A stretch of DNA of 64,000 nucleotides from assembly GCA_023249405.1 (NCBI GenBank), contig JAHFCR010000012.1, forward strand, positions 1-64,000. The letters run 5' to 3'. The DNA comes from Peptococcaceae bacterium. Lineage in GTDB: Bacteria > Bacillota > DSM-12270 > Thermacetogeniales > Thermacetogeniaceae. Under the pieces are notes generated by a model, which was given only the letters and a program-made list of their open reading frames with translations, was not told the DNA's origin and searched no databases. Each line of letters starts with the position of its first letter. Position 1 is the stretch's first letter. A program made the translations under genes and the position numbers. Below, piece by piece: positions 1 through 64,000 of this stretch.

Positions 1-229
1 CCCTCAGTTCCGGACCGAACGGTGTTTGCGTCTGCAACACGTGGCGTTGCGCTTGGTGAGCCCAGTAGAGGATGATCAGGTGCGTCGCCCTTTCAATATC
101 CTTTAGGCCGGGCAGATATTCAGGAAATATTTCCAGTTCCGCAGTTTCGCAGGCCAGACGCCCCTAGCGCGGAGCATCGCCACGATTACAGTACGGACTG
201 TGGATGAGGCCGATAGGTGCCAGTTTCAA
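1..229 (-). pseudogene. trmO: TrmO/TsaA-family tRNA methyltransferase, broken, partial at window edge
   Basis: Reading leftward from a TTG at 229, which has AGGGAG about 9 nt upstream, gives a clear N-terminus of the TrmO (UPF0066/YaeB) family. These enzymes use SAM to methylate N6-threonylcarbamoyladenosine at position 37 of tRNA-Thr. Visible family segments are LAPIGLIHSPY near the start, then GRLACE, IFPEYLPGLKDIE and HLIILYWAHQ. Codon 22 is TAG (164-166), exactly where the family has Gln in APRQGRL, so CAG to TAG is the simplest explanation. Downstream the frame stays open to the window edge, which suggests a recent nonsense mutation, a sequencing error or rare readthrough. The C-terminal half lies outside the window. 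Confidence 0.75.
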
Positions 230-762
230 CTGATCAACTCCCTGATAGATATATCTAAAAAAAGAAAAACCACTCCAGTCCCCGGCAAGCGGAGCAGACC
301 TTCGTGGTCAGAATCCATACATTATGCGCTTAAATGCGTGTTTGCAGTTGCAAATCCTCTGGGCCTGGCGGCTTCAGCCGCCAATTATCTTGTTGATTTC
401 GACTGCCCGGCTCCCCTTTCCTGCAATAATTAAAAATAATGTCGTGATCACTTATCAATATTGTAAGATATATTTCACTGCCACTGCAGGCTTTAAGGCC
501 CCTGTCTCACGGGCGACAAGCATATGGTTTGCCTGCCAGCATCGGCAGTTGACTGCTCTTCTTCGAAGGAGGTTCAAGAAGAGCGGTTGCTGCAGAGGAG
601 CTAGCGCCAATCTGAACTGGAAAAGAGACAAAATTGATGAAAAAGGTAAATATCAAGATATGAAGAATTGAAACATAGAAATCCGGATTAATTAGGGAAT
701 GTAAAAAGTTAAGCGAAAATATTATGCGGGCAACCGGCGATCAAATATGAGGAGTGGTAGCC
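230..762. other. Intergenic region without a supported gene
   Basis: Short open frames exist here on the plus strand, but none has a ribosome-binding site or recognisable sequence. The region separates the leftward trmO remnant from the rightward sensor-kinase gene, so it should hold both promoters. No sigma-A box pair convinced me. An imperfect inverted repeat lies at 555-584. Confidence 0.5.
555..584. repeat. Imperfect inverted repeat (hairpin)
   Basis: GCTCTTCTTCGAA and TTCAAGAAGAGC flank a 5-nt GGAGG loop. They pair over 9 bp plus 3 bp with one bulged base. There is no T-run after it, so it is not an obvious terminator. The loop itself is a Shine-Dalgarno-like sequence that would be sequestered if transcribed. 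Function unknown. Confidence 0.5.
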
Positions 763-1980
763 ATGAAGCCGGCAGTCAATAACCCGATGCAGCAAAATGC
801 AGGCATCATCCAACCGGTGCTGGAGAATCTGAGCGCCATCTTTCAGATCTGGATCAAATATATCAGTTGTTCCGGAGAGTATGTGATTACCCCGGTGCAA
901 GAGAAGCAGTGCCAGATCTGCCACCTCATCCGCAGCCATCCGCTCGGAGCGCAAAGATGCTGGGAGGCTGCCAGGCAGTCTTTATATCTGAGTCCGGACC
1001 AGCATCATCTGTTTACCTGCCATGCCGGATTCTATGTCCTCGCCATTCCCCTGCAGGGGAAGCGGTCCCCCATCGGGGTGTTGGAAACGGGAGGCATCAG
1101 GTTGAGCGCCGAGCCGGGCGATTACGAACGGTTTATGAAAAACGTTTCCGATCTGGGTTTGGATGAGCGGCTGTCGAGGCAATATTTTGAAGAGTTGCCA
1201 GTCAAGAAGCGCCAAGAAGTGCTGCTCCTCGGGGAAACTCTCTATGCCATCAGCAACTGTTTTCTGGAGTTGGGATCCGCGCAGGCAAGGATCCAGCAGG
1301 AGAAATCAGAAAGAGCCCTGCTGCAATCCGAGTTGCAGGCCCTGAATTCCCAGATCAATCCACACTTTCTGTTTAATACGCTCAACACGATCCAGATGCT
1401 TTCTTATCTTGAGGGCGCCAGGAAAACGCCGGCCATCATCAATGCCCTGAGCAACCTGCTCCGGGCCCGGTTAAATTGCAACCAGCTCCTGACTTCCCTG
1501 GAGGAAGAACTGGCGGTCATTAACAATCTCCTGCTGATTCAAAAGACACGCTTTGAGGACCGGCTGCAGATCAGGATCGATATCCCCGCTGTTCTCCTGG
1601 ATGCCCTGGTGCCATCCTTATCGCTGCAACCGCTGGTGGAAAACGCCCTCATCCACGGCCTGGAGCCATCTGAAAAAATTGGTCGGCTGGACCTGCAGGC
1701 GATGACGCAAGGAGGGGACCTGGTTATTTACGTTAAGGATAACGGTGTCGGAATGACGGCGCCGGAGGTTGACAAGATAGAAAGAAGGCTCCGTCAGCAA
1801 GAAAGTAACGGCGATGGCTCTGAGATCGGGATTGTCAACATCCACAGGCGCTGCCTCGCCCTTTTCGGCGATGAGTATGGAATTGGCATCAGAAGCGCTA
1901 AAAACAGGGGCACGGAGATGACGCTCAGGATTCCCCTGAGGATTAGAGGCTGCGAGAGTAATGAAAATATTATTGGTTGA
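763..1980 (+). CDS. PocR-domain sensor histidine kinase (LytS/YesM type)
   Basis: The N-terminal 170 or so residues match the PocR sensory domain, with conserved cysteines in a CQIC motif and in FTCHAGF, and the segment PIGVLETGGIRL. A short helical linker leads to the His_kinase (PF06580) box QINPHFLFNTLN, with the phospho-acceptor His near residue 200. A HATPase domain follows, with VENALIHG (N box) and DNGVGM (G1 box). No membrane segments are visible, so the kinase should be cytoplasmic. PocR domains are thought to bind small organic compounds. The ATG at 763 is preferred because GAGGAG lies 8 nt upstream; an in-frame GTG at 754 lacks this spacing. The 3' end overlaps the response regulator by 20 nt, so the pair is co-translated. 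Confidence 0.88.
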   Translation: MKPAVNNPMQQNAGIIQPVLENLSAIFQIWIKYISCSGEYVITPVQEKQCQICHLIRSHPLGAQRCWEAARQSLYLSPDQHHLFTCHAGFYVLAIPLQGKRSPIGVLETGGIRLSAEPGDYERFMKNVSDLGLDERLSRQYFEELPVKKRQEVLLLGETLYAISNCFLELGSAQARIQQEKSERALLQSELQALNSQINPHFLFNTLNTIQMLSYLEGARKTPAIINALSNLLRARLNCNQLLTSLEEELAVINNLLLIQKTRFEDRLQIRIDIPAVLLDALVPSLSLQPLVENALIHGLEPSEKIGRLDLQAMTQGGDLVIYVKDNGVGMTAPEVDKIERRLRQQESNGDGSEIGIVNIHRRCLALFGDEYGIGIRSAKNRGTEMTLRIPLRIRGCESNENIIG

Positions 1981-2749
1981 CGATGAACCGATCGTGAGAC
2001 GCGGCTTAAGGCAGATGATCAGAAATTTCCATGCGCCTTTTAAGGCAATTTTAGAAGCGAGCAACGGCCAGGAAGCAATAATATTGACCAGGCAATACCG
2101 GCCCGAGATCGTCCTGCTGGATATCAGGATGCCCGGTCTCGACGGAGTGACAGCGGCCAATATGATTAAACAGGTAGATCGGCGGATCAAGATCATCTTC
2201 TTAACTGCCTATGCCCAATTTGACTACGCCCAAGCGGCGATTCGCTGCGGCGTCAGGGATTATCTGGTAAAGCCCGTACATCCCGACCAGCTTGAACAGG
2301 CGATCACAGCCTGCCTCGAAGAATCATCAGAAACTTACGTCGCTCTGCCGGACGGCAATTTAACAAGAGCGCAGCAGCTCGTCGCATCGGCGGTTTCCTA
2401 CATCCTGCAGAACTACATGAGACCGCTGAGGTTAGAGGATCTGGCCCGGCAGGCGCACGTCAGCCCTGCTTATTTATCCTATCTATTCAGCCAGGAGCAG
2501 GGGCAGACCTGCATAGAATTTCTCACTGCGACCAGGCTGCACAGGGCCAAAGAACTCCTGGCCTTCGATGTAGGCAGTTCCATCTCCGATATTGCCTGGC
2601 AGGTAGGTTATGAGAATACCAATTATTTTTCACGGGTTTTTAAAAGATATATTGGCGTCACGCCCACCGAATACAGAAAAAATAGCGCCCTGTCCGGTAA
2701 TGCCATTCATGCAGTTACCGGTGAGAGCGCCCCTAAAAGATCCGGATAG
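1961..2749 (+). CDS. Response regulator with AraC-type DNA-binding domain (YesN-like)
   Basis: An N-terminal receiver domain carries the acidic pair in LLVDDEP, the phospho-acceptor Asp in VLLDIRMPG (about residue 55) and Lys in YLVKPVHPDQ. After a linker, a C-terminal AraC/XylS double helix-turn-helix of about 100 residues contains DLARQAHVSPAYLSYLF and IAWQVGYENTNYFSRVFKRYIGVTP, typical of this family. It is the cognate partner of the PocR kinase, whose gene it overlaps. The target genes are not evident from the sequence; the AhpD-like and zinc-ribbon genes just downstream are the nearest candidates (inference). Confidence 0.92.
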   Translation: MKILLVDDEPIVRRGLRQMIRNFHAPFKAILEASNGQEAIILTRQYRPEIVLLDIRMPGLDGVTAANMIKQVDRRIKIIFLTAYAQFDYAQAAIRCGVRDYLVKPVHPDQLEQAITACLEESSETYVALPDGNLTRAQQLVASAVSYILQNYMRPLRLEDLARQAHVSPAYLSYLFSQEQGQTCIEFLTATRLHRAKELLAFDVGSSISDIAWQVGYENTNYFSRVFKRYIGVTPTEYRKNSALSGNAIHAVTGESAPKRSG

Positions 2750-2925
2750 GCGAGGCAGAGAGCGATCTTCTAAAAATAATCCACAAAGTCAAAAAGAATG
2801 TGCAGTGAACCACGAATGAAAATCTTATAAAATGTAAGTTAAGAAGAATTTATATTAAAAATAGACGATAATGTGACTCCAGAAGATATTACTCGATGAT
2901 CAGGCCATATTATGGAGGGATCTGC

Positions 2926-3282
2926 TTGGAGACTACATCCGAAAATATTCTCAAACTGCTTGATGACGGCCAGGCTGCCATTCAGGAGGCGCTTCCCGGG
3001 GTACTGGAAAGTTTTATGGGGTTTGCCCAAAATGTCTCTCAACAGACACTGATTTCGCCCAAGACCAAGGAGTTGATGGCAGTAGCGGTTGCCGTGAGCA
3101 TTCGCTGCCAACCGTGTATCACCCATCATGTGAGGAGGGCGCTCGACCTCGGCGCTACAGCGGCGGAGATCCTGGAGGCCTGCAGCGTGGCCGTGATGAT
3201 GGGCGGCGGGCCATCCGTTGCCTACACATCCTACGTCGTGCAGTCATTAAAAGACTTTCAGGCATTGCCAACATCAGAATGA
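2926..3282 (+). CDS. Carboxymuconolactone decarboxylase / AhpD-like protein
   Basis: A protein of about 118 residues of the AhpD/CMD fold. The family signature is seen in LMAVAVAVSIRCQPCITHHVRRALDLGAT. Its CxxC plus His (CQPCITHH) is the peroxidase-type redox centre of AhpD-like members, rather than the decarboxylase active site. Small proteins of this type act as thiol reductants or peroxidases, but the partner is unknown. The TTG at 2926 is preferred because GGAGGG precedes it by 6 nt; the upstream in-frame ATG at 2896 has no good Shine-Dalgarno sequence. Only 12 nt separate it from the zinc-ribbon gene, so they are probably one transcript. Confidence 0.85.
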   Translation: METTSENILKLLDDGQAAIQEALPGVLESFMGFAQNVSQQTLISPKTKELMAVAVAVSIRCQPCITHHVRRALDLGATAAEILEACSVAVMMGGGPSVAYTSYVVQSLKDFQALPTSE

Positions 3283-3294
3283 GGAGGATTTTAC

Positions 3295-3660
3295 ATGCGT
3301 TGTGACAAGTGTGACACTGAAGTTGCTGATGATGAGATTTTTGTGCATGCCGGAAGAAACCTGTGTGAGGATTGTTATATCACTGTCATGGCAAGGCCGA
3401 AGCCCTGCGATCCGGGCGCGGTATCGGCGGCGCGCGCCAGCCGGGAGCTGCAGGGGCAAAAAGGAAACCAGGGCCTCACTCCGGTGCAGCGGAAATTGTA
3501 TGACTATCTGAAGGACAAGGGCAAGGCGAAGCGCGAGGATGTGGCCGCCTATATGGATATGCCGATGGAAGACCTGGAGGGTGTATTTGCGGTGCTGCGC
3601 CATATGTGCTTGGTGCGTGGATTCAAAGAGAATGACACCATTTTTTTTACCCTGATGTGA
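3295..3660 (+). CDS. Zinc-ribbon / winged-helix-like protein of unknown function
   Basis: A 121-residue protein with an N-terminal metal-binding knuckle pair, CDKC and CEDC separated by about 19 residues (MRCDKCDTEV and NLCEDCYI). A C-terminal part of about 60 residues (LTPVQRKLYDYLKDKGKAKR onward) looks like a winged-helix fold. I do not recognise a named family. A GAGGAGG Shine-Dalgarno sequence lies 7 nt upstream of the ATG. The stop codon overlaps the first bases of the FecCD permease remnant. A DNA-binding or redox-regulatory role is possible but unproven. Confidence 0.7.
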   Translation: MRCDKCDTEVADDEIFVHAGRNLCEDCYITVMARPKPCDPGAVSAARASRELQGQKGNQGLTPVQRKLYDYLKDKGKAKREDVAAYMDMPMEDLEGVFAVLRHMCLVRGFKENDTIFFTLM

Positions 3661-4564
3661 TTGCCGATTCTTGGTCGAATGCCAGCCCTCAGCCGGCTGA
3701 GGGCTGGGTTATGGCCGGCATCGTCGCCGGGGCCGGATTGTCGGTCGCGGGCTGTGTGATGCAGAATAACATGAGAAATCCCCTGGCGTCGCCCTTCACG
3801 CTGGGAATATCGCATGCGGCGGCCTTTGGCGCCTCCATGGCGATCATCGTTTTCGGAGCGGGCAGTATCCAGGGCAGCACCGGCACTGATACGGTGATCA
3901 TCAATAGCCCGTCCCTGGTGACGGTCATGTCCTTTGCCTGGGCGATGGTGGCGACGATAATCATCATGCTGCTGGCCGGTTTCAGGGGGGGGTCGCTCCT
4001 GAAGCGATCGTCCTGGCGGGCGTTGCTCTGGGCTCTATTTTCACGGCTGGCACCACGATCATCCAGTACTTTTCCACTGATGTGCGGGTGGCAGCCGTTG
4101 TTTTCTGGACCTTCGGCGATCTGGGCCGGGCCTCCTGGAGGGAAGTGCTGATCATGGCCGGCCTGATCGGTGCGGCCCTGATCTATTTTCTGATCAGGCG
4201 ATGGGATTACAACGCCCTGGACAGCGGCGATGAATCCGCCAAGGGGTTGGGCGTCGAGGTGGAGCGAGTGCGGCTGGAGGGCATGTTCGTCGCCTCGCTG
4301 GTTACGGCGATGGCCGTATCCTTCCTGGGCATCATCGGATTTATCGATCTGGTGGCGCCGCACATGATGAGGAGGATCATCGGCAGCGACCATCGTTTTC
4401 TGATTCCCGCTTCAGCGATGGCCGGGAGCCTGCTGCTTCTGGTTTCGGACACGGTGGCCAGGACGGTGATCGCCCCGGTGGTGCTGCCCGTGGGCGCTAT
4501 CACCTCATTTATGGGCGCCCCACTCTTCCTGTATCTCCTGAGCAAGGGGTATCAAAGGAAATGA
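3657..4564 (+). pseudogene. FecCD-type metal/siderophore ABC permease, truncated and frameshifted
   Basis: Two overlapping frames together give most of a FecCD/BtuC permease. The first contains GAGLSVAGCVMQNNMRNPLA and SPFTLGISHAAAFGA. After a run of eight G at 3985-3992 the homology moves to another frame (APEAIVLAGVALGSIFTAGT, VVFWTFGDLGRA, and near the end GFIDLVAPHMMRRI). The first one or two membrane helices are absent; homology starts only at about 3707, directly after a 26-nt perfect palindrome. So the gene has both an N-terminal loss and a frameshift. Neighbouring genes for a periplasmic protein or an ATPase are absent, consistent with a decayed transporter locus. The G-run could be an assembly error, but the missing N-terminus would remain. 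Confidence 0.85.
3682..3707. repeat. Perfect 26-bp palindrome
   Basis: CCAGCCCTCAGCC is followed immediately by its exact reverse complement, with no spacer. It lies between the stop codon of the zinc-ribbon gene and the point where FecCD permease homology begins. It may be a terminator stem without a T-run, or a structure linked to the deletion that removed the permease N-terminus. Confidence 0.8.
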
Positions 4565-4682
4565 TCCTGTTTAGCGAGGATCGCTCGATATTCGCAATAT
4601 TCTCTATCAATCCCGCCCAAAAGGAGAGACGAGAGAGGGACGGCTCTCTGCGCTCTGGCAAAAGAACCGTCCCCTGGACATT

Positions 4683-7600
4683 CTAGCTCGCCTTGGTTTT
4701 ATTCTTGAGGCTGGCCGCTATCCCTGCGAGGATATCGTCGACTACCATGGGCAGCACGTCGGGCAGCATCTTGGGCATCATGTCGGCCATCACCGCCGGC
4801 AGCAACTGCGGCATCAGTTGACGCATGGCCGGTGGCATCTCCGGCACTTGCTCCCTCATGTAGCGCAGGATGTCAGGCAACACCTTGGGCATGATACCGG
4901 GCATCATGGCAGGCATCATTTTGGGGATCAGCGGCCTCATGGCGGCTAGCATGGCATCCCTGGCGCCCTCCGGCAGCGGCTTGAGCATTCCCATGGCGGT
5001 ATTCATGAACACGGGCATATTGGCCAGCATCTCCGGCATCAGGTCGCGCATCATCTGGGCGATGCCCTGCACAGCCATCTGTTTGATCATCTTGTCGAAG
5101 ACCACCCAGATATCCAACGCTGCCTGGGTGGTATCCTGGCCCTCGTAACCCAGCGCCTGTACCACAGCGTTGCTGAAATCGATCACCCGCACCGGGTGGC
5201 CGAGGTTCTTGCCGGCGACCCGGAATTGGAACTCGCAGCAGGGGCAGGTGGTGTAGATCAGGTCTGTGCCTGCTGCCGTAGCCTCATCCAGACGCCGTGC
5301 AGCGATCCGGTCGGAGGTCGGAACCGGCTCCTTGATTCTGGTCAGCACGCTGCCGCAGCACAGGCCGCGCTCCCGGTTGTGCAGCATCTCTACCAGTTCC
5401 AGCCCGGGCAGCGACTGCAGCACCTGGCGGGGCGGGTCGTAGATGCCGCCATGCCTGCCGATGTGGCAGGCATCGTGCCAGGTAGCTTTATGATCCAGCG
5501 CATGCTTGAACTGTAAACGGTCCTGGTCGATCAGTTCCTTGATTACCTCGGAGATATGCCGTACCTTAATGTCGTAGTCGAGGCCGAGTTTTTTGGCCCA
5601 CTCCCGGTGGTAGTGGTTGAGAAACACGTAGCAGCCCGGGCAGGAGACCATCAGTGTTTTGATTCCCCGCTTCTGAAATTGAGCGATGTTGTAGCGCACG
5701 ATCTCCTCGAAGGCGTCCCACTGTCCGGACATGAACATGGGGGCGCCGCAGCAGTTCTCATCCTTGCCCATGTAGGCGAACTCCACTCCACCCTCCTTAA
5801 AAATCCGGAAGGCGTTCCGGGCGATGTCCGGGATGATGTAAGAAGCGGTGCAGCCGGCCCAGTAGGCCAGCGGCCCGGCATCATGATAGGCCACATCAGG
5901 CGGCGTCCAGTCGGCCCGGTGTTCCCGCAACTCCGCCCAGATGTTATGTTCCGCACGTACTGCTGCCTTCATCAGGTAGAAGGCCGGATAAGTGGCAAAT
6001 TCCTTCTCCATCACCAGGAAGCCGCGCATCTGATCGAAATCCTCCTGGATCGGGATGCGTACCTGGCATTCCGGGTTGCAGCGCTTGCAGGTGGTACACA
6101 TCAGAAAAGTGTCCACCTCCGCCTGATCAAAGTTGATGTTGCCCTGGGCGTATTCTTTTAAAAAGTAGAATTTGCCCCTGGGTGTGGCACTCTCCCAGCC
6201 CCGTCCGGCATAGAGACTGCAGACAGGGCGGCAGTAGCCACACTGCACGCAGGCAAAGGCATCTGCGGCGAGACGGTCTGGAAGCGGACGTTCAGCCTTG
6301 CGCATCTTTGGCAGTACCGCTGCGGCCATCTCGGCCAGCGGACGGCCAATCCTGGCAGCGGTCATGGCGGCAGCCAGGCTTTTATTGTTGGATGCCAGAG
6401 ACTTGTCCGGGTTGAACAGGTCATTGGGGTCCAGGGCATGCTTGACGTTTTTAAGCTCCTGAAAGAGCCCATCTCCGAACTTGGCCGGGGCTAGGGCGGT
6501 GAAAAACATCCCCAGTGAATAGGGGAAGCCGCCATGCTTGAAGGCTATATCCATTACCTGCAGCGACTTGGTGAAATCGAGGGCAAAGCTCATGGGTTTC
6601 CGTTCGTCCCCCAGGGCAAAGCTCTGAATGGCCACCTCCCGGCCTTTGATCATGGTGCCCTCCATGGCCAGTTCCCCAAAGGTGCTGGTCAACTCGTCCA
6701 GGACGGCTTTCAGGCCGGGCAGGGGAATGACGCTCTCGCTGGGGATCAGGGATGGGCCCAGGCGTTTCAGGCGCATCGGGTAGTAGCGCTCCTCCCATGT
6801 GTGCATAGCCTGGGCAGCGGGCAGCAACTGCCCTGCTCCCGGCAAGCGGGTCGTGATGAACTGCTCTACTGCTGAAGCCTCGGACTCCAATGGCACCAGC
6901 AACAGGGCGGGGCCCTGCCAGCCGGAAGACGGCAGCCCTTCGGCCTCCTCGTTGAGCCGCCGGAAGCGGCCACTGCCAAAGGAGACGTGCCAGACCGGAA
7001 CGCCGGCCCCGCCCAGGGTGGCCAGGGCGGCGATCAACTCGTTCATGGTCTTGAAACCGATCAGGAAGGGTTTGACCTCTTCGGCCCGGACCAGTCTAAA
7101 GGTGGCACTGGCGATAAAACCGGTAGTCCCTTCCAGGCTGGCCACATGGCCGATCTCTGTCAAGGGGGCTCCGGTGGGGGCGATGGCGTCCACGGCTACC
7201 ACATTCTCAGCTACATAGCCCCCGGTGTTGCTGCCGATGCCGGCGCCACCGGCGGCCACCCAGCCGCCCAGGGAGGCGCCGGGGGCGCTGGTGGGCACGA
7301 TGGGTAGGGCCAGGCTGTGCTCCCGGCGCAAGTAATCGTCCAATTCCTTGATGATAACGCCGGGCTCTACGGTAACAGTGAAGGCGTCATGGTTTACACC
7401 AATGATCTTATTCATTTGGTTGAACTCCACCACGATGCCGCCCCGGGACGGCACACACCCGCCAAAACCGCCGGTCCCGCTCCCCCTGGGCACCAGCGGC
7501 ACACCGTAACGGCGGGAGAGGTCTGTGAGGAAAATCAGGTCCGACTTGCTTTTCGGCTGTACTACGGCATCAGGCATTCCCTTATAGAGCATCTTCACCA

Positions 7601-7772
7601 CGCCTGGCAGGGCAGCCACGTCGTGGGAGTACAGCAGCCGCTCGATCTTACCAAGCGCTGCCCGGTCACCGAAACGCTGCTCCAACTCCGGCCGCCAGTC
7701 CCTGTCTTGACCGCTGTCTTCCTCAAAGCCGAAATCCTTGACTTCATCGCCGCGATCAGCCTCTACCACCAT
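4683..7772 (-). CDS. FAD-linked oxidase / Fe-S / CCG-domain fusion (D-lactate or glycolate dehydrogenase-like) with Met/Pro-rich tail
   Basis: A 1029-residue fusion of GlcD-like and GlcF-like parts. The N-terminal half is a FAD_binding_4 oxidase (PLVPRGSGTGGFGG; GGIVVEFNQMNKI) with its C-terminal FAD-oxidase domain. Two 4Fe-4S motifs follow (CVQCGYCRPVC and CTTCKRCNPEC), then two CCG domains (WAGCTASY with ENCCGAPM; HDACHIGRH with GLCCGS). The last 120 or so residues are extraordinary: about 26 Met plus many Pro in MMPxMLP-like units. Such enzymes oxidise 2-hydroxyacids and pass electrons to a quinone or electron-transfer protein. The ATG at 7772 has GGGAGG upstream and starts 2 nt after the stop of the CoA-disulfide reductase gene. 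The longer frame to 7940 would overlap that gene and is rejected. The substrate cannot be assigned. Confidence 0.85.
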   Translation of the reverse strand: MVVEADRGDEVKDFGFEEDSGQDRDWRPELEQRFGDRAALGKIERLLYSHDVAALPGVVKMLYKGMPDAVVQPKSKSDLIFLTDLSRRYGVPLVPRGSGTGGFGGCVPSRGGIVVEFNQMNKIIGVNHDAFTVTVEPGVIIKELDDYLRREHSLALPIVPTSAPGASLGGWVAAGGAGIGSNTGGYVAENVVAVDAIAPTGAPLTEIGHVASLEGTTGFIASATFRLVRAEEVKPFLIGFKTMNELIAALATLGGAGVPVWHVSFGSGRFRRLNEEAEGLPSSGWQGPALLLVPLESEASAVEQFITTRLPGAGQLLPAAQAMHTWEERYYPMRLKRLGPSLIPSESVIPLPGLKAVLDELTSTFGELAMEGTMIKGREVAIQSFALGDERKPMSFALDFTKSLQVMDIAFKHGGFPYSLGMFFTALAPAKFGDGLFQELKNVKHALDPNDLFNPDKSLASNNKSLAAAMTAARIGRPLAEMAAAVLPKMRKAERPLPDRLAADAFACVQCGYCRPVCSLYAGRGWESATPRGKFYFLKEYAQGNINFDQAEVDTFLMCTTCKRCNPECQVRIPIQEDFDQMRGFLVMEKEFATYPAFYLMKAAVRAEHNIWAELREHRADWTPPDVAYHDAGPLAYWAGCTASYIIPDIARNAFRIFKEGGVEFAYMGKDENCCGAPMFMSGQWDAFEEIVRYNIAQFQKRGIKTLMVSCPGCYVFLNHYHREWAKKLGLDYDIKVRHISEVIKELIDQDRLQFKHALDHKATWHDACHIGRHGGIYDPPRQVLQSLPGLELVEMLHNRERGLCCGSVLTRIKEPVPTSDRIAARRLDEATAAGTDLIYTTCPCCEFQFRVAGKNLGHPVRVIDFSNAVVQALGYEGQDTTQAALDIWVVFDKMIKQMAVQGIAQMMRDLMPEMLANMPVFMNTAMGMLKPLPEGARDAMLAAMRPLIPKMMPAMMPGIMPKVLPDILRYMREQVPEMPPAMRQLMPQLLPAVMADMMPKMLPDVLPMVVDDILAGIAASLKNKTKAS

Positions 7773-7774
7773 AC

Positions 7775-9478
7775 TCAACCTCCCGCCATAATATTTTGAA
7801 GCTCTGGTTTGGACAGCCTGGAGCGCTCGGCAACGGCAGTCCGGTAGGTGCGGTAACCGCCACTGAGGTTGTAGACCTCGTTCCAGCCGTGCGCCTTCAG
7901 GATCCTGCAGGCGATGTAGGAACGGAGCCCACTGGCGCAATGTACAACCAGGCGCCGTCCGGCTGGAATCTCCCCCAGGCGTTGGCGCAGTTCGTCGACC
8001 GGGATATGCGTTGAGCCCGCTATGATTCCCGCCTCCACCTCAGAGGGCGTGCGTACGTCCAGAAGCAGGGCGCCATCTTTCATCAATGATTCCACGTCCT
8101 CCCAGCCGACAGCGGCCACATCGCCGCGCATGATATTGGCTGCGGCCATGCCCAGTATGTTGACCGGGTCGCGAGCCGAGGAGAATGGCGGGGCATAGGC
8201 CAACTCCAGCTGTTCCAGATCGTAGACGGTCTGTCCCGCCTGCAGTGCTGTTGCCAGGACATCGATGCGCTTGTCAACTCCCTCCTGTCCGATCACCTGA
8301 GTGCCCAGTATCCGGCCGTCATCAGGGCTGAACAACAGTTTCAGGCTGATCTGTGAGCCTCCGGGGTAATAGCTGGCCCGGGCCAGGGGATGCACGATGA
8401 TGCTGCGATAAGGGATCCTGCGCTCCTGCAACTGCCTGGCATTGAGGCCGGTGGCCGCTGCCGCCAGAGAGAATAGCTTGATGATGGAAGTGCCCACCGT
8501 TCCCCGGTAGGGGAGTTGGCGACCGCAGATATTGTCTGCGGCCAGTCGTCCCTGGCGGTTGGCGGGACCGGCAAGGGGGATCAGGGCAGGAGATTTGCTG
8601 ACCGGATTGGTAACCTCGATAACGTCTCCCACGGCATAGATCAGGGGATCGGAGGTGTGCAGGAAAGAATCGGTTCTAATGCCTCCGGTGGGCCCTAACT
8701 CCAATCCGGACGCACGGGCCAGAGCGGTCTCCGGGCGCAACCCGGTCGACACCAGCACCAGACCTGCCGGCAAGTTCCGGCGGTCAGTGCGGATTAAAAG
8801 GCGGTCTCCTGCTTGACGGATCTCCTGCACCCGATCGCCCAGGCACAGTTCGACCCCCTGCTGTCGCAGATAGCCCTGCACGATGGCGGCCATCTCATAA
8901 TCCATGGTGCCGGCCAGCACCTGATCCTGCAGTTCTACCACCGAAACAGCCAGGCCGCGCTGCTGGAGGTTATCGGCCATTTCCAATCCGATATAGCCGG
9001 CGCCGATGATCACGGCATCCTTTATCTGCCGTTCATCGATCCAGGATATGATGGAGTCGGTGTCCGGGATCGTGCGCAAGGTGAAGACGCCGGGCAGGTC
9101 GCCTCCCGGGAAAGGTGGCTGTACCGGTGCCGCGCCGGTGGCTATTACCAGGTAATCGTAACCCTCCGTGTAAGTGCGCCCAGTGCCCAGGTCATTCACC
9201 CGCACCTCCCGGCTCGCTCGATCGATCTGCACCACTTCCTGCAGGGTTCGGATGTCGATGCGGAAGCGCTGCCGCAGCAGGTCCGGTGTGACCACCAGCA
9301 GGTTGGCCCGCTTGGGAATCACCGACCCGACGTGATAGGGCAGGCCGCAGTTGGCAAAGGAGACGTAAGGGCCCCTTTCAAAGAGGATGATCTCGGCCTC
9401 TTCGTCCAACCGCCGCAACCTGGCGGCACAGCTGGCCCCTCCGGCCACCCCGCCGATAATTAATATCTTTTTGCTCAT
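7775..9478 (-). CDS. CoA-disulfide reductase with C-terminal rhodanese domain (CoADR-RHD)
   Basis: A 567-residue flavoprotein. The N-terminal FAD motif is IIGGVAGGASCAAR, and the single active-site Cys44 lies in SFANCGLPYH, the hallmark of the CoADR/Nox/Npsr family. A central NAD(P)H domain has VIIGAGYIGLEMA, and the dimerisation domain follows. The C-terminal 100 or so residues are a rhodanese domain with active loop HCASGLRS. Characterised CoADR-RHD proteins reduce CoA disulfide, CoA persulfide or polysulfide. It lies in an operon between an ArsR-type regulator and the large FAD/Fe-S dehydrogenase, suggesting a thiol or sulfane-sulfur link. The start ATG at 9478 is the natural N-terminus (MSKKILIIGG). 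Confidence 0.9.
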   Translation of the reverse strand: MSKKILIIGGVAGGASCAARLRRLDEEAEIILFERGPYVSFANCGLPYHVGSVIPKRANLLVVTPDLLRQRFRIDIRTLQEVVQIDRASREVRVNDLGTGRTYTEGYDYLVIATGAAPVQPPFPGGDLPGVFTLRTIPDTDSIISWIDERQIKDAVIIGAGYIGLEMADNLQQRGLAVSVVELQDQVLAGTMDYEMAAIVQGYLRQQGVELCLGDRVQEIRQAGDRLLIRTDRRNLPAGLVLVSTGLRPETALARASGLELGPTGGIRTDSFLHTSDPLIYAVGDVIEVTNPVSKSPALIPLAGPANRQGRLAADNICGRQLPYRGTVGTSIIKLFSLAAAATGLNARQLQERRIPYRSIIVHPLARASYYPGGSQISLKLLFSPDDGRILGTQVIGQEGVDKRIDVLATALQAGQTVYDLEQLELAYAPPFSSARDPVNILGMAAANIMRGDVAAVGWEDVESLMKDGALLLDVRTPSEVEAGIIAGSTHIPVDELRQRLGEIPAGRRLVVHCASGLRSYIACRILKAHGWNEVYNLSGGYRTYRTAVAERSRLSKPELQNIMAGG

Positions 9479-9505
9479 CTCTTAGTACCCCCAATCGTTT
9501 TATGT

Positions 9506-9530
9506 GGATATAGCGATATATCGAATAAAA
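9506..9530. promoter_or_regulatory. Palindromic AT-rich site, possible ArsR-family operator
   Basis: The perfect 10-bp palindrome CGATATATCG (9514-9523) sits 36 bp upstream of the CoA-disulfide reductase start, between it and the arsR-type gene. Palindromic AT-rich sites are usual operators of ArsR/SmtB proteins. A comparable AT-rich stretch (ATATCAATATATACAAATAT) lies just upstream of the arsR gene itself. Binding is an inference. Confidence 0.35.
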
Positions 9531-9556
9531 TCGTATCGGGTCCCCCTGGGGTTGAG

Positions 9557-9853
9557 CTAGGAGAACAGTGACTGGATAATCTTGCGGGCATCCTCGTTCA
9601 CCACGCTGTAATGCACCTCCAGGCCGTGGCGTTTGCCTTCGATAATGCCGACCGACCGGAGCTTGGCCAGGTGCTGCGAGATTGTGGATTGAGGCATATC
9701 CAGGCAGGATTGGATGTGAGAAACGTTGCAGCCATCCTGGGCCATGAGCCCCCTGATGATGCACAGGCGCACGGGGTGGGCCATCACCTTCAGCAGTTCT
9801 GATTTCTCGTAAAACAGTTCCGGATTAGTGATAAAAGTATCGATGTTGATCAT
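9557..9853 (-). CDS. ArsR/SmtB-family transcriptional regulator
   Basis: A 98-residue winged-helix protein with the typical VMAHPVRLCIIRGL entry and recognition helix PQSTISQHLAKLRSVGIIEG. It contains three cysteines, in LCIIRG, DGCNV and QSCLD, and lacks the classical ELCVCDL arsenic motif. This fits a thiol- or persulfide-responsive regulator better than a metal sensor (inference, supported by the CoADR-rhodanese gene directly downstream). It is transcribed first in the operon arsR, CoADR-RHD, FAD/Fe-S dehydrogenase. Confidence 0.88.
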   Translation of the reverse strand: MINIDTFITNPELFYEKSELLKVMAHPVRLCIIRGLMAQDGCNVSHIQSCLDMPQSTISQHLAKLRSVGIIEGKRHGLEVHYSVVNEDARKIIQSLFS

Positions 9854-9980
9854 TGTCGTCGCCGCCTCTGCTTTATTATAATATCAATATATACAAATAT
9901 AATGGCTAGGTCAACTATACGTTGCTCAGTTTTATTTTGTAACTATTCGATCATCCCGCATTTACGCCTAAATCCTTAAT

Positions 9981-10490
9981 TTATCTCTCGGTGCCAGGCC
10001 GGTTATTTTCCAACAATTGATACATAACGTAGGCGTCAACCAATCCCTTTTCCATGTGATTAAAGGCCATTGGCAGAGTGCCTATGATCTGAAACCCGCA
10101 ATCCTGCCAAAGATTAACTGCTATCGTATTGGTGCTTACAACAAGGTTGTATTGCATCGCCTTAAATCCTAACCTGCGCGCTTCAAGGATGGAGTGCTCA
10201 CACATGGCCTTTCCAATGCCATGACCACGAAATAACGCACTGACAGCATATCCTGCATTGCAGACATGTGCCCCCAGCCCCGGTTGATTCTTTTTGATAA
10301 AATATGTGCCTGCTATCTTTCCATCGCTGATCGCTACGTAAGTTGCTGCCGGTGTTTCCATCCATATTTTAAACCCTTCCTCCTTGGTAGTATCCGGAGG
10401 AAATGAATACGTAGCTCCTTCTTGAAATATTTCATAAAGAATGAGCCAGATGCTGTCAAAATCCTCTGTTTTAGCTTGTCTGATTTCCAT
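9981..10490 (-). CDS. GNAT-family N-acetyltransferase
   Basis: A 169-residue GNAT protein. The acetyl-CoA binding loop is visible in YAVSALFRGHGIGKAMCEHS, close to the Q/RxxGxG/A motif, and motif B lies in NTIAVNLWQDCGFQIIGTLP. The acceptor substrate is unknown; close relatives act on amines or amino-acid analogues. It is a single gene, convergent with nothing nearby, and starts at an ATG (MEIRQAKTEDF) with GGGGAG about 15 nt upstream. Confidence 0.85.
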   Translation of the reverse strand: MEIRQAKTEDFDSIWLILYEIFQEGATYSFPPDTTKEEGFKIWMETPAATYVAISDGKIAGTYFIKKNQPGLGAHVCNAGYAVSALFRGHGIGKAMCEHSILEARRLGFKAMQYNLVVSTNTIAVNLWQDCGFQIIGTLPMAFNHMEKGLVDAYVMYQLLENNRPGTER

Positions 10491-10649
10491 CGTTAACCAA
10501 GCGCTCCCCTCAGGTTTTCAGGTATTCATATCTTAAGTTTTTCTGCTTTTGACGCTATATTTCCTGTTTTTTCATAAAACCCGTTCATTGCCTTCGGCAG
10601 CGCTTGACTGCCAGTTCCGTGAGCAGTCATTGTTTGATATAGCTATTGT

Positions 10650-10853
10650 CCGGTGCGGCTTGGGACCTTTGTGGAGCGGGGCCGCTTTCAGGACGCATGC
10701 TACCGGGCGGTCAACCGGATCCGTGTCGGGCACGCCCGGGGCCGCGGCAAGCTCGACCGTCACACATTTCGGCAGAAGCCGGTCAAAGAAATTTACCTAT
10801 TTCCCCTCACCAAAAACTTCCGTATAATTCTAAGCGAAGGGATCACCGAATAG
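10650..10853 (+). pseudogene. DUF4338 (DruA-like) C-terminal fragment
   Basis: One frame carries the C-terminal end typical of DUF4338 proteins: ETFVE-like TFVERGRFQDACYRAVN, VGHARGRGKLDRH and PVKEIYLFPLTKNFR, ending at a TGA. These proteins are transposon accessory genes; the family includes DruA of the Druantia defence system. The upstream two thirds of the gene are missing or out of frame, and no other mobile-element part is visible. It is therefore a relic of an insertion between the GNAT gene and the DUF134 gene. Confidence 0.7.
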
Positions 10854-10921
10854 TTACTTTATTTTTAATTAGCATATGTTAAATTTACTATAAGCCTATA
10901 GTGAAGGGTGGGGCGAGATAG

Positions 10922-11425
10922 ATGCCCAGAAAAAAGAAGGTTTGCTTGGTGGAGTTTCTTCCCCCTGCCGTCTATTACAAACCGGCGGGGATTCCTTTGC
11001 TGGAATTGGATGAAGTGACCTTGTCGGTGGAAGAGCTTGAGGCCATACGATTGAAGGATCTGGATGGTTTGGACCAGGAGCAATGCGCCGAAAAAATGCA
11101 AGTCGCCCGGACTACATTCCAGCGTGTGTTGTATTCGGCGCACTTAAAAATAGCTACGGCTCTGGTCGATGGCAAGGCTCTGCGCATCGAGGGTGGGCAC
11201 TTTAAGATGCCGTCAGTCAGAAGGTTCAAGTGCACATTCTGCAGCTATGAATTTGAAATCCCCTTCGGCAACGGGCAGAGAGGGATGGAGATCTCCTGCC
11301 CAAAATGCAGTCGGGGACCGGTTCATAGAATCTCTGACGGCGGAGATGGCCGCGTAGAGACATGCGGGTGTGTAAAAGGCAACGGGCAATGCAAAAAAAC
11401 CGTACCTGCTCCGGAATCAGATTAA
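10922..11425 (+). CDS. DUF134-family DNA-binding protein with C-terminal zinc ribbon
   Basis: A 167-residue protein. The N-terminal 95 or so residues match the DUF134 family: PRKKKVCLVEFLPPAVYYKP, then VTLSVEELEAIRLKDLDGLD and a sigma-70 region-4-like helix-turn-helix EQCAEKMQVARTTFQRVLYS. An added C-terminal zinc ribbon has CTFC and CPKC, followed by a Cys-rich tail (ETCGCVKGNGQC). DUF134 proteins often neighbour NifX/NifB-type iron-molybdenum cluster proteins, as here (a NifX-like gene lies 356 nt downstream). A regulatory role in Fe-S or Mo-cofactor-related genes is an inference. Confidence 0.88.
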   Translation: MPRKKKVCLVEFLPPAVYYKPAGIPLLELDEVTLSVEELEAIRLKDLDGLDQEQCAEKMQVARTTFQRVLYSAHLKIATALVDGKALRIEGGHFKMPSVRRFKCTFCSYEFEIPFGNGQRGMEISCPKCSRGPVHRISDGGDGRVETCGCVKGNGQCKKTVPAPESD

Positions 11426-11480
11426 AGGATGACGGTGACGATGATTGTGGAACGGATATAATTAATAATCTTTGCCAACT

Positions 11481-11528
11481 GCACCCACTCTTCCGGTAAT
11501 TAAACGAGGATCAGGGTGCGTTCTTTTT
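11481..11528 (+). terminator. Weak candidate terminator after DUF134 gene
   Basis: GCACCC at 11481 and GGGTGC at 11514 can pair across a long loop and are followed by TTCTTTTT. The large loop makes this uncertain. The rest of the 356-nt gap between the DUF134 and NifX-like genes shows no gene. Confidence 0.3.
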
Positions 11529-11781
11529 AACATGATCAAAAAACCGCCTGGCAATTTATATACTGCCCTTGTAGCACATTCCCCTCAAAGCTGCGCGGCT
11601 GTCATTGCGTTTCTGGCATACGTAAAAATATAAGCTGAAAATATTTGGGCATCGCCTTGCGATAATTGACGATGTGTGGTATTGTTTATTCTTGAAAAGG
11701 GCATATGCCATTTATAGTGAGTTTCTGGTAGCCGCTATAGAGGCAGATGCAAAATAGACAATCAAAACGGGAGGCTTAATC

Positions 11782-12126
11782 ATGAAAATCGCTATGCCGT
11801 ACGACAGGGGCCGCGTAAACCAGCACTTCGGCCAGAGCAGGGAGTTCGCCATCTTTGGGATGGAAGGGGACCGGATTGTTGGCACCAAGATCATCAACAG
11901 CGAAGATTTCTGCCATAACCACGAGGGGCTGGCCGGCTTATTGAAGGCAGAGGAGGTGGAAGCGATCATCCTGGGGGGGATCGGTCACCACATGATGGTC
12001 GCCCTTCAGGATCTGGGCTTCAAGATCGTCACCGGAGCTTCGGGAGACGCGGCCGCTGTGGCTTCAGACTACGCCAGGGGCAGTCTGATTACCAGCGATA
12101 TCGATATCTGCTCTTGCGGCGGGTAA
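11782..12126 (+). CDS. NifX/NifB-type dinitrogenase iron-molybdenum cofactor-binding domain protein
   Basis: A 114-residue stand-alone member of the family that includes NifX, NafY and the NifB C-terminus. It begins KIAMPYDRGRVNQHFGQSREF, with the conserved RVNQHFG core, and has GLAGLLKAEEVEAIILGGIG and a C-terminal CSCGG. In non-diazotrophs these small proteins are of unknown function and often occur near DUF134 or Mrp genes. There is a GGGAGG Shine-Dalgarno sequence 7 nt before the ATG. Confidence 0.88.
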   Translation: MKIAMPYDRGRVNQHFGQSREFAIFGMEGDRIVGTKIINSEDFCHNHEGLAGLLKAEEVEAIILGGIGHHMMVALQDLGFKIVTGASGDAAAVASDYARGSLITSDIDICSCGG

Positions 12127-12261
12127 GACAGCGCGGGTATTAAAAGGATGCAATTGCTTAGAAATAAATGGTTCGCGAGGATAGATGGTGAAACCCCGTG
12201 CATCTTGCCGCATCGGGGTTTTATTTTGACCGGCGCTGGCCGGTCGGCAAGCGGCCTGCCT

Positions 12262-12477
12262 TTATTTGGGAATCTGCATATTTTTGCTGTTGAGGTCCTG
12301 TTGTTTAAACAAGCTGTGCTGGTGCGGAGTCAACGGGACGCCTTCTTCATAGGAGATCTCGATAAAATAATTGCAATCGTTGCTGGCCGCTATTTCTTCT
12401 GGGGCGAGTTTCTTTTTGAACCAGTAGCAGCCCTTGCCGGGAGCTACAAAAAGTCCGCAGTTCTCGCATCCGTGCAT
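12262..12477 (-). CDS. Small four-cysteine protein B (last gene of permease operon)
   Basis: A 71-residue protein starting at the ATG at 12477 (AAGGGG upstream). Pattern: HGCENCGLF, then GKGCYWFKKK, then NDCNYFIEI, and PLTPHQHSLF near the end. The same pattern of Cys and aromatic residues occurs in the 56-residue product at 14854-15024, the first gene of the same operon, so the two are paralogues. The four cysteines suggest a Zn or Fe-S site. I know of no assigned function. Confidence 0.65.
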   Translation of the reverse strand: MHGCENCGLFVAPGKGCYWFKKKLAPEEIAASNDCNYFIEISYEEGVPLTPHQHSLFKQQDLNSKNMQIPK

Positions 12478-12491
12478 AATTAGCCCCTTCT

Positions 12492-12647
12492 CTATTTTTT
12501 CCCGTCCAGGCAACTGTTCTCCTTCCTGATTTTCGGCCACAGGGTGAACTGCAGGAACTGCCACGCCTCTTCCCCGTCATGATCCATGAGGATACCCTGC
12601 AGCCTGACGATCTCTTCCGGTTCCAGGACGACGAACACCTTTTTCAT
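12492..12647 (-). CDS. 51-residue small protein of unknown function
   Basis: The frame starts at an ATG (12647) with GGAGGAG 8 nt upstream and reads MKKVFVVLEPEEIVRLQGIL, then an acidic stretch with WQFLQFTLWPKIR, ending in a TAG. The start overlaps the stop of the Fe-S protein gene by 4 nt, as expected of a coupled operon. It has one cysteine and no recognisable domain. Confidence 0.65.
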   Translation of the reverse strand: MKKVFVVLEPEEIVRLQGILMDHDGEEAWQFLQFTLWPKIRKENSCLDGKK

Positions 12648-13018
12648 AATACTAACTCCTCCCCGGCAGGCAGTTGCCCCCCGAAGTAATCATCGAGTAA
12701 TTTCTGAATTACCTGCCGTTCCTGCTCACGAGAAGGTTCTTGCAAGGCCGGGCACTGTGCCATCTCATACCGCTCCTGGATCAATCCGGTGGCAAATGCC
12801 AGGCAGGTCATCTCACCGCACTCCCTGCAGTTAGTGCGCGGCAGATGTTTGTATAGGGCGTAGGGGCTGAGTTGCGGCCGAGGTCTGGTTGAAGGGGTGA
12901 TGTTGTCTCGCTCCCGGGTGACCTTGTTCAGGATTTTGATCACGTTATCCAGGATCTCTTTGACTTTATCGATGTTTTCAGTCTTGCCGACAGTAATCTG
13001 ATCGGCTCCCACGATCAC
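12644..13018 (-). CDS. Fe-S protein with AcsC/RnfB-type 4Fe-4S domain
   Basis: A 124-residue protein. The C-terminal half carries the PF04060-type cluster motif LPRTNCRECGEMTCLAFA with a fourth Cys in MAQCP (Cys64, Cys67, Cys72, Cys89). The spacing is identical to that in the N-terminus of AcsC at 25039 in this window. The N-terminal half (VGADQITVGKTENIDKVKEI) is helical and unassigned. The GTG start at 13018 overlaps the stop of the preceding DGC-like fragment (GTGA), so translation may be coupled. Proteins of this type accompany COG0701 permeases in anaerobes; an electron-transfer role is inferred. Confidence 0.75.
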   Translation of the reverse strand: MIVGADQITVGKTENIDKVKEILDNVIKILNKVTRERDNITPSTRPRPQLSPYALYKHLPRTNCRECGEMTCLAFATGLIQERYEMAQCPALQEPSREQERQVIQKLLDDYFGGQLPAGEELVL

Positions 13019-13140
13019 CGGGCGCTTCTCGTCCCGCTGAGCACCATTGCCGCCTTGTTCGAGATCTGTCCCACGTTGGAAGCACCCGAACAGGCGCAGA
13101 TGAGGGCTTTTCCACCGTTGCAGAGACAGTTTTCGGCCAT
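13015..13140 (-). pseudogene. N-terminal fragment of a DGC-type putative zinc-binding protein
   Basis: An ATG at 13140, preceded by GGAGGAGGAG, opens a frame reading MAENCLCNGGKALICACSGA followed by SNVGQISNKAAM. This matches the N-terminus of DGC-domain proteins (CSGASxVGxI...A). It ends after 41 codons at a TGA, where the family normally runs past 100 residues with a CLAG motif and a DGCP motif that are absent here. Either an internal deletion or frameshift has removed most of the gene, or the short form is a functional peptide. The strong ribosome-binding site argues that it is still translated, which may couple translation into the Fe-S protein gene. Confidence 0.55.
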
Positions 13141-13182
13141 TTAGTTTCTCCTCCTCCGGATAGTCTCAAGAGTTATTCTTGA

Positions 13183-13419
13183 TTACTTTCCTTGCAGCCA
13201 GTTCTTGATCTCCTGCTGGCTGGGAATACGTCCCTCGCTCTTAACAACTCCGTCGATGACGACCCCCGGCGTGCTCATCACGCCATGCTCCATGATTTTG
13301 GCAATGTCTTCGACTTTGGTGACCGACGCCTCGATCCTCAGTTCGGCCACCGCACTCCTCACATTTTCCTCAAGCTTCTTGCACTTGATGCAGCCAGTCC
13401 CCAAAACCTCGATATCCAT
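13183..13419 (-). CDS. Small thioredoxin-like redox-active disulfide protein
   Basis: A 78-residue mini-thioredoxin (redox-active disulfide protein 2 type) with the motif GTGCIKCKKLEE (Cys10 and Cys13) and the cis-Pro region STPGVVIDG. The ATG at 13419 is 9 nt after AGGAGG; an upstream ATG is too close to that site. Proteins of this type are habitually encoded next to ArsR and COG0701 permeases and probably reduce a partner in that system. Confidence 0.88.
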   Translation of the reverse strand: MDIEVLGTGCIKCKKLEENVRSAVAELRIEASVTKVEDIAKIMEHGVMSTPGVVIDGVVKSEGRIPSQQEIKNWLQGK

Positions 13420-13445
13420 TGAAGTCATCCTCCTCTGAAAGAGTC

Positions 13446-13805
13446 TTATGCCTCATCTCCGGGCAATACCAAAGCCGCCAGTTCCTGCTCCTTGTTGGCC
13501 AGGTCTGCTTTCAGCACCCGGTCAATGCAGGAAAACATATTGACGATACAGGGCGTGCGCAACTGGCACAACACTCTCGTTCCCTCCCGGCGGGTAGCGA
13601 TCAGCCCGGCATTCTTTAGGATGGCCAGGTGCTTCGAAAGAGAAGGCTGGTCGCAATTCAGGGACTCTACCAGTTCGCAGGCACAACGCTCCTCGTCGGC
13701 GCTGAGCAGGTCGATGATCGCCAGGCGCAACGGGTGCGCCAGGGCCTTGATCACCTGGGCACGATGAAAATAGAGTTCTTGGTTGATCTTAAACACCTCC
13801 CTCAT
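13446..13805 (-). CDS. ArsR-family transcriptional regulator
   Basis: A 119-residue winged-helix regulator. KALAHPLRLAIIDLL is followed by ERCACELVE, the place of the ELCVCDL metal(loid)-binding motif in ArsR, and the recognition helix QPSLSKHLAILKNAGLI. Further Cys occur in VLCQL, TPCIV and FSCID, giving enough thiols for an arsenite-like or soft-metal site. The ATG directly follows the TAA of the permease gene, so the pair is co-translated. It probably represses the whole operon. Confidence 0.9.
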   Translation of the reverse strand: MREVFKINQELYFHRAQVIKALAHPLRLAIIDLLSADEERCACELVESLNCDQPSLSKHLAILKNAGLIATRREGTRVLCQLRTPCIVNMFSCIDRVLKADLANKEQELAALVLPGDEA

Positions 13806-14774
13806 TTATGCCCCCAGCAGGTGATGGACAAAGACAAAATTGAACAAGTAGCCGATGAAGATGATGGCGACAGTGATGATGCCTACAAAGATGGCGATCA
13901 TCTTCGGCTTGATCACCTTGCGCAGGATGATCATCTCCGGCGTGGAGATGGCCACCACGGCCATCATGAAAGCCAGGGCGGTCCCCAGGGGCATCCCTTT
14001 GCCCACCAGGGCCTGCACGATGGGGATCGTGCCGGCTGCGTTGGAGTATAGGGGGATAGCGATCAGGACGGCGATGATCACGGCGAAGGGATTGCCCGGG
14101 CCGGCATATTTTACAATGAAGTCGATCGGCGCATAGCCATGGATGAGCGCCCCCAGGCCAATACCGATGATCACGAACAGCCAGACCCGCTTCAGGATAT
14201 CCTTAGTGTAATCCCGGGCGTACTCGAACCGCTCCCGCCAAGTGAGAACAACCTCTTCTCTATCTCCTACCTTTATCTTGTAGACATAATCCTCGACCAA
14301 GTGCTCAAGTTTCAGTTTCCCAATCACGATGCCGCCGATGAAGGCCAGGATGACGCCGGTGGCAACGTACAGGAGAGCGATATCCCAGCCGAACAGGCCC
14401 CAGAGCATGATCAGCGCCACCTCGTTGACCGTCGGCGAGGAGATTAGAAAGGAAAAGGTCACCCCCAGCGGCAGCCCCGATTCGATAAAGCCGATGAACA
14501 GGGGGACCGCCGAACAGGAGCAGAACGGGGTGACGATGCCCAGCAGGGAGGCCAACAGGTTCCCCACGTACTCGCGCTTGTTGCCGAGCAGCCGGCGCGC
14601 CCGCTCCGGCGGAAAGAAGCTGCGGATCACGGCCACAACAAAGATGATGACAGTGAGCAGCAAAAATATCTTCACGGTGTCGTAAAAGAAGAAGTCCAAA
14701 GAAGAGCCCAATTCTGTCCCCGGATGGATCACCAACAGCCGGTAGACCAGCAGATCCGCAAGCGCCTGCAGCAT
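13806..14774 (-). CDS. COG0701 permease (ArsP/YraQ-like, DUF318)
   Basis: A 322-residue membrane protein with about eight to ten hydrophobic segments. The family signature TPFCSCSAVPLFIGF includes the conserved Cys pair, and SFLISSPTVNEVALIM follows; the second repeat has IPLYSNAAGTIPIVQAL and STPEMIILRK. ArsP members export trivalent organoarsenicals, but for most COG0701 proteins the substrate is unknown. The ATG at 14774 is preferred (AAGG 9 nt upstream). The arsR gene follows without a gap, and the next genes encode thioredoxin-like and Fe-S proteins. Confidence 0.88.
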   Translation of the reverse strand: MLQALADLLVYRLLVIHPGTELGSSLDFFFYDTVKIFLLLTVIIFVVAVIRSFFPPERARRLLGNKREYVGNLLASLLGIVTPFCSCSAVPLFIGFIESGLPLGVTFSFLISSPTVNEVALIMLWGLFGWDIALLYVATGVILAFIGGIVIGKLKLEHLVEDYVYKIKVGDREEVVLTWRERFEYARDYTKDILKRVWLFVIIGIGLGALIHGYAPIDFIVKYAGPGNPFAVIIAVLIAIPLYSNAAGTIPIVQALVGKGMPLGTALAFMMAVVAISTPEMIILRKVIKPKMIAIFVGIITVAIIFIGYLFNFVFVHHLLGA

Positions 14775-14853
14775 ATGTATCAACCTTCTTTCGTCAAGAC
14801 TTCTTTCCCGGTATTATGACGCCATCCTGCCAGGACAGCTAAATAGGCAGGTG

Positions 14854-15024
14854 TCACTTTCTGGTAGCCATCTCCGTTTCCGTGATCAAGAGGTACTGGT
14901 ATGGAGTGTAATCCTGGTCGGGCATAATCTTGGTGAAATAGAAACAGCCCCAGTCCCACGAGGTCTCGTCCGGCGGCCTTGCTCGGCCATGCTTGAAACA
15001 GAAATAGGTTCCTTCAGGCTCCAT
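14854..15024 (-). CDS. Small cysteine protein A (paralogue of the last gene of the operon)
   Basis: The frame ending at TGA (14854) reads MEPEGTYFCFKHGRARPPDE, then WDWGCFYFTKI and DYTPYQYLLI. Upstream of this ATG the same frame continues with KICQVCALARK to a stop, so the CxxC pair expected from the paralogue at 12262-12477 lies before the only good start codon. The codon at the natural N-terminus is ATA (15058-15060), not ATG. Either translation begins at an unusual codon or the start has been lost by a point mutation. It lies 80 bp upstream of the permease start, on the same strand. Confidence 0.55.
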   Translation of the reverse strand: MEPEGTYFCFKHGRARPPDETSWDWGCFYFTKIMPDQDYTPYQYLLITETEMATRK

Positions 15025-15235
15025 CTTCCGGGCAAGCGCACAGACTTGACAAATTTTTATTCACTGCAGTAGCCGCCTCCTGATCAAGGCTTCGTCAACC
15101 GTCTCCGCAACTGGAACAGCTCTGTAAACACAAGAGAATAGTTACCCTTGTTTAATTGTATGTTTCAATCTTATATGCTAATATTAGCATTATAGAATTA
15201 TTATTTCAATATGATTGTTGACGGAGGGGAAAGGA

Positions 15236-15675
15236 ATGTTGAAGTATGCCTTGATTGCCGACATTCACGGAAATCACCTGGCTTTACAGGCCGTGCTAGA
15301 CGAAATCGGTAAGCGCGGTGTTGACGGAGTGTATTGCCTGGGGGACTTGGTGGGCTATGCCCCTTTTCCCAATGAGGCGATCTAGATCATCAACGGGGAG
15401 GGCATACCCACGGTGATGGGCAACTACGATGATGGGGCAGGCTTTGACCGCCTGGTGTGTGGCTGCGATTTCCCTGACGATGCGGTCAGGATCAACGGGG
15501 AGCAGTCCCTGTCCTGGACAAAATCTCATACCACGGCGCCAATAAGGAGTTTCTACGCAGCCTACCCAAAGAGATCCAGATCGAGGCGGGATATCACATG
15601 CTTCTGGTGCATGGCAGCCCTAGGGCACTGAATGAGTACATCCATAATAATTCTCGGATAGCCAAATCAAAATAA
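15236..15675 (+). pseudogene. Metallophosphoesterase (YfcE/MJ0936-like), broken
   Basis: The frame begins [20 protein letters not shown] with the metal-binding DxHGN motif, then [17 protein letters not shown]. An in-frame TAG stands at 15383-15385, after which GIPTVMGNYDD (the GNxD motif) continues in frame. Near 15520 the reading frame changes (KISYHGANKEFLRSLPKE, then MLLVHGSPRALNEYI) and it stops early at 15675, so the last metal-binding GHTH region is missing. One nonsense codon, one frameshift and a C-terminal loss make this a true pseudogene. It has an intact GGAGGGGAAAGGA ribosome-binding region. Confidence 0.85.
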
Positions 15676-15677
15676 GT

Positions 15678-16520
15678 TCATGCTCTCTGGACAATGATGC
15701 TCCCGATCGGTTGTCCGGTATCCCTGGCTATGGTAGGGCACTTTACCCGCAAGAGGAAAAAAATATTATAATGGGAGTTGCGCAGTGTCTCGTAGTTTTC
15801 TTGTCCCTTTGAGATGACGAGATCTGCCTGCTCAAAGGCATTTTTAAATTCTGAAGAGCACAGTTTCATCAGCGTGCCCGGGGTATCCGCCCCGGTACTG
15901 ATCACTCTCACCAGCCCGGTTAAACCGGCAAAAATTGCATCCTCCATCGTGGCGTCGTTGATTATGGGCCCGCTCTTGACGGCATAGGTGATCTTCTCTA
16001 AGGGAAGAAGTTCAACCAGCAATTTGTCAAAGATGATCTCTCCGGCATTGTCTCCGATATAAAGTATTTTCTTGGACTCTGCGATGGCATGATCAAATAT
16101 CTCAAGGTGATCGATGGCAAACGGCTTGGTCAGCACATCCTTGATTGCAGTGTGAACTGTCGCGCTATCACGGATGGCGAAATCGATTATGTTGCCGGCA
16201 ATCGCCAGCCTTACGGCCGTTTCCAGGGGATTAGGCGAGTTCAGAACCATTTGTTTTAGTTCTGGATACATCTCTTGCGCAAGTTGGTTGTACTCTATCT
16301 TCATTAAATTGTATGGATCGGGGCATTTCGTTTCCCTCTTGACGATATTGTGGGCCATATAGCCGAGCTGGGCTGGATACTGAGTCAGCGAGGTCCGGGA
16401 GAATGCGTCCAACAGGCTCCTGATAATGTTTTCCTGTATAGGTTCATCGGCCCCGGCCATGCGCGAGGCATCCAGAGCCTGTCTCAATAAGCAGGGAATG
16501 CAATCGAGAAAAGCATTCAT
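15678..16520 (-). CDS. DUF89-family protein (putative metal-dependent damage-control phosphatase)
   Basis: A 280-residue member of the DUF89/ARMT1-like family of the shorter prokaryotic type. It starts with MNAFLDCIPCLLRQAL, which has the conserved CxxC, and the metal/phosphate site is visible in ILYIGDNAGEIIFDKLL, followed by VISTGADTPGT and DLVISKGQENYETL. Family members hydrolyse phosphorylated or otherwise damaged metabolites, with Asp and Asn binding a divalent metal. It is transcribed convergently with the phosphoesterase pseudogene, 2 nt apart. Confidence 0.9.
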   Translation of the reverse strand: MNAFLDCIPCLLRQALDASRMAGADEPIQENIIRSLLDAFSRTSLTQYPAQLGYMAHNIVKRETKCPDPYNLMKIEYNQLAQEMYPELKQMVLNSPNPLETAVRLAIAGNIIDFAIRDSATVHTAIKDVLTKPFAIDHLEIFDHAIAESKKILYIGDNAGEIIFDKLLVELLPLEKITYAVKSGPIINDATMEDAIFAGLTGLVRVISTGADTPGTLMKLCSSEFKNAFEQADLVISKGQENYETLRNSHYNIFFLLRVKCPTIARDTGQPIGSIIVQRA

Positions 16521-16681
16521 TTCAAAACCTGCCCCTCTTTTTGCAGTTTATAAGGCTTTTGCAGGCAATTCCACCTTACTTAGAAACTTTGTTTTCAATT
16601 ATACTTCAAAATGTTTAGCCGCTGCTAAACATTTATAATATTGGCATATGTCGTTTGGGCCAGGACGAAAAGGAGGTGTTT

Positions 16682-17527
16682 ATGACACATTTCGGCGTAA
16701 CCGTTCTCATTGGCGCCCTGATCGGTTTTATGTCCGGCCTGTTCGGCATCGGGGGCAGCAGCATCAGCACTCCCATCTTGAGAATGCTTTTTGCGATTCC
16801 TGCTCTGATTGCCTTGGCGTCTCCACTGCCGGTGACAATTCCTACGGCAGTTGCAGGAAGCTACACTTACTGGCGCAAGGGCCTGGTCCGCAAGGAGATT
16901 GTGTTATGGACAGCGCTCGGAGGCGTGCCTGGTGTCGTCCTGGGCGCGCTGGGAACCAGAATAGTCGCTGTTCAATGGCTGATGATCTTGACGGGGCTTT
17001 TTGTTGTGATCTCGGGGATTCAACTGATACGCAAGGATAGCAGGTCATGCGTCGCCCATCCTAAAATAAAACAGTTTAATACAATGGCGTTGCTGATCGG
17101 TTTCGTTGTCGGTATTTTTTCGGGTCTGCTGGGAAATGGAGGCGGGCTTTTGCTGGTGCCCGCATTTATACTACTGCTTGGTCTAACGCCCTATGAAGCC
17201 ACCAGCAGTTCACTTGCCTGCGTCGCTTTCTACGCCCTGCCGGGAACGTTGGTGCACTGGCGGCTCGGCCATATCGACTGGATGTTGACGCTGGGTCTGA
17301 GCATCGGAGTCATCCCTGCCAGCTACCTGGGTTCAAAGGTGGGATTGATGGTCTGCGAGCAGAGGATCAAGACTGCTTTCGGGTATTTCCTGACAGCCTT
17401 TGGCGCCGATTTTATTTTTACCCAGTTGGGGTGGTGGCCTCCGCTCATATCGGATGTTGTACTCCTGGCAGCGGTTGCTGCCGCCATAGGCTGGGTGGCC
17501 CTCGGAGCGCGGGCAGGGAAAAGGTGA
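16682..17527 (+). CDS. TauE/SafE-family membrane transporter
   Basis: A 281-residue protein with about eight hydrophobic segments and the two repeats typical of the family: GALIGFMSGLFGIGGSSIST near the start, and GFVVGIFSGLLGNGGGLLLV in the second half. TauE/SafE proteins export sulfite, sulfoacetate or other organosulfur anions; the substrate here is unknown. The ATG at 16682 has AAGGAGG 5 nt upstream. The longer frame from 16655 has no such site. Confidence 0.9.
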   Translation: MTHFGVTVLIGALIGFMSGLFGIGGSSISTPILRMLFAIPALIALASPLPVTIPTAVAGSYTYWRKGLVRKEIVLWTALGGVPGVVLGALGTRIVAVQWLMILTGLFVVISGIQLIRKDSRSCVAHPKIKQFNTMALLIGFVVGIFSGLLGNGGGLLLVPAFILLLGLTPYEATSSSLACVAFYALPGTLVHWRLGHIDWMLTLGLSIGVIPASYLGSKVGLMVCEQRIKTAFGYFLTAFGADFIFTQLGWWPPLISDVVLLAAVAAAIGWVALGARAGKR

Positions 17528-17604
17528 GAATCCGTGCCGAGAGACACGAGCCGGGAGTTTGACTGAAATAGCTGAAGGGCACTGGTATAAGCAAGCTATC
17601 CGCT

Positions 17605-19401
17605 ATGTTATATGTTGTCTTCAAAAGGGGAAGATTGGAGGAAGAGGATGGGATTCGGGCTGGGGCGGAAATAGCTTACAAAATATGCTGTTCATTCTGG
17701 AAAGGGGTCGCCGCCATAGCATTGGGAAACAGGGGACTTATCTCCCGCTACCATCACTGGCAACGCTACCGGCAGATCATCAATGTGCTGATCAGGAATG
17801 GATTCAGCTTTATTATCAATAAGCTGGATCTGCCAGGGATTCCGTTATACAGCCGGTTGGCAAGACACGAGATGCCGGAGGAAGAAGAGCTGATGAGCCT
17901 GCCGCGGCGAATTGTCCAGGTGCTGAGGGAATTGGGGCCCAGCTTTATCAAGCTGGGCCAGCTGCTGAGCACCAGGGCCGACATTTTCCCCGAAGCCTAC
18001 CTGCAGGAATTTGCGAAGCTCCAGGATAACGTGCCTCCCATCCCTTTTGCGGACGTGGAGGCCTTGTTCTGTGCAGAGCAGGGAATTACTCTTGCCGATC
18101 TGTTTGAATCATTCAATCAGGAGGCGATAGCATCGGCCTCCATCGGGCAGGTGCATCAGGCCAGGCTGAAGAATGGCCAGGAAGTGGTGGTGAAGGTGCA
18201 GAGGCCGGGGATCGAGCGCCTGATCAGGTTAGACCTGGAAATATTGCACGATGTCGGTGGACTGATCGAAAAAAGAACCTCGCTGGGGGAGATCTACAAA
18301 ATCACCGAGATGGTTGAAGAGATAGGAGCCTCTCTGCTGGAGGAACTAGATTTTACCCTGGAGGGACGCAATGCAGAGATCATCCGGAAAAACTTTTTAG
18401 ATGACGAACGAATATGCGTTCCAGAGGTTTACTGGGATTATACTACCAAGCACTTCCTGGTGATGGAGTATGTGCACGGATTCAAGATCGCCAACCGCCA
18501 GGAACTGATCAGGGCGGGGTTTGATCCCCTGGCGATCGCCAAAACCCTGGCCGATCTTCTGATCAAGCAGATCTACCTGGACGGCTTCTTTCACAGCGAC
18601 CCCCACCCCGGGAACCTGGCCGTACTGCCGGGAAACAGGGTGGTGTTTATGGATTTCGGCCAGGTAGGGCGGATCGATGAGGAGCTGCGCGATCGGATCA
18701 CCGATCTGCTGCTAGCCCTGGTACGTCATGACGTGGAGGGTATTGTTGCCGTTTTGCTGCAGATCGGCAACCCCAGGGGCCACACCAATATCAAGCGTAT
18801 GAAGTTGGATATCAGCAGGCTGGAGCGGAAATATTACGGCCTGCCATTCAAGGAGATCAGCGTCGGAACATCCGTGCAGGAATTGATGGATGTGGCCATG
18901 CGCTATAGCATCCAAGTGCCGCCTGATTTCTTTATGGCCGCCAAGGCCATGATCACCCTTGAAGGAGTGATCCGGAACCTGGCGCCGGAGATGAGCCTGG
19001 TGGAGATTGCCGAGCCTTTTGCCAAACAGATTATCTGGCGCCGCTTTGACCCGAGGCGTTTGCAGAAGCGGTTCTGGGGGCGGATCAAAAGCCAGGCGGC
19101 AACATTGTCGAGATTGCCGGACCTGGCGGTGGAGGTGGCCGATAAGATCAATCGCGGGCAGATCTGCCTGGAAATAGAGCACCGCAACCTGCCTATGGCA
19201 ACCAGTCAACTGCGCGCAACGATCAACAAGTTGTCCCTGAGCATTATCTTTTCCAGCCTGTTAATCACGGGAGCTTTTTTATTAAGCCTGCAAAAAGCCC
19301 CTTTTTTGCTGAACACCAGTTTCTCTGAAATTATCTTTGGGCTGGCCTTTCTTTTTTCTATTCTGCTGATCCTGGTGATTCTTTTCTGGCCGCGCCATTA
19401 G
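17605..19401 (+). CDS. ABC1/AarF/UbiB-family atypical kinase
   Basis: A protein of up to 598 residues. The core shows the family motifs LGPSFIKLGQLLSTRADIFP (the KxGQ motif), ASASIGQVHQARLKNGQEVV (Ala-rich loop), VVKVQRPG, FHSDPHPGNLAV and VFMDFGQVGRI. Two hydrophobic segments close the C-terminus (LSLSIIFSSLLITGAFLL and IIFGLAFLFSILLILVIL), so it is membrane-anchored. UbiB-type proteins support quinone or lipid metabolism as ATPases or kinases. The start is uncertain: the ATG at 17605 has no Shine-Dalgarno sequence, and a TTG at 17722 begins near the first conserved residues. Confidence 0.88.
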   Translation: MLYVVFKRGRLEEEDGIRAGAEIAYKICCSFWKGVAAIALGNRGLISRYHHWQRYRQIINVLIRNGFSFIINKLDLPGIPLYSRLARHEMPEEEELMSLPRRIVQVLRELGPSFIKLGQLLSTRADIFPEAYLQEFAKLQDNVPPIPFADVEALFCAEQGITLADLFESFNQEAIASASIGQVHQARLKNGQEVVVKVQRPGIERLIRLDLEILHDVGGLIEKRTSLGEIYKITEMVEEIGASLLEELDFTLEGRNAEIIRKNFLDDERICVPEVYWDYTTKHFLVMEYVHGFKIANRQELIRAGFDPLAIAKTLADLLIKQIYLDGFFHSDPHPGNLAVLPGNRVVFMDFGQVGRIDEELRDRITDLLLALVRHDVEGIVAVLLQIGNPRGHTNIKRMKLDISRLERKYYGLPFKEISVGTSVQELMDVAMRYSIQVPPDFFMAAKAMITLEGVIRNLAPEMSLVEIAEPFAKQIIWRRFDPRRLQKRFWGRIKSQAATLSRLPDLAVEVADKINRGQICLEIEHRNLPMATSQLRATINKLSLSIIFSSLLITGAFLLSLQKAPFLLNTSFSEIIFGLAFLFSILLILVILFWPRH

Positions 19402-19654
19402 CAACCATTCTTTCACTTTCCTGTTTGTTCCCTATTTAGAAACAAAAATATTGGGGCCTAATGCAGGAATTATTCTGCTGGTGTAGAAATCACAGGTTGT
19501 TATAGTTGACATATAAGTTTGAGGAGCAAAAGTTTAAAATTATCGTATTGTGGAAGAGGATTTGATGAGCAATTGTAGAACATATTTATAAGACGGCCTT
19601 ATGGGGCAGTTTAAGTGTGTGTAAAAATGGAATCCGGTCTAAAGGAGGAGTTTC

Positions 19655-19738
19655 TTGAGTAAAATCAAAGCGAACAAAGAGAGTCCCGATCCACTGAGAT
19701 GTCAGGTAGAGTGCCTGGTTCCAAGCAAGTCACTTTAG
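19655..19738 (+). CDS. 27-residue ORF leading the acs operon
   Basis: A TTG start preceded by a near-consensus AAAGGAGG at 6-nt spacing opens a 27-codon frame (SKIKANKESPDPLRCQVECL and four more residues after it) that ends with TAG 16 nt before the GTG of cooC. It contains a CxxxC pair. The excellent ribosome-binding site and the position at the head of the CODH/ACS operon make translation likely. It could be a leader peptide or a tiny accessory protein. No family is recognised. Confidence 0.55.
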   Translation: MSKIKANKESPDPLRCQVECLVPSKSL

Positions 19739-19754
19739 GCGGGGGAGTGTTATT

Positions 19755-20537
19755 GTGAAAATCGCCATCACTGGAAAGGGTGGGGTTGGCAAGACCACTC
19801 TTGCAGCTGGATTAGCGAAGCTATTTGCAGAACGCGGATATACAGTATACGCAGTTGACGCGGACCCCGATATCAGCCTCGGTACTACTCTGGGCGTACC
19901 CGAGGAACAGCTTGCGGCCCAGCCGCCAATGTTGGAAATGAAAGAGTTGATCAGCGAGCGGACCGGGGGCGGCGGTCTGGTTTACATTCTTAACCCCGAG
20001 GTTGATGACATCCTGGAAGGGTTTGCGATCAACATCGGTAACATAAAGCTGCTGCGCATGGGTGCTGTCAAGCGTGCGAGCAGCAATTGCTATTGTCCTG
20101 AAAATGCATTTCTCAACGCTGCCATCAATTCTCTTCTCCTTGGGAATCGCGATATCGTAATCTTAGATATGGGCGCAGGAATCGAACAGTTGACGCGCGG
20201 CACGGCCCGGGGCGTTGACATGTTGCTGATCGTCACCGAACCCACCCGGGTGAGCGTGGGCACCGCACATGTGATTAAAAAGCTGGCTGGGGAACTGGAA
20301 GTGCCCAGGGTTAAGGTGATCGGCAATAAGGTTCGTAGCGCCAAAGAAAAAGAGTTTTTAAACACATCTTTCGAACCGGGTGAACTGCTAGGATTCCTGG
20401 AGTTTGACGAAACACTGTGGGAAAGAGCCATGATGGAGGATCCCCAAGGCTTGGAAGAGGTTTTATTAAAATCAGTCAGCAAGGTCTTCGATCAGATTTT
20501 ACGGGAGGTAGGTGAGGCAAAGAGTCCAACAAGGTAA
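19755..20537 (+). CDS. cooC: CO dehydrogenase nickel-insertion ATPase CooC
   Basis: A 260-residue MinD/ParA-type ATPase. It has the deviant Walker A GKGGVGKTT at residues 8-16, a switch I VDADPD, and the CooC-specific CYC motif at Cys112 and Cys114 (SSNCYCPENAF), which binds Ni or Zn at the dimer interface. CooC loads Ni into the C-cluster of CODH. The GTG start at 19755 gives the standard N-terminus MKIAITGKGG. It is the first long gene of the operon and is followed after 107 nt by acsA, its presumed client. Confidence 0.95.
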   Translation: MKIAITGKGGVGKTTLAAGLAKLFAERGYTVYAVDADPDISLGTTLGVPEEQLAAQPPMLEMKELISERTGGGGLVYILNPEVDDILEGFAINIGNIKLLRMGAVKRASSNCYCPENAFLNAAINSLLLGNRDIVILDMGAGIEQLTRGTARGVDMLLIVTEPTRVSVGTAHVIKKLAGELEVPRVKVIGNKVRSAKEKEFLNTSFEPGELLGFLEFDETLWERAMMEDPQGLEEVLLKSVSKVFDQILREVGEAKSPTR

Positions 20538-20644
20538 TTCGATGCTTCCTTAGAACGGGCAGTGCCGTGAACGGCAAATCAACACCCCGGCAGCAAGGAA
20601 GCAGGTTTATGCTGTAAATCTTTAATAAAAGGGAGGTTAAATGT

Positions 20645-22687
20645 ATGCCGAGATTTAGTGATACTTCTCTTCAGAACTCCAAGCCGTCGGTAGCGCGCAA
20701 AGATAGAATCAAAGACGCCAAGAACGTCAAGCGCACCATCGACCCGGCAATTCTGGAAATGCTCGATGTGGCCAAGGAAAAGAACATCATCACCACCTTC
20801 GACCGCTGGGTTGCGCAACAACCGCAGTGCGCCTTTGGATCAACGGGCATCTGTTGCCGGATCTGTTTCCAGGGCCCCTGCCGCATCAAAGCCGAGGAAG
20901 GCCCGGGCAGCATGGGCATCTGCGGCGCCAAGGATTACACCATCGTCGCCCGTAACGCCATCAGGATGATGGCCGGCGGCGCTTCCGCCCACTCCGACCA
21001 CGGGCGGCACATCGCTCACGTGCTGCACGCAGCAGCCGAGGGGCACGCCCCAGACTACAAAGTTACCGACCCGGATAAGCTTCAGCGTGTTGCCAAGCGC
21101 ATCGGCCTAAGCGTGGATGGCAAGTCTGTCAACGAACTGGCCAAGGAAGTCGCCGAGGTCGCCCTGGAGGATTTCGGTAAACAGGACGATTCGCCGACCA
21201 CCTTCCTGTGGTCCAGCGCCATCGAGGCACGCAAGCAGAAATGGATGGAGATAGATGTCGTTCCGACCGCCATCGACCGCGCCGTGGTCGAGGTCATGCA
21301 CCGCACCCATATCGGCGTGGACGCCGACCCGGTCAACCTGATCTTCGGCGGCCTCAAGGCTGCGCTAGCCGACCAGACCGGCATGCAACTGGCCACCGAC
21401 CTGTCCGACATCCTGTTCGGCACCCCGAAGCCGGTTTTGAGCGAGGCCAACATGGGCGTGCTTGATGCAGATAAAGTAAATATCATCGTCCACGGCCACA
21501 ACCCGCTGCTCAGCCAGATGGTGGTCTATGCCAGCAAGGAGCAGGACATCCTGGACGAGGTCAAGGCGGCAGGCGGCAAGGGCATCGTCATCGCCGGCAT
21601 CTGCTGCACCGGCAACGAAGTCCTGATGCGGTCCGGCATCCCCATCGCCAACAACTACATGGGCGCCGAGCTGGTCATCGCCACCGGGGCCGTCGATGTG
21701 ATGGTGGTTGACGTCCAATGCATCATGCCCGGCCTGCGCAACGCCGCCGAGTGCTTCAACACCAAGCTGGTTACCACCATGCCGATCTCCAAGATCCCCG
21801 GCTCCTACCACTTCGCCTTTGACGACACCAGGGCGATGGAGAGCGCCAAAGCCGTTATCCGGCTAGCCATCGAGACCTTCAAGGTTCGCAAGGCCAGTGG
21901 GGCGCCGGTGCAGATTCCCCAGTATAAGAGTAAGACCATGGCCGGCTTCAGCCTGGAGGCCATGATGGACCTGTTTGCCGCCATCAACCCGGAAAAGCCG
22001 ATCAAAGTCCTGACGGATGCCATCGAGAGCGGCGAGCTTGCCGGCGTCTGCCTGCTGGCTGGCTGCAACAACCTGGCGGTCGTCCATGACCAGCTACACA
22101 CCGAGGTGATCAAGGGTCTGGCTGCCAAGAACGTGTTCCTGGTCGGCACCGGCTGTGTGATGCAGGCCGCCGCCAAGTTCGGCATGTTAACCTACGATGC
22201 CGTGGAGCAGTATGCCGGCCCCGGCCTGAAGGCTTTCATCGACCGGCTCTACGAGGCCAACAAGGACAAACTGCCCGGCAAGCTGCCGCTGGCCTTCCAC
22301 ATGGGCTCCTGCGTGGATAACAGTCGCGCTGCCAACATGTGGATGGCGATGGCTGAGGAGATGGGTGTGGATGTACCGAAGGTGCCGTTCGTCGCCAGCG
22401 CCCCGGAGGGCATGAGCGAGAAAGCAGTTTCCATCGGTACCTGGGTGATCCTCAACGGTATTCCGACCCATGTCGGTCCATTCCCACCACTGGAGGGCAG
22501 CAGCCTGGTCTGGAGCGTGGTCACCTGCATCGCCCACGACGTCTTCGGCGGCAACTTCATCTTCGAAACGGACGCCAAGGTCGCCGTCGACAAGCTGGTG
22601 GCTGCCTTGGACTACCGCACTTGGAAGCTCGGCATCCATAAGAAGGTCGCCGCAGAGTACGAGACCGAGCTAGCTGGGGTCTTTTAA
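20645..22687 (+). CDS. acsA: CO dehydrogenase catalytic subunit (CODH of CODH/ACS)
   Basis: A 680-residue CooS/AcsA protein that interconverts CO and CO2 and supplies CO to acetyl-CoA synthase. The N-terminal cysteine cluster region for B and D clusters is intact (STGICCRICFQGPCRI and GICGAKDY). C-cluster ligand motifs are all present: VHGHNPLLS, GICCTGNEV, VDVQCIMP, LLAGCNN, GTGCVMQ and MGSCVDNSRA. The N-terminal extension before FDRW and the immediate acsB partner mark it as the ACS-associated form. GGGAGG lies upstream of the ATG. The codon use looks more GC-rich and regular than in the flanking genes, as expected of a highly expressed gene. Confidence 0.97.
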   Translation: MPRFSDTSLQNSKPSVARKDRIKDAKNVKRTIDPAILEMLDVAKEKNIITTFDRWVAQQPQCAFGSTGICCRICFQGPCRIKAEEGPGSMGICGAKDYTIVARNAIRMMAGGASAHSDHGRHIAHVLHAAAEGHAPDYKVTDPDKLQRVAKRIGLSVDGKSVNELAKEVAEVALEDFGKQDDSPTTFLWSSAIEARKQKWMEIDVVPTAIDRAVVEVMHRTHIGVDADPVNLIFGGLKAALADQTGMQLATDLSDILFGTPKPVLSEANMGVLDADKVNIIVHGHNPLLSQMVVYASKEQDILDEVKAAGGKGIVIAGICCTGNEVLMRSGIPIANNYMGAELVIATGAVDVMVVDVQCIMPGLRNAAECFNTKLVTTMPISKIPGSYHFAFDDTRAMESAKAVIRLAIETFKVRKASGAPVQIPQYKSKTMAGFSLEAMMDLFAAINPEKPIKVLTDAIESGELAGVCLLAGCNNLAVVHDQLHTEVIKGLAAKNVFLVGTGCVMQAAAKFGMLTYDAVEQYAGPGLKAFIDRLYEANKDKLPGKLPLAFHMGSCVDNSRAANMWMAMAEEMGVDVPKVPFVASAPEGMSEKAVSIGTWVILNGIPTHVGPFPPLEGSSLVWSVVTCIAHDVFGGNFIFETDAKVAVDKLVAALDYRTWKLGIHKKVAAEYETELAGVF

Positions 22688-22716
22688 TTAAGAACTAAAG
22701 GAAAGGGGGAAAAAGC

Positions 22717-24933
22717 ATGTCCACAGCATGGCGCGTAGACAGAGAGAAATTTGAAGATATTTACGCAGGTTCGATCGAACCGGGCAAGGAACCGAAAAAG
22801 CTATTCAGGCAAGGCTATGAGGGAACGATCGTAGCCCTCAGCTACGCTGAAATATTGCTCAACAAGGCGATCAAGGTGTACGGCCCCGATCACAAAGTGC
22901 AATACCCGGAAACCGCCTACTTCGTACCGGCCATCCGGGCTCTGGGCGGATACGAGATCAGCAAGCTGGGCGATATGGTGCCGCTGTTGAACGAGAAGCG
23001 CAACCAGGTCCACCAGCAGGCTACCCTTGAGAACGCGATGCTCTGGGGCGAGGCGGTCATCTATGCAGCCGAGATCATCGAGGCTGTCAGATGGTCAACC
23101 GGCAAAACCGAGAAGCTGCCCAAGCCCTGGATCGGGTTCATACCTGACATGTACGTCCGCAAGTGGGGCATCAAACACGTGGACTGGACGATCCCGGGTG
23201 AATTCGTGATCTTGGGCCGTTTCCGGACCTCGGACGATGCCTTCCGGATCGTCAACAAGCTCGTGCAGAAGGGCTTCATGATCTTCCTGGTGGACGAAGT
23301 GATCGAACAGTTGATGGAGAAGGGCTACAAGTTCGACATCGATGCCTGGCCTGTATACTGCCTCGGCAACTTCACCCAGGTGATCCATGCCGCCAACTAC
23401 GCCCTCCGGGCATCCCTGATGTTCCCCGGCATTGCGCCGGGCAACACCTTCATGCACCGGAACTACCAGCGTGACCGCATCCTGGTGGTCTGTCTGCTGG
23501 TAGGCGAAAGGGATATCGTCAAGGTCGCCGCCTCCTTTGCTGTCATCTACCTGGGCTACCCGGTGATCGTCGACCAGCCACTGGCCGAGGATGAGACCTG
23601 GAAAGACTGGTACTTCTCAGTGCCTGATTACGACGAGGCGATCCAGATCGGCATCGAGGTCCGCGGTATCAAGATCACGGCCATTGAAGTCAATGTTCCG
23701 ATCAACCACGGCGCCGCCTTCGAGGGCGAATCGATCCGCAAGGCCGACATGTTCGTGGAGTTCGGCGGCGGTCGTTCCCCGGCCTACGAGCTGGTAAAGA
23801 TGGCAGATGCGGATGACGTGACCGACGGCAAGATCGAGATCATCGGTCCTGATGTCGACCAGATGGAAGAAGGCAAGGCCTATCCGATGGGCATCAAGCT
23901 CACGGTCTATGGCCGCAAGTTCCAGAGCGACTTCGAACCCGTGCTGGAACGCCGGGTCCACTACTTCATGAACTATGGCGAGGGCGTCTGGCATATGGGT
24001 CAGCGCGACCAGAACTGGATGCGCTTCAGCAAGGCCGCTATCGAGAAGGGCTTCAAACTGCATGATCTGGGCACCCTGTTCTATGCATACTACAAGAAGG
24101 AATACGCCGCCATCATCGACCGGCTGCAGGTAACCCTGACGACCGATGAGGCTGCGGTGCAAACAGGACTTGCTGAGGCCAAAGCAGCATACGAGAAGCG
24201 TGATGCCCGGCTGACGAGCCTGCGCGACGATGCGGTGGACGAATTTTACACCTGTACCCTCTGCCAGTCCTTCGCCCCGACCCACATCTGCTTTGTGGCG
24301 CCGGAGCGCACAGGGCTCTGCGGCGCCGTGAGCTGGCTGGATGCCAAGGCCTCCTATGAGATCGACCCGACCGGCGTCTGCCAGCCGGTGCCGATCACTA
24401 GTGAATACATTATCGATGAACACGTAGGAGAGTGGTCTTCCATCAACGAGACCGCTGCGGCCAGAACCCAGGGCAAGACCGAATCGGTCTGCATGTACAC
24501 CTGCCTGGACCGCCCGATGACCACCTGCGGTTGCTGCGAGTGCATCCTGGCCATGGTTCCGGAGCTGAATGGCTTCATGATCACCACCCGTGAAAGCAAA
24601 TCCATGACTCCGGTCGGCATGACCTTCTCCAGCTTAGCCGGCATGGTCGGCGGCGGCAACCAGACTCCGGGCTTCCTGGGCATGGGTCGCCTCTACCTGA
24701 TCAGCAAGAAGTTTCTACCGGCCGACGGTGGCCTTGGACGCATTATCTGGATGCCAAAGGAATTGAAGGATCAGCTGCGTGATCAACTCAATGAACGCGG
24801 CAAGGAAGAGGGCTTTGGCGACAACTTCGCCGACATGATCGCCGACGAGACCATCGGCATCACGGCGGACGAGATCCAGCCGTACCTGGAAGAAAAGGGA
24901 CATCCGGCGTTGACGATGGATCCCTTGATGTAA
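22717..24933 (+). CDS. acsB: Acetyl-CoA synthase (CO-methylating), ACS subunit
   Basis: A 738-residue full-length bacterial ACS. The A-cluster ligands are visible: Cys513, Cys516, Cys525 and Cys535 for the 4Fe-4S unit (YTCTLCQSF, THICFVAP, TGLCGAV) and the Cys604-Gly-Cys606 motif (TTCGCCE) for the distal Ni. The N-terminal domain that docks to CODH is present, unlike in the shorter archaeal form. It condenses CO from AcsA, a methyl group from the corrinoid protein, and CoA into acetyl-CoA. It begins 29 nt after acsA with GAAAGGGG upstream. Confidence 0.97.
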   Translation: MSTAWRVDREKFEDIYAGSIEPGKEPKKLFRQGYEGTIVALSYAEILLNKAIKVYGPDHKVQYPETAYFVPAIRALGGYEISKLGDMVPLLNEKRNQVHQQATLENAMLWGEAVIYAAEIIEAVRWSTGKTEKLPKPWIGFIPDMYVRKWGIKHVDWTIPGEFVILGRFRTSDDAFRIVNKLVQKGFMIFLVDEVIEQLMEKGYKFDIDAWPVYCLGNFTQVIHAANYALRASLMFPGIAPGNTFMHRNYQRDRILVVCLLVGERDIVKVAASFAVIYLGYPVIVDQPLAEDETWKDWYFSVPDYDEAIQIGIEVRGIKITAIEVNVPINHGAAFEGESIRKADMFVEFGGGRSPAYELVKMADADDVTDGKIEIIGPDVDQMEEGKAYPMGIKLTVYGRKFQSDFEPVLERRVHYFMNYGEGVWHMGQRDQNWMRFSKAAIEKGFKLHDLGTLFYAYYKKEYAAIIDRLQVTLTTDEAAVQTGLAEAKAAYEKRDARLTSLRDDAVDEFYTCTLCQSFAPTHICFVAPERTGLCGAVSWLDAKASYEIDPTGVCQPVPITSEYIIDEHVGEWSSINETAAARTQGKTESVCMYTCLDRPMTTCGCCECILAMVPELNGFMITTRESKSMTPVGMTFSSLAGMVGGGNQTPGFLGMGRLYLISKKFLPADGGLGRIIWMPKELKDQLRDQLNERGKEEGFGDNFADMIADETIGITADEIQPYLEEKGHPALTMDPLM

Positions 24934-24954
24934 CTTAAAAAGTACCCTAAAACA

Positions 24955-24991
24955 GGCGCCGCCTATCTTCAAGGCGAAAGAGGGCGGCGCC
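24955..24991 (+). promoter_or_regulatory. GC-rich hairpin between acsB and acsC
   Basis: GGCGCCGCC (24955-24963) pairs perfectly with GGCGGCGCC (24983-24991) across a 19-nt loop. No T-run follows, and acsC starts 48 nt later, so it is more likely an mRNA processing or stabilising element than a full terminator. Confidence 0.6.
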
Positions 24992-25038
24992 CGGCAGGGG
25001 TTCTTTAAACAAACAAGATCAAGAAAGGAGAAGTGACA

Positions 25039-26361
25039 ATGGGTTTAACAGGACTTGCAATCTTCAAACTGCTTCCGAAGACCAACTGTGGAGAATGTGG
25101 CGTACCGACATGCCTGGCCTTCGCCATGGCTCTGGCTGCCGGCAAGGCCACGCTGAGCCAGTGCCCCTACGTATCCGATGAGGCTAGGGAAGCCCTGGAT
25201 TCGGCAACTGCGCCACCGATCAAACTCGTCAAGTTTGGTTCGGGGGACAAGGTGCTGGAAATCGGCGACGAGCAGGTAATCTTCCGTCATGACAAGACTT
25301 TCTATCATCCGACCGGAATTTTCATCGAGGTGGCCGACAATGATGCCAATCTGGCCGCCAAGGTCGAAGAGATCAATGGCATTAGCGTCGAGCGTGTAGG
25401 CCAGAAGTACGAGCTGGACGGTGTCGCTGTCGCCAACGCCTCTGGCAGCGCCGATACCTTCAGGGCGGCAGCCGAAGCAGTTGCCGGGAAGACAGACAAA
25501 GCCATCATCCTGATTTCCGAGTGCCCCACCTGCATGGAAGCGGCAGCCAGCGCCATCGCGGCCCGGAAGCCGCTGCTGTATGCGGCAACCGCTGCCAACT
25601 ACGAGAAGATGGTGGAAGTGGCCAAGAAAGTCGCCGCTCCGCTGGCGGTCAAGGGCGAAGATCTCTCGAGTCTGGCCGAACTGGTCGCCAAGGTCGGTTA
25701 CAAGGAATTGGTAATCGATTCCGGAGCCCGCCAGATATCACAGGTGATCGCCGATCAGACCCAGATCCGCAACAGTTCTGTCAAGAAGCGGTTCCGGCCG
25801 TTCGGCTATCCGACCATCGCCTTCACGACCGAGTCTGACCCGGCCATGGAAGTGCTGGAGGCGCAGGCTTTCATCTCCAAGTATGCCAGCATTGTGGTGC
25901 TGAAGACCGTCAAGACCGAATACTTAACGTCACTATTTAGCTGGAGAGCGAACCTCTATACCGACCCGCAGAAGCCGATCGCGGTGCAGCCCGGCGTCTA
26001 TCCTTATGGGGCGGTAAATGCCGACTCTCCGGTTTATATCACGACCAACTTCTCCCTGACTTTCTACTCGGTAGCTGGCGAGGTCGAGGGCACCAGGATT
26101 CCGAGTTACCTGATTGCCTTTGATACTGACGGCCTGTCGGTCATGACTGCCTGGGCCGGTGGCAAGTTCATCGGCGAGGCTATCGGTCCCTGGCTGAAAG
26201 ATTCTGACATCAACCAGAAGGTCAACCATAAGAAGATTATTATCCCGGGCGGCGTGGCGGCTATCAAGGGCAAGATCGAGGAACTCTCCGGATGGGAAGT
26301 GCTGGTGGGGCCGCGTGATTGCACCAGTATCGGTTCCTTCGCCAAGCTGCGCCTGTCATAA
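25039..26361 (+). CDS. acsC: Corrinoid iron-sulfur protein large subunit (gamma)
   Basis: A 440-residue large subunit of CoFeSP (CdhE-type). The N-terminal 4Fe-4S domain is LPKTNCGECGVPTCLAFA plus SQCPY (Cys17, Cys20, Cys25, Cys42), and the rest is a TIM barrel and C-terminal B12-binding fold (SGWEVLVGPRDCTSI near the end). It carries the methyl group from methyl-THF on cobalt to the ACS A-cluster. The ATG at 25039 has AAAGGAG at good spacing and is preferred over the GTG at 25033. Confidence 0.96.
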   Translation: MGLTGLAIFKLLPKTNCGECGVPTCLAFAMALAAGKATLSQCPYVSDEAREALDSATAPPIKLVKFGSGDKVLEIGDEQVIFRHDKTFYHPTGIFIEVADNDANLAAKVEEINGISVERVGQKYELDGVAVANASGSADTFRAAAEAVAGKTDKAIILISECPTCMEAAASAIAARKPLLYAATAANYEKMVEVAKKVAAPLAVKGEDLSSLAELVAKVGYKELVIDSGARQISQVIADQTQIRNSSVKKRFRPFGYPTIAFTTESDPAMEVLEAQAFISKYASIVVLKTVKTEYLTSLFSWRANLYTDPQKPIAVQPGVYPYGAVNADSPVYITTNFSLTFYSVAGEVEGTRIPSYLIAFDTDGLSVMTAWAGGKFIGEAIGPWLKDSDINQKVNHKKIIIPGGVAAIKGKIEELSGWEVLVGPRDCTSIGSFAKLRLS

Positions 26362-26433
26362 TTGACAAGCATGGATACAGGCCTTGGTGCTATGTAACTG
26401 CCAGCTTTACTGCGAACAGAAGAGGTGGCCGAT

Positions 26434-27177
26434 ATGTCCAAGCATATTGCACTGGCTGGTAAGGGCGGAACAGGAAAAACCACTCTGGCGGCACTGCTGG
26501 TGCGGTACCTGGTGGAATCCAAGAAAGGGGCCATTCTGGCGGTGGATGCCGATTTCAACTCCACCCTGAACGAGGCCCTGGGAGTACAGGTGGAGGACAC
26601 CATTTCCAATATACTGGCTGATGTCAAGAAAAATAATGTTCCGACCGGCATGACCAAGGATGTATTCATCGAACTGAAACTGCATCAGGCGCTGACGGAG
26701 ACCAGGGACTACGATCTGCTGGTGATGGGAGGACCACATGGGCCCGGCTGTTACTGCTTCCCCAGCGAGATCCTGAAACGGCACCTTGATTCTCTGGAGC
26801 ATAATTACGACTACATGGTCATTGACAATGAGGCAGGGATGGAGCATATCAGCCGGAAGACGATCGAAAACATCGATATCCTGCTGGTTGTTTCCGATGC
26901 CACCGCCAAAGGGGTGCGCACTGCAAGCAGGATCCATGATCTGGCTAAAACGCTGAAGATAGCGATCGGCGATGCCTACCTGATCATTACCAGGATCGCC
27001 GATGCCTCTCCGCTGGAGAGTGAGATCGCGGCTAGTGGCCTCAAGTTGTTGGGAACTGTTCCCAATGATCCGGTGCTGGCGGACTATGATCTGCAAGGAA
27101 AAGCGCTGCTGGATCTCCCGGGTGACAGCATTGCAGTGAGCGCATCAAGAAAACTATATGAAAAACTACGATTTTAA
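26434..27177 (+). CDS. Second CooC-type ATPase (AcsF-like)
   Basis: A 247-residue MinD-like ATPase with Walker A GKGGTGKTT and the CxC pair Cys106 and Cys108 in GPGCYCFP. It is a distinct paralogue of the cooC gene at 19755 and lies between acsC and acsD, as in several acetogens. The equivalent protein in acetogens (AcsF) has been linked to Ni incorporation into ACS. Two CooC proteins in one operon would allow separate service to the C-cluster and the A-cluster (inference). The ATG at 26434 has AGAGG at 8-nt spacing. Confidence 0.9.
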   Translation: MSKHIALAGKGGTGKTTLAALLVRYLVESKKGAILAVDADFNSTLNEALGVQVEDTISNILADVKKNNVPTGMTKDVFIELKLHQALTETRDYDLLVMGGPHGPGCYCFPSEILKRHLDSLEHNYDYMVIDNEAGMEHISRKTIENIDILLVVSDATAKGVRTASRIHDLAKTLKIAIGDAYLIITRIADASPLESEIAASGLKLLGTVPNDPVLADYDLQGKALLDLPGDSIAVSASRKLYEKLRF

Positions 27178-27197
27178 CTGAGAAAGGAGAGTATATT

Positions 27198-28172
27198 ATG
27201 CCGGTTGAAATTTACAAGGATAAGTTTACTGGCAAGGGTCAGGAAGTGATACTCGGTGCTACCAAAGAACAGGGTGGCACGAGGGCTTATACGGTGAAGA
27301 TGGGCGGGAGTTCGACCCTGCCGTTCCTGTTCTATGAGGGCGAGATTCCCAACCGTCCGGTGATCGCCATGGAAGTCTGGGATATCAAGCCTGAGTGGAA
27401 CCCATGCTTTGAGCAGTATTACGGCGATGTCTGGAACGACCCGGTTGCCTGGGCGAAAAAGGCAGAGGAGTACGGCGCCGAAGTGATCTACCTGCGGTTG
27501 CAGGGCGCGGACCCGGAGTTAGAGAACTCCAAGAGTCCTGAGGAATGCGCCAAGCTAGTGAAGGACGTGCTGGCCGCCACCGGCGCCCCGCTGATCGTTG
27601 AGGGCCCCGGCCAGCCGGACAAGGACAACGATGTCTTGCAGGCAGTGGCAGAGGCTGCAGCCGGAGAGAACATCGCCCTGGGTGTGGCGGAAAAGGACAA
27701 TTATCGGGGTATCGCTGCTGCTGCCATGATGGGCAGGCACTGCATCATCGGCCGTTCCCCGGTGGATATCAACATCCTGAAGCAGTTGAACATCATGATC
27801 ACTGAGATGGGCGTTCCTATCGACAAGGTGATCAACGACCCGATGACCAGCAGCCTCGGCTACGGCATCGAATACTCTTACTCCACCATGGAGCGAGCAC
27901 GCTGGGGCGCACTCATCGGCGACAAGATGATGACCCCGCCGGTGATCTGCCTGGCTGGTCCCGAAGCCTGGAGCAAGAAGGAACCGAATGCGGTCGGCGA
28001 GGATGCAGGCCCGGGCTGGGGTGATCAGAGGGACCGTGGCATCATGTGGGAAGCCATGACTGCCGCCGCTCTGCTGCAGGCCGGTGGCGATCTGGTGCTC
28101 ATGAGGCATCCCGAGGCTGTCAAGCTCGTCAAGAAACAGATCGATGCCCTGATGGTGCCGAACAAATACTAA
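27198..28172 (+). CDS. acsD: Corrinoid iron-sulfur protein small subunit (beta)
   Basis: A 324-residue CdhD/AcsD-type TIM-barrel subunit. Recognisable segments are MGGSSTLPFLFYEGEIPNRP, AEEYGAEVIYLRLQGADPE and DPMTSSLGYGIEYSYS. It forms the heterodimer with AcsC that holds the corrinoid cofactor. The length is normal for the family. AAAGGAGAG lies upstream of the ATG, and the gene follows the second cooC by 20 nt. Confidence 0.96.
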   Translation: MPVEIYKDKFTGKGQEVILGATKEQGGTRAYTVKMGGSSTLPFLFYEGEIPNRPVIAMEVWDIKPEWNPCFEQYYGDVWNDPVAWAKKAEEYGAEVIYLRLQGADPELENSKSPEECAKLVKDVLAATGAPLIVEGPGQPDKDNDVLQAVAEAAAGENIALGVAEKDNYRGIAAAAMMGRHCIIGRSPVDINILKQLNIMITEMGVPIDKVINDPMTSSLGYGIEYSYSTMERARWGALIGDKMMTPPVICLAGPEAWSKKEPNAVGEDAGPGWGDQRDRGIMWEAMTAAALLQAGGDLVLMRHPEAVKLVKKQIDALMVPNKY

Positions 28173-28221
28173 GAATCAAATATAAAAAAATAAAAATAAT
28201 GCACAAAGAGGAGGTAAGCAG

Positions 28222-29019
28222 ATGGCTTTTTATATGATTGGTGAACGTATCAACGGTATGTTCAAGGACATCGGCGAGGCGGTAGCCAAATTTGATCCGA
28301 AGCCGATCCAAGACTGGGCAGTCAAGCAGACCCAGGCCGGTGCAGCCTATATCGACCTCAACGTCGGCCCGACTGCGGCTGACCGTCTCAAGTCGATGGA
28401 GTGGATGGCCAAGATTATCTCAGAGGTTACCGATGTCCCCATAGCTCTGGACTCCACCAACTACGACGCCATCGAGGCCGGACTGATAGCCATCGGCAAG
28501 CCAGGAGCGTTGATTAACTCCTGCCCGAATGAGCGGACGAAGATCGAGCGTGTATTTCCAATGGCAGCCAAGTATGGCGCAGGTATCGTCGCTCTGACCA
28601 TGGACAAGTCAGGTATTCCCTTAAATGCAGACGCCAGAGTTGCCCATGCCATGGAACTGGTAGCTTCAGCCGATGAGTTCGGCGTGCCTACCGACAGTCT
28701 GTTTATCGACCCGCTGATCCTGCCCTGCAACGTAGCCCAGCCCCATGCCCCCGAGGTGTTGGAAGCCCTGCGCCAGATTAGAACGCTCTGCGATCCGGCG
28801 CCGCATACGACCCTGGGACTGAGCAACGTCTCTCAGGGCACCCCGGACCGGTCGCTCGTCAACAGGACCTACGTGGTTATGGCAATCTGCGCCGGACTCG
28901 ATTCGGCTATCATCGATGTCAGTGACACTACCATGGTTGAGGCTATTGCTACTGCTGATATGCTGCTGAACCATGCGATTTACTGCGATTCCTATGTGAA
29001 GGTATTCAGGCAGAGGTAG
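28222..29019 (+). CDS. acsE: 5-methyltetrahydrofolate:corrinoid/iron-sulfur protein methyltransferase
   Basis: A 265-residue MeTr with the pterin-binding fold. Seen are MIGERINGMF at the start, YIDLNVGPTA, PIALDSTN, INSCPNE and LGLSNVSQGTPDR, all typical of AcsE. It moves the methyl group from 5-methyl-THF to the Co(I) corrinoid of AcsCD. AAGAGGAGG precedes the ATG. A strong hairpin (29034-29068) follows 14 nt after the stop, and the HdrA-MvhD-like gene follows after that. Confidence 0.97.
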   Translation: MAFYMIGERINGMFKDIGEAVAKFDPKPIQDWAVKQTQAGAAYIDLNVGPTAADRLKSMEWMAKIISEVTDVPIALDSTNYDAIEAGLIAIGKPGALINSCPNERTKIERVFPMAAKYGAGIVALTMDKSGIPLNADARVAHAMELVASADEFGVPTDSLFIDPLILPCNVAQPHAPEVLEALRQIRTLCDPAPHTTLGLSNVSQGTPDRSLVNRTYVVMAICAGLDSAIIDVSDTTMVEAIATADMLLNHAIYCDSYVKVFRQR

Positions 29020-29033
29020 AAAGGCAAAAACAT

Positions 29034-29068
29034 AGTAAGGTCCCGCCGTCTGACGGCGGGACCTTACT
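29034..29068 (+). promoter_or_regulatory. 16-bp perfect hairpin after acsE
   Basis: AGTAAGGTCCCGCCGT (29034-29049) and its exact complement (29053-29068) flank a 3-nt CTG loop. Only AAAAATTAAG follows, so a U-tract for intrinsic termination is missing. It probably acts as an RNA processing or stability boundary separating the acs genes from the metF part of the operon, or as a partial terminator. Confidence 0.75.
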
Positions 29069-29134
29069 AAAAATTAAGATGAGAGAGCGTATTGGGGAGT
29101 GTGGTTTCGAAGTTTTACTTTAGGGGGAAACCTA

Positions 29135-31039
29135 ATGACTATAACAAATATAAGAATTGGAATTTACCTATGTGACTGTGACGGTAAAGTTTCCAAAAAT
29201 GTTGATTTGAGCAAGGTAAAGACTGCCATCCAGAGCCAGGCAGAATTTGAGTACATCAGAGAAGCAGACGTTGTCTGTGGCACGGCTGAGCAGGAGAAGG
29301 TCGCTGCCGAGATCGATAAATACTCGTTAAACCGCTTGCTCATCGTCGGTTGTAACGATCCGTTCATTACCCGCAAGTTTGTACAATTAGCGGAAGAGAA
29401 AGGCATAAACCGTTATAGTGTAGAGTTTCTAGATCTATCTGCGGTTAATTCGGTGGAGGCTGCCGTCTCGGCGATCAATAGCAGGCTTGGAAAGTTGCAT
29501 TTGCGGGAGCAGATCGGTTATGAGGAACTGGCAGTGACACCGGATGTTTTGGTGATTGGCTCCGGAAGCGAAGCGGCAGCAGTAGCAAAGGCGATCTCCA
29601 AGAACCAGCCGGTAGTCCGGATTGACCATGAAACAAAAAAAGTAGTCGGGGTGGATGGTTTTCCAGGTAATTTTACCGTTCGTCTCCTGGAGAACGGCAA
29701 AACCAGCAAGCATAGTTTTGGCGCTATCGTGCTGGCTCTGGGGGCTCAGCCTCAGTATGACGCGGCGAAGTATGGCGGAGTCAATCTTGACGAGCGCACT
29801 CTTTCTCTTTCCCAGTTCATCAATGCAGACAAAAATTATGCTGGCAAAAAGATCTCTTTTGTGCTGGGAAAGGCTGATGCGGACTCGTTGCTCTCCTTTG
29901 CCGCAGTGTTGAAGTCGTCATTAGACCTTAAGGGCAAGGGCGCATCGGAAGTCGACGTGATCTATGATGATATGAAGGTCTGCGCAGACGGCCTGGAGCA
30001 GGAATACGAACTGGCCCGCAAAAAGGGCGTCAATTTCTTGAAATATGACGGAGAGTTTCAGATCAATAGCGCTTCCGACGGAGCAACCTTCCAGTATCGG
30101 GAGCCGTTTCTCCCGATAGAAGCTACCAGAGTAGCTGCAGATTACCTGGTGTTGGCGGAGGACTTCGTTCCCGTAGCAGCAACTCAGGAATTAGCCGAGA
30201 TTTTGGATATCAGAACGGGACCCGGAGGCTGGTTCCAGAAGGATAATGTTCACTTTCTGCCGATAAAATCAAACCGTGCCTATATCCTCTTTGTCGGAAG
30301 TTGCCACGGGCCGATCCATGGCACAGATCTCTACAATGAAATTGAAGCTGTAGTGGCGGAGGTATCTGCTTTTGCCAAGGGGAAGGCGCAAGTGCCGTCC
30401 CTGCAGCCGCGGGTCGAGGCAAAGAAATGCGCGGTTTGCCTGACGTGCTATCGTTGTTGCCCTCACCACGCCATCGAGATCGTCCATGGAGACGAGTACG
30501 ACAACATGTACAATTCCGCAGCCCGTATGAATCCGCTGGCGTGCCAGAGGTGTGGCATATGCGCCGGAGAGTGCCCGGGCAAGGCAATCCAGTTGCCGCT
30601 ATACTCCGATCAGGAGGTCCTTTTCGAAGTCAAGCAGCCGGCTAAGATCGTGGCTTACGCCTGTGAAAATTCAGGTTTTCTGGCATCAGAGTTTGCCAAG
30701 ACCCTGGATCCTCAGTTGCAGAAAGCTCTGCAAATCGTAGAGGTTCCCTGTTCCGGTAAGATTGACGTCATCTACCTGCTTAAAGCCCTGGAAAATGGGG
30801 CTGACGGTGTGATGCTGCTGGTTTGTCACAAGGAAAATTGCAAATACGTCTGGGGCAACAATCGTGCCGAGCAGCGGAAGGAAAGAGCCCAGGCTCTTCT
30901 TAACCAGGTTGGGCTCGGCGATCGTATCGAATTCGTGCACGTGGCTGCAAATCAGGGCAACCAGTTCAATGCAGCGGTTAAAGAGATGGCGGAGAAAATT
31001 CGCCAATCTGGAACAAACCCTGGGAAGGTGGTAAAATAA
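29135..31039 (+). CDS. HdrA-like protein fused to C-terminal MvhD-type domain
   Basis: A 634-residue protein. It opens with an HdrA-type N-terminal domain (RIGIYLCDCDGKV, LLIVGCNDPFITRKF). The Rossmann-like part (DVLVIGSGSEAAAVAKAI) is shortened and lacks the usual second dinucleotide motif. Two 4Fe-4S ferredoxin motifs follow (CAVCLTCYRCCP and CQRCGICAGECP). The last 130 residues are an MvhD/FrhD (PF02662) domain (VAYACENSGFLAS; VPCSGKIDV; LLVCHKENCKY). It sits directly upstream of metV-metF, where Moorella has separate hdrA and mvhD genes of the methylene-THF reductase complex. HdrB and HdrC are not encoded here. The ATG at 29135 has AGGGGG upstream. The missing flavin function may be supplied by the protein at 32780. 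Confidence 0.85.
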   Translation: MTITNIRIGIYLCDCDGKVSKNVDLSKVKTAIQSQAEFEYIREADVVCGTAEQEKVAAEIDKYSLNRLLIVGCNDPFITRKFVQLAEEKGINRYSVEFLDLSAVNSVEAAVSAINSRLGKLHLREQIGYEELAVTPDVLVIGSGSEAAAVAKAISKNQPVVRIDHETKKVVGVDGFPGNFTVRLLENGKTSKHSFGAIVLALGAQPQYDAAKYGGVNLDERTLSLSQFINADKNYAGKKISFVLGKADADSLLSFAAVLKSSLDLKGKGASEVDVIYDDMKVCADGLEQEYELARKKGVNFLKYDGEFQINSASDGATFQYREPFLPIEATRVAADYLVLAEDFVPVAATQELAEILDIRTGPGGWFQKDNVHFLPIKSNRAYILFVGSCHGPIHGTDLYNEIEAVVAEVSAFAKGKAQVPSLQPRVEAKKCAVCLTCYRCCPHHAIEIVHGDEYDNMYNSAARMNPLACQRCGICAGECPGKAIQLPLYSDQEVLFEVKQPAKIVAYACENSGFLASEFAKTLDPQLQKALQIVEVPCSGKIDVIYLLKALENGADGVMLLVCHKENCKYVWGNNRAEQRKERAQALLNQVGLGDRIEFVHVAANQGNQFNAAVKEMAEKIRQSGTNPGKVVK

Positions 31040-31723
31040 ATGATCGTTGCTGAAGGAAAACCCGTAGAAAAGATTCTGGAAATGGTAGCACCATTTAAAA
31101 AAGTGCTGATAGCAGGATGTCGCGGATGTGTCACTGTGTGTCTGACTGGCGGAGAGAAGGAAGTCGGCATTCTGGCTTCACAGATCCGCATGGCGCGCAG
31201 CAAAGACGGCAACCCGATTGAAATACTTGAGCAAACAGAGGAGCGGCAGTGCGACGCCGAATATAATGCCAAGTTCCTCGAAAATGTTGAACAGGTCGAC
31301 GCGATCGTGTCTCTAGCCTGTGGTATCGGAATTCAGTACTTGGGCGAGAAATACCCGGCTACACCGATCTTCCCCGGCGTTAACACCCTGATGCTGGGCG
31401 CCAATATCGATGTCGGCAAATGGGAAGAGAGATGCATGGCCTGTGGCGACTGCGTGCTGGACAAGACCGGCGGCATCTGCCCCATAACCCGCTGCTCCAA
31501 GAGCCTGCTGAACGGACCCTGCGGCGGTTCCCAGTACGGGAAGTGCGAAGTGTCAACCCCTGCTAAAGAGGATATTCCATGCGGCTGGCAGTTGATCTAC
31601 GACCGCCTGTCGGCACTCGGCCAGTTGGATAAGATGAAGGAAATCATCCCGTCCAAGAACTGGCTGCGCGCCAAGGGACCGAGAACTTACGTAAGGGAGG
31701 ATCTGACCCTTGACAGAAGCTAA
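31040..31723 (+). CDS. metV: MetV, zinc/Fe-S partner of methylene-THF reductase
   Basis: A 227-residue protein of the MetV family (methylene-tetrahydrofolate reductase C-terminal-type domain). Cysteines are clustered in GCRGCVTVC and in CMACGDCVLDKTGGICPITRC, with NGPCGGS typical of the family. MetV forms the core MetVF reductase with MetF and provides Fe-S relays to it. Its ATG follows the HdrA-MvhD stop without a gap, and its 3' end overlaps metF by 14 nt, so all three genes are translationally linked. Confidence 0.93.
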   Translation: MIVAEGKPVEKILEMVAPFKKVLIAGCRGCVTVCLTGGEKEVGILASQIRMARSKDGNPIEILEQTEERQCDAEYNAKFLENVEQVDAIVSLACGIGIQYLGEKYPATPIFPGVNTLMLGANIDVGKWEERCMACGDCVLDKTGGICPITRCSKSLLNGPCGGSQYGKCEVSTPAKEDIPCGWQLIYDRLSALGQLDKMKEIIPSKNWLRAKGPRTYVREDLTLDRS

Positions 31724-32747
31724 TGATAAACCCGAAGTGACCCTGAAGTCAGGCAGTGCTTTAGAGAAGACTTACGTATCCGGCCAATTTGTCTGCACCG
31801 GTGAGGTCGGACCGCCCATGGAATCGAGCTTCCACCACGTGGAGCTGTTCGGCAATGCCATGAAGGGCAGGGTCGACTCCATCAACCTGACTGATAACCA
31901 GACCGCTATGACCCGTCTTTCCAGTTGGGCGGCGGCTGTAAAATTGATACAGATGGGCCTGGAGCCTAACCTGCAGATGGTCTGCCGTGACCGCAACCGC
32001 CTGGCTATGCAGAGCGACCTGCTGGGCGCCTATGCCCTCGGGGTGCGTAACGTGCTGTGCCTCTCCGGAGACCACCAATCGTTTGGCAACCACCCCGGCT
32101 GCAAGGGCGTCTACGATCTAGACTCCATCCAACTGATCAACATGGTGAAACGGTTGCGTGACGACGGCTGCTTCGAGTGCGGCGCCGAGTGCAAGAACAA
32201 CCCCAAGTTCTTCATTGGCTGTGCCGAGAACCCCTTCGGTGACCCCTTTGAGTTCCGGGCTGTTCGTCTGGAAAAGAAGATCGAGGCCGGCGCCGATTTT
32301 GTACAGACCCAGTGCATCCTGGACATGGAGCGTTTTGTGCTGTTCATGGAGAGAGTCAGGGAGCGCGGCCTGCACAAGCGAATCTATATCAGCCCCGGTC
32401 TGATGCCGGTCAAGTCAGCGAAAATGGCGCGCTACATGCAGCACGGCGTGCCTGGCATGCTGGTCTCGGAGGATTTCTGCCAGCGCTTGGAAAAGGCCGA
32501 GAATGGGAAAATAGCGGCATTAGATCTGACGGTGGATTATATCAAGCAGTGCCAGCAGATTGAAGGAGTGTCCGGGGTGCACGTAATGGCCGTGGCCTGG
32601 GAGGAAGTTGTGCCGCTGGTCGTGGAGAAGGCCGGCCTTCTGCCCAGACCATTCGCTCCATTTGCCGACAACCCTGCGCCGATCACTGATGAGATCAAGG
32701 CTATGTGGGCAAAAGCAAAGGTTGATGGGTATTTGGCTAGGAACTGA
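31710..32747 (+). CDS. metF: 5,10-methylenetetrahydrofolate reductase
   Basis: A 345-residue flavoprotein of the MetF family. Landmarks are FVCTGEVGPP near the N-terminus, NLTDNQTAMTRLS, NLQMVCRDRNRLAMQSDLLG, NVLCLSGDH (FMN/FAD region), QTQCILDMERF and YISPGLMPVKS. It reduces methylene-THF to methyl-THF, the substrate of AcsE. The TTG at 31710 lies 9 nt after GGGAGG and overlaps metV. Linkage to HdrA-type genes suggests reduction with electrons from an Hdr-type complex rather than from NADH alone. Confidence 0.95.
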   Translation: MTEANDKPEVTLKSGSALEKTYVSGQFVCTGEVGPPMESSFHHVELFGNAMKGRVDSINLTDNQTAMTRLSSWAAAVKLIQMGLEPNLQMVCRDRNRLAMQSDLLGAYALGVRNVLCLSGDHQSFGNHPGCKGVYDLDSIQLINMVKRLRDDGCFECGAECKNNPKFFIGCAENPFGDPFEFRAVRLEKKIEAGADFVQTQCILDMERFVLFMERVRERGLHKRIYISPGLMPVKSAKMARYMQHGVPGMLVSEDFCQRLEKAENGKIAALDLTVDYIKQCQQIEGVSGVHVMAVAWEEVVPLVVEKAGLLPRPFAPFADNPAPITDEIKAMWAKAKVDGYLARN

Positions 32748-32779
32748 AACTGCAGCTAGACCTGATTGGAGGGTATAAT

Positions 32780-33820
32780 TTGGAAAGAAAAAAGGTACTC
32801 GTGATTGGTGGCGGCGCCGCCGGCATGACCAGCGCCCTTGATCTGGCTGCACAGGGAGTAGAGGTTTTCCTGGTGGAAAAGGAAGCGGATATCGGAGGCA
32901 GAGCGGCAGAGTATTGCTGCAAGGCTACCGATGAATGCAACCGGTGCGCCGCCTGCCTGGTTCTCCAGCAAAAGGAGAAGGTAGCTCAGGAGCCTCTGAT
33001 CCAGGTTCTCAACAACGCTTTGATCAAGGAGTTTAAAAAGAACGGCAAGGGATATAAGGCTACAGTCGCTATCGGCGGACAGGATCTGGCGTTGGAGTTT
33101 CAGGCCGTGATCGTGGCTACCGGTTTTGATCCGTACGATCTGGGCAGAAGAAGCGAGTTTGCCTATGGTTTGGAGAAGAACGTCATCTCTGGATTAGAGT
33201 TGGAGAGGGCTCTGAAGGAGAAGGGAACTCTTACTGCAGCCTTTGGGCCGGATGTAAAAAAGATCGGCTTCATTCAATGCGTCGGTAGCCGGGATCTTTC
33301 TATCGGACATGGTTACTGCTCCCGGGTCTGCTGCATGTATGCGGCCAAACTGGCCAAACTAATCCGTAGCGAACTTCCGGAAGTCGAGTTGGATATATTC
33401 TACATGGACTTTCAAAGCTTCGGGAAAGGATTTGGCGATTTTGACAAGGAACTAAGAGAATCCGACAAGGTCAAGTTCATCAGGGCGATTCCATCAAAGA
33501 TTTACGGATTTCCTTATGATCGCCTGACCGTTCGCTTCAGTGATTCCTTGAATGGCCAGCAAGTCGAGGATAAGTATGACCTGATCGTTCTCTCGCTGGC
33601 GATCACGCCTGCTGCCGGTAATGGCGATCTAGCCCAGAAACTGGGCATTAATCTGGACGAATATGGTTTTCTGGCCGGCAGTTCTGACGTGGAATCCATG
33701 GCTACCAGCCAACCCGGCATTTATCTGGCAGGTGTCTGCCAGGGTCCAAAGGACATTCCTCAGACTATTGGACATGCCAAGGCGGCTGCGGGTATGGCAC
33801 GCAACTACATCTTCAGTTAG
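32780..33820 (+). CDS. Short HdrA/QmoA-like flavoprotein
   Basis: A 346-residue protein holding the FAD core of HdrA: VLVIGGGAAGMTSALDLAAQ, VEKEADIGGRAAEYCCKATD with NRCAAC, FIQCVGSRDLS, YCSRVCCMYAAKLAKL and a final GIYLAGVCQGPKDIPQTIGH. The N-terminal and ferredoxin domains of full HdrA are absent, as in QmoA-type proteins. Together with the HdrA-MvhD-like protein at 29135 it could reconstitute one functional HdrA split over two polypeptides that flank metV-metF (inference). The TTG has GGAGGG at 6-nt spacing. An intrinsic-terminator-like hairpin follows. Confidence 0.88.
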   Translation: MERKKVLVIGGGAAGMTSALDLAAQGVEVFLVEKEADIGGRAAEYCCKATDECNRCAACLVLQQKEKVAQEPLIQVLNNALIKEFKKNGKGYKATVAIGGQDLALEFQAVIVATGFDPYDLGRRSEFAYGLEKNVISGLELERALKEKGTLTAAFGPDVKKIGFIQCVGSRDLSIGHGYCSRVCCMYAAKLAKLIRSELPEVELDIFYMDFQSFGKGFGDFDKELRESDKVKFIRAIPSKIYGFPYDRLTVRFSDSLNGQQVEDKYDLIVLSLAITPAAGNGDLAQKLGINLDEYGFLAGSSDVESMATSQPGIYLAGVCQGPKDIPQTIGHAKAAAGMARNYIFS

Positions 33821-33850
33821 GCTAAAACAGTTTGGGCAAATAAAACGTAA

Positions 33851-33882
33851 AATAACCCCGGGGTGTCCTGCCCGGGGTTATT
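33851..33882 (+). terminator. Terminator hairpin at the end of the acs-met operon
   Basis: AATAACCCCGGG and CCCGGGGTTATT form a 12-bp perfect stem with an 8-nt loop, 31 nt after the last operon stop. The T-rich tail (TTATTGTTAT) is modest but present. Confidence 0.75.
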
Positions 33883-33920
33883 GTTATGGTATAAGCTAAG
33901 TCTTTCTGGCATAAAGATTT

Positions 33921-34595
33921 ATGAAGATTTCCTCAAGGCAGGTGAAAACATTGTCTCTTCAAAACGAAAGGGCAATTGGGCAACAGATACTGGCAAGAAT
34001 CGATCGACTGATAGAAATTGTTATTGCAGTGGCTATAAAAAAACCGCAGGAGGCAGAAAGGGATTTTGAAGAGGGCTGCCAGGTCATCGCAGAACTATTT
34101 GGCCTATTGGAACAGATCATCGGGCCGCAGAACGAGTATTTAAATATCGCAATCGAAGAGATGGTCGCTCAGAGAATGCCCGATCAGAGAATATTGGACA
34201 GTTTTGACCTGCAGCCACTGTTGGAAGCAATGTTTCAACAAGTGCGCGCACAAGTTAGCGCTAAAGCAAGCACTGATAACCTTACAGTGGAATACAGCGA
34301 TTGCCAGGTTGGGATTGAAACCCTGCCTAACCGGGACCAGATAGAGCGTGCTCTCGATCTCCTCTTCAGAAATGAGACAGTTTTAAAAAATCACCGCCAG
34401 GACGGTCTTTATTATGACTATTATCTCCCCTCACAGAAGATAGCAGTGACAGAAAACGGCTATCGACAAGGCGAAGAAAAGGCTATCAAAGAGTATTTAC
34501 GCCGCAAGGATGGGATTAGGGTGGTCTCTGTAGACAGCGGCAGAGCCGGTTATCGTGAGATTGCCAGACAGATCAAAAGGCAGCTGGCTATTTAG
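33921..34595 (+). CDS. Hypothetical protein
   Basis: Up to 224 residues, rich in charged residues and helices (ARIDRLIEIVIAVAIKKPQE, then EEGCQVIAELFGLLEQIIGP). The C-terminal part (AIKEYLRRKDGIRVVSVDSG) could be an alpha/beta segment. No transmembrane region and no family that I can name. An alternative TTG start at 33951 has AGGTG upstream at better spacing. It lies alone between the acs operon terminator and the T-box promoter. Confidence 0.6.
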   Translation: MKISSRQVKTLSLQNERAIGQQILARIDRLIEIVIAVAIKKPQEAERDFEEGCQVIAELFGLLEQIIGPQNEYLNIAIEEMVAQRMPDQRILDSFDLQPLLEAMFQQVRAQVSAKASTDNLTVEYSDCQVGIETLPNRDQIERALDLLFRNETVLKNHRQDGLYYDYYLPSQKIAVTENGYRQGEEKAIKEYLRRKDGIRVVSVDSGRAGYREIARQIKRQLAI

Positions 34596-34622
34596 ACTGA
34601 TTAGATAAATGTTATAAGCCTA

Positions 34623-34651
34623 TTGACAATAGTATCGAATATTGCTATTCT
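34623..34651 (+). promoter_or_regulatory. Sigma-A-type promoter for the T-box transcript
   Basis: TTGACA (34623-34628), a 17-bp spacer and TATTCT (34646-34651). The predicted start falls a few bases before the T-box leader. Confidence 0.65.
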
Positions 34652-34657
34652 AATAGG

Positions 34658-34917
34658 TAATTAAAAAAGTTAATATCGATGAAGGGGAAGAGTAGGAGAT
34701 ATCTGCTGTTCAGAGAACCGGTTGCAAGGTGGAAGACCGGTAGGGCAAATCGCTGAAAGCCACCCCTGAGATGCCTGCCGAAAAGATATTCAAGAGAGAA
34801 TATTTGAGTAGGTGAGGACGGAACCCCGCCGATATAGGGGACCGGAGTTGGACCAGCAATGGTCAACCAGGGTGGTACCGCGGGAGTAGAAACCCGTCCC
34901 TTGAGGACGGGTTTTTT
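34658..34917 (+). ncRNA. T-box riboswitch leader upstream of an aminotransferase
   Basis: The hallmark T-box sequence AGGGTGGTACCGCGGG stands at 34869-34884. It is followed by an intrinsic terminator with stem AACCCGTCC / GGACGGGTT and a T-run (34891-34918). Upstream, Stem I is visible: AGAGAACCGG, the distal loop segment AAGGTGGAAG between two copies of ACCGGT, and a basal helix GTAGG / CCTGC. T-boxes read uncharged tRNA and switch off termination when an amino acid is short. I could not fix the specifier codon; the internal loop TGAGATG just before CCTGC contains the candidates. The controlled gene is an aminotransferase, not a tRNA synthetase. Confidence 0.93.
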
Positions 34918-34959
34918 GTATTGGTAAAAAACGTGAGAATTAGACAGGGGGTAATAAAA

Positions 34960-36177
34960 ATGCAAAACGGGATCAGACAGGAAGCAGGATCATATGGTAA
35001 ATATCTCTCCGGCACGGTACAGGGTATGCCATATTCGGGGATACGAAAATTTTTTGATCTTATTGCCCAGACCGAGGGGATTATCTCGTTGGGGATAGGC
35101 GAACCTGATTATGCCACTCCAGGCGTGATCAAGGATGCCTGCGTAGAGGCATTGAACAACAATTTTACCAAATACACATCAAATTGCGGCATGCCGGAGC
35201 TTCGCAGCGCCATAGCAGTCTACCTGCACGACAGGCTAGATCTTCATTATCAGGAATCGGATATCTTGATCACTGTCGGGGTCAGTGAGGCTGTTGATCT
35301 AGCCTTTAGAGCGATCATCAATCCAGGAGACGAGATCTTGATCGGTGAACCTTGCTACGTCTCTTATGAACCCTGCGTCACTCTGGCGGGAGGAAAACCG
35401 GTGCTGGTCACCACCAAGGCGGAGGATGAATTTCGCCTGCGAAAGAAACACCTGATCACCAGGATCACAGAGAGGACAAAGGCAATATTGCTTTCATATC
35501 CCAATAATCCCACCGGCGCTATCATGAGGCGCGCTGATCTGGAGGAGATTGCCCAGGTCGCCGAGGCTTACGACCTGCTAGTAATCTCTGATGAGGCCTA
35601 TGCCGAGCTGACATACGATACCGAGCATGTTTCCATCGCCAACATCCCTGGCATGAAAGACCGGACCATCATCCTCAACGGTTTCTCCAAGATGTTTGCC
35701 ATGACTGGCTGGCGACTGGGCTTTGCAGCAGGGCCGGAGGAATTGATCGATGCCATGCTGAAAATACATCAATACACCATGCTGTGCGCCCCGTCTATCA
35801 GCCAGCAAGCCGTGCTCCACGGTTTGACAAATGGCTATGGATTTATCAGGGAGATGGTAGGAGACTACAACCGTCGTCGCAGGCTCTTGGTAGACGGATT
35901 GCGGGAGATCGGGCTTCCTTGTTTTGAGCCGCAAGGTGCTTTTTATGCCTTTCCGAGCATCAAACACACGGGTATGAGTTCGGCCGAGTTCAGCGAGCGC
36001 CTGCTTTTCGAGGACAAGGTGGCGGTAGTGCCTGGCGATGCCTTTGGAGAGAGCGGAGAAGGCTTTATCAGATGTTGTTATGCCACATCCAGGGATCGGC
36101 TCGAAGAAGCCCTGGAACGGATCGATACTTTTGTAAGGCGTTACAAATTGCCAAAGGCAGCAACCATAAACATTTGA
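34960..36177 (+). CDS. PLP-dependent class I/II aminotransferase
   Basis: A 405-residue fold-type I aminotransferase of the aspartate/alanine/aromatic group. Seen are LGIGEPDYATP, TVGVSEAVDLAFRAIINPGD, LLSYPNNPTGAIM (cofactor Asn region), VISDEAYAELTYD, the PLP-lysine in NGFSKMFAMTGWRLGF, and the substrate-carboxylate Arg near FIRCCYAT. The exact amino acid cannot be deduced. T-box control shows that the product or substrate is a proteinogenic amino acid pool read by tRNA. The ATG at 34960 has AGGGGGT upstream; the longer frame from 34921 overlaps the leader's terminator. A terminator follows at 36207. Confidence 0.9.
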   Translation: MQNGIRQEAGSYGKYLSGTVQGMPYSGIRKFFDLIAQTEGIISLGIGEPDYATPGVIKDACVEALNNNFTKYTSNCGMPELRSAIAVYLHDRLDLHYQESDILITVGVSEAVDLAFRAIINPGDEILIGEPCYVSYEPCVTLAGGKPVLVTTKAEDEFRLRKKHLITRITERTKAILLSYPNNPTGAIMRRADLEEIAQVAEAYDLLVISDEAYAELTYDTEHVSIANIPGMKDRTIILNGFSKMFAMTGWRLGFAAGPEELIDAMLKIHQYTMLCAPSISQQAVLHGLTNGYGFIREMVGDYNRRRRLLVDGLREIGLPCFEPQGAFYAFPSIKHTGMSSAEFSERLLFEDKVAVVPGDAFGESGEGFIRCCYATSRDRLEEALERIDTFVRRYKLPKAATINI

Positions 36178-36206
36178 TTATAAATAATAAGCATATATAT
36201 TATCTA

Positions 36207-36230
36207 AAGAGGCCCTGGGTCTCTTTTTTC
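36207..36230 (+). terminator. Intrinsic terminator after the aminotransferase
   Basis: AAGAGG and TCTCTT form a stem around CCCTGGG, followed by a T-rich run (TTTTTTCTTTT) about 30 nt after the stop codon. Confidence 0.65.
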
Positions 36231-36424
36231 TTTTATTGTGCTAGAAGGGCAGAGACCTTTTCCTCCTGATGACTGACCGCCAGTAGGTGCCTCTTTTTCT
36301 TTCCCCGACTTAAAGAATTTTATTCTTTTTAACTAATTGCTCAATCCCGGCTGTCAGCCGGCAGGTATTTAACATGATGTGGCTAATATTATATTAATCG
36401 CTAGCCCGTTGAAGGATGGTGCCA

Positions 36425-37168
36425 ATGGAAGTCTGTAACAGTTTTCCTTTTCGCTTCTGTAATGAATTATGTTCCACAGGGTTTACCTTGCTGCCCAATC
36501 TCATCCTGAAGTATAGCTCCCGTTTAAACTTGAGCAGCAATGATATTCTGGTTCTGGTGGCCTGTTTCTATTTTCAGCAGCAGGGCAAGAGTGAATTGCA
36601 AAGCAAGGACTTTGCCTGCTTGCTAAATATGCCCGAAAAAGGTGTTAAAACATCTATTGAGTCCATGACTGCAAGGGGTCTCATATCGGAAAAGGGTTAT
36701 GATCTCTGCGGTTTATTTGAAAAAATATCTGACATTTGGGCAATTGAAAACATCATGCAGGACGCTCATCAGGAAGCGGCTGCTTCCGCCGAGCAGGTAT
36801 CCGTTGGCGAAATACAGTCGCAGCGCTTTGATACTCTGCTTCAGCCTTTTGAGCGGGAGTTCGGTAGGCCGCTGTCGCAGATTGAATGTGCTACCATCTT
36901 CAGTTGGCATAGGGACAAGGGGTATTCAGAATCAATTATTCTAGAAGCCTTGAAAAGGGCTGTGCTGCGGGGGGTTCTCAACCTGACATACATAGACCGG
37001 ATCCTTGGCCAGTGGTCTAAAAAAAATTTGCGCACTACCCAGGAAGTCGATAAACACGAGGAGCAGTTTCTTTCTTCACGTCTGTTGAATAAAGAGAAGG
37101 GCCAGTCGGACCGGGAGGCCAGGATCAAGGATAAGGAAGATAAATACAAGGATCTCTACATATCATGA
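36425..37168 (+). CDS. DnaD-domain primosome-like protein
   Basis: A 247-residue protein with a winged-helix N-terminal part (LNLSSNDILVLVACFYFQQQ, then LNMPEKGVKTSIESMTARGL) and a C-terminal DnaD domain (GYSESIILEALKRAVLRGVL, YIDRILGQWSKKNLRT). The architecture is that of DnaD/DnaB replication-initiation proteins of Bacillota. The next gene encodes a DnaI/DnaC-like helicase loader 7 nt away, supporting a primosome role. The ATG at 36425 is preferred because GAAGG lies 9 nt upstream. Confidence 0.88.
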   Translation: MEVCNSFPFRFCNELCSTGFTLLPNLILKYSSRLNLSSNDILVLVACFYFQQQGKSELQSKDFACLLNMPEKGVKTSIESMTARGLISEKGYDLCGLFEKISDIWAIENIMQDAHQEAAASAEQVSVGEIQSQRFDTLLQPFEREFGRPLSQIECATIFSWHRDKGYSESIILEALKRAVLRGVLNLTYIDRILGQWSKKNLRTTQEVDKHEEQFLSSRLLNKEKGQSDREARIKDKEDKYKDLYIS

Positions 37169-37175
37169 CGGGTTG

Positions 37176-37979
37176 ATGATGATGACTGGAATGGAAGCGC
37201 AAATTATCAAGTTGCAACAGAGCATTAGAGCGCAGAAGCAGACAGCGCTACAGGATGATGCAGGTAAAACTGTACGTTGCGCCAGATGCGGAGATACGGG
37301 CATCATTTCCTCGGGAGATGTGGCCTGGATCTGTGATTGCCAGCGCCAGGCGTTGAGGCTGCAGCAACAGGAGGAAATGGCGCCTGAGTTGAGGGATTGC
37401 ACACTTGAAGGTTTCAGGATCGATTATTATGATGGGCGGCATCGGGAAAGAGCCCTGGCTGCCCTGCAGGAAGCGCGCCAATTTGCTCACGACTACCTTC
37501 TTAACAGATCAACGCAGGGGATAATGCTTACTGGAGATGTGGGCGCAGGAAAGACACACCTTGCTGCAGCCATTGCCAATGACTTGCTGGCACAGGGAGT
37601 AACGGCGCAATTTCTGGTCGTGCCGGATTTTTTAGATGAGCTAAGGGCAGCTTTGCTGCACAACTACAAAGATTCCCACGATGCTGATGATGTGGCCCTG
37701 CTGGGAAGCATTCGTCAGGCCGATGTTCTAATTCTTGACGACTTGGGCGCTCACAACTATACCCCCTGGACTTGCAATAAGCTGTATTCCCTTCTCAATT
37801 ATCGGCTGAACTACCAGCTGCCGGTGATCATTACTACAAACCTTAAAATGTCTGAACTCGACGAATACCTGGGAGAGCGCACCACCTCCCGGATCGTACA
37901 GATGTGCCGTATTTACCGGCTCACTGTGGCCAAGGATATCAGGCACTTGAAAAAACAGGCGAAGGTCAAGCAAGTGTAA
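37176..37979 (+). CDS. DnaI/DnaC-type helicase-loader ATPase
   Basis: A 267-residue AAA+ protein. The N-terminal zinc-binding segment shows VRCARCGDTG and WICDCQRQA, as in DnaI. Walker A is GDVGAGKTH (about residue 120), Walker B is VLILDDLGAH, and sensor I is VIITTNLKMSELDEYLGERT with an Arg finger. It loads replicative helicase with the DnaD-like protein encoded just upstream. Several ATG codons occur in a row, so the exact start may be 37176, 37179 or 37182. Confidence 0.9.
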   Translation: MMMTGMEAQIIKLQQSIRAQKQTALQDDAGKTVRCARCGDTGIISSGDVAWICDCQRQALRLQQQEEMAPELRDCTLEGFRIDYYDGRHRERALAALQEARQFAHDYLLNRSTQGIMLTGDVGAGKTHLAAAIANDLLAQGVTAQFLVVPDFLDELRAALLHNYKDSHDADDVALLGSIRQADVLILDDLGAHNYTPWTCNKLYSLLNYRLNYQLPVIITTNLKMSELDEYLGERTTSRIVQMCRIYRLTVAKDIRHLKKQAKVKQV

Positions 37980-38057
37980 TAGTTCCGGTGGTGTTTTGAC
38001 ATCAGAAAAAGTTTTTGCAAAATGGATAAAAGCAAATAACACTCGAGGAGAATCATC

Positions 38058-39806
38058 ATGCAAAAGGTACTGCTTACCGGAAACGAGGCCATAGCCCGCG
38101 GCGCTTTTGAGTCCGGAGTGGGAGTGGGCGCCGGATATCCTGGTACTCCCAGCACGGAGATACTGGAGAACTTTGTTAACTATCCGGGAATCTATGCCGA
38201 ATGGGCGCCCAATGAAAAAGTGGCTCTAGAGGTGGGCTTCGGGGCATCTCTGGCGGGAGCCCGCGCCCTGGTGACCATGAAGCATGTCGGCCTCAATGTG
38301 GCGGCGGATCCCTTTATGACCATGAGCTATACTGGCGTCAACGGGGGTCTGGTGGTGATATCGGCAGACGATCCCGGCATGTATAGTTCTCAAAATGAAC
38401 AGGATAACCGCTTCTATGCCCGCTTTGCCAAGATCCCGATGCTGGAGCCGGGGGATAGCCAAGAGGCTAAAGATTATTTAAAGGAGGCCTACCTGATCAG
38501 CGAGCAATTCGATACCCCGGTGCTGTTTCGACTGACCACCAGGCTCTCCCATACTAGAACGCCGGTGCTGCTCGGAGAAGATTCGTCCGGTCCGGTAGCG
38601 AGGGATTTCCAAAAAAATATTTCCAAATTCGTGATGTTGCCGGGTTACGCCCGAAAACGGCACCTGGCAGTAGAGGAACGTAGGCTCCGCCTGCAGGAAT
38701 ACGCCGAGACCTCCGGCCTTAACCAGACTGTATGGGGCAACCGGAGCATTGGCATCATTGCCAGCGGCGTTATTTTCAATTTTGCCAGGGAAGCGCTCGG
38801 AGATGATGCGTCCTACCTTAAGCTAGGGTTGACTTATCCCCTGCCCATACAGCTGATCTCGGATTTTGCCAGCCAGGTGGAACGCCTGATCGTGGTGGAG
38901 GAACTGGAGCCATTCCTGGAGGACCAGATAAAGGCAGCCGGTATAGCCGTGGAGGGAAAATCTTTATTCCCCAGGGTTGGTGAACTTGACCCGGTTTTGA
39001 TCGAACAGGGCGTACGAGGCGCTTCCCGCTTTGAGGCTAATTACCAGATCCCGGACGGTCTTCCCGGGAGGCCGCCAATCATGTGTCCCGGCTGTCCGCA
39101 CCGGAGTGTATTTTATGTATTGCATAAGCTGAAAGCAAGGGTTACCGGAGATATTGGCTGCTATACCCTGGGAGCGATGCCGCCCTTTGAAGCGATGGAT
39201 GCCTGCCTCTGCATGGGAGCGAGCATCGGAGCCAGTCTGGGTATGGAAAAAGCCCGGGGCAGCGAATTTGCACGCCGGCTGGTGGCGGTGATCGGCGATT
39301 CTACCTTTGTTCATTCAGGTATTACGGGGCTGATCGATCATATCTATAATAAAAGCACGGGCACGATCATCATTCTGGACAACCGCACCACGGCCATGAC
39401 CGGACACCAGGATCACCCGGCAACAGGTCTGACCCTGAGTGGACGGGAAGCGCCCAAGCTGGATCTTGCGGCTCTGGTCCGGAGCCTGGGAGTCAGGAGT
39501 GTGCGTACTATTGATCCTTACGATCTCAAGGCTACTGAGCAGGCTATCCGGGAGGAGATGGACCGGGAAGAGCTGTCGGTAATCATCACCAGCCGGCCTT
39601 GCGTGATGATCAGCAAGGAACGTTTACTGAATGAGATCACGCATCAGGATCAATGTACAGGTTGTAAGAAATGTCTGCGACTGGGGTGCCCGGCCCTCTA
39701 CCTGGCAGGAGATCGGGTACGGAGAGACGAAGAATTATGCAATAATTGTGCGGTTTGCGAACAGGTCTGTCCGCAGGTAAAGGGGGAGACTGCAGAGAAT
39801 GAATGA
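38058..39806 (+). CDS. iorA: Indolepyruvate:ferredoxin oxidoreductase alpha subunit
   Basis: A 582-residue subunit. The N-terminal pyrimidine-binding domain contains GYPGTPSTEILE and KVALEVGFGASLAGARALV. The TPP-binding domain has CPGCPHRSVFY, GDIGCYTLGAMPPFEAMD and GDSTFVHSGITGLID. Two C-terminal 4Fe-4S motifs follow (CTGCKKCLRLGC and CNNCAVCEQVCPQ). It oxidatively decarboxylates aryl pyruvates to acyl-CoA with ferredoxin, or works in reverse in acetogens. CGAGGAG precedes the ATG. It overlaps iorB by 8 nt. Confidence 0.95.
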   Translation: MQKVLLTGNEAIARGAFESGVGVGAGYPGTPSTEILENFVNYPGIYAEWAPNEKVALEVGFGASLAGARALVTMKHVGLNVAADPFMTMSYTGVNGGLVVISADDPGMYSSQNEQDNRFYARFAKIPMLEPGDSQEAKDYLKEAYLISEQFDTPVLFRLTTRLSHTRTPVLLGEDSSGPVARDFQKNISKFVMLPGYARKRHLAVEERRLRLQEYAETSGLNQTVWGNRSIGIIASGVIFNFAREALGDDASYLKLGLTYPLPIQLISDFASQVERLIVVEELEPFLEDQIKAAGIAVEGKSLFPRVGELDPVLIEQGVRGASRFEANYQIPDGLPGRPPIMCPGCPHRSVFYVLHKLKARVTGDIGCYTLGAMPPFEAMDACLCMGASIGASLGMEKARGSEFARRLVAVIGDSTFVHSGITGLIDHIYNKSTGTIIILDNRTTAMTGHQDHPATGLTLSGREAPKLDLAALVRSLGVRSVRTIDPYDLKATEQAIREEMDREELSVIITSRPCVMISKERLLNEITHQDQCTGCKKCLRLGCPALYLAGDRVRRDEELCNNCAVCEQVCPQVKGETAENE

Positions 39807-40374
39807 TAATATTAGCATTATTATCACCGGCGTGGGCGGGCAGGGGATTCTTTTGGCCTCACGCGTGCTTTCGAGCGCCGCCCTCAAAGCCGGTCACCAG
39901 GTTAAGATATCGGAAACACATGGCATGGCCCAGAGGGGCGGCTCGGTGATCACTCATTTGAGGTACGGCAATGCTGTCTACTCACCCATGATCAGCATTG
40001 GACAGGCTGATTATGTGCTCGGGTTTGAAAAACTTGAAGCAGTGCGATGTATTCCCTATCTGAGTAAGAATGGGCTGCTGATCATCAACGATCAGGAAAT
40101 TCCTCCGCTTCCGGTTCTGCTGGGACAGATCATTTACCCCGAAATTACAGCAGACAGTTTCGGGCGCAGCACTCCTCGCCTGTTGTTGCTGAAGGCTTTG
40201 GCCAAGGCGCAGCAAATGGGAAATTCCCGGGTAGTGAATATGATCCTGCTGGGCTGTCTGGCGCAGCATCTGGATATATCGAGTGAACATTGGCAACTGG
40301 CTATCGAAGAGTGCATACAGCCCAAATATCGATCGCTCAACGAACAGGCTTTTACGTCCGGTATGCAGATTTAA
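39799..40374 (+). CDS. iorB: Indolepyruvate:ferredoxin oxidoreductase beta subunit
   Basis: A 191-residue gamma-domain (POR_N-like) subunit. It shows IIITGVGGQGILLASRVLSS, the cofactor-binding glycine-rich start, and HGMAQRGGSVITHLRYG, typical of IorB. It dimerises with IorA. Together with the aminotransferase and HisC genes nearby it fits a pathway from amino acids to 2-oxoacids to acyl-CoA. Confidence 0.95.
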   Translation: MNDNISIIITGVGGQGILLASRVLSSAALKAGHQVKISETHGMAQRGGSVITHLRYGNAVYSPMISIGQADYVLGFEKLEAVRCIPYLSKNGLLIINDQEIPPLPVLLGQIIYPEITADSFGRSTPRLLLLKALAKAQQMGNSRVVNMILLGCLAQHLDISSEHWQLAIEECIQPKYRSLNEQAFTSGMQI

Positions 40375-40408
40375 CAAAGATAGTCCATGCTAACAGGGAG
40401 GCATAAGA

Positions 40409-41515
40409 GTGAGCGAAATTGAAGGTCTGGCAAGAAAGACGGTATTTTCCATAAATCCGTATATCCCAGGCAAGCCGATCGAGGAAGTAGAACGGGAATA
40501 CGGCATCACCAGCGTGATCAAGATGGCTTCCAACGAGAACCCATTGGGGCCCTCGCCCTTGGCTCTACAGGCATTGAAAGACTCCATCGACACGGTGCAT
40601 ATCTATCCGGACGGCAACTGCTATTATTTAAAGCAGGAACTGGCGGCTAATTTGGGCTGCACCGAGGACCAGCTAATCATCGGCAATGGCTCTGACGAGG
40701 TCCTGAAACTGTTGGCAGAAACCTTTCTCAACCCGGGCGATGAGATTATTTTTGCCCAGCCCACATTTTCAGAATACGAGTTTGTCTGCAGGGTGATGGA
40801 TGCGATTCCGGTGGCGGTTCCGGTGACCGGTGACTTTGGCCATGACCTGCGGGCAATGGCGGACAGGATCAGCGATCGAACCAAGATCATTTTCATCTGT
40901 AACCCCAACAATCCGACGGGCAACATAGTTACCGGGGATGATCTGGATGCTTTTCTTGCTAAGGTTCCGGAACGCGTGCTGGTGGTTATAGATGAGGCAT
41001 ACCATGAATATGCTACCGATCCGGCCTATCCTGATTCCCTGGCTTACGTGAAAAAGGGGATCAAACTGATCTCTCTCAGAACCTTCGCCAAGATCTATGG
41101 TTTGGCAGGATTAAGAATCGGCTACGGCATCTCCAGCCCCGAGATTATTGCCCTGATCAATCGGGTGAAAGAGCCATTCAACGTCAATTGCCTGGCTCAG
41201 ATCGCGGCCAGGGCGGCCTTGCACGATTTTGAACACCTGCGCCGGAGCAGGGAACTGGTGGCGGCCGGTATCAGTTTTCTTTATGAAGCCTTCGATCGGC
41301 TCGGGCTAAAGTATGTTCGCACCCAGGCCAACTTCGTTTTTGTCGATATCGGCGTTGATTCGCGGAAGATATTTCCGGTACTGCTTAAAGAGGGTGTAAT
41401 TGTACGCACTGGAGACATATTTGGCTTGCCAAACTACATCAGAGTTACGATCGGAACTGCTGACCAGAACCTGCGGTTTATTCAAACGCTCGAAAGGATC
41501 TTGAAGCTAGGATAG
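40409..41515 (+). CDS. hisC: Histidinol-phosphate aminotransferase
   Basis: A 368-residue PLP enzyme of the HisC family. ASNENPLGPSPLALQAL is the typical N-terminal signature, followed by YPDGNCYYLKQELA, NGSDEVLKLLAE, CNPNNPTGNIV, VVIDEAYHEYA and the Lys-containing LRTFAKIYGLAGLRIGY. It normally converts imidazole acetol phosphate to histidinol phosphate, and some act on aromatic amino acids. No other his genes are near, so a role with IorAB on aromatic amino acids is possible. The GTG start has GGGAGG 7 nt upstream. Confidence 0.93.
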   Translation: MSEIEGLARKTVFSINPYIPGKPIEEVEREYGITSVIKMASNENPLGPSPLALQALKDSIDTVHIYPDGNCYYLKQELAANLGCTEDQLIIGNGSDEVLKLLAETFLNPGDEIIFAQPTFSEYEFVCRVMDAIPVAVPVTGDFGHDLRAMADRISDRTKIIFICNPNNPTGNIVTGDDLDAFLAKVPERVLVVIDEAYHEYATDPAYPDSLAYVKKGIKLISLRTFAKIYGLAGLRIGYGISSPEIIALINRVKEPFNVNCLAQIAARAALHDFEHLRRSRELVAAGISFLYEAFDRLGLKYVRTQANFVFVDIGVDSRKIFPVLLKEGVIVRTGDIFGLPNYIRVTIGTADQNLRFIQTLERILKLG

Positions 41516-41526
41516 GAGGGGTATAT

Positions 41527-41697
41527 TTGGAGGTTCGCTGCTCGCTATGCGGCAGAAAAGAGGCAATTTCCGACGTCCACAAGGACTATGAGAAAATTGT
41601 GAAGAACCCCAAGGCTATCTATATCTGCGATCTCTGCCTGTCCAAAGTACAGTATGAAGCTGGAGAGTACAATAAACCCAAGAAACCGATCGGTTAG
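41527..41697 (+). CDS. YlaI-like zinc-ribbon protein (DUF2197)
   Basis: A 56-residue protein from a TTG with AGGAGGGG at good spacing, 11 nt after hisC. It shows VRCSLCGRKEAI near the start and NPKAIYICDLCLSKVQYEAG later, two CxxC knuckles that make one zinc ribbon, as in Bacillus YlaI. The function is unknown. Confidence 0.75.
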   Translation: MEVRCSLCGRKEAISDVHKDYEKIVKNPKAIYICDLCLSKVQYEAGEYNKPKKPIG

Positions 41698-41706
41698 AAT
41701 TTAAAT

Positions 41707-41737
41707 ATCAGGGGGAAATTTCCCTGATTTTGTTTTT
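41707..41737 (+). terminator. Intrinsic terminator after iorAB-hisC transcript
   Basis: ATCAGGG and CCCTGAT pair around an 8-nt loop, followed by TTTGTTTTT. It ends the transcript 10 nt after the YlaI-like stop codon. Confidence 0.85.
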
Positions 41738-41852
41738 AAAAAATGTTAAAATAAATTAAAATCGACATTATAAACCATAATATCTAAAGGATACCAGGAT
41801 GATCTTACCGAATGCATACCCCAATTAATAACCAACAAGGGGGTGTGCTTTT

Positions 41853-42755
41853 GTGAGCAAGGTAAAACCGGAACGGAAAGTTCTGGACGATTTTGCCGCC
41901 AATTTTATTCAGGGCAAAGAAGATGAATCATTTTGGGAAATTCCGGATGATCATGACCTGGGTGTGGATGAATCTAAAAAAATCAAACTACTGAAAGACA
42001 GAATTAATCAGTTGGAAAATGAAAGCACGGAGAAAAACAGACTGATCAATAACCAGCGCAAGCAGCTTGAAGACACATTAAGGGCTTTGGAGGAAAAGGA
42101 ACGCAAAACACACGAACTAGATATTTTGATTAAAACCATGGAGGCCAACCTGCACCAATTAGAGGGCGAAAGAAGGCAGTACCTTGGAAAAATCGAAGAT
42201 TACACCAAGGAGATGGCCGGGCTGCATGACCGGTTGACTCAGAACGAGGAGGACCTGCGCAACCTGACCAGCCAGTTAAAATCCAGAACTCAAGAGAATA
42301 TTCTGATGAATAAAGAAAATAAGGATGCCCAACGCAGCAACAACCAGTTGCGTGATACTATTATCTTGCTGGAGGAGAAGGTCAAAGGGCTTGATCGTGA
42401 ACTGAACCAGTCAGGTCCGGAACGTTTGGAACTGGAGAAAAAATATGCCCGTTCCCTGGAAAGCTTGCGGAACGAGGTCAAGGCAAAGCATCAGGAAATT
42501 ATGCGGATGGGCAAGGAGATGACAGATCTTAAAAAATCCCACCAAGATATCCAGCGCGTTAACGAAAATCTGGAGTTGGAATTGGATATGCTAAATACAA
42601 CCAACGTATCGCTGCAGAAAAAAATTGAGAAACTTACTCTTCAGAACAGTATCCTGGAAAAAAAGATCTCCAACAGGTTGGTGCGGTTTGCTCTTACTCT
42701 GTGCTCGCTGTTCGGCTGGAATCCTGAGCGCAAAATGAAGAGCTTCAATTATTGA
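41853..42755 (+). CDS. Coiled-coil protein of unknown function
   Basis: A 300-residue, highly charged protein. From residue 45 to about 270 it is almost continuous heptad coiled coil (e.g. KDRINQLENESTEKNRLINN). A short N-terminal head contains DDFAANFIQGKEDESFWEIP, and the C-terminus ends in a hydrophobic patch with RLVRFALTLCSLFGW and a basic tail, possibly a membrane or protein contact. No enzyme motif. A GTG start with AAGGGGGTG upstream. Confidence 0.7.
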   Translation: MSKVKPERKVLDDFAANFIQGKEDESFWEIPDDHDLGVDESKKIKLLKDRINQLENESTEKNRLINNQRKQLEDTLRALEEKERKTHELDILIKTMEANLHQLEGERRQYLGKIEDYTKEMAGLHDRLTQNEEDLRNLTSQLKSRTQENILMNKENKDAQRSNNQLRDTIILLEEKVKGLDRELNQSGPERLELEKKYARSLESLRNEVKAKHQEIMRMGKEMTDLKKSHQDIQRVNENLELELDMLNTTNVSLQKKIEKLTLQNSILEKKISNRLVRFALTLCSLFGWNPERKMKSFNY

Positions 42756-42971
42756 AAAATAGTAGCAGTATCAAGCCTTGATCTAAAAAAGTAGAAGAGA
42801 TGTCGCGATCTTGGCCGGTACCCAGAAGGTGTATAGCTTGAGGGTGCATCATTGAGCGCGTCAAAGTGATGGCTCAAACAAATTTTATTTTAATGCTCAG
42901 TTAGGGATAAAAAGACAGGTATGAAGAGTGTTTGAGGAAAGCTGGGGCTATGTTTGTGCTTTAAATAAAAA

Positions 42972-43046
42972 TGGCGCGCCCGGCAGGAATCGAACCTGCG
43001 CACCTGGCTCCGGAGGCCAGCGCTCTATCCCCTGAGCTACGGGCGC
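42972..43046 (-). tRNA. tRNA-Arg (anticodon CCG)
   Basis: On the minus strand the acceptor stem GCGCCCG / CGGGCGC, D-arm AGCTCAGGGGATAGAGC, anticodon arm CTGGC-CTCCGGA-GCCAG with CCG at positions 34-36, T-arm GCAGGTTCGATTCCTGC and a discriminator G with encoded CCA make a complete cloverleaf. Confidence 0.96.
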
Positions 43047-43203
43047 GTTTACATGGATATTGTAATCCCCGCCTGGATAATTGTCAAACGACACGCGACA
43101 GCGGCAATGCTTAGATATTGTGACATCTTTATATTGATCCATGCAGGATGCTAGCCTTCCGTCATCGAATAATACTTAAAAACGAGTCGGAGGTAAAAAC
43201 TTC

Positions 43204-43854
43204 GTGGAAACAGTATCGAAAGATAGATTTGCCAATCAGAGCTATATGAACTGGGATGTGACCCTGGGGTTGGCTCAAGAAAAGCTTGGCGAGGGCGAAC
43301 CGCAAAAAATCGCCGAACTGGCGGCAGTGCAGTATGATGGCAGAACGCAGGAGTTTGTTGTCCCTTTTTTAAATAAGGAGCACCTGGTTAAATATCCGAC
43401 TGGCGGAGTAAGCCTGCCCGGGGGCATTGAAGTGCCTATTATAAATAAAATCCTGATCTTGCACTACCTGGCACGTGCAGAAGGAGTGCCACTGCACCAT
43501 AAATTGATCTCCTTTAAAGAAATTCCCGGTGGCCAGATTTATATCAACCCTTTTCATAACAGGGCAATTCGCCCGTTGGTGAAAATGTTCGGCCAGGATC
43601 CGCAGGGTCTGATCAGGGCAGGCCTGGCTCTGGGAGGGGATGTAGAAAGTCTGGGAGATGCCAGTGTGGCGATCCCGGTCTTTCCAATGGTACCGGTAAC
43701 CTATGTGATCTGGGAAGGTGATGAGGAGTTTGAGCCTAACGGGAATATCCTTTTTGACGAGTCCGCGCCAAATTACCTGCCCTTGGAAGATTACGCCGTT
43801 ATTGCCGGGACAGTGGTATTCGAACTCAGGAAACAGCTGGATCATCCGGTGTAA
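43204..43854 (+). CDS. DUF3786-domain protein
   Basis: A 216-residue protein of the DUF3786 family (KIAELAAVQYDGRTQEFVVP, ILILHYLARAEG, ISFKEIPGGQIYINPFHNRA, PMVPVTYVIWEGDEEFEPNG, and LFDESAPNYLPLED near the end). The family is common in strict anaerobes that use corrinoid methyl chemistry, but I know of no proven reaction. The GTG start has GGAGG at 9-nt spacing. It is preceded by the divergent tRNA-Arg and followed by a spoVM-like gene. Confidence 0.88.
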   Translation: METVSKDRFANQSYMNWDVTLGLAQEKLGEGEPQKIAELAAVQYDGRTQEFVVPFLNKEHLVKYPTGGVSLPGGIEVPIINKILILHYLARAEGVPLHHKLISFKEIPGGQIYINPFHNRAIRPLVKMFGQDPQGLIRAGLALGGDVESLGDASVAIPVFPMVPVTYVIWEGDEEFEPNGNILFDESAPNYLPLEDYAVIAGTVVFELRKQLDHPV

Positions 43855-43919
43855 ACAGACACCTTTCGCATAACCCTGAATATAATTAGTTAAGAATAGT
43901 TTATCGCGAGGTGACTGCA

Positions 43920-43985
43920 ATGCGAGTCTACTATTTCCGGTTGCCAGTCTTTTTACGTGAGATTCTGAGAAAGTTCATCAAGTAG
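43920..43985 (+). CDS. spoVM: SpoVM-like spore-coat morphogenetic peptide
   Basis: A 21-codon frame with GAGGTG 6 nt before the ATG. It reads MRVYYFRLPVFLREIL followed by a basic end (RKFIK). Bacillus SpoVM begins MKFYTIKLPKFLGGIVRAML, so the pattern of an N-terminal Y/F, LPxFL and an amphipathic basic helix is shared. SpoVM binds the convex forespore membrane and localises SpoIVA. It is followed at once by a strong terminator (43989-44012), supporting a real monocistronic gene. Confidence 0.75.
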   Translation: MRVYYFRLPVFLREILRKFIK

Positions 43986-43988
43986 GAA

Positions 43989-44012
43989 GGCAGTCGCAAC
44001 TGCCTTTTTTTT
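43989..44012 (+). terminator. Intrinsic terminator after spoVM-like gene
   Basis: GGCAGT-CGCA-ACTGCC forms a perfect 6-bp stem, followed by eight T residues. Confidence 0.93.
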
Positions 44013-44149
44013 ATCCGATGGCTAACATCCGCTAGAATCCCCCTGTTCAAGTGGGATGTAAGCGGCGTTATGCGGGTGCCCGGCACCCGGACGGGATAAG
44101 TTCAGCCAAACTTCAGCTGGGGTTAGACCTCGCCTGAAGTGAGTTTCCT

Positions 44150-44548
44150 TTATTCCGCAAAGGCAATACCGAAGACGCCTCCCACTGCAGCAACGATCAG
44201 GGCATAGAGCCCTTTAAAGGCAAAGGCCAATCCGGTAAAAGTTGCTGGAGCCAAGACCAGAACAATGATGGTGAACGCTATAAAATAACATAACCCTGTT
44301 CCCACCCCGAACTGCATTCCCTTTCGACCCGCTTTTTTAGCTCCCGCAAAGCCTCCAAAAAAGGCGCCTGCCAGATACAGGACGTTGCCTGCGGGCTGGA
44401 TGTAGGCTTCGGAAAGAGACGTTGCATAGAAGATCAGGGAGAGCAAAAAGGTGCCCAGCAGGCTGATAGCCAGGGCAATAACCGTACCTTGGACTACTGG
44501 GTGCGTGATCAGCCTGAATAGTATATTTCTCTCTGCAATCACTTCCAT
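44150..44548 (-). CDS. TIGR04086-family (YrzE-like) membrane protein
   Basis: A 132-residue integral membrane protein with four hydrophobic segments: VVQGTVIALAISLLGTFLLS, NVLYLAGAFFGGFAGAKKAG, then LCYFIAFTIIVLVLAPATF and GLYALIVAAVGGVFGIAFAE. The glycine-rich GAFFGGFAGAKKAGRKG is typical of the TIGR04086 family in spore formers; its function is unknown. An internal GTG at 44542 is an alternative start better spaced from AAAGGAG. Confidence 0.75.
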   Translation of the reverse strand: MEVIAERNILFRLITHPVVQGTVIALAISLLGTFLLSLIFYATSLSEAYIQPAGNVLYLAGAFFGGFAGAKKAGRKGMQFGVGTGLCYFIAFTIIVLVLAPATFTGLAFAFKGLYALIVAAVGGVFGIAFAE

Positions 44549-44795
44549 CACTCCTTTGAATAAGAGAGTTATCCACCTTTACTTTATTAGTAGAAAAAGA
44601 ATTATATGCCTAATATTGCTATCGCTGACTGGCACTAAGATGATTAAAGGATTATAATCAAGTAGTGCTAAATATTTTGTCTAAACACTGAAAAAGCGAT
44701 TAATGTTCGGCCAGATCAAAGACTTGAAAGAGCTGTAGAACAGAGTCTCAATAATGCCTGGGAGTATTTGAGCACACGAGGATGGGGGTCAAGCA

Positions 44796-45239
44796 TTGTA
44801 CAATCCAACTTTTAATTCTCTGTGTGAGAAGCTGCAGCAAAAAGCTTATAAAATAACACCGCAACGCCAAATAATTTTGCAGGCACTGCTCGACAATCAT
44901 AGTCAGCACCTGAGTGCCGAGGAAGTGTATGCCATTGTCAGGGAGCAACATCCGGAGATCGGGCTGGCCACCATCTACCGTACTCTGGAGATCTGCGCCA
45001 AACTGGAAATATTGCACGAGATCGAATTTGGAGATGGCTGTACGCGGTATGAGTTTGCCAAGGAAGAGGTCCACCGCCACCATCATCTGATCTGCATCAA
45101 TTGCGGCAAAGTAATCGAGTTTGACGACGATCTGCTGGAAAGCTTGGAGACATGGGTCTCCAAAAAAACCGGCTTTAAGATTGCTGACCACCAGTTAAAA
45201 TTTTACGGGTCCTGTGAAGATTGTCAGCGACAGGACTAA
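44796..45239 (+). CDS. Fur-family metal/peroxide regulator
   Basis: A 147-residue Fur/PerR/Zur-type repressor. The DNA-binding part has KITPQRQIILQALLDNHSQH and IGLATIYRTLEICAKLEIL. The dimerisation part has the regulatory metal-site HRHHHLICINCGKVIEF and the structural CxxC pairs CINC and CEDC. PerR versus Fur cannot be decided from the residues visible. The TTG start at 44796 is preceded by GGGGGT. A terminator follows. Confidence 0.92.
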   Translation: MYNPTFNSLCEKLQQKAYKITPQRQIILQALLDNHSQHLSAEEVYAIVREQHPEIGLATIYRTLEICAKLEILHEIEFGDGCTRYEFAKEEVHRHHHLICINCGKVIEFDDDLLESLETWVSKKTGFKIADHQLKFYGSCEDCQRQD

Positions 45240-45262
45240 TTTAAAAGTAGGCGTTGCATGAA

Positions 45263-45294
45263 CACCCTGCCTTTGCGGCAGGGTGATTTTTTAT
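45263..45294 (+). terminator. Intrinsic terminator after the Fur-family gene
   Basis: CACCCTGCC and GGCAGGGTG form a 9-bp stem with loop TTTGC, followed by ATTTTTTATTT. Confidence 0.93.
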
Positions 45295-45421
45295 TTACAT
45301 AAACTGTTAAATATTTACATAATGGTAGACTGGGTAGAAATAAGATGGTAAATAATAGCAGGACTATTAGACAATACCGGAGAACTAATTGATAACTGTT
45401 AATATATGGAGGGATGATGAG

Positions 45422-46447
45422 ATGGTTTTAAGGCTGAAAAGGTTCTCCCTGGTTGATCGTCTCGCCGCTTTGTGGGGCCACGTTGCTCAAGGTTTGGGGC
45501 TTAAAAAGGGTGGCAGAAGAATAGGCGGGATCGATCTGCATCGGCTCTACTGGATAGAAAGCCCCCATATGGCTATGGCAGGCGCCTCCTGCCAGACTAT
45601 GGAAAGCCAGTCGGAAAAGGAGGTGGATTCAGCCGATTACTGGCTGGTAAGGGGAGAAGCGCTGATCCAGCAGGAGAGCCTGGCAGAAGCCAATCATTGC
45701 TTTGAGCGGGCACTCGGGTGCGATCCGCAAGACGCCTATGCCCTGACTTATAAAGGTTACTGCCAATATAAGCTGGGACATTATGAGGCAGCTCTTGCGT
45801 GTTTGCGGCAGGCGGCGCTGTTAAGCCCTCGACATCGGGAGATCGACATTATCAGGGCATTGTGCCTGTGCGCACTGCATAAATTTGAAGAGGCCCTGAG
45901 TTACTTTACCAAGGCTCTGAGGTACGGTCTGGAATCCCCTGTTTTATGGAATAACAAGGGCTTCTGCCTGTCCCGGCTGGGACGCCAGCGGGAGGCCTCC
46001 ACAGCCTTTAAAATAGCCCTGTCCAAGTGCGGTGATGAATCGCTGGCGATACTGTGCAATGCCGCTACAGTACTGGTGGAAATTGGCGCCAGCAATCAGG
46101 CTCTGAGATACTTTGATCGGGCGCTGCAAATTGACGAGAAAGACCATGTCCTGCTTAACAACGTGGCTTTTTGTCTGGAGACCCTGGGCCACCACGAGCA
46201 GGCGTTGCTCTGCTATGAGAAGGCGCTGTTGATTGATCCGGACAATCTGTCCTACCTCTATAATCAAGGCTTATGTCTGCTCAGGCAGCAGCGCTGGGAT
46301 CGGGCATTTGAATGCCTCAAAAAGGTGGTAGGACACGATCCCGGCAACGGTATAGCCTGGTGCGGACTTGCTGCAGCTTACCTGGCCAGGGGATGCGCTG
46401 ACGAGGCGCTGGATTGTTATAATAAAGCGCTTGTCCCTGCTGGTTAA
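45422..46447 (+). CDS. Tetratricopeptide-repeat protein
   Basis: A 341-residue protein. The first 70 residues are not repetitive (LKRFSLVDRLAALWGHVAQG); after that come about seven to eight TPR units of 34 residues, e.g. EANHCFERALGCDPQDAYAL, AALACLRQAALLSP and QALLCYEKALLIDPDNLSYL. No enzymatic motif. It should be a scaffold for protein interaction. The ATG at 45422 with GGAGGG 8 nt upstream is preferred over the TTG at 45389. Confidence 0.88.
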   Translation: MVLRLKRFSLVDRLAALWGHVAQGLGLKKGGRRIGGIDLHRLYWIESPHMAMAGASCQTMESQSEKEVDSADYWLVRGEALIQQESLAEANHCFERALGCDPQDAYALTYKGYCQYKLGHYEAALACLRQAALLSPRHREIDIIRALCLCALHKFEEALSYFTKALRYGLESPVLWNNKGFCLSRLGRQREASTAFKIALSKCGDESLAILCNAATVLVEIGASNQALRYFDRALQIDEKDHVLLNNVAFCLETLGHHEQALLCYEKALLIDPDNLSYLYNQGLCLLRQQRWDRAFECLKKVVGHDPGNGIAWCGLAAAYLARGCADEALDCYNKALVPAG

Positions 46448-46567
46448 TTTTCCTTCAAGTGACATCCGGCCTGCCGACATTTTGGCTTTATTTTTTTGTT
46501 TTTACGTGCTAAACTCTATGGTAAGCGTAGATAGAGAAGCTGGAGAGGTTCATGGAGGGATCTTTGG

Positions 46568-47161
46568 ATGCAGGGGAAGCTGCCTATTGGGGAAATGGAT
46601 CGCGACAAGATTATCCACGGAGTGCAATTGATCATAGAAGGAATTGGTGAGAACCCGGAGCGGGAAGGTCTGGTGAAAACTCCTGAAAGAGTGGCCCGCA
46701 TGTATGAGGAGATCTTCTGCGGGCTGTCGTATGATCCCAAAGAGGCGCTAAACGTTACTTTTTCCGAGAATCATGATGAAATGGTGCTGGTGAAGGACAT
46801 CCCCGTCTACTCCATCTGTGAGCATCATTTTCTGCCCTTTTATGGAGTTGCGCATGTCGCCTATATTCCGCGTCAGGGCAAGATCACCGGCCTCAGCAAG
46901 CTGGCCCGGGTGGTTGAGGGGTTTGCCAAACGGCCCCAGCTTCAGGAGCGGATGACTTCGCAGATCGCTGATTCGATCATGGATGCCCTTGACCCTTTGG
47001 GGGTGATCGTGGTGATTGAGGCGGAGCATATGTGCATGACCATGCGCGGCGTCAAAAAAGCCGGCTCCAAGACCTTGACATCGGCAGTGCGCGGTGTGTT
47101 CAAGAGCAACGAGGCCACCAGGGCTGAGGCGTTCTCCTTGATCAGGGGAAAACGGGATTGA
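46568..47161 (+). CDS. folE: GTP cyclohydrolase I
   Basis: A 197-residue FolE. Seen are [20 protein letters not shown], the zinc ligand Cys in [35 protein letters not shown] and the second zinc Cys in [14 protein letters not shown]. It makes dihydroneopterin triphosphate, the first step to tetrahydrofolate, in line with the folate demand of the acs-metF pathway. GGAGGG precedes the ATG at 8 nt, and a terminator follows. Confidence 0.96.
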
Positions 47162-47188
47162 GCAGAACCGGACATGGAGAGATGAGAA

Positions 47189-47212
47189 AGCGCCTTTTTT
47201 GGGCGCTTTTTT
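47189..47212 (+). terminator. Intrinsic terminator after folE
   Basis: AAGCGCC and GGCGCTT pair around a T-rich loop and are followed by TTTTT. Confidence 0.9.
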
Positions 47213-47263
47213 ACATAACACCAGTTCAGCCTGCTACTGTACTTTTACGGGAGAGGTGTTCTC

Positions 47264-48031
47264 TTGAAACTCTTGTTGACCAATGATGATGGCATTCATG
47301 CAGCGGGGCTCGCCGAACTATGGTCTGCGCTGAGCGAGATCGCTGAAGTGACCGTGGTGGCCCCAGATCGTGAAAGGAGCGCCACAGGCCATGGCATTAC
47401 AATGGATAGGCCGTTGCGGGCGGAGCACCTGGGCCTGTTCGATGGGCAGGCCTGGTCAGTCGACGGCACTCCGGCTGACTGTGTCAAACTGGCGGTGAAC
47501 TGTTTACTGGAAGAAAAGCCGGACATGGTTATTGCCGGCATCAACCGGGGGCCTAACCTGGCCATCGATGTGTTCTATTCGGGCACCGTGTCCGGCGCCC
47601 TCGAGGGGATTATTTTAGGTTTTCCGGCACTTGCCGTATCGGTGACCGAGTATGATCAGCCAGATTACCGGTATGCGGCGGTCTTTGCTAAAAATTTGAT
47701 TCCCAAGGTGCTGCAATCCCATATTTGCGCCGGCACGCTGCTCAATGTCAACGTTCCCTCGCTGACAGCAAGGGAGGTGCGGGGCGTGGAGATCACCAGG
47801 CTGGGTTCGAGAAAATATCTCAACTCTTTCGAGGTCAGGAGCGATCCCCGAGGCCGCAAATATTACTGGCTGGGAGGGGAAAGCGTGGACATAGAGGATG
47901 AGATGGAGACAGATGTAGCGGCGATCAGTAAAAATATGATCTCCATCACACCTATCAACGTAGATCTCACCAACTACCAGGTCCTGAAACTACTCAAGGA
48001 GATGCCCTTGGACTTTGAGGGGGAACGGTAG
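47264..48031 (+). CDS. surE: 5'/3'-nucleotidase SurE
   Basis: A 255-residue SurE phosphatase beginning KLLLTNDDGIHAAGLAELW (the metal-binding NDD) with VVAPDRERSATGHGIT, VDGTPADCVKLAV and GINRGPNLAIDVFYSGTVSG. It dephosphorylates nucleoside monophosphates with a divalent metal. It starts at a TTG with GAGAGG upstream and is followed without a gap by a small membrane-protein gene. Confidence 0.95.
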   Translation: MKLLLTNDDGIHAAGLAELWSALSEIAEVTVVAPDRERSATGHGITMDRPLRAEHLGLFDGQAWSVDGTPADCVKLAVNCLLEEKPDMVIAGINRGPNLAIDVFYSGTVSGALEGIILGFPALAVSVTEYDQPDYRYAAVFAKNLIPKVLQSHICAGTLLNVNVPSLTAREVRGVEITRLGSRKYLNSFEVRSDPRGRKYYWLGGESVDIEDEMETDVAAISKNMISITPINVDLTNYQVLKLLKEMPLDFEGER

Positions 48032-48271
48032 GTGTTTCTATATAAGATTCTGATTCTGACTCTGGTGCTGTTCCTGATTTTAAATTTCTCAAAACTGCGC
48101 CGGGGGATATTTCAGTGGCGTGACCTGATCCTGCCCTTCTCTTTAAGTTTTGCTGCTTCCATTGTGGATACCTTTATCAGGACGGCCTTTGTCATCTCTA
48201 TATTGGCATTCATTCTGCTTTTTGCTGTCTGTTTCGGGATACTGCACTTCGTCGCTGCGACCAAAAAGTGA
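48032..48271 (+). CDS. Small membrane protein of unknown function
   Basis: A 79-residue protein with two to three hydrophobic helices (ILILTLVLFLILNF; FSLSFAASIVDTF; FVISILAFILLFAVCFGILH). The GTG start directly abuts the surE stop and has GAGGGGG at 8-nt spacing. No family recognised. Confidence 0.65.
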   Translation: MFLYKILILTLVLFLILNFSKLRRGIFQWRDLILPFSLSFAASIVDTFIRTAFVISILAFILLFAVCFGILHFVAATKK

Positions 48272-48293
48272 TCCTCTGCTAGGGGCTGATGTC

Positions 48294-49178
48294 ATGCAGG
48301 TAGAGCTGGAAAAACTGGGCCAGGGTTTTGAAGCCGCCGGGTTCGTGATCGACGAAGAGGACCTGAACGTCACCTATCTGGCATTACGGCTGGAAAAACC
48401 GCTGCTGGTCTGTGGACCGCCAGGGGTGGGAAAGACCGAACTGGCCAAGGTATTGAGCAAGATTCTGACCGCCAGGCTGATCAGACTGCAGTGCCACGAA
48501 GGTCTGGATGAGAGCAAGGCTCTCTATGACTGGAACCTGCAGCGGCAGCTAGTCAAGATTCACCTGGCAGTTCGAACGGCTATTTTGGAGGACGAGCTGT
48601 TTACCCTGTCCAATATCCTGCAGCGGCCGCTGCTGCAAGCCATTACCGCAACGGAACCGGTAGTGTTGCTGATCGATGAGATCGACCGGGCAGATCCGGG
48701 CTTTGAAGCATTTCTGCTGGAGGTGTTGTCTGACTTCCAGGTTTCGGTGCCGGAGATCGGTACGATTAAAGCAGAACAAAAACCCGTCGTGATCATCACC
48801 AGTAATGGGGAGAGGGAATTATCAGAAGCTCTGCGCAGGCGTTGCGTCTTTTTGTACCTGAATTTCCCCGGCATCGAACAGGAAGCCTCGATCGTCAGGA
48901 TAAAAATACCCGGGGTTTTAGATGAACTGCGGGAAGAGATGGCCCTGGCGGTCGCCAGGACCCGGGATGCCGGACATCATCCGATTCCGGGCGCCGAATC
49001 CGGCCTGGATTGGGCGCGGGTGCTGTTTTTACTGGATGCAGACCACTATCAGGCGGACTACGTCTCTAAAACTCTACAGATGCTGGCCAAGAATAAGGAA
49101 AACCTGATCGCTGTCCAGGAATTCTTACGAAGTAACAGTCCGGCTGTCCCCATTAAGCAGGAAAGAGACACGAAATGA
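48294..49178 (+). CDS. MoxR-type AAA+ ATPase
   Basis: A 294-residue AAA_5-type ATPase. Walker A is CGPPGVGKTELAK, Walker B is VLLIDEIDRADPGFEAFLLE, followed by VVIITSNGERELSEALRRRC (sensor 1 and Arg finger) and a C-terminal lid. Such ATPases usually work with a VWA-domain partner in metal insertion or complex assembly, and none is encoded next to it. The ATG at 48294 is preferred (AGGGG at 8 nt) over the longer open frame from 48150, which overlaps the previous gene. Confidence 0.87.
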   Translation: MQVELEKLGQGFEAAGFVIDEEDLNVTYLALRLEKPLLVCGPPGVGKTELAKVLSKILTARLIRLQCHEGLDESKALYDWNLQRQLVKIHLAVRTAILEDELFTLSNILQRPLLQAITATEPVVLLIDEIDRADPGFEAFLLEVLSDFQVSVPEIGTIKAEQKPVVIITSNGERELSEALRRRCVFLYLNFPGIEQEASIVRIKIPGVLDELREEMALAVARTRDAGHHPIPGAESGLDWARVLFLLDADHYQADYVSKTLQMLAKNKENLIAVQEFLRSNSPAVPIKQERDTK

Positions 49179-49250
49179 CGAAGATTTTATTTAGATATAG
49201 AGATCTTTTAAAGATCTGTGGGCTTTTAAGAGGGGAGGGGATGATGGGCG

Positions 49251-49784
49251 ATGGATCCGAGTGCAGACGAGCAGGAGTTGATACGCGCCGCGGTCGGGAC
49301 TGTGCTGCAGGACCTGGGCATCGAACGTGCAAGCCTGATCCCGATTCTGCAGGGAGTTCAGAATAGGTTGGGCTATCTTCCCAGCCTGGCCATGCGGCAG
49401 GTTGCCGAAGCGCTGCAACTGCCTGAGGTTGAGGTTTTCGGGGTGGGGACTTTCTATAACCAGTTCCGCCTCAATCCGCCAGGCAAACACCAGATCAAGG
49501 TATGCATGGGCACAGCCTGCCACATGATGGGAGGGCACATCATCCTGGAATCCTTCGAACGGCGTTTATCCATTCTGGAGGGAGAAACCACCCCGGACCG
49601 GGAATACAGCCTGGAACGGGTGGCCTGTGTCGGTTGCTGCGCACTGGCGCCTGTGGTGGTTGTCGACGACAATGTGGAGGCCAGGGTATCTCCGATTCGA
49701 GTGGACGGCATTTTACTAACATTTGACATAGAGAGGCAGCAAGAAGAGAGGCAAGAAAAGCGGGAAGAAGGGCGGGAGCCATGA
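49251..49784 (+). CDS. NuoE-like [2Fe-2S] subunit
   Basis: A 177-residue thioredoxin-fold [2Fe-2S] protein of the NuoE/HydA-gamma type. The four cluster ligands are in CMGTACHMMGG and ACVGCCALAP. The N-terminal helical part has LIPILQGVQNRLGYLPSLAM, typical of the family. It overlaps the NuoF-like gene by 4 nt (ATGA). The charged C-terminal tail (QQEERQEKREEGREP) is unusual. Confidence 0.92.
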   Translation: MDPSADEQELIRAAVGTVLQDLGIERASLIPILQGVQNRLGYLPSLAMRQVAEALQLPEVEVFGVGTFYNQFRLNPPGKHQIKVCMGTACHMMGGHIILESFERRLSILEGETTPDREYSLERVACVGCCALAPVVVVDDNVEARVSPIRVDGILLTFDIERQQEERQEKREEGREP

Positions 49785-51727
49785 ACAGCGTCAGTCCGGC
49801 AATCGAACAGGCATACCAGCTCTTGAGGGCAGAAGCCCAGCAAAAAACCGAGATCCTGAAAGAGAAACCGGTGATTCTGCTAGGGACCGCTACCTGCGGC
49901 CGGGCGGCGGGGGCCATGAGCGTGCTCGCTGCCTTTCAGGATGAGATCGCCAAGCACCAATTGGATGTTGTTTTGCGGGAGACCGGGTGCATGGGGCATT
50001 GCTACGCGGAGCCGCTGGCGGCTATCTTTAAAAAAGGTTTTCCGCCGCTCTATTACGGTTCGCTTGATGAGGGCAAGGCGCGTCGCCTGGTCAACGATTA
50101 TCTGGTCAACGACGACCCCTGTTACGAGTTTGCCATGGTGGCATTGGAACCAAACGATTTTTTTCCGACCTTTGACGACTATCCGCGGGGGATTTACGAA
50201 AAGAGGATCATCCTGGCCGATTGCGGCCTGATCGATCCCGAGGATATCGATCATTACCTGGCAAGAGACGGTTACAGCGCCCTGGCAAAAGCCCTGACCA
50301 GCGATCCCGCCTGGCTAATTGAAGAGATCAAAACATCCAAGCTGCGGGGACGGGGCGGCGCCGGATTTCCTACCGGTATCAAGTGGGAGGCCTGTAAAAA
50401 TGCTCACGGCGCACCCAAATATGTGATCTGCAATGCCGATGAGGGCGATCCCGGGGCTTTCGTGGACCGGGCGCTGCTGGAATCCAATCCGCATCAGTTG
50501 CTGGAGGGCCTGGCAATTGCCGCCTATGCGGTGGGAGCCAAGCAGTGTTACATCTATGTCCGGTCCGAATATCCGTTGGCTATCAAGCGCCTGAAAACTG
50601 CCTTGGAACAGTCAACAGCCAGGGGGTTGCTCGGACAGAACGTTCTGGACAGCGGATTCAATCTGGAGATCAGACTTTTCCAGGGATCGGGCGCTTTCGT
50701 CTGTGGTGAGGAGACTGCCCTGATCACCTCGATCGAGGGACATGCGGGCATTCCCAATCACCGTCCGCCCTACCCGGCTACTGCAGGGTTGCACGGCAAG
50801 CCAACCGTCATTAACAACGTCAAGACCCTGTCCTATATACCTCATATTATCAGAAACGGGGCCTCCTGGTTCACGAGTATCGGAACTCCCAACAGCCCAG
50901 GAACCGCAGTGTTTGCCCTGGCCGGCAAGGTGGTCAGCACCGGCCTGGCAGAGGTGCCCATGGGCACCTCTTTGCGCCATCTGATCTATGATGTGGGCAA
51001 CGGCATCAAAGACGATAAGAAGTTCAAGGCGGTGCAGATCGGGGGCCCCTCCGGCGGCTGCCTGCCGGAATCATCGCTTGACCTGACGATCGATTTTGAT
51101 TCACTGCAGCAGGCCGGGGCGATGATGGGCTCGGGCGGCATGGTGGTGCTTGACGAAGACGACTGCATGGTGGAGATCGCCCGCTTTTTCCTGGACTTCA
51201 CCCAGAAGGAATCATGCGGCAAGTGCACCTTCTGCCGCCTGGGAACGAAGCAGATGCTCGATATTCTGACCGGGATTACCGAGGGACGGGGCCGGGAACA
51301 GGATATTGACCTGCTGTGGGACCTGGCCGAGGACATCAAGCTGGGCTCACTCTGCGGCCTGGGCAAGACATCCCCCAACCCGGTGCTGACCACCATTCGC
51401 TACTTCCGGCCTGAATACGAGGCGCACATCAGGGAGGGGCGCTGTCCGGCCCTGATGTGCAAGAGCCTGATCAGCTACCACATAGAACCTGATCTATGCA
51501 GCAAGCTCTGTAATGTCTGTATCGGCAGCTGCCCGGTGGAAGCGATCTATACCCGCCCGGATATGCTGAAAGGGATCTATCCGGACAAGTGCGTCAAGTG
51601 CAACAGTTGCATGGTCGCCTGTCCGCCGCAGTATAAGGCGGTGGTGAAACTGTCGCCGCCGGCGCCCGAATCACCGGTGGGGGAGAGGGGGAGCGAGGTT
51701 GAGCAAGCTAATAACCCTGATCATTGA
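49781..51727 (+). CDS. NuoF-like NADH-binding flavoprotein subunit (diaphorase)
   Basis: A 648-residue protein. An N-terminal [2Fe-2S] thioredoxin-like domain with GTATCGRAAGAM and TGCMGHCYAEP precedes the NuoF core: SKLRGRGGAGFPTGIKWE (FMN site), CNADEGDPGAFVDR, and the NADH loop GAGAYICGEETALIxS in the variant GSGAFVCGEETALITS. A 4Fe-4S site ESCGKCTFCRLGT follows, and the C-terminus adds two 4Fe-4S motifs (CSKLCNVCIGSCP; CVKCNSCMVACPP). It is the type that couples NAD(P)H and ferredoxin in HydABC and formate dehydrogenases. Confidence 0.93.
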   Translation: MNSVSPAIEQAYQLLRAEAQQKTEILKEKPVILLGTATCGRAAGAMSVLAAFQDEIAKHQLDVVLRETGCMGHCYAEPLAAIFKKGFPPLYYGSLDEGKARRLVNDYLVNDDPCYEFAMVALEPNDFFPTFDDYPRGIYEKRIILADCGLIDPEDIDHYLARDGYSALAKALTSDPAWLIEEIKTSKLRGRGGAGFPTGIKWEACKNAHGAPKYVICNADEGDPGAFVDRALLESNPHQLLEGLAIAAYAVGAKQCYIYVRSEYPLAIKRLKTALEQSTARGLLGQNVLDSGFNLEIRLFQGSGAFVCGEETALITSIEGHAGIPNHRPPYPATAGLHGKPTVINNVKTLSYIPHIIRNGASWFTSIGTPNSPGTAVFALAGKVVSTGLAEVPMGTSLRHLIYDVGNGIKDDKKFKAVQIGGPSGGCLPESSLDLTIDFDSLQQAGAMMGSGGMVVLDEDDCMVEIARFFLDFTQKESCGKCTFCRLGTKQMLDILTGITEGRGREQDIDLLWDLAEDIKLGSLCGLGKTSPNPVLTTIRYFRPEYEAHIREGRCPALMCKSLISYHIEPDLCSKLCNVCIGSCPVEAIYTRPDMLKGIYPDKCVKCNSCMVACPPQYKAVVKLSPPAPESPVGERGSEVEQANNPDH

Positions 51728-52379
51728 CGATAAGCAGGTGGAGGCCAAAGAAGGGGAGCGGCTGCTGTGGGTGGCTTTGGATAACGGTATCTATATCCCG
51801 CACCTGTGCGATCTCCGGATGGCGAGACGTACAGTAGCCAGTTGCCGCCTCTGTTTCGTGGAGATCGAGGGCCTGCCCAACCCGGTCACTTCCTGCACCC
51901 AGACGGTGAGCGAGGGGATGGTTGTAAGGACGCGCTCTCCCAGGGTCGATCGCCTGTTAAGGACCGGATTCGAGCTGTTATTGTCAAATCATCGCCTGCA
52001 CTGTGCCAAATGCGCCAAGAATAAGCGTTGCGAGCTGCAGAAGATTGCCAAGGAACGCGGCCTGAAGCTGAAGCTCACCCGATTGCGTCAACTCGTCAAG
52101 GAAGCGCAGATCGATGAGAGCCCCGGCGTCTTTTGTTATGACTCCAGCAAGTGCGTGCTCTGCGGGCGCTGTATCTGGGCTGACCAGGAACAGGTTAAAG
52201 TAGGGGCGATCGGCTTCATCAGAAGGGGAATTGGCAGGAAAGTAGCCACTTTTGAAGACGGCCTCCTGGCGGACTCCATATGCACCCAGTGCGAGGCCTG
52301 CGTGAAGATCTGCCCGGTAGGCGCTTTCTACCTGAAAGAGGATGAACGCAAGCCCTACAAGATCAAAAAGGAATGTTAA
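51699..52379 (+). CDS. NuoG-like N-terminal Fe-S subunit
   Basis: A 226-residue protein. It has a [2Fe-2S] ferredoxin with IYIPHLCDLRMARRTVASCR, a NuoG-type His/Cys 4Fe-4S region with LSNHRLHCAKCAKNKRCELQ, and two more cluster motifs (CVLCGRCIWADQ; CTQCEACVKICPVGAF). It lacks any catalytic molybdopterin or H-cluster domain, so it is only an electron relay. The TTG start overlaps the NuoF-like gene by 29 nt. The neighbours downstream are unrelated (SASP, EF-G), so the catalytic partner is elsewhere. Confidence 0.9.
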   Translation: MSKLITLIIDDKQVEAKEGERLLWVALDNGIYIPHLCDLRMARRTVASCRLCFVEIEGLPNPVTSCTQTVSEGMVVRTRSPRVDRLLRTGFELLLSNHRLHCAKCAKNKRCELQKIAKERGLKLKLTRLRQLVKEAQIDESPGVFCYDSSKCVLCGRCIWADQEQVKVGAIGFIRRGIGRKVATFEDGLLADSICTQCEACVKICPVGAFYLKEDERKPYKIKKEC

Positions 52380-52409
52380 CCCGGATTTGCAGGGCATGGG
52401 GGGCAAGGA

Positions 52410-52436
52410 AAACCGGGGGATTGCCTCCCCCGGTTT
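52410..52436. terminator. Bidirectional terminator-like hairpin
   Basis: AAACCGGGGGA and TCCCCCGGTTT make an 11-bp perfect stem with a 5-nt loop, between the convergent NuoG-like and SASP genes. T-tracts are short on both sides. Confidence 0.7.
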
Positions 52437-52457
52437 GGTGCGCCGGTTTAATGTGCG

Positions 52458-52640
52458 TTACCGGTTCTCTGTCTGGAGACCGCGTTCGGCTCTGTTAATG
52501 GCGAGGCTTACCAGCGAACCACACTGACGGGAGGGTACGTTTCCCCATCCATCTCGTTGCACCGTATCGAGCACTCCCATCTCCCTAGCCAGTTCATACT
52601 TGAGCGCTTCAGACATCAAGCCACCGTTTTTTCGCCCCAT
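52458..52640 (-). CDS. Alpha/beta-type small acid-soluble spore protein
   Basis: A 60-residue SASP. The start MGRKNGGLMSEALKYELARE, the GPR cleavage-like region REMGVLDTVQRDGWGNV and the second conserved block SRQCGSLVSLAINRAE follow the alpha/beta SASP pattern that binds and protects spore DNA. The variant with DGWGNVPSRxCG is typical of Moorella- and Desulfotomaculum-like clostridia. GGGAGG precedes the ATG at 5 nt. It should be under forespore (sigma-G) control. Confidence 0.88.
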   Translation of the reverse strand: MGRKNGGLMSEALKYELAREMGVLDTVQRDGWGNVPSRQCGSLVSLAINRAERGLQTENR

Positions 52641-52842
52641 AGGAACCTCCCTCTGCGCACCTGGATCTAGTTTGGGGTTGACGGCAAATTTTCATACAGG
52701 CAGATCATAGCATAGGGACAGTGCTCATGTTATGAATGTCAAGTCCTGCCAGGTTGGCAGATATGCAAGATCAGATCAGATCGGGGGAGCGTCTCAAGAT
52801 CTGTGCAGAGTCATCAAGGTCTGAGGCGAATAGCAGTTGTTT
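52641..52842. other. Gap before the EF-G-like gene
   Basis: Together with the leader to 52960 this makes a 320-bp intergenic region. The left part should hold the SASP promoter (reading left), and the right part holds a clear sigma-A promoter (see 52843-52871). No additional gene is visible. Confidence 0.5.
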
Positions 52843-52871
52843 TTGACTTCATTGGTAGTTTATAATATAAT
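52843..52871 (+). promoter_or_regulatory. Consensus-like sigma-A promoter of the EF-G-like gene
   Basis: TTGACT (52843-52848), exactly 17 bp of spacer, and a perfect TATAAT (52866-52871). It stands 90 bp upstream of the TTG start. Confidence 0.85.
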
Positions 52872-52960
52872 GATGCAGTATAATTCCAGCTTTTTGCAAT
52901 AAAACGTCCCGTATGGCGTGTTTTCGGCGTTATGGACAATCAGGAGGAGGGAAAGCTGCT

Positions 52961-55018
52961 TTGAAAGTCTATGAAACAGACCGTCTGCGCAACCTGGCCA
53001 TTATCGGACATGGGGGCGCGGGGAAGACGTCACTGGTAGAGGCGATGCTGTTCAACGCCGGCCATACCACCCGCCTGGGCCGGGTGGATGAGGGCAACGC
53101 CACTACCGACTATCTCCCGGAGGAGATCAAGAGAAAGATATCAGTCAGTACGGCTACAGCTCCTTGCGAATGGAAGGAGTACAAGATAAATATCCTGGAC
53201 ACTCCCGGATACGCTGATTTTTTCAGCGAGGTCAAGGGTGCTTTACGAGTGGTAGACACTGTGATGACGGTTGTTGAAGCCGTCGCCGGCGTAGAGGTGC
53301 AGACGGAGATCGGGTGGCAGGAAGCCAATCGGGTGCAGCTGCCAAAAATGATCTTTATCAATAAAATGGACCGGGAAAACGCCAACTTTGACCGGGTAGT
53401 GCAGCAGATCAAAGACGTCTTGAAGTGCAACGCCGTGCCCATTGAACTGCCGATCGGTTCCGAGGCGCAGTTCTCCGGTGTGGTCGATCTGTTGGCGATG
53501 AAGGCCTACAAATACAACTCCAAAGATGGATCATACCAGGAGCAGGAGATACCCGGGGATCTTGCCGATGCGGCTCAAGAGGCGCAACAGAGCCTGATGG
53601 AGGCGGCGGCTGAGGGCGACGACGAACTGCTGATGCGCTATCTGGACGGTGAAACCCTGACCGGCGAGGAGATCTTTACCGGATTAAAAAAAGGTTTTCA
53701 GTCCCAGAGTGTGGTTCCCGTGCTCTGCGGGTCCTCTCTGAACAATATCGCCATCAGGCACCTGCTGGACTTTATCACCAAGGTGGTACCATCGCCGGCC
53801 GATCTGGCCAAAGAAGGGGCTAGCCTGCAGCAGGAACCGCTAGCGGCGCTGGTGTACAAGACTACGGCAGACCCGTATGTGGGCAAGCTGAGCTTTTTCC
53901 GGGTCTTTGGGGGCATTCTGAAATCAGACAGCCCAATCTATGACGCCAACAAGGAAAGGGAAGAAAAGGTCGGGCAACTGTTCGTCATGCGCGGCAAGCA
54001 GCAGGACAACGTTACTGAAGTCAAGGCCGGGGATCTGGCTACAGTGGGTAAACTACAGGAGGCTGCTACCGGCGATACCTTGTGCCGCAAGGACAAGCCG
54101 GTCATCTTGCCCGGGATCGATTTTCCCGAGCCCACCCTTGCTTTTGCCATTGAACCAAAGAGCAAGGGGGATGAGGATAAGCTCGGCAGCGCCATGGCCA
54201 AACTGGTGGAGGCCGACCCGACGATCAGGCTCTCCAAGAACTCGGAGACCAAGGAGACGATTCTCACCGGCATGGGGGACACCCACCTGGAGATCGTGCT
54301 CGAGCGCCTACAACAGAAATTTGGCGTGGAGGTAACCTCCAAGAAACCGAAAATTCCTTATCGTGAAACCATCAGGACCGCGGTGCAGTCGGAAGGCAAG
54401 CACAAGAAACAGACCGGCGGCCGGGGCCAGTACGGCCACGTCTGGATGACCCTGGAACCACTTCCTGACGGTGAATTTGAATTTGCAGAGAAGGTCTTTG
54501 GCGGCGCCGTGCCCAGGCAGTACTACCCGGCAGTAGAGAAAGGCGTCCGGGAGGCCTTGAGCGAAGGAGTGCTGGCAGGCTATCCGGTTACCGGGATCAA
54601 GGTAACCCTGTATGACGGATCCTTCCATCCGGTGGACTCCTCAGAACTGGCCTTCAAGCTGGCGGCCATCCTGAGCTTCCGGAACGGCATGGAGAAGGCC
54701 AGCCCGGTCCTGCTGGAGCCGGTGATGAGCGTTGAGGTGACGGTTCCGGAGCAGTTTATGGGGGATATCATGGGAGACTTCAACAGCAAGCGCGGCCGGA
54801 TCCTGGGGATGGAATCCCGGGAGGGCGGCCTCCAGGTAATCCGAGCGACGGCGCCGCTGTCTGAACTGGCGGACTACGCCATCGTTCTGAAATCGATCAC
54901 CCAGGGGCGAGGCTATTTTAAGATGAATTTTGCCCAGTATGATGAGGTACCCACCAGGCTGGCCGAGGAGATCATTGAAAAGCGCAAGGCAGAATTGGAA
55001 AAGGAAAGAGAAAAATAG
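52961..55018 (+). CDS. Elongation factor G-like translational GTPase (EF-G2 type)
   Basis: A 685-residue GTPase of the EF-G-like (FusA2) group. The G motifs are GHGGAGKTSLVEAML (G1), DTPGYADF (G3) and INKMDREN (G4). The P-loop GHGGAGKT replaces the AHIDAGKT of canonical EF-G. Domains II to V follow in normal order (PEPTLAFAIEPKSKGDEDKL, GGRGQYGHVWMTLEP). It is not next to rpsL, rpsG or tuf, another sign that it is the paralogue. The TTG at 52961 has AGGAGG at 9 nt; the ATG-less upstream extension is rejected. Confidence 0.92.
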   Translation: MKVYETDRLRNLAIIGHGGAGKTSLVEAMLFNAGHTTRLGRVDEGNATTDYLPEEIKRKISVSTATAPCEWKEYKINILDTPGYADFFSEVKGALRVVDTVMTVVEAVAGVEVQTEIGWQEANRVQLPKMIFINKMDRENANFDRVVQQIKDVLKCNAVPIELPIGSEAQFSGVVDLLAMKAYKYNSKDGSYQEQEIPGDLADAAQEAQQSLMEAAAEGDDELLMRYLDGETLTGEEIFTGLKKGFQSQSVVPVLCGSSLNNIAIRHLLDFITKVVPSPADLAKEGASLQQEPLAALVYKTTADPYVGKLSFFRVFGGILKSDSPIYDANKEREEKVGQLFVMRGKQQDNVTEVKAGDLATVGKLQEAATGDTLCRKDKPVILPGIDFPEPTLAFAIEPKSKGDEDKLGSAMAKLVEADPTIRLSKNSETKETILTGMGDTHLEIVLERLQQKFGVEVTSKKPKIPYRETIRTAVQSEGKHKKQTGGRGQYGHVWMTLEPLPDGEFEFAEKVFGGAVPRQYYPAVEKGVREALSEGVLAGYPVTGIKVTLYDGSFHPVDSSELAFKLAAILSFRNGMEKASPVLLEPVMSVEVTVPEQFMGDIMGDFNSKRGRILGMESREGGLQVIRATAPLSELADYAIVLKSITQGRGYFKMNFAQYDEVPTRLAEEIIEKRKAELEKEREK

Positions 55019-55063
55019 ACAGGCCTCCTTTTTAAGAAGACAGCAGCCGTAGCGGATCAAGGG

Positions 55064-55378
55064 CTACGGCTTTTTGCCGCTCTTGTTCAGGCGCGGCAGA
55101 AACCGTCCACAGGCCTGGGCATCCGGGTTGAACCCGGTTAAAATATCTTGCAGGCCGCTCCTGCCGACCTGATGCAGCAGTTCCCGCAGCGGGATCCGCT
55201 CCGGCACCCGCCGCTGCAGTCCGCCAAAACTGGCGATGCCGGCAACACATCCGGAGCGAGTCTCCTCCTGTCCCACGATCACCGCCAGAAACCGGCACTC
55301 CCGGCACCGGTGCACCGCTTTCTCCCGCATCTCCGGCAGCACGATCCGGTGGCCATCCCAGAGCTTGTTACCGCGCAT
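55064..55378 (-). CDS. Small protein downstream of dinB (YolD-like position)
   Basis: A 104-residue protein starting KLWDGHRIVLPEMREKAVHR with CRECRFLAVIVGQEETRSGC. Small YolD-like partners usually accompany Y-family polymerases in Bacillota, and the N-terminal GHRIVLPEMRE resembles them, but the Cys motif is different. Its ATG overlaps the dinB stop by 11 nt, so both proteins are made together. The function is unproven. Confidence 0.65.
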   Translation of the reverse strand: MRGNKLWDGHRIVLPEMREKAVHRCRECRFLAVIVGQEETRSGCVAGIASFGGLQRRVPERIPLRELLHQVGRSGLQDILTGFNPDAQACGRFLPRLNKSGKKP

Positions 55379-56552
55379 GATCCCACCCCCCTTCGATCAG
55401 GGAAGACGCCCGGAAAACGGTTTTTCTGCCAAACCGGTTGCGCACCAGGTCACATGCCTGTTCTATGCTTCTCGATTTCTCCCTGTCTCCGAATAGGGCC
55501 GGCTGTTCGATCCGGTGGGGGACGAGATTGGCCAGGGTCACTCCCGCCATCCGTACCGGCCAGTTGGGGAACCAATGCTCTGCCATGAGGCTCAGAGCGG
55601 CCCTGGCGATCTCTGAGCCCAGATCGGTGTATTCCGGCAGGGTCTGCATCCGGGACAGCCAGAAGAAAGCCGGGTCCTTCAAACATAGAACGGCAGTCTT
55701 GCCCATGTAGCCCTCACTGCGGACGCGATAGGCCACCAGGTCGGCCAGTTCTAAAATTACTGCCCTGAGGCTGTCTCCCTTGCAGTCATGGGGCAGAGTG
55801 ATCTGGTGGCCCATGCTCTTGACCCGGCCCAGGCCCCCCGGCTCAACCGGACTGGAGTCAATACCGTTGGCGCTGAGCCACAGGATCTCCCCATTCACTC
55901 CGAACTTGCGCTTCAGAATCTCCGCCGGAAACCGGGCCAGGTCTCCGATAGTGAAAATATTCAGCCTGCGCAGGTGCCGTTCATACCGGGGGCCGATCCC
56001 GAACAGTTCCCGGGCCGGCAGCGGCCAGAGGACGGAGGGGAGATCCTGGCGCCGGATCACCGTCAACCCGTCGGGTTTTTGCAGATCAGCGCCCATCTTG
56101 GCCAACAGCTTGTTGGGCGCCACCCCCACACTGCAGGTCAGGCCGACCTCCCGGCGAATGCGCTGCTTCAACTGCCGGGCGATGGCCACCGGGGAACCGA
56201 AGAGCTTCTGGCTGCCGGTGACGTCCAGGAAGGCCTCGTCGATGGAGAAGGGCTCCACCAGCGGTGTGAAATCCCGCATGATGCTCAAAAACCGGCTGGA
56301 GAAGCTGACGTAGAGGTGGTACTGGGATTTGATGAAAAAGCCGCGGGGGCAGAGCTGCCGGGCATCTCTCAGGATCATACCGGTCTTGACACCCACTCTT
56401 TTAGCCTCGTAGCTTGCAGATAGAACGATCCCGCGCCGCTGCTCCGGGTCCCCGATCACCACCACGGGTTTTCCCCGCAGATGCGGGTCTGTCGCCTGGT
56501 GCACGCTTGCAAAAAAGGAGTTCATATCGGCCAGCAGAATCACCCGCTCCAT
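55368..56552 (-). CDS. dinB: DNA polymerase IV (Y family)
   Basis: A 394-residue Y-family translesion polymerase. Metal-binding motifs are ILLADMNSFFASVHQ and FSIDEAFLDVTGSQKLFG. The thumb and little-finger segments follow, with GVAPNKLLAKMGADLQKPDG and FGIGPRYERHLRRLNIFTIG (helix-hairpin-helix). The ATG at 56552 follows a GGTGG element. Two LexA-like boxes lie directly upstream, so it is probably part of the SOS response. Confidence 0.94.
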   Translation of the reverse strand: MERVILLADMNSFFASVHQATDPHLRGKPVVVIGDPEQRRGIVLSASYEAKRVGVKTGMILRDARQLCPRGFFIKSQYHLYVSFSSRFLSIMRDFTPLVEPFSIDEAFLDVTGSQKLFGSPVAIARQLKQRIRREVGLTCSVGVAPNKLLAKMGADLQKPDGLTVIRRQDLPSVLWPLPARELFGIGPRYERHLRRLNIFTIGDLARFPAEILKRKFGVNGEILWLSANGIDSSPVEPGGLGRVKSMGHQITLPHDCKGDSLRAVILELADLVAYRVRSEGYMGKTAVLCLKDPAFFWLSRMQTLPEYTDLGSEIARAALSLMAEHWFPNWPVRMAGVTLANLVPHRIEQPALFGDREKSRSIEQACDLVRNRFGRKTVFRASSLIEGGWDHAR

Positions 56553-56564
56553 GCTTGCCACCAC

Positions 56565-56605
56565 CAAACAAACGTTTGGTACAGTATATTACAAACATAT
56601 GCTCT
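56565..56605 (-). promoter_or_regulatory. Two LexA (DinR)-like operators upstream of dinB
   Basis: Box 1 at 56565-56578 reads CAAACAAACGTTTG and box 2 at 56592-56605 reads CAAACATATGCTCT. Both resemble the Bacillota consensus CGAACRNRYGTTYC (box 2 nearly matches CGAACATATGTTCG). They are 27 bp apart, start to start, just before the dinB ATG. Confidence 0.6.
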
Positions 56606-56787
56606 TGGCAAGCTGTTGGATGCTTGAAGGACGGCAACAATGCATATTTCTGGTATCTTGATCTTGCCAAGGCCGTATGCCACGGGTTTTCTTTTCTAAT
56701 GCCGGTAACCAATCTGGTTAAATTATCATATTTATGTAGTAACCTTCTGAGGTGAACTCTATCATTTTAACGATGGGAGGAATTAGA

Positions 56788-56892
56788 ATGGGCGCTGGCG
56801 CTGGAGTGGGGACTGGAATCGGGCCATGGTTCCCCATGTTTGCTTTCACCCTCTTCTTGATCCTGATTCTGCTGATCCTCGGACTCAATTAG
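56788..56892 (+). CDS. Tiny Gly-rich hydrophobic protein (YjcZ-like sporulation type)
   Basis: A 34-residue protein with a Gly-rich start (MGAGAGVGTGIGPWFPMF) and one hydrophobic helix (AFTLFLILILLILGLN). This is the design of the YjcZ family of sporulation peptides. GGGAGG lies 7 nt before the ATG, and a strong terminator follows the TAG. Confidence 0.7.
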   Translation: MGAGAGVGTGIGPWFPMFAFTLFLILILLILGLN

Positions 56893-56905
56893 CCAAATAG
56901 TCAAT

Positions 56906-56938
56906 AATTAAGCCCCGGTTCCAGACCGGGGCTTAATT
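56906..56938. terminator. Strong bidirectional terminator hairpin
   Basis: AATTAAGCCCCGGT and ACCGGGGCTTAATT form a 14-bp perfect stem with a 5-nt loop. It lies 13 nt after the YjcZ-like stop and about 100 nt beyond the 3' end of the opu operon. Confidence 0.85.
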
Positions 56939-57041
56939 ATGGCATGTCTTGCTCAGTGCGGGCCGCTCCATTATGCTCTACAGGCGGGGTTAACCAGCAG
57001 CAATGCCGCTATTCCAGGCTTGGCGCAGCGCCTTGACTGGC

Positions 57042-57674
57042 TCATCTTATCCCTTTTACCAGGTTGTACGCTTTCTTTTCAAAAAAACCTAGCAAGAAGT
57101 TTGCCGAGATCGCCAGCAGTGAGGCCAGCAAGGTGCCCCAGAGGATCTTGGCGTTATTCTGTGTTCTCAGACCGTCGAAGAGCAGGGCGCCAAGCCCTCC
57201 CGCGTTGATGGTGGCCGCGATGGTGGCAATTCCAATAGTAGACACCACCGCTATTTTCACACCCGCAAGAATGATCGGGCTGGCTAGCGGCAGGCGTATT
57301 CTAAAAAATAATTGCAGGTCGGACATGCCCATGCCCTGTGCGGACTCGATCACAGATGGATCCGCCGAGCGAAAACCGGCCAGGATATTTCTTACCAGAA
57401 TAAACTGATTGTAGAGCACCAGGACAAATATCGCCGTATTGGTCCCCAGTCCGAGCAGGGGAATCAGCAGCGCAAAAAGCGCCAGGCTGGGGATTGCGTA
57501 GATCACCCCGAAAAGGCCCACCGTGATCTGCGACAGCACCCGCGATCGCATGATGATCATGGAGATCGCTATTGCCAACAGACAAGAGATCACCAAGGTG
57601 ATGGCGGTGATCTGCAGATGCTGCAACAGGGGTTCGTAAATTTCTTGGGGATATCTTAAAAGAAACTTGATCAC
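57042..57674 (-). CDS. Osmoprotectant ABC transporter permease (OpuBB/OpuBD-like) 2
   Basis: A 210-residue permease of the glycine betaine/choline/carnitine family with five to six membrane helices. The EAA loop is in SAQGMGMSDLQLFFRIRLPLA. It is the last gene of the four-gene operon. The GTG start overlaps the stop of the ATPase gene (GTGA), with GGAGGG upstream. Confidence 0.92.
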   Translation of the reverse strand: MIKFLLRYPQEIYEPLLQHLQITAITLVISCLLAIAISMIIMRSRVLSQITVGLFGVIYAIPSLALFALLIPLLGLGTNTAIFVLVLYNQFILVRNILAGFRSADPSVIESAQGMGMSDLQLFFRIRLPLASPIILAGVKIAVVSTIGIATIAATINAGGLGALLFDGLRTQNNAKILWGTLLASLLAISANFLLGFFEKKAYNLVKGIR

Positions 57675-58447
57675 GATCTGCTCCCTCCAGGACTACATAA
57701 CAGTTGCTCATCCTGCGCCGGCGATACCAACTGTCTTACAAATTCATTAACCGGGTTGGAGCGTATCTCTGAAGGAGTGGCAAATTGCTGGACCTTTCCT
57801 TTGTCCATGATCAACACCCTGCTGGCGAGTTGAAAGGCTTCGTGGATATCATGGGTGACAAAGAGAAAGGTCTTCCCGAATCTCCGGTGTATTTTCAACA
57901 GTTCACCCTGCAGGTTGCGCCTGGTGATCGCATCGATGGCCCCAAAAGGCTCATCGAGCAGCATCAGGGCGGGATCGGCTGCAATTGCCCGGGCCAGGCC
58001 CACCCTCTGCTGCTGACCGCCCGAGAGCTGCTGCGGGTAGCGCTTGCTAAATTCCGCAGGGGGTAATGCCACAAGCTCCAACATCTCTTGCACCCGATCC
58101 GCTATTCTCTGCCGGTCCCAGCCAAGTATTTTAGGAACGGTGGCGATGTTTTCGGCGATGGTCATATGCGGAAACAGTCCTACCTGCTGGATCACATAGC
58201 CTATCTTGCGCCGTAAGTCTATCGGGTTCATATCCTTGATCGGGTGGCCGTAAAACAGGATCTCGCCGCTGTCTGGCTCATAGAGGCGATTGACCATTTT
58301 GAGAAGCGTCGTTTTACCGCAACCGGATGTGCCGAGAATGGTGACTATCTCCCCGTCGCAGATATCGATGGAGACATCGGAAACGGCATCGTATCCGGTT
58401 TTAGCAAAACGCTTTCTTACCGACTTGAATTCCAGCGCCAGGTTCAT
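57671..58447 (-). CDS. Osmoprotectant ABC transporter ATP-binding protein (OpuBA-like)
   Basis: A 258-residue ATPase with Walker A LGTSGCGKTTLLKMVNRLYE, Q-loop VIQQVGLFPHM, the ABC signature LSGGQQQRVGLARAIA and Walker B LMLLDEPFGAID, then the switch His in VTHDIHEAF. It has no C-terminal CBS pair, which occurs in OpuCA or OpuAA, so its response to salt may be set elsewhere. Confidence 0.93.
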   Translation of the reverse strand: MNLALEFKSVRKRFAKTGYDAVSDVSIDICDGEIVTILGTSGCGKTTLLKMVNRLYEPDSGEILFYGHPIKDMNPIDLRRKIGYVIQQVGLFPHMTIAENIATVPKILGWDRQRIADRVQEMLELVALPPAEFSKRYPQQLSGGQQQRVGLARAIAADPALMLLDEPFGAIDAITRRNLQGELLKIHRRFGKTFLFVTHDIHEAFQLASRVLIMDKGKVQQFATPSEIRSNPVNEFVRQLVSPAQDEQLLCSPGGSRS

Positions 58448-58452
58448 TCAGC

Positions 58453-59388
58453 TCAACTCTTGACCTTCTGCTTGATGGAGTCGTAGTATTCTTTGGCGAC
58501 ATCTTTAAATTCGCGTTTGTTAACGTCTACTTCGGCATTAAGGCGGGTGATGGTCGCCGTATCGATGGTGGCGGAGACCTTGTTCAAAATATCAGCTATC
58601 CTGGGGTTCTTGTCCAGGACATCCTGACGGATGATCGGCGCCAGGTTGTAGGGCGGCCAGACATGCTTGTCATCCACCAGCACAGTGAACTTGGGATCGA
58701 CCAGCGGGCCCTCGGTGGTGTAAGCCACCGCCAGATCGGCCTTGTCGCTGGAAAGAATATTGTATTTGAGTCCGTTATCGTAGATGGCCTTCGATTTGAA
58801 ATTGAAGGGTCCGTAGGCTTTTACCAGCGCCGGCAGTCCGTCGTCACGCTGGTCAAATTCGCCCTGGGAGGCAAAACGTATCTGGCCGGCATTCTTTTGC
58901 AGATCGGAGATCGTTTTGATGCCCAGTTTGTTGGCTATGGCAGTATTGATCACCAACCCCTGAGAGTCATTCGCCGGAGAATAATTTAGCCAGGCGATAT
59001 TGAACTGTTTCTGATATTCCGACTTGACAATCTGATAGACCTGGTCCGGATCTGTTACCAGCGAGTGCTTTAATATGGTGAGCAGGCCGGTTCCCGTATA
59101 TTCCGGATAGAGGTCTATCTGACTGCTGGTGATCGCCGTATGCACGACTGAGCTGCCGAGATTGAGTTTCCGGTCGACTGTGAAGCCGTTGTCCTCCAGC
59201 GCCAGCGCATAAATTTCTGCCACCACAAGATTCTCGGTGAAGTCTTTGGAACCGATCTTGATCGGCTGGGCGGCTGCGTTTTGATTACCCTGAGTACCCG
59301 CAGAACCCTTAGGGCTGCAGCCGGAAAGCGCCAGCAGGAATGACAGAATCAGTGACACCGCCAACAATGATGTTATCGTTTTCTTCAT
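58453..59388 (-). CDS. Osmoprotectant ABC transporter substrate-binding lipoprotein (OpuBC/OpuCC-like)
   Basis: A 311-residue periplasm-facing lipoprotein. The signal peptide ends in a lipobox LALSGC (Cys24) after a hydrophobic core. The mature protein shows KIGSKDFTENLVVAEIYALA, DLYPEYTGTGLL, and FASQGEFDQRDDGLPALVKA, typical of the OpuAC-type family that binds quaternary amines. It is encoded between the two permeases and the ATPase genes. Confidence 0.93.
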   Translation of the reverse strand: MKKTITSLLAVSLILSFLLALSGCSPKGSAGTQGNQNAAAQPIKIGSKDFTENLVVAEIYALALEDNGFTVDRKLNLGSSVVHTAITSSQIDLYPEYTGTGLLTILKHSLVTDPDQVYQIVKSEYQKQFNIAWLNYSPANDSQGLVINTAIANKLGIKTISDLQKNAGQIRFASQGEFDQRDDGLPALVKAYGPFNFKSKAIYDNGLKYNILSSDKADLAVAYTTEGPLVDPKFTVLVDDKHVWPPYNLAPIIRQDVLDKNPRIADILNKVSATIDTATITRLNAEVDVNKREFKDVAKEYYDSIKQKVKS

Positions 59389-59416
59389 AAATCAAACCCC
59401 TCCCCATAATTTATTT

Positions 59417-60055
59417 TTAAGAGCGCTGATACCTGGTAACGGAGAATTCCAGCGATGAGAGCACCAGGTCGGTAAGCAGCGACAGGGCTGCCACTGAAAT
59501 CCCGCCAAGAACGAGCAGATCCATCCTGTATAGCCCGAGTCCGGTAAAGATAATGTCTCCGAGGCCTCCAGCGCCGATATATGAAGCCAGTGTAGCGCTT
59601 GCTATTACCTCAACGGCTGCTGTCCTGATGCCCGTTATGATCAGCGGCATGGCCAGCGGCAACTTTATCTTCAGAAAGATCAGGCAGCTATCCATCCCCA
59701 TGCCGACGGCAGTTTCTATCACTGAATCCGGGACCCCTCTCAGGCCAAGAGCCGTATTGATCATCACGGGAGGAATGGCCAGCACTGTCAGGGCAATGGT
59801 TGCAGGAACCACACCGACCCCAAAAACCGGGATGCACACTACTAGTATTGCCAAGCTGGGAACCACGCGCAGCAGGCCGAAAAATCCGGAAAATGTGTTG
59901 TAAAGCCGGCTGGAATTTGCAGAGTATATGCCGAGAGAAACCCCGATCAAGATGGCAAAACCGACGGATAATCCACTTATTCTGAGGTGCTGCAACACCA
60001 GCACCATATAATTGCTGGCATTTTGATGCAGGTAAAGGAGTATAGTCTCATACAT
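59417..60055 (-). CDS. Osmoprotectant ABC transporter permease (OpuBB/OpuBD-like) 1
   Basis: A 212-residue permease and the first gene of the operon. Helices and the EAA loop are visible in TAVGMGMDSCLIFLKIKLPLA and VIASATLASYIGAGGLGDII. It pairs with the second permease at 57042. A 16-bp direct repeat upstream (60126-60170) may be a regulator site. Confidence 0.92.
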   Translation of the reverse strand: MYETILLYLHQNASNYMVLVLQHLRISGLSVGFAILIGVSLGIYSANSSRLYNTFSGFFGLLRVVPSLAILVVCIPVFGVGVVPATIALTVLAIPPVMINTALGLRGVPDSVIETAVGMGMDSCLIFLKIKLPLAMPLIITGIRTAAVEVIASATLASYIGAGGLGDIIFTGLGLYRMDLLVLGGISVAALSLLTDLVLSSLEFSVTRYQRS

Positions 60056-60125
60056 CGTCTCACCACATTTAAAGATTTCAGCCTAGGCCTAGGCAATAGG
60101 AAGTACTTGATGATTAGCCATGTTG

Positions 60126-60170
60126 ATTTACGTTTTGTAATACTCCACGCTTAAATTTACGTATTGCAAT
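60126..60170. promoter_or_regulatory. Direct repeat upstream of the osmoprotectant operon
   Basis: ATTTACGTTTTGTAAT (60126-60141) and ATTTACGTATTGCAAT (60155-60170) differ at two positions and are 29 bp apart, close to three helical turns. They lie between the opu operon start and the EamA gene end. A dimeric repressor or activator site is likely, but the protein is unknown. Confidence 0.55.
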
Positions 60171-60227
60171 AAGCACCCCCCCTTTTTATTTAAATCTTAG
60201 TAATTATATAATAATTATATACATACG

Positions 60228-61118
60228 CTAAATGCTGTCAATATATTCTTTTGAGCCGCTGTTTTTCAGCGCCGCGATGATACCGTGCAGGGAAATGGAT
60301 AGGAGTACGACTGTTCCTCCGATAAATGCCCATCTGCTTGGGAATTCTCCGATGAAAAGCAGGACCCAGATGGGATTGAGGATCGGTTCGATAGCGGAAA
60401 CGAGGATGGCCTCAAGGGCAGAGATGTTTTTGATGGCAATGGAATAAAGGATGAATGGTATACCCAACTGAAATACTCCCAGCACTATCAAAACCAGCAA
60501 GCTAGAGGGGGATGGCCTGGATAAAGTCATGAACGGCAAGCCAATAACGGCTGTAAGTATATTTCCCCAGAATACGATTTCGAGCGGACAGCCTCCTTTA
60601 AGCTTACGCATGGCTATAATCTCGAAGGCGTAACTTATGCCGCCAATGATGGCAAGTATATTTCCGAGCATATTGCCTTTCGAGATGTCATCAAGAAAAA
60701 ATAGCGCCATGCCGCCCAAGACGGCAACTACTATAATCCAGTCTAGCACCCCAGTTTTTTCCTTGAGAATCCAGGCCCCGAAAATTGCTATATATATCGG
60801 GGCTGTGTACTGTAGAATTATTGCGTTCGCAGCAGTGGTAAGCTTTGTGCTGGCCACAAAAATGATGACGGTCGCAGTATACATGATAATGCCGTAAACA
60901 AGCGGAGGAGAAGGTTTCATTCTGGTCTTTCCGATAAAAGGCCAGATAGCGACTGCGGCAATCGCGCTCCGGGCACCCGCAATAGCGATCGGATTCCATA
61001 CAATCATTTTGATCAAAAAACCGGATGAACTCCAAAAAACGGCGGTTATTACCAGCAACAAAAATGCCTGGCTCCCGGAAATGACCCTCTTGCCTGAGAT
61101 TAAACTTCTTATATTCAT
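60228..61118 (-). CDS. EamA/DMT-family transporter
   Basis: A 296-residue protein with ten hydrophobic helices arranged as two EamA repeats. Segments seen are FLLLVITAVFWSSSGFLIKM, IAGARSAIAAVAIWPFIGKT, IILQYTAPIYIAIFGAWILK and, in the second half, GVFQLGIPFILYSIAIKNIS and EPILNPIWVLLFIGEFPS. DMT proteins export amino acids or other metabolites; no substrate can be assigned. Confidence 0.92.
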   Translation of the reverse strand: MNIRSLISGKRVISGSQAFLLLVITAVFWSSSGFLIKMIVWNPIAIAGARSAIAAVAIWPFIGKTRMKPSPPLVYGIIMYTATVIIFVASTKLTTAANAIILQYTAPIYIAIFGAWILKEKTGVLDWIIVVAVLGGMALFFLDDISKGNMLGNILAIIGGISYAFEIIAMRKLKGGCPLEIVFWGNILTAVIGLPFMTLSRPSPSSLLVLIVLGVFQLGIPFILYSIAIKNISALEAILVSAIEPILNPIWVLLFIGEFPSRWAFIGGTVVLLSISLHGIIAALKNSGSKEYIDSI

Positions 61119-61248
61119 TAATAAGCTAATCCATTCTTTAACATCATGCTTGCGCTTCTATTTATATCTACGCGCAAACATTAATAACCATTATAGCAGG
61201 ATAGAAGCCTACGCATCTAGTGCCAGATCTGCTTGATCAATGCGGTCA

Positions 61249-61279
61249 TCGCAGGCCCGCCGGGCCTGCGAGTCTTTTT
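61249..61279 (+). terminator. Orphan intrinsic terminator 1
   Basis: TCGCAGGCCCG and CGGGCCTGCGA pair around a minimal centre (61249-61271) and are followed by GTCTTTTT. The nearest gene upstream on this strand is more than 4 kb away, so an unannotated short transcript may end here. Confidence 0.7.
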
Positions 61280-61360
61280 ACGTAATCTTAACCTTGTTTT
61301 AAGCTTGGTTTAAGGTTACGGTGTTATATTCATTGAAACCCCCTCTATATTTTTTTTAAT

Positions 61361-61393
61361 CCCCGGGCTTCGGTCTGGGGTTTTACTTTTTTT
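61361..61393 (+). terminator. Orphan intrinsic terminator 2
   Basis: CCCCGGGC-TTCG-GTCTGGGG makes an 8-bp stem (two G-U pairs) on a TTCG tetraloop, followed by TTTTACTTTTTTT. It lies 90 bp after the first orphan terminator. Confidence 0.8.
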
Positions 61394-61615
61394 ATTTATG
61401 CGTTGACAGTCACATCCCGCACGCTTGGAGCCGTGCTGCTTCGCGGATTGATAGGCATCATGGGCGACAAAGCGTCGTGAAATGAATGCAAAAGATAATT
61501 ATGATAAATACTAAATTGATTCTTCTTAATCATCCGATTCTATTCCTTTAATTAATCATGTTTGTAATAATAACCAACAGCGTGGTACATTGAGTAAAGT
61601 AGAAGGAGACAATTA

Positions 61616-61927
61616 ATGATCAAGTTCATGCGTCGCCACTGTCTACCGTTATTTCGCCAGTCGTCAGGCAAAACCGGAAACAAGTCCTGGTTATGACTGC
61701 CACAGCCTATGCCTACATTGGCTACCGCACTGAAACAGGACCTGGCCGCAGCGGGGGACGGTGACGGTGGATCCTTGGGTGATACCTCTAGGCAGGCGAT
61801 TCCTAAGGATACCGGCAGACTAATCGAGGGCAACTGGGTGGATGTATTATACCTGGAGAGCGAGAAGGCTGCCAGGGAGTGGGGGAGGCGGCAGGTGGAA
61901 GTCAGGATGGACGATGTACCTAAATGA
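61616..61927 (+). pseudogene. Split short frame, TGA at 61694
   Basis: An ATG with AAGGAG 7 nt upstream opens MIKFMRRHCLPLFRQSSGKT and six more codons before TGA at 61694-61696. The same frame is then open again to 61927 (DTGRLIEGNWVDVLYLESEK, then an acidic and basic end). The first part alone would be a 26-residue peptide. I cannot name a family. Readings: two tiny ORFs, or one gene broken by a nonsense codon. There is no support for selenocysteine. Confidence 0.35.
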
Positions 61928-61962
61928 TAATAAAAATATCAAAAAGATAAACAAAAGAAAGT

Positions 61963-62130
61963 CGCCAGGCTGCTGGCCTGGCGGGAAAAAAGAGAACTAA
62001 AGGGGGTTTCTATATTTAAAAAGGGAGGTTACATAAACAATATAATGCAATATCCATGCCAAACAGATTTCTGGTATTCAGGCTCTAGCCAAATGAAAAA
62101 TAAACCGCCAGGTATGCCGATCTGGCGGTT
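61963..62130 (-). terminator. Two hairpins oriented for the minus strand
   Basis: CGCCAGGC / GCCTGGCG (61963-61983) and AACCGCCAG / CTGGCGGTT (62103-62130). Read on the minus strand each is followed by a T-rich stretch (TTTCTTTTGTTT and TTTATTTTTC). No minus-strand gene is seen to the right before tRNA-Trp, so their transcript is unknown. Confidence 0.45.
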
Positions 62131-62219
62131 CGTAAGGGAGAAAATGGGCTTCGCGCCCACATTATCAATATGATGTGATTCTGGACTCTTTAATATGCAA
62201 GGATCATTGACACGAGGAT

Positions 62220-62792
62220 GTGATTTCTGTGGAGTTTTACGATGTAGTGAAGAAGCGACGATCGATCCGCAAGTACAAGACAGAGGCAGTGCCCCGGGAT
62301 GTGATCTTGAAGGTTTTGGATGCTGCCTGCTGGGCGCCTTCGGGTGGGAACCAGCAGCAGTGGGAGTTCATCGTGGTTTCGGGAAGTAAAAAAGAGCAAC
62401 TGGGAGAATCTTATGCGAAGGCCATGGAAAAGATGGTGCCCGATTGGACCGAGGAACAGCGTAAGAAAGCCATGGTGAACGCCCGTAATTTCAATTGGGC
62501 GCCACATGTGATCGTTGCTCTGACACTGAAAGCTGATGATCCCTTCGTCCAAAAGATGCACGTGGAAAGCGTCAGCGCTGCCTTCGAGAACCTCTTGCTG
62601 GCTGCTTGCGTCGAGGGCCTGGGGACCTGTTGGGCAATGGGGCCACTGCTTGAAGAAGAGATGGTTCGTAACATTCTGGGGATACCTTCCGACAAGGAGG
62701 TTGTTGCCCTCACTCCCCTGGGCTACCCGGATATGGAAGCTACTGCTCCGGTCAGAAAAGACCTGGACAGCAAAGTGACTTGGATGGAATAG
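62220..62792 (+). CDS. Nitroreductase-family flavoprotein
   Basis: A 187- to 190-residue FMN enzyme of the nitroreductase fold. Seen are FYDVVKKRRSIRKYKTEAVP (FMN-phosphate Arg residues), CWAPSGGNQQQWEFIVVSG, SAAFENLLLAACVEGLGTCW and VVALTPLGYP. Such proteins reduce nitro or quinone groups or act in flavin or corrinoid chemistry; the substrate is open. Both GTG codons at 62220 and 62229 are possible starts. Confidence 0.9.
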   Translation: MISVEFYDVVKKRRSIRKYKTEAVPRDVILKVLDAACWAPSGGNQQQWEFIVVSGSKKEQLGESYAKAMEKMVPDWTEEQRKKAMVNARNFNWAPHVIVALTLKADDPFVQKMHVESVSAAFENLLLAACVEGLGTCWAMGPLLEEEMVRNILGIPSDKEVVALTPLGYPDMEATAPVRKDLDSKVTWME

Positions 62793-62945
62793 CAGTTAAA
62801 TATACATTTTCCCGCAAAAAAAATCTGCTGCTGCAGCGCTTAAAACCACCCCGGCGCGTGCACCGGTACTGCACTGGCTGACCGCAAAAACTTGCAGCGT
62901 TGCCTTCCCCAACAACCGTTTTTATCCACTCGCTGTATAATTCAA

Positions 62946-62970
62946 AAACCCCACATCTCTTGTGGGGTTT
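62946..62970 (-). terminator. Intrinsic terminator after tRNA-Trp
   Basis: AAACCCCAC / GTGGGGTTT pair around a 7-nt loop. On the minus strand TTTTTGAATT follows, 10 nt beyond the tRNA 3' end. Confidence 0.88.
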
Positions 62971-62979
62971 ACATTTCTT

Positions 62980-63055
62980 TGGCAGGGGAGGCAGGAATTG
63001 AACCCGCAACCAACGGATTTGGAGTCCGCTACTCTACCAATTGAGCTACTCCCCT
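62980..63055 (-). tRNA. tRNA-Trp (anticodon CCA)
   Basis: On the minus strand: acceptor AGGGGAG / CTCCCCT, D-arm AGCTCAATTGGTAGAGT, anticodon arm GCGGA-CTCCAAA-TCCGT with CCA at positions 34-36, T-arm GCGGGTTCAATTCCTGC, discriminator G and encoded CCA. A complete cloverleaf. Confidence 0.96.
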
Positions 63056-63206
63056 ATAAGCGTTTATAATTATACTTAGAAAAACATCCCGTGTAAAGGG
63101 TTTAAAATTTTCCGGGGTTTCTTTGAAAAAAAGAGTTATAGTAATATTGACCTGGCAATAAGTGATTTCTAGTGGATATTGATTTCATTGACGAGGTGAA
63201 CCGGTA

Positions 63207-64000
63207 ATGGAAAATAGGCCTAAGAGGGTTGCCGTGATGATGGGAGGAAACTCCTCCGAAAGGGAGATATCCCTGCGTACCGGCGGCCAGATTTCAAAAG
63301 CGCTGCGCGAGAAAGATTTCGAAGCGAGAGAGTTTGACGCAGCCGACAGGTTTATTATCAATCTGGAAGAGTTTAACCCGGACGTGGTCTTCATTGCCCT
63401 GCACGGAAAATATGGGGAGGACGGGACGATCCAGGGCCTGTTGGAAATGCTCGGGTATGCTTATACAGGCTCGGGAGTTCTGGCCAGTGCTCTAGCTATG
63501 GACAAGGTGATGTCCAAAAAGGTGTTTACGGCGGAGGGAATTACCACTCCGGCCTATCGGAGCTTCAGGAAAGAGGATATTGTTGATAGGGAACGTGCCC
63601 GCGATGAGTTGGCCGAGCTGCTCTCTTACCCAGTCATCGTGAAGCCGTCCCGCCAGGGATCGACCATCGGCATCTCTAGAGCGGGCAATAGGGCTGAATT
63701 GGAGCAGGCCCTCGAACTGGCTATCCAGTTTGATGATGAGCTGCTCGTGGAACAGTTCATCGAAGGCATGGAGGTAACAGCTTCAGTGCTGGGTACCAGG
63801 AACCCCGAGGTGCTCCCCTTAATTGAGATCATTTCGGACACTGGTTTTTATGATTACGAGGCCAAGTACAACCTGAGTTTGAGTCATCATATCATTCCGG
63901 CCCGGGTCGCTCCGGAGATCGCTCTCAAAATCGAGCGGATAGCGCTGCGTGCATATCAGGCTCTGAACTGCCGCCAGTTTGCCAGAGTTGATTTTATTTT
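63207..64000 (+). CDS. ddl: D-alanine--D-alanine ligase, partial at window edge
   Basis: The first 264 codons of an ATP-grasp ligase. MMGGNSSEREISLRTGGQIS is the N-terminal signature, followed by DVVFIALHGKYGEDGTIQGL, YTGSGVLASALAMDKVMSKK, VIVKPSRQGSTIGIS (ATP-binding), LVEQFIEGMEVTASVLG, and KYNLSLSHHIIPA. It joins two D-alanines for peptidoglycan. GAGGTG precedes the ATG at 8 nt. The C-terminal third lies outside the window. Confidence 0.95.
   Translation, partial: MENRPKRVAVMMGGNSSEREISLRTGGQISKALREKDFEAREFDAADRFIINLEEFNPDVVFIALHGKYGEDGTIQGLLEMLGYAYTGSGVLASALAMDKVMSKKVFTAEGITTPAYRSFRKEDIVDRERARDELAELLSYPVIVKPSRQGSTIGISRAGNRAELEQALELAIQFDDELLVEQFIEGMEVTASVLGTRNPEVLPLIEIISDTGFYDYEAKYNLSLSHHIIPARVAPEIALKIERIALRAYQALNCRQFARVDFI

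What the first reader, a model, noticed from the sequence alone, without database searches (positions are those of the whole stretch)
12262..15060. Cysteine-rich permease operon framed by two paralogous mini-proteins
On the minus strand, in order of transcription: a 56-residue Cys protein, COG0701 permease, ArsR, mini-thioredoxin, DGC-type fragment, AcsC-like 4Fe-4S protein, 51-residue protein, 71-residue Cys protein. The first and last share C-x2-C, then C[YF][WF]K or FCFK, then a Cys followed by an aromatic pair, then TP[HY]Q, so they are paralogues at both ends of one operon. Permease, ArsR and thioredoxin are known companions. The two four-Cys proteins and the 51-residue protein are not part of any system I can name. 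Hypothesis: a thiol/Fe-S-dependent module for handling a soft metal, metalloid or organometal.
Basis: partly seen in the sequence, partly recalled or inferred. Interest (0 to 1): 0.72.

Follow-up and report, generated by a model that had tools for sequence, protein, structure and literature searches.

The report
New selenoprotein in arsenic-resistance gene clusters
One of the two small cysteine-rich proteins in this gene cluster appears to be a previously undescribed protein that uses the rare amino acid selenocysteine just before its end; its relatives sit in arsenic-resistance gene clusters of anaerobic bacteria, which points to selenium-assisted handling of arsenic.

Summary
Protein A (called 56 residues) does not end at its TGA. 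In 18 intact copies from 17 genomes the TGA is always there, followed by 3-5 codons and then TAA/TAG. The codons after the TGA change almost only synonymously, and a hairpin with strong compensatory changes fits the bacterial SECIS model. The genome has selA, selB and tRNA-Sec. A is therefore very probably a selenoprotein with selenocysteine near its C-terminus, absent from Pfam, NCBIfam, PDB and a 2026 catalogue of 119 selenoprotein families. Paralogue B carries Met there. Both keep CX2C...C...C, as in small [4Fe-4S] subunits. Relatives lie beside ArsR (CVCEL motif), ACR3, ArsP-type permease, ArsE-type thioredoxin, ArsC or ArsA/D, and a cysteine desulfurase-FeS fusion. The window's DGC fragment and 'AcsC-like' protein are remnants of a deletion that removed the desulfurase, and A's start codon is one base out of frame, so this copy may be damaged or misassembled. 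The selenoprotein call and arsenic context are well supported; the biochemical role (arsenite/organoarsenical binding or redox relay) is inferred.

The parts
14839..15057 (-). Protein A: small CX2C-X13-C-X17-C protein with in-frame TGA (selenocysteine) near the C-terminus, ...MATRK-U-HLPI-TAG
   Evidence: profile match across the TGA E 7e-40
14854..14856 (-). TGA codon read as selenocysteine (predicted)
   Evidence: TGA in 18/18 intact homologues, never TAA/TAG; next stop always TAA/TAG
14821..14839 (-). bSECIS-like hairpin GCTGTCCT-GGC-AGGATGGC, loop 22 nt after the TGA
   Evidence: Covariation score 0.681 vs 0.216 shuffled; 6 of 7 pairs with double changes; model constraints of PMC13188914 met by 17/18
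15062..15064 (-). Likely GTG start of A, one base out of frame with the conserved reading (A5 run)
   Evidence: Comparison with upstream DNA of relatives, e.g. L064
13806..14774 (-). ArsP_1 (COG0701) permease, TPFCSCSA motif
   Evidence: PF03773 270.7 bits; SaoE 141 bits, below its cut-off of 325
13446..13805 (-). ArsR/SmtB repressor with C-x-C-x9-C (ERCACELVESLNC)
   Evidence: NF033788 89.9 bits; motif conserved in the A-linked ArsR group
13183..13419 (-). ArsE/MTH895-type mini-thioredoxin
   Evidence: TIGR00412 113.5 bits over cut-off
13015..13140 (-). Remnant of DGC-domain protein (N-terminal 37 residues)
   Evidence: PF08859 positions 1-25 of 106; full length in relatives
12644..13018 (-). 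Remnant: C-terminal part of cysteine desulfurase-FeS fusion (PF04060)
12492..12647 (-). 51-residue conserved protein of unknown family
   Evidence: 71-84% identity in relatives, 36-48% in G296 and G358; no Pfam/NCBIfam match above cut-off
12262..12477 (-). Protein B: 71-residue paralogue of A, Met at the Sec column

Best explanation
Shown by comparison: A is translated through its UGA, and a conserved hairpin just after the gene has the form of a bacterial SECIS element, so A is very probably a selenoprotein with Sec four residues before its C-terminal residue; A and its Met-bearing paralogue B belong to arsenic-resistance clusters of Sec-using anaerobes. Inferred: the four invariant Cys hold a [4Fe-4S] cluster or a metal in a HiPIP-like or zinc-ribbon-like domain, the C-terminal helix presents the selenolate on a short flexible tail, and this selenolate binds or redox-cycles trivalent arsenic (As(III) or methylarsenite) and passes it to ACR3 or the ArsP-type permease. 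The ArsE-type thioredoxin would re-reduce the Sec, and the cysteine desulfurase-FeS fusion (with SufC/SufBD-like proteins in one locus) would supply the clusters. ArsR would derepress the operon on As(III).
For: Sec decoding: TGA in 18/18 intact copies from 17 genomes, against 36/116 (31%) TGA among stops of long ORFs in the class loci. Second stop always TAA/TAG. Post-TGA codons: 70% of codon differences synonymous vs 16% after column shuffling (0/2000); Leu by six codons, Pro by all four. Hairpin covariation 0.681 vs 0.216 +/- 0.044, 0/500. Constrained hairpin in 17/18 A, 2/15 B, 26/298 background stops. Alignment runs without a shift through the Sec column into B's C-terminus. selA 594 bits and selB 384 bits and tRNA-Sec 70.9 bits, all on contig C144 of the own genome. 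Arsenic context: ACR3 (TIGR00832, 438-465 bits), ArsD, ArsA, ArsC next to A/B in several families; CVCEL-type ArsR. Fe-S link: desulfurase TIGR01977 465 bits over cut-off, fused to an FeS domain; SUFBD_core and an ABC ATPase between A and B in G177.
Against: No Cys homologue at the Sec column was found; paralogues have Met or Leu, which is unusual. Nothing directly shows arsenic binding. The fold comparison is weak: no PDB match at E<=0.001; the highest TM-score among the listed matches is the small subunit of a glycyl radical enzyme, 2y8n_B, TM 0.44, E 3.6. The window copy lacks the desulfurase and its start is out of frame. tRNA-Sec is common in the phylum (256/399), so its presence alone is weak evidence.
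Confidence: 0.6

Rival explanations
1. A is a selenoprotein of the arsenic island, but Sec is a catalytic redox residue (for example reducing As(V), methylarsenate or a disulfide partner, fed by the Fe-S cluster and thioredoxin) and not an arsenic ligand or carrier.
For: Most known selenoproteins are thought to be redox-active (PMC13188914); an ArsE-type thioredoxin is in most clusters, and DsbD-like proteins in some.
Against: U is not in a CxxU/UxxC motif; it stands alone on a tail after a helix. ArsC-type arsenate reductase is already present in some clusters.
Confidence: 0.3
2. The module protects or rebuilds Fe-S clusters, or moves Se/S, under arsenic stress, with the desulfurase (TIGR01977, related to Sec lyase SclA) as the key enzyme and A/B as cluster carriers.
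For: Desulfurase fused to an FeS domain; SUFBD_core and an ABC ATPase between A and B in G177; SclA model scores 357 bits, below its cut-off of 525.
Against: Several A or B loci have ACR3 or the permease but no desulfurase within 6 kb (e.g. L048, L058, L060, L144, L145, L152, L154).
Confidence: 0.2
3. The TGA is an ordinary stop and the hairpin is a transcription or mRNA-stability element.
For: The hairpin lies just after the ORF end; selenoprotein calls from sequence alone can be false.
Against: Codons after the TGA evolve synonymously in that frame and not in the other two; paralogue B aligns over the same tail; no T-run follows the hairpin; TAA/TAG never replaces the TGA.
Confidence: 0.06
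4. The window copy is a decaying, non-functional operon (deletion through DGC/desulfurase plus a frameshift in A), while the system works in relatives. This is compatible with the main explanation.
For: Out-of-frame GTG; truncated DGC and FeS ORFs; no ACR3 match in the window.
Against: The other frames, the TGA tail and the hairpin are intact; both lesions could be assembly errors in a 168-contig draft.
Confidence: 0.4

Closest known systems
SAO (selenocysteine-assisted organometal) operons, Haft & Gwadz 2023
   Same: Selenoproteins next to a COG0701/ArsP_1-type permease (SaoE) and a thioredoxin-like protein in anaerobes; metal(loid) theme
   Different: Permease scores 141 vs SaoE cut-off 325; A matches none of the Sao selenoprotein models in NCBIfam; no Sao ABC transporter or MerB-like lyase noticed in the loci. 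The original paper was not held; its content is known here only through the review PMC13188914 and NCBIfam
ArsR-ACR3/ArsP arsenic-resistance operons
   Same: ArsR with C-x-C motif, ACR3, ArsA/D, ArsC, ArsP-type permease, ArsE-type thioredoxin as neighbours
   Different: Adds two unnamed small Fe-S-like proteins, one with Sec, a 51-aa protein and a desulfurase-FeS fusion
Selenoprotein forms of ArsM and arsenate reductase (PMC13188914 Table 1)
   Same: Sec in arsenic-related proteins
   Different: Those are Sec versions of known enzymes (motifs UxxG, UxxS, UxxC); A is an unrelated small family with no Cys form found
CX2CXnCXnC small subunits of glycyl radical enzymes (HPAD gamma, BSS gamma, MASS gamma/beta; HiPIP-like [4Fe-4S])
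   Same: Same four-Cys order and size; best TM-score in the listed fold matches is 2y8n_B; motif and fold described in PMC12358834
   Different: No sequence match in PDB; no glycyl radical enzyme noticed in the loci; A has a C-terminal helix with Sec
Dual CXXC small (seleno)protein OS_HP3/DW (NF041197)
   Same: Small Cys-rich protein, Sec after a basic residue (RxU)
   Different: No match of A, B or distant members to NF041197 or any NCBIfam model at E<=10

Membership tests
Selenoprotein | In-frame UGA conserved, with homology continuing beyond it | tested here: met
   18/18 intact copies; alignment through the Sec column; synonymous tail codons
Selenoprotein | bSECIS: 3-9 nt loop, 4-16 bp stem, G in the first two loop positions, 16-37 nt from UGA, MFE <= -7.5 | tested here: met
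   Loop, stem, G and spacing met in 17/18 (G351 fails the G rule); the window copy reaches -10.2 kcal/mol; several relatives fall between -5.6 and -7.4, so the energy limit is not met by all; covariation; model
Selenoprotein | Host has SelA, SelB, tRNA-Sec (SelD) | tested here: met
   selA and selB, tRNA-Sec; selD not searched; S. schinkii selABCD reported in PMC4642661
Selenoprotein | Cys-containing homologues at the Sec position | tested here: not met
   Met or Leu in all 13 aligned non-Sec members; usual for selenoproteins but not a requirement
Selenoprotein | Se in the protein (75Se or mass spectrometry) | not testable with these tools
   Experiment needed
SAO system | SaoE equivalog permease and Sao selenoproteins | tested here: not met
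   141 vs cut-off 325 for SaoE; no Sao selenoprotein model matches A
Arsenic-resistance (ars) cluster | Arsenite-sensing ArsR plus arsenite/organoarsenical efflux gene | tested here: met
   28 of 30 A/B loci have ArsR, ACR3 or ArsP_1 within 6 kb; CVCEL motif; in the window itself only ArsR plus the ArsP_1 permease
Arsenic-resistance (ars) cluster | Confers arsenic resistance / induced by As(III) | not testable with these tools
   No expression or phenotype data
HiPIP-like small [4Fe-4S] subunits | CX2CXnCXnC | tested here: met
   Only C3, C6, C20 and C38 are invariant in 31 sequences
HiPIP-like small [4Fe-4S] subunits | Same fold | tested here: inconclusive
   AF2 pLDDT 86.5; 2y8n_B TM 0.44 but E 3.6
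TIGR01977 cysteine desulfurase family (relatives' operon) | Score over curated cut-off | tested here: met
   464.8 vs 377 for the L050 protein; absent in the window because of the deletion

The most novel reading that the evidence does not exclude
A new selenoprotein family dedicated to arsenite/organoarsenical efflux clusters, in which an Fe-S-type small protein carries its only Sec on a C-terminal tail, works as a pair with a paralogue that has Met in place of Sec (not Cys), and is matured by a cluster-encoded desulfurase-FeS fusion.
Probability: 0.35. Interest if true: 0.85.

Novelty: new variant of a known kind. Interest (0 to 1): 0.74.

Why it matters
Selenoproteins are easily missed because annotation stops at UGA. 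This one forms a family with no model in Pfam or NCBIfam and no entry in a 2026 catalogue of 119 selenoprotein families, and it ties selenium to arsenic efflux clusters in syntrophic acetate oxidisers and other anaerobes. It gives a directly testable case of selenium used against arsenic, and an odd Sec/Met paralogue pair.

Tried and rejected
Archaeal hit L073: stops in frame, chance match. G055, G129, G048 and similar weak hits: stops or partial matches, not used. G100 hit: could not be confirmed at its locus. Plasmid collection: no match for A or B. PDB by sequence: none. Hairpin as intrinsic terminator: rejected, no T-run. Co-occurrence with tRNA-Sec as proof: 256/399 background, so weak. 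A search in the class of G177 added only G177 itself. G005 second A copy (C1:2093287) is broken and was left out of counts. The Haft & Gwadz 2023 and Haft & Tolstoy 2025 texts were not held.
Full report
Observation. The minus-strand cluster is present as described: small Cys protein A, COG0701 permease, ArsR, mini-thioredoxin, DGC fragment, FeS-domain protein, 51-aa protein, small Cys protein B. Family scans identify the permease (PF03773, 270.7 bits), ArsR (NF033788), thioredoxin (TIGR00412) and FeS domain (PF04060); A, B and the 51-aa protein match nothing above a cut-off. A and B are homologous by BLASTP (E 7e-5) and by profiles (97.9%).

The missed feature. A search of relatives with B returned many A copies with one TGA inside the match. 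Read out, the TGA always lies at the end of the annotated frame: [RK]-K-TGA-[HR]-[LP]-P-[TIFV]-TAA/TAG in the own family (one copy lacks the last residue), and K-TGA-[KR]-L-P-[ML]-G-TAG or K-TGA-S-V-I(-K)-TAG in four genomes of other families. In the window this is TGA 14856-14854, then HLPI, then TAG. In all, 18 intact copies from 17 genomes have TGA and none has TAA or TAG there. Among stops of long ORFs in the same class loci TGA makes up 36 of 116.

Translation past the TGA. The three codons after it differ between species mostly synonymously: 70% of codon differences are silent against 16% after shuffling columns (0 of 2000 as high). Leu is written with six codons and Pro with all four, and the other two frames show no such pattern. 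The alignment of A with B runs without a shift through the Sec column to the end of both proteins.

SECIS. Each gene is followed at once by a hairpin whose apical loop lies 17-23 nt after the TGA. On 16 copies with a common register, pairing is 91% against 69% shuffled, the covariation score is 0.681 against 0.216 (0 of 500), every slid version stays at or below 0.229, and 6 of 7 pairs have double changes. The published bacterial model asks for a 3-9 nt loop, G in its first two positions and 16-37 nt spacing (PMC13188914); 17 of 18 fit, and a hairpin of this kind is found at 17 of 18 A genes against 2 of 15 B genes and 26 of 298 background stops. Predicted energies of several relatives (-5.6 to -7.4 kcal/mol) are a little weaker than the model's -7.5. 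No T-run follows, so it is not an intrinsic terminator. The own genome carries selA (594 bits), selB (384 bits) and tRNA-Sec (70.9 bits) on one contig. S. schinkii, which has an A copy, is reported to have selABCD (PMC4642661). tRNA-Sec is frequent in the phylum (256/399), so this is necessary but weak support.

Distribution and company. In an even draw of 399 genomes of the phylum, about 21 carry clear A or B members, about half of them outside the own class; A-type members with TGA outside it are G264, G287, G177 and G351. Named contigs are Syntrophaceticus schinkii, Thermacetogenium sp. and related MAGs. Of 30 intact A/B loci, 28 have ArsR, the ArsP_1 permease or ACR3 within 6 kb; ACR3 is in 18, the permease in 20, ArsR in 24 (my tally of its table). 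ACR3, ArsD, ArsA and ArsC were confirmed by curated models in sampled loci. The A-linked ArsR group has C-x-C-x9-C and most others have CVCEL/CVCDL, the arsenite sensor motif (motif meaning from general knowledge). ArsP of other bacteria exports methylarsenite (PMC11653729).

The deletion. In relatives the space between the DGC start and the FeS end holds the rest of the DGC protein and a cysteine desulfurase (TIGR01977, 465 bits, cut-off 377) fused to the FeS domain (575-581 aa). In the window only the first 37 or so DGC residues and the last 124 residues of the fusion remain. The GTG that should start A is one base out of frame in an A5 run. Whether these are real lesions or assembly errors in a 168-contig draft cannot be told here.

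How it may work. Only four Cys are invariant in 31 A/B sequences, in the CX2CXnCXnC order of small [4Fe-4S] HiPIP-like subunits of glycyl radical enzymes (PMC12358834). The predicted model (pLDDT 86.5) is a small beta-rich Cys domain, then a helix, then a short tail with Sec; the best TM-score in the listed matches is such a subunit (2y8n_B, 0.44), but no match is significant. I infer that the selenolate on the tail binds or redox-cycles trivalent arsenic for efflux, with the thioredoxin as reductant and the desulfurase-FeS protein (plus SUFBD_core and ABC ATPase in G177) as cluster supply. My estimates: Sec identity about 0.9, arsenic role about 0.75, this specific role about 0.35.

Novelty. 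No Pfam, NCBIfam (release June 2026, E<=10), PDB or plasmid match, and not among the 119 families of the 2026 catalogue as far as names, motifs and NCBIfam models show. Selenoproteins in metal(loid) resistance are a known kind (SAO, ArsM, ArsC forms), so this is a new variant; the family itself and its Sec/Met pairing look undescribed. The two Haft papers were not readable here, but NCBIfam models cited for their families in the catalogue were in the release scanned.

Noticed in passing
window 15215-15650 (+): Broken metallophosphoesterase gene (fragments [14 protein letters not shown]... and the following ORF); a similar longer gene lies between ACR3 and B in G133 (L152:5396-6160).
   Followed up: partly
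window 15678-16520 (-): DUF89-type damage-control phosphatase relative (180 bits, below the model's cut-off) upstream of the cluster.
   Followed up: partly
window 10922-12126 (+): DUF134 regulator and a dinitrogenase FeMo-co-type (NifX/MrpORP-like) protein lie convergent to the cluster.
   Followed up: no
L144:1619-2833, L151:7226-8614, L152:2702-3856: A radical SAM protein near A or B in three genomes (the L151 one resembles a tungsten cofactor oxidoreductase maturase, 308 bits, below cut-off; the L152 one judged by eye only).
   Followed up: partly
L148:6653-7831, L149:7082-8308, L151:8973-10148: Similar MFS transporters (..VMADNWVVSPILP..) recur near B in three families; a possible further efflux partner.
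   Followed up: no
L146:7868-9515: An ABC ATPase and a SUFBD_core protein lie between A and B, inside an island with ACR3, ArsD and two ArsA-like genes.
   Followed up: partly
G005:C1:2093287-2093394 (L155): A broken second A copy, its conserved tail after the TGA lost.
   Followed up: partly
L046 and L062: G011 carries two near-identical B operons on different contigs, each with desulfurase, FeS part and 51-aa protein.
   Followed up: no
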